Source of the DNA: Chloroflexota bacterium
Lineage (GTDB): Bacteria > Chloroflexota > Anaerolineae > Promineifilales > Promineifilaceae
Length of the DNA: 7,632 nt
Direction of reading: 5' to 3'
Assembly (NCBI GenBank): GCA_008501785.1
Contig: QQUD01000380.1
Coordinates: 1 to 7,632, forward strand
Each line of letters starts with the position of its first letter. Position 1 is the stretch's first letter. The notes beneath the pieces were generated by a model. It saw nothing but the letters and a program-made list of their open reading frames with translations, was not told the origin of the DNA and made no database searches. Position numbers and translations under genes: made by a program. This document shows positions 1 through 7,632 of this stretch, piece by piece.

Positions 1-256
1 CTCCCTGTGTTTTCGTTTTTGATTTCCACCTTTAACAAAATCACATGAGGCTCGTTTTGTCTATCTTTTCTCTTTACGAGTTTTTACTACACCCTTTTGC
101 TGATAGCAGTTGCAAAACATCATTTCAAAGGTCATAATAGAGAAACTAACAGTAAGACTCTTGCACCACAAGATAGGGCTGTCAGTAATCATGAGAAGTA
201 ATCAAGATCAGTAGCATAAGATGAGCGGCTATTTTACCGCAAAGGCAAGGTAGCGG
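1..256. other. non-coding leader upstream of the operon
   Basis: No convincing gene is visible here. The first 100 bases are pyrimidine-rich and hold a weak inverted repeat, ACAAAA at 35-40 against TTTTGT at 55-60 with a 14-nt loop. The rest carries a candidate promoter at 110-138, an 8-bp direct repeat AGTAATCA at 184-191 and 197-204, and short complementary blocks around the start of the first gene. Nothing shows what lies upstream. A ten-codon reading frame (221-253, peptide MSGYFTAKAR) ends one codon before the TTG start of gene 1 and in the same frame. It has no clear ribosome binding site, so I do not call it a gene. Confidence 0.6.
110..138 (+). promoter_or_regulatory. candidate sigma-70-type promoter for the operon
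   Basis: TTGCAA at 110-115 matches the -35 consensus TTGACA at four of six bases. CATAAT at 133-138 matches the -10 consensus TATAAT at five of six. The spacer is exactly 17 bases. Transcription would begin near 145 and leave an untranslated leader of about 110 nt. It is the best-spaced pair I found in the leader, but the region is A/T-rich, so a chance match is possible. Confidence 0.4.
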
Positions 257-257
257 T
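236..257 (+). promoter_or_regulatory. ribosome binding site and possible occluding hairpin at the TTG start of gene 1
   Basis: AAGG at 247-250 lies six bases before TTG at 257-259 and is the only Shine-Dalgarno-like element near the start. It sits in the 12-nt loop of a possible 5-bp hairpin pairing ACCGC (236-240) with GCGGT (253-257), so the stem would also take in the first base of the start codon. CCGC (237-240) can instead pair with GCGG at 225-228, which would leave the ribosome site open. The two pairings exclude each other. The stems are short, so regulation through them is only a suggestion. Confidence 0.35.
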
Positions 258-2971
258 TGTTAAATCGTTTCTTTCCCAATCGACAGCATCGACGTCAATA
301 CGCCGAATATTTGAAGTATCATCACCGTAATTTTGATGTGAAGGGGTTGACTACACAAGGTGTCTATACATTAGAGTTAGCCCAAGTTTTTGTCGAGCTT
401 GCGTTAGATCGACAAACAGCCGAAGCCGCTTCCGCCGATCCCATTCGTCCCATGGGAGCACCCTTACAAGAAGGTCGTCACGCTGTTTGGTCCTATCTCA
501 ATTCCAAGCAAATGATTGGACGAACATTGGTGTTTTTAGGGCCGCCGGGGAGTGGTAAAACGACATTGCTGAAGCATCTTGCCATTACCCTGGCACCAGC
601 CAAATCTGATCTGAAAATTACTCAGGGGTATAATCGTCTCCCCATCCTCTTGTTTTTACGTAACTATACAGATGAAATATTAAAAAATCCGCGATTTACA
701 ATCGTACACGCCCTGCAATCAGTATTACAAAAGTGGGAAATTGATGTTCCGGCTGAATGGTTTATCGATCAATTAAGGCGTGGACAGTGCCTAATCATGT
801 TAGATGGTTTGGATGAAGTTGCCGATTTCCAATCGCGGCAGCTGGTAGTGACTTGGGTGGAGCGCCAAATAGCTGCATTTGCCAAAAATCAGTTTGTTGT
901 TACGTCACGGCCGTTTGGCTATCGCAGCAACCCGCTGCGTAAAACGCTCGAACTTGAAGTGATGCCTTTCAGCATTAACCAGGTAGAGAACTTTGTAAAC
1001 AGATGGTATTTGGCCAATGAAATCATGGCCGCGCAGCGGGATGATCCCGGTGTACAAATGGAAGCACGCAATGGCGCTGAAGATTTGTTGATGCGTCTGC
1101 GACGGGCACATGTGCTGCTAGATATGGCCGTGAACCCATTATTGCTAACCATGATTGCCACCGTGCATCGTTATCGCAGCAGCTTGCCAGGGCGGCGGGT
1201 TGAACTGTATGCAGAAATTTGTGAAGTTTTTCTAGGGAAACGACAGCAGGCACGCGGTATGGTGTTTGATTTGACGCCAGCTCAAAAGCAACGTGTGCTG
1301 CAGCCGCTTGCCTATCATATGATGTGCCAACAGCAGCGAGAAATTTTGTTGCCTGAAGCTGTGAAAGTCGTGCAACCTCATTTGAATCGGGTGAGTCCAC
1401 AAAGCTCAGGTAAACAGTTTTTGGAATCAGTTGTTAATTCGAGTGGCTTGCTCGTAGAGCGCGAATCTGACCTTTATGGCTTTGCGCATTTGACATTTCA
1501 AGAATATTTGTCGGCTATGCATGTGCAGGATCGCCGCCTGGAAAGCGCGTTGATTGGTCGTGTTGAAGATACCTGGTGGCATGAAACGATTCGGCTTTAT
1601 GCGGCGCAAGTAGATGCAACCAATATTGTGAGAGCGTGCTTGAATAAACGCACCCCTTCGATTCAAGCATTAACGCTGGCGATGGAATGTTTGGAAGAGG
1701 CGCGAGAGGTTCACGCTGAACTACGCAACATTTTTGATAGATTAGAGCAAAGTGTTGATCATCAAAATCCAGAGGTACGCCGCATTTCAGCGGAAGTGAC
1801 GCTGGCCTTGCGTGTGCGTCGCATGATTCGGGTTGATGAAGACCGGCACATTGACCATTCATTTGTGACACATGCAGAGTATCAACTGTTTTTAGATGAA
1901 TCACGACGCTATAACCGATATTTTCAACCCGATCATTGGCCGGATTACACATTTCCAGCAGGACAAGGGCGTGAGGCAGTTGTGGGTGTACGGCCTGCTG
2001 ATGCAGTGGCATTTTGTGAATGGTTGAGTATGCGTGACCAGGGAGAATGGCGCTACCGTTTGCCTCGTAAAAATGAAATAGAGTCGATGATTGCGAAAGC
2101 AAAAGTGGTTGAATCTCGAGAAATGCCAGTTAGTTTTTGGGTGACTGTCTCTGGACAGGCTTTTGCGAATGCTAGATTTAGTCCAACAGGTACCGTTGAT
2201 GTGGAAACTTTGATGGGGCGTGTGCAAGACCGGTTTAGTGATGATTGGCGCATGCATGCCCGTTTGCCAAATTTACAACAAGCAAGCAAGCTGATTGTGT
2301 CTCGTGTTCGTCGCCGACAATTTACGGTAGGTGATTTAGACAGAAATTTGCAATTGAGCCGCATGGAAGCTCCCGATATTGTGCGGGATGTGAATGTGGT
2401 GCGAAATCGCGGAACGACTTCGCGGGCACAGGCTTTGGAAGCACGCATTGGATATGATTTGTTGTTGGCACAAGATTTAGATATAGAGCGTGCCCGTCTG
2501 CTTTCGTTGGATGAAGTGATGCGGGTTGCTGGTGCGCTGCATGATGAATTGGATCATGCACAGCACCTGGGAAATGCACCTGATTTGGCTCGTTCGCTGC
2601 TGCGCAGTTTGGAACGTGCTCATGCTCATGCACAAAACAAGCAGGTTGTATTTCAGCCGGAGTTGATTCGGGCCTTAACTGAGGCGCGAGGTGAAGCGAG
2701 TCAGTTGGTGCGAACGTTGCAGGATGCTCACAAACAGGCTCGACGACGTGTACGCACCAATTCGATTTTATATATCAGTGACCTATTGCAACAAGTGGAA
2801 TCGCTGCGTGACAGTGGTCCATCGCCCGATCGTGAAGAGGCTTTGCGTTTGTTGGAATCATATATTGATTTGTATCTAGATTTTTTGCTTTTGGAAGCGC
2901 GTATGAGTCAGCAGATGCCATCTTTTGAAGGGATTCGAGTGATTAAGGAGCGCAAGCAACCGATTGTTTAG
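257..2971 (+). CDS. NACHT-domain STAND NTPase with degenerate FGE-like segment
   Basis: This 904-residue protein is predicted to be a soluble signalling NTPase. Residues 1-50 carry the motif FDVKGL...YTLELAQVF, which I recall from related bacterial NACHT proteins. The NACHT core shows Walker A GPPGSGKT (95-102), Walker B LIMLDGLDE (179-187), the sensor-like VVTSRP (214-219), and the FAHLTFQEY motif (409-417) usual after NACHT. Residues about 520-640 resemble the first half of an FGE-sulfatase/C-type-lectin-like domain (VTHAEYQLFLD, DHWPDYTFPAG, AVVGVRPADAVAFCEWLS, YRLP). The later WGD, NVWEW and RGGSW hallmarks are missing, so catalysis is unlikely and a binding role is more plausible. Residues about 690-904 are helical, rich in Leu/Ala/Arg/Asp, with no recognised domain. 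The TTG start is chosen because TAG at 251-253 blocks the frame just upstream, AAGG precedes it, and the first ATG (residue 66) would delete the conserved amino end. NACHT proteins include antiphage sensors, but here a two-component pair lies downstream. I am sure of NACHT and less sure of its role. Confidence 0.88.
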   Translation: MLNRFFPNRQHRRQYAEYLKYHHRNFDVKGLTTQGVYTLELAQVFVELALDRQTAEAASADPIRPMGAPLQEGRHAVWSYLNSKQMIGRTLVFLGPPGSGKTTLLKHLAITLAPAKSDLKITQGYNRLPILLFLRNYTDEILKNPRFTIVHALQSVLQKWEIDVPAEWFIDQLRRGQCLIMLDGLDEVADFQSRQLVVTWVERQIAAFAKNQFVVTSRPFGYRSNPLRKTLELEVMPFSINQVENFVNRWYLANEIMAAQRDDPGVQMEARNGAEDLLMRLRRAHVLLDMAVNPLLLTMIATVHRYRSSLPGRRVELYAEICEVFLGKRQQARGMVFDLTPAQKQRVLQPLAYHMMCQQQREILLPEAVKVVQPHLNRVSPQSSGKQFLESVVNSSGLLVERESDLYGFAHLTFQEYLSAMHVQDRRLESALIGRVEDTWWHETIRLYAAQVDATNIVRACLNKRTPSIQALTLAMECLEEAREVHAELRNIFDRLEQSVDHQNPEVRRISAEVTLALRVRRMIRVDEDRHIDHSFVTHAEYQLFLDESRRYNRYFQPDHWPDYTFPAGQGREAVVGVRPADAVAFCEWLSMRDQGEWRYRLPRKNEIESMIAKAKVVESREMPVSFWVTVSGQAFANARFSPTGTVDVETLMGRVQDRFSDDWRMHARLPNLQQASKLIVSRVRRRQFTVGDLDRNLQLSRMEAPDIVRDVNVVRNRGTTSRAQALEARIGYDLLLAQDLDIERARLLSLDEVMRVAGALHDELDHAQHLGNAPDLARSLLRSLERAHAHAQNKQVVFQPELIRALTEARGEASQLVRTLQDAHKQARRRVRTNSILYISDLLQQVESLRDSGPSPDREEALRLLESYIDLYLDFLLLEARMSQQMPSFEGIRVIKERKQPIV
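907..914. repeat. ACGGCCGT palindrome, copy 1
   Basis: Exact copy inside the NACHT gene, read as part of Ser-Arg-Pro-Phe. The G-to-C skew change across it is mild. It belongs to a dispersed family of five exact copies in the window. Confidence 0.6.
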
Positions 2972-2982
2972 GAGTTTGTTGT

Positions 2983-4530
2983 ATGTCTGGCAGTGTATTG
3001 GATGCGCCTATAGGGTTAACTGCATTATTTGAAGAACCAGATCAGAAGGTGCGTGGGCCTTTTTTGGTTAGTGGGTTTGATACGTTTCTTGCAGATTTTT
3101 CTGGCTGGTTGTTGGACTTGTCAGAAGCGGTTCCCTGTATTTGGGTAAAAGCGACGGATTTACTGATTCAATCTGAATCAGATTTGTTGTTGTCGTTGCA
3201 GGGTGTGGCGCGGAAAAGTGGCTGGTTGAATTGTCCGGTTTTGCTATTTGTTGAGGGTGTTGTTGATGGTTTGCAGGAATATTCACCACTATCTTTAACT
3301 CGGTTTGTTGTGTTTGATGCAGTAGAACAACAGGAGCTGGAAACGGCCGTATTTCCCCAAAAGACCTTCCTCAATTTTCTTCAAACCAAAATGACCTTGC
3401 TCGAATTGGCCCCTTACGAGATACGCAAACCGGTGACCGGACCTCAATTTTTTGGACGGCAAGCCGAAATTGATCGTGTGCTGCAAAATCCCCAAACTAA
3501 CTACCTGTTTGTGGGGATTCGTCGTATTGGCAAAACATCACTGCTAAAAGAGATCAAGCGGCAGCTAGACCTGCGCGATCCGCCAGGACCGAATCAAATG
3601 CGCCGCGTTTATATTGATTGCACGGTGATTAGCTCGGAAGATGAGTTTATGCGGACGCTTACCTTTCAGCTTGAGCAGAGCGGACTCACCATTTTGGAAA
3701 GCCGTGCCCAAGACCCCCAGCGGTATCAAAAGCGTATTTTAGACCATTATGGGATGGTGCATGGCAGTCCGATTACATTTTTGTTAGATGAGTTTGACCG
3801 GCTGCTGTCACATATGAAGCCGGATTGGCCGCTGCTTCAGGTGTTGAATACGGCCGTTCAATCACAAAAAGTACGATTAATTGCGGCTGGTTTTCGTCTC
3901 GCCATGGATGCATCGATCAATCCCAATTCTCCTTTGTACAATGTGATGACCCCGATTCGGTTGGGCCGTTTGCCTGTGGTTGATGTGGAGCATATGGTGT
4001 TGGATCCATTACAGCGCATGGGCATTCAGGTGCAAGACCCGGCGCAAATGGTAACCCGTATTTACAGCGAAACGGCGGGGCTGCCCAATTATGTGCAGCA
4101 TTATTGCCATATTTTGTTAGAGCAGTTGATGGACAATGGTCAGCGCGTGGTTACACCTGACGACATTACAACCGTGCAAAAGAATCCTGCCTTTCGTGAT
4201 TTTGTTTTAAATACGTTTATGGCAAATACAGATTTGTTGGAACAGGCGATTGTGTATGCGATTATTGATGAGGGAGAAACGGCCGTTTTGCCCAATTTCA
4301 CCGAACGCCATATCCACAACTTCCTGAAAAACCGCAAATTATCGCTGCCATTTGAACAGGTTGATAGCGCTTGCCGCAAACTAGAAATGGCTGGTGTGTT
4401 TAACCGGGTCGATGCCGAATATACATTTGCTGTGCCGCTGTTTCAAACATTGCTGCGCCAGACGCGGGATGTTTGCTTTTTGTTTGAACGAACGCGTGAA
4501 GCGTTTCAAACTGAGAATGTTTTACCATGA
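2983..4530 (+). CDS. STAND/AAA-type P-loop ATPase with unrecognised amino-terminal domain
   Basis: This 515-residue protein is predicted to be cytoplasmic. Residues 1-135 alternate hydrophobic strands and helices (for example PCIWVKA, CPVLLFVEG, TRFVVFD), suggesting a small alpha/beta domain I cannot name. The ATPase begins at FFGRQAEID (156-164), with Walker A GIRRIGKTS (178-186) and Walker B ITFLLDEFD (264-272). A sensor-like strand VRLIAAGFR (297-305) and the helical motif GLPNYVQHYC (367-376) are typical of the AAA_16/archaeal-type ATPase lid. Residues about 415-495 look like a winged helix ending in GVFNRVDAEY (471-480). The ATG has a good ribosome site, TAGGAG at 2969-2974, which overlaps the stop codon of gene 1. 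The 11-nt gap implies co-translation with the NACHT gene. The same ATPase plus winged-helix module recurs in gene 3, so the two proteins may contact each other. ATP binding and hydrolysis look intact; the signal and partner are inferred. Confidence 0.85.
   Translation: MSGSVLDAPIGLTALFEEPDQKVRGPFLVSGFDTFLADFSGWLLDLSEAVPCIWVKATDLLIQSESDLLLSLQGVARKSGWLNCPVLLFVEGVVDGLQEYSPLSLTRFVVFDAVEQQELETAVFPQKTFLNFLQTKMTLLELAPYEIRKPVTGPQFFGRQAEIDRVLQNPQTNYLFVGIRRIGKTSLLKEIKRQLDLRDPPGPNQMRRVYIDCTVISSEDEFMRTLTFQLEQSGLTILESRAQDPQRYQKRILDHYGMVHGSPITFLLDEFDRLLSHMKPDWPLLQVLNTAVQSQKVRLIAAGFRLAMDASINPNSPLYNVMTPIRLGRLPVVDVEHMVLDPLQRMGIQVQDPAQMVTRIYSETAGLPNYVQHYCHILLEQLMDNGQRVVTPDDITTVQKNPAFRDFVLNTFMANTDLLEQAIVYAIIDEGETAVLPNFTERHIHNFLKNRKLSLPFEQVDSACRKLEMAGVFNRVDAEYTFAVPLFQTLLRQTRDVCFLFERTREAFQTENVLP
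3343..3350. repeat. ACGGCCGT palindrome, copy 2
   Basis: Exact copy in gene 2, read as Thr-Ala-Val. By hand count the 42 bases before it hold 14 G and 5 C, and the 60 after it about 6 G and 18 C, a sharp reversal of skew at the site. Confidence 0.65.
3850..3857. repeat. ACGGCCGT palindrome, copy 3
   Basis: Exact copy in gene 2, read as Thr-Ala-Val. The skew changes from moderately G-rich before to moderately C-rich after. Confidence 0.6.
4279..4286. repeat. ACGGCCGT palindrome, copy 4
   Basis: Exact copy in gene 2, read as Thr-Ala-Val. By hand count the 78 bases before it hold about 21 G and 6 C, and the 64 after it about 7 G and 22 C. Flanking bases extend the palindrome to AAACGGCCGTTT. 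Confidence 0.65.
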
Positions 4531-7370
4531 ATGCTTTCCAATTTGCCGAATTTACGAATCCACACGCTTTGCCAACCTCCGGCAGGGAAGAAAGCCTCCG
4601 GCAAATACTTAAAAGTGTATGCGCGGGTCATTGCTGTCGTGTTTTGGGACCCCGCTACCGGTCTAAAAGCCAGATATTAAAAACGGCCGCTGCTGCATTG
4701 TTTGAAAAAGGCACGCACTACGCCGCTTACCAAAGCTTGCGCGAAGTGCCGATAGACAGCGAAAGTGACTTCTTCCTCAATTTGGTGCGAGATGTGCCGC
4801 TGGTTAAAGAAGCCGATTTCTTTTCTGGGCTTTTTTCAGTGATTGAAAAAGACCTGGCCCCAAAACGCTTGTTTATCGGACAAACCCTTCCCCGCTCTGC
4901 TTTTGAATTCCAAAACGATTTACTACGGATTTTGCGTCGCAGCGAACGCAATTTGGTACTGTTTATTGATGATCTGGAGATGGCACCCCCCAATTTGGTG
5001 GCCGCCTTGCTCGGGGTGCTGCAAGCTGTTTACATGACAGTTGTCGATCAGCCAGGGCCGCGATTTCAGGCGGTTGTGTGTGGGTCACTTAGCTTTCGTC
5101 AATTGACACTCGAAAGTGCCTCCCATTTTGAGAGCATCTCTGATCTAGTGTTTGTGAGTGATATGGACCGGGCTGAACAAGAAGCCTTAGTGCGCAGCCT
5201 TGCGACCGATGCGGGCATAGAGCCTACAGAATTAGCCATTCCGACATTACTCGATCAAACGCAGGGTGATCGCTATTTGATCGAGCGTGTGATTGAGATT
5301 TGTGGCGAGCAAATGCAGCAAACAGGCAATGCCAGAGTTTCACCCGCTCGAATTGATGAAGCAATTGAGCTGTTTTTGAGACAAGACCCAGACGAAACGG
5401 TCACGGAAGCATTGGCCCAGTTGCAAAGTGAGCCTAACTTGCTCTCTTGTTCACTGCGCATATTGGAACGAGGGATTGTTCCCAGTGCTGAACTGCCGCT
5501 GGCTTCCAATGAAATGCCAACCCCGTTGGACTTAAGTGGTGTTTTTACAAAAGTGGACGAATCGTATCAGGTAAAGTGCAGCTTGTGGGATCGGCTCTTG
5601 AAAAAGCATTTGGTTGATTCTCATATTGGTGGTGTTTATGCAGTTGCCGGACATTGGCATGAGGCGATCCGTTATCTGGGGAAAGCTGTTCGTGATGGTT
5701 ATCAGGGTGTGATGACAGAACTGTTTACGGTTGTGATTAATGCGATTCATGTTAGTACAGAGTCTTCACAAGCATATGATTTATTGGCTAAGGGGCTAAA
5801 ATCGGCTTACCCTGGCACAACTGTGACGCTGTATCGTCGTCGAGAACAATGTTTGGAGCAGATTTATCCGGCTACCGATGATCCAAAGATGCATATTCTG
5901 GCAGAGGAAATTGATCGCCCAGAAATTGAGGCGCTGAATGGGCCAGATTATTCGTTGGTGTCTGCGGATGAGCAGGATATTTTGTTGTTGATTCCGCTGC
6001 GAGCTGGCAGCGTGCGCTCAACGCCGCTCGGGTTGGTGGCCTTGGGTGGATTGATAACAGCGTATTCGCCCTATCAAGGGCGACGTCAGGTGCTGCAATT
6101 TGTGGGATTTTTGCATCAGGCAGCACGGGCTATTTTACGTGCCTCTTTGCTAGAAGAGGATGAGCGGCGGCGGCGACTTTTGGAGAAGGTGTCGAATATT
6201 ACGCCTGATATTAGTGCAAATTTGGACAAGGAGAATTTGTATTACGCTGTGTTGAGCCAGGTGTTAAACGCGGTGCCCGGTGCAGATAATGTATGCCTGG
6301 TGTCGTTGAATAAGGCGTCACAACAATTGATTATTGCGCCTGAAAGCCATCGGTATTATCGGGCGGATGGTTGGTTTTCAGGTGGTTCATATAAGGTGGA
6401 GCCTAGCGGGGGAGTGGGTATAGCGGGGTGGGTGATTGAAAACGGCCGTTCTCTTCTCATCAACGATGTTAGTCAGTACGCAGCCTATCTTCCGCTCATC
6501 TCAACCACACAATCTGAATTGTGTGTACCCATTGAATTGAGTGCCGATGAACGAATGGCACTAGTTGTGGAGAGTAACCATTTGAACGCCTTCACAGCAG
6601 CGGATGAAATGTTGTTGAAGCTGTTGGCAGAGCATGTCAGCGTGGCGATTAAAAATGCGGTGCAGTTTGAGGCTGCCCGAGAGCGCCAACTGCGTGAACA
6701 AACCGCGCTCATGGCAACTGGTTTTATTCACGACATCAACAGCGCTGTGGCTAGTATTCCCGATTTGGTAGATGAACTGCGCTCTAAGCTGGATGCGGGG
6801 CGTGATGTTGCAGATCCGCTTGCAGATTTAGAAAGCAGCGCGATGGTTACGGAACGGGTGAGCAAGCGCCTACGCGATTATGTGGTGACGGGCCAGCAAG
6901 AAGCAAAACCTGCCAACCTGGAACGTCTCATTAAAAACGCAATGACGATTAGCCGTAAACATCAACCGCCTTATGTCAAGACTGTGTATAACATGAATGG
7001 ATTGAATCTGCACGTATTGGTCGATGTGTTGTGGATTGAGTTGATGTTTAAAAATTTGCTGGTGAATGCGTATGAATCGATGCCCTATGACCGCAAAGGG
7101 GTGGTTAGCTTCAATGTGGAAATGGAGCCAGATTTCATCTTGATTCGCATCGGAGATAATGGCAAGGGAATCCCGGATCATCAGCTTGCCAGCATTTTTG
7201 AGATGGGGTTTACGACGAAAGGGAAACGCCGTATGCATGGCGTTGGTTTGTATCATTGCCGACAGATTGTGCAGGCTCACCGGGGCCGCATTTCTGTAGA
7301 GAGTACGGTGGGTGAGGGAACTGAATTCCAGGTGCGTCTGCCGCGTCATGAGCCTGAAGAGAATCCGTAG
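4527..7370 (+). CDS. soluble hybrid histidine kinase: degenerate ATPase, two GAF domains, kinase core
   Basis: This 947-residue protein has no membrane segment or signal peptide, so it should sense inside the cell. Residues about 18-280 form an AAA/STAND-like module with P-loop remnant GPRYRSKS (41-48), which keeps Lys47 but has Ser where the glycine should be, and Walker B NLVLFIDDLE (142-151). A winged-helix-like region (about 290-362) contains GVFTKVDESY (338-347), nearly identical to gene 2. Residues about 396-540 are a divergent GAF domain and 560-712 a clearer one (GVGIAGWVIENGRSLLINDV). The kinase follows: H-box FIHDINSA with His735 as likely phosphoacceptor, N-box NLLVNAYE (843-850), G1 DNGKGIP (877-883), F-box FEMGFTTKGK (891-900), G2 HGVGLYH (904-910) and GTEF (931-934). 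The H-box is atypical, lacking the usual proline. The start ATG overlaps the gene 2 stop as ATGA with only a weak GAG upstream, so coupled translation is likely. The architecture recalls HstK-type ATPase-GAF-kinases but lacks their Ser/Thr kinase. The probable target is the receiver encoded next. Confidence 0.9.
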   Translation: MNAFQFAEFTNPHALPTSGREESLRQILKSVCAGHCCRVLGPRYRSKSQILKTAAAALFEKGTHYAAYQSLREVPIDSESDFFLNLVRDVPLVKEADFFSGLFSVIEKDLAPKRLFIGQTLPRSAFEFQNDLLRILRRSERNLVLFIDDLEMAPPNLVAALLGVLQAVYMTVVDQPGPRFQAVVCGSLSFRQLTLESASHFESISDLVFVSDMDRAEQEALVRSLATDAGIEPTELAIPTLLDQTQGDRYLIERVIEICGEQMQQTGNARVSPARIDEAIELFLRQDPDETVTEALAQLQSEPNLLSCSLRILERGIVPSAELPLASNEMPTPLDLSGVFTKVDESYQVKCSLWDRLLKKHLVDSHIGGVYAVAGHWHEAIRYLGKAVRDGYQGVMTELFTVVINAIHVSTESSQAYDLLAKGLKSAYPGTTVTLYRRREQCLEQIYPATDDPKMHILAEEIDRPEIEALNGPDYSLVSADEQDILLLIPLRAGSVRSTPLGLVALGGLITAYSPYQGRRQVLQFVGFLHQAARAILRASLLEEDERRRRLLEKVSNITPDISANLDKENLYYAVLSQVLNAVPGADNVCLVSLNKASQQLIIAPESHRYYRADGWFSGGSYKVEPSGGVGIAGWVIENGRSLLINDVSQYAAYLPLISTTQSELCVPIELSADERMALVVESNHLNAFTAADEMLLKLLAEHVSVAIKNAVQFEAARERQLREQTALMATGFIHDINSAVASIPDLVDELRSKLDAGRDVADPLADLESSAMVTERVSKRLRDYVVTGQQEAKPANLERLIKNAMTISRKHQPPYVKTVYNMNGLNLHVLVDVLWIELMFKNLLVNAYESMPYDRKGVVSFNVEMEPDFILIRIGDNGKGIPDHQLASIFEMGFTTKGKRRMHGVGLYHCRQIVQAHRGRISVESTVGEGTEFQVRLPRHEPEENP
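4683..4690. repeat. ACGGCCGC, one-base variant of the palindrome
   Basis: This copy differs from the others in the last base and lies in gene 3 as Thr-Ala-Ala. No clear skew change is seen here, and it may be coincidental. Confidence 0.35.
6442..6449. repeat. ACGGCCGT palindrome, copy 5
   Basis: Exact copy in gene 3, extending to AACGGCCGTT and read in a different frame as Asn-Gly-Arg. By hand count the 80 bases before it hold about 38 G and 7 C, and the 70 after it about 8 G and 23 C. This is the sharpest skew reversal in the window. Confidence 0.65.
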
Positions 7371-7373
7371 GTT

Positions 7374-7386
7374 AAGACGCTGTCTT
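7374..7386 (+). repeat. short hairpin AAGAC-GCT-GTCTT just after the kinase gene
   Basis: A perfect 5-bp inverted repeat (7374-7378 with 7382-7386) encloses a GCT loop and starts three bases past the kinase stop. A T-G wobble could add a sixth pair. No T-run follows, so it is not a convincing terminator. It resembles, in inverted orientation, the longer hairpin at 7409-7427. Confidence 0.45.
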
Positions 7387-7408
7387 GTATCAACCTGTGG
7401 TTTGTTTA

Positions 7409-7427
7409 GACAAAACAGCGTTTTGTC
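7409..7427 (+). repeat. 8-bp perfect inverted repeat upstream of the response regulator
   Basis: GACAAAAC (7409-7416) and GTTTTGTC (7420-7427) are perfect complements around an AGC loop. The element ends six bases before the TAGGAGG ribosome site of the regulator gene. It could be a palindromic operator or an RNA hairpin that tunes regulator expression relative to the kinase. It lacks a GC-rich stem and a following T-run, so an intrinsic terminator is unlikely. Its 9-mer CGTTTTGTC (7419-7427) also occurs at 53-61 in the operon leader. Confidence 0.5.
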
Positions 7428-7447
7428 CTACGTTAGGAGGAGATTGT

Positions 7448-7632
7448 ATGACGGAATTGTCGCCACACAAGAAGAGAATTTTGGTGGTAGAGGATCAAGA
7501 GCAGTTTTATGCACCGGTGCGTCGCTGGTTGGAAGATGAAGGGTATCATGTGACGCTGGCAACGAATTACAAGGATGCTCATGCTGCGATTCATACGCGT
7601 CATTTTCATCTTGCTGTTGTGGATATGAGCCT
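7448..7632 (+). CDS. response regulator, receiver domain (partial, runs off the window)
   Basis: Sixty-one complete codons are visible, starting MTELSPHKKRILVVEDQEQF. The receiver hallmarks are the strand ILVV, the acidic pair Glu15-Asp16 for metal binding, and VVDMS with Asp59 as the expected phosphorylation site. The last two bases, CT, begin a leucine codon, which fits the usual D-M-x-L pattern. The start ATG has a near-perfect ribosome site TAGGAGG (7434-7440) seven bases upstream, the strongest in the window, so the regulator may be made in excess over the kinase. It lies 77 nt after the histidine kinase gene and is the likely phosphoryl acceptor of His735. The effector portion is outside the window, so DNA binding, an enzymatic output, or a stand-alone receiver are all possible. 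Confidence 0.9.
   Translation, partial: MTELSPHKKRILVVEDQEQFYAPVRRWLEDEGYHVTLATNYKDAHAAIHTRHFHLAVVDMS

Follow-up and report, generated by a model that had tools for sequence, protein, structure and literature searches.

The octamer ACGGCCGT is a highly iterated palindrome of a group of Chloroflexota genomes, and its average copy is the exact centre of a strand-asymmetric halo in which the 5' flank is G-rich and C-poor on either strand. In two of these genomes, G001 and G002, the folded GC skew at 4-fold positions 4–30 bp from 2,097 sites is +0.39 (z 47.6); folding means that the skew is read on the strand where the flank lies 5', with every position assigned to its nearest site. The halo points to a process acting at the octamer copies. 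An octamer-specific factor that starts short outward 5'-to-3' DNA turnover is the mechanism that we tentatively infer, and we give it somewhat less than an even chance.

The window analysed here is a stretch of 7,632 nucleotides from QQUD01000380.1 (GCA_008501785.1; Chloroflexota bacterium, Promineifilaceae), read on the forward strand. It contains three complete forward-strand genes, and all five ACGGCCGT sites fall within them. The features of the window are as follows; palindromes and flanks have no strand, and the percentages give the rank of a site's 30-bp skew step among window positions.
257–2971, forward strand: NACHT/STAND protein gene
907–914: ACGGCCGT octamer, codons TCA CGG CCG TTT of the NACHT/STAND gene; 30-bp step in the top 38%
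2983–4530, forward strand: AAA/STAND-like ATPase gene
3283–3410: 60-bp flanks of the 3343 site; G:C 14:11 before, 6:18 after
3343–3350: ACGGCCGT octamer, Thr-Ala-Val frame of the AAA/STAND ATPase gene; 30-bp step in the top 0.9%
3850–3857: ACGGCCGT octamer, Thr-Ala-Val frame; 30-bp step in the top 25%
4219–4346: 60-bp flanks of the 4279 site; G:C 19:5 before, 6:20 after
4279–4286: ACGGCCGT octamer, Thr-Ala-Val frame; 30-bp step in the top 0.3%
4527–7370, forward strand: gene for a protein with GAF and HATPase domains
4683–4690: ACGGCCGC, a single-base variant of ACGGCCGT that has a weak halo in G001, G002 and G324
6382–6509: 60-bp flanks of the 6442 site; G:C 28:5 before, 7:21 after
6442–6449: ACGGCCGT octamer, Asn-Gly-Arg frame of the GAF/HATPase gene; 30-bp step in the top 0.2%
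start near 7448: response regulator gene

The genes for the NACHT/STAND protein, the second STAND-like ATPase, the GAF/HATPase protein and the response regulator form a single run at 257–7632 that resembles a signalling or defence cluster.

The five copies of ACGGCCGT in the window compare with 0.10 expected, and none of 200 shuffles reaches five. The initial annotation had located all five sites correctly and had described a reversal from G-rich to C-rich at 3343, 4279 and 6442, where the steps indeed rank in the top 0.9% (3343), 0.3% (4279) and 0.2% (6442) of all positions in the window. Its hand-counted G:C values, for flanks of unstated length, roughly agree with the exact 60-bp counts. 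At 907 and 3850, where it saw a weaker shift in the same direction (60-bp G:C 16:11 before and 14:17 after, and 19:13 before and 13:13 after), each site alone is within chance (top 38% and 25%). The sum over the five sites has a p of 1e-5 to 3e-5 against random five-position sets (four flank ranges, 200,000 sets each). At the 4-fold positions of the window that lie 4–30 bp from the sites, C:G is 1:11 on the 5' sides and 9:3 on the 3' sides.

The genome-wide tests were made on related genomes and not on the window's own genome. A profile scan identified three related loci in MAGs titled Chloroflexi, Chloroflexota and Anaerolineae bacterium (genomes G001–G003), which hold 12,611, 11,524 and 6,919 copies of ACGGCCGT and 237, 218 and 46 copies of the reversed control. 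Among 300 other genomes of the phylum, the maximum is 646 copies. The group considered here comprises 36 genomes (G001–G003 and G304–G336); it was bounded after the counts were seen, within a list of relatives that carries no kinship labels, and the remaining 23 of the 59 listed relatives have at most 646 copies. Within the group, ACGGCCGT is present in 2,887–13,708 copies in 22 genomes, and four genomes use other octamers: TCGGCCGA in G307 and G331 (7,668 and 9,414 copies), TGCCGGCA in G311 (3,665 copies, with 14 of ACGGCCGT), and GCGGCCGC in G314 (68 copies in a 40-kb sample). This makes 26 of the 36 genomes octamer-bearing. The other ten are G305, G309, G317, G320, G321, G323, G327, G333, G335, and G336, of which only G305, G317, G323, and G336 were sampled for other words; G305 and G317 have intermediate ACGGCCGT counts of 1,189 and 1,727. 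The octamer is over-represented (716 copies in the G001 sample versus 71.6 expected from 5-mer and 4-mer counts), and its density is approximately 1.0–2.2 per kb (1.05–2.19 in well-sampled octamer genomes). In G001, G002, and G324 combined there are 2.06 octamers per kb in open frames and 2.00 between frames.

Some genomes of the group have looser patterns. G321 (4.7 Mb) contains 886 copies of TGCCGGCA, possibly a weak octamer of the G311 kind. CGGCCG is raised to 2.9–5.8 per kb, with the outer base not fixed, in G305 (L109), G317 (L115–L116), G325 (L110, L113, L114) and G323 (L087–L092); the halo is weak or absent in these four genomes, which may carry a loose or decaying octamer system.

Of the octamers present in 40 or more copies in G001 and G002, 4,265 in all, ACGGCCGT ranks first by the z of its halo, and ranks 2–14 overlap ACGGCCGT; the z values have a spread of 2.1. 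Over 331 kb of G001 (671 full-flank sites), the skew is positive before the octamer and negative after it in both forward and reverse genes, and a step of the same sign is present within 15 bp of 95 intergenic sites. We give next to no credence to the reading that the steps are an artefact of one window, produced by chance, codon usage, transcription or replication. As that reading would have it, two of the window's five sites are within chance when taken alone, but the z exceeds 33 in each of the two genomes, both flanks leave the baseline in the expected direction in 20 of 20 G001 stretches, and the sign is equal in both gene orientations and in intergenic DNA. The equal sign in forward genes, reverse genes and intergenic DNA also led us to reject a transcription or coding effect, and the shift of both flanks in all 20 stretches a one-sided replication effect. 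A comparison of genomic copies with control positions, which the initial annotation had proposed, was run on the relatives and gave an average step at the copies and none equal at the controls. Its idea of the palindrome as the exact boundary of a strand-asymmetric bias is borne out across the relatives, independently of gene direction and with the full octamer needed.

The folded 4-fold skew of G001 is +0.63 at 4–6 bp, +0.51 at 7–10 bp, +0.47 at 11–15 bp, +0.38 at 16–20 bp, and +0.32 at 21–30 bp, and drops to about +0.10–0.17 past 30 bp. The pooled data of G001, G002, and G324 are fitted by 0.63 exp(-d/18.8 bp) + 0.12, with an e-fold distance of 18.8 ± 1.0 bp. The sawtooth within single genes described in the initial annotation was therefore only partly right, as the skew in the relatives falls exponentially, with an e-fold of ~19 bp, and then levels off at ~+0.12 toward the nearest site. 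Isolated sites (390) have a stronger halo than clustered ones (470), with +0.70 versus +0.55 at 4–6 bp. Outside the called open frames of the same three genomes, the skew is +0.49 at 4–6 bp and +0.08 at 21–30 bp.

A process that begins at the site and ends at a random distance from it should give a single exponential with a plateau, and the decay thus supports turnover from an octamer-specific factor. A dimeric octamer-specific protein, which may be a nickase, an endonuclease or a recombination factor, would start DNA turnover at the palindrome. DNA would then be removed or replaced outward, 5'-to-3', on both strands, over tens of bases, and the strand with its 3' end toward the site would be left single-stranded or used as a template. 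Asymmetric errors or repair on that strand could deplete C and enrich G. Silent sites in genes of either orientation, and intergenic sites, show the step in mirror symmetry, consistent with such turnover, and the directional footprint tells in which direction and over what length the putative factor would act and which sequence it would have to recognise. Turnover leaves unaccounted for the plateau of 4-fold skew toward the nearest octamer, which reaches 400 bp and is small, ~+0.03, outside open frames (G001, G002, and G324).

The G preference peaks at 3–4 bp and the effect is largely confined to the first 30 bp beside the octamer, as would also be expected if the flanks were a wide degenerate site of an octamer-binding protein, selected for G-rich halves through extended contacts or DNA shape. 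We consider such an extended binding site improbable, because the flanks contain no fixed positions past 3–4 bp and no helical period, the decay is smooth and exponential, the flanks lack general pairing, and their 4-fold divergence is not reduced (see below). The only period in the flanks is that of the codons. The absence of a 10–11 bp period and of general flank pairing agrees with turnover. It was also the ground for rejecting two structural candidates: wrapping around a protein, for which a 10–11 bp period was sought, and selection for a hairpin or cruciform, since flank complementarity at register is 0.93–1.04 of the marginal expectation (713 sites). At intergenic octamers of G001, G002, and G324, flanks at 6–10 bp pair at register 1.16 times as often as expected (280 sites), and some of these octamers may lie in terminators, which could explain the excess.

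Near the sites of G001, C at 4-fold positions is replaced mostly by G: between ~131–600 bp and 7–15 bp from the site, C decreases from ~0.34 to 0.20 and G increases from ~0.42 to 0.57, and T shows no rise (0.11–0.13 and 0.09–0.10, respectively). At 2-fold sites near octamers, where only transitions are silent, C/(C+T) goes down and G/(A+G) goes up, and therefore transitions take part. C-to-T deamination alone fails, because C mainly becomes G and 4-fold T is not raised. C-to-T change, which the initial annotation gave as an example of strand-biased mutation, is therefore not supported as the main cause; simple deamination is rejected, and simple damage to exposed C is insufficient for turnover as well. 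Repair, nicking, gene conversion and polymerase restart, which the initial annotation had also listed, are possible causes of the skew step. Away from sites, GC and AT skew are weakly correlated (-0.25, 43 stretches).

The main rival to turnover is biased fixation instead of mutation, in which the octamer would be a Chi-like palindromic recombination or loading signal. The G-rich, C-poor, 3'-ended flanks would be weakly selected or favoured by gene conversion if they offer better loading to a protein of strand exchange or translocation. We regard this biased fixation as a possible but rather unlikely cause. The preference order on the 5'-flank strand is G > A > T > C at 2-fold and 4-fold sites alike, and this common order fits biased fixation. 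So does the effect on codon positions 1–2, whose skew in G001, G002 and G324 is about +0.20 at 4–6 bp and likewise at 4–10 bp. GGTGG, GTGG and TGGTG are enriched 1.6–1.8 fold near sites, and RecA is reported, in a passage of PMC3763553, to prefer TGG repeats. Against biased fixation, GGGG is enriched above these Chi-like words (2.0 fold). It is a difficulty for turnover that preferences in loading or pairing are likewise compatible with a G-rich strand ending 3' at the site, with no turnover needed.

The full octamer is required for the halo in G001 and G002. In G001 the skew is +0.40 ± 0.01 at 897 ACGGCCGT sites versus +0.01 ± 0.02 at 356 non-palindromic NCGGCCGN sites, and in G002 it is +0.40 at ACGGCCGT versus +0.02 at 270 non-octamer CGGCCG sites. 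Other words have skews in G001 of -0.02 (TCGGCCGA, 15 sites), +0.04 (GCGGCCGC, 31 sites) and -0.14 (CCGGCCGG, 40 sites). Twelve single-base variants of ACGGCCGT were tested in G001, G002, and G324, each in both orientations. The variant GCGGCCGT/ACGGCCGC has a weak halo (+0.13/+0.16 in the two orientations), ACTGCCGT (16 copies) reaches a z of 3.1 in one orientation, and all the others are within z 2. The octamer rule is not perfectly sharp, because a small halo is kept at non-palindromic NCGGCCGN in G324 (+0.11 ± 0.02, 209 sites) and G317 (+0.14 ± 0.04, 117 sites); the halo at these non-octamer CGGCCG sites of G324 speaks against turnover.

Natural swaps of the octamer are accompanied by a matching halo, at TGCCGGCA in G311, TCGGCCGA in G307 and G331, and GCGGCCGC in G314. 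In nine genomes (G001, G002, G324, G318, G322, G311, G307, G331, and G314), the palindrome that ranks first by halo, among 2 to 92 testable ones per genome, is the octamer which that genome uses; in G323, no palindrome has a halo of that kind. Of the 26 octamer-bearing genomes 12 were sampled, and 11 of these have the halo, including G310 (39 sites) and G003 (just 5 sites); G325 has +0.12 ± 0.15 at 12 octamers only. The octamer dependence and the swaps with their matching halos favour turnover. They may reflect a new sequence-specific system that starts short outward strand-directed turnover at thousands of octamers and whose specificity has been re-targeted several times inside a single Chloroflexota group (ACGGCCGT, TCGGCCGA, GCGGCCGC, TGCCGGCA) with an unchanged footprint, a broader reading that we hold plausible at roughly one chance in three. 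If it is true, the highly iterated palindromes here are no passive repeats but the places that a working DNA-processing machine recognises.

In homologs, the halo goes along with the site, in keeping with turnover. At ten site positions of rpoB in 30 genomes, the skew at 4–30 bp is +0.26 with the octamer versus -0.07 at the corresponding codons of genomes whose nearest site is more than 150 bp away, and eight of the ten positions agree with a halo that follows the site. Homologs of one G001 stretch provided 29 alignments with 60 one-sided sites, which are partly non-independent. There, the skew with and without the site is +0.36 and +0.15 at 4–30 bp (36 versus 17 events), +0.24 and +0.02 at 31–60 bp, and +0.11 and +0.13 at 61–120 bp. 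Because the site-less homologs keep +0.15 at 4–30 bp, the larger part of the skew, though not the whole, accompanies the site. This residue, seen in one of the two tests, counts against turnover and for the reading that composition comes first, with octamers arising or surviving at pre-existing changes from G-rich to C-rich sequence. We find that reading highly improbable, given the skew of -0.07 versus +0.26 at the same rpoB codons and given that non-octamer CGGCCG in G001 and G002 is not at any step.

Octamers are maintained between G001 and G002. In a 94.8-kb alignment with 92.9% identity (94.2 kb before sequence was added and the identity filter was made stricter), 182 octamers are in common and 7 and 4 are unshared; of all octamers 61% are identical, and of 194 further places with CGGCCG, 153 retain it. 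A looser alignment has 173 octamers in common, with 8 and 6 unshared. The maintenance of 182 octamers, with 11 unshared, is in line with turnover at these sites.

Divergence between the two genomes does not decide between mutation and biased fixation. At 4-fold sites it is not reduced in the flanks (0.175 ± 0.010 at 4–30 bp versus 0.160 ± 0.004 past 60 bp). The models give a lower bound of 0.167 for raised mutation and 0.153 for weak selection, and the observed value exceeds the selection prediction by about two standard errors, against biased fixation. The 2-fold A/G divergence near octamers, 0.090 ± 0.013, is closer to selection (0.105) than to mutation (0.130); it favours biased fixation, and turnover lacks a clear sign of raised mutation. 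The 2-fold C/T divergence near octamers is 0.106 ± 0.015, between the two model predictions (0.101 and 0.115). Divergence at codon positions 1–2 is 0.025 past 250 bp and 0.034–0.038 within 30 bp, with 4-fold divergence little changed. Since it rises toward the sites, octamers may occupy less constrained parts of proteins.

What highly iterated palindromes do is the question that these data address. ACGGCCGT is similar to HIP1 (GCGATCGC) and other cyanobacterial highly iterated palindromes, as described in passages of PMC4390886, in being a palindromic octamer that occurs ~1–2 times per kb in and between genes, and in that exceptional genomes use another octamer. The features that define the class, strong over-representation and a density of ~1 per kb in and between genes, were both found here. 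The phylum is different, however, and the octamers are ACGGCCGT, TCGGCCGA, GCGGCCGC and TGCCGGCA, not GCGATCGC. In addition, the strong strand-asymmetric halo (+0.39) has no comparable counterpart on two HIP1 plasmids, which were compared in place of chromosomes. At 4–10, 11–20, and 21–30 bp, the skew is -0.04, +0.07, and -0.06 (± 0.08 to 0.10) on S. elongatus pANL (95 sites), and +0.10, +0.13, and +0.05 (± 0.09 to 0.10) on Trichormus plasmid A (200 kb, 122 sites). Because plasmid A has +0.44 ± 0.12 at 1–3 bp, a weak or very short HIP1 halo is still possible there. The passages of PMC4390886 on cyanobacterial palindromes mention flank bias for one cyanobacterium and do not mention skew. We found no report of such a halo, or of highly iterated palindromes in Chloroflexota, in the open literature searched, judged mostly by title.

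For HIP1, passages of PMC4390886 propose a model of mismatch repair directed by G-meC. Applied here as a ratchet, methylated GC would direct repair and the halo would be a by-product of biased repair near nicks, which we judge to be quite improbable. The octamers hold GC, and their density of 1.0–2.2 per kb is close to the set point argued for in those passages; the same passages base their argument on repair that reaches ~1 kb, many times the 19 bp found here, and HIP1 on the two plasmids is without a comparable halo. The several natural specificity swaps can be tested against gene content, and three methyltransferase families were searched. The C5-methyltransferase family PF00145 does not separate the genomes (15 of 26 octamer-bearing and 3 of 10 others; Fisher p 0.26). 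HIP1 has a resident methyltransferase for its inner sequence. The search found no PF00145 match for 11 of the 26 octamer-bearing genomes, which would weaken the repair ratchet, although some genomes are incomplete (in G001 and G316 even rpoB was missed). The N4/N6 methyltransferase family PF01555 is present in all 26 octamer-bearing genomes and in 6 of the 10 others, a weak separation that favours the ratchet, with a Fisher p of 0.004 that is uncorrected for the three families tried; in 2 of the 37 genomes with a match, the match is below the curated cut-off. Because the best PF01555 proteins of 30 genomes, one per genome, split into 25 groups at 45% identity, no shared enzyme is seen, contrary to the ratchet. 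PF02086 also gives no separation (24 of 26 versus 8 of 10; Fisher p 0.30). That the search of these three families identified no responsible enzyme is likewise a point against turnover. The D12-type methyltransferases of PF02086 occur in 35 of 41 searched genomes, often as one strong full-length match each, with the following and other examples.
G001:C98:104640-105371: PF02086 match
G002:C448:16905-17636: PF02086 match

The E. coli Chi sequence has G/T-rich surroundings, is not palindromic, and acts in one direction. Like Chi, the octamer is a short signal toward which the G-rich strand points with its 3' end, and GGTGG-type words are enriched near it, but it is a perfect palindrome, its halo is two-sided and symmetric, and G is favoured together with A rather than T. 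The DNA uptake sequences of Neisseria and Haemophilus are short words that occur genome-wide and differ between related lineages, as the octamers do; they are not palindromic, whereas the octamers are. We know of no such halo around DNA uptake sequences. At replication termini, GC skew switches on a megabase scale, once per chromosome. The octamer halo shares the change from G-rich to C-rich on one strand, but it is defined by the octamer, has a scale of 19 bp, and occurs thousands of times per genome. Strand composition can thus be set locally around an 8-bp signal, regardless of gene direction, and such local halos matter for skew-based genome analysis and for the treatment of 4-fold sites as neutral. 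Other short dispersed repeats are present in many copies in G001, G002 or both, for example at L008:725-756, L012:2240-2446, and L015:14792-14853.
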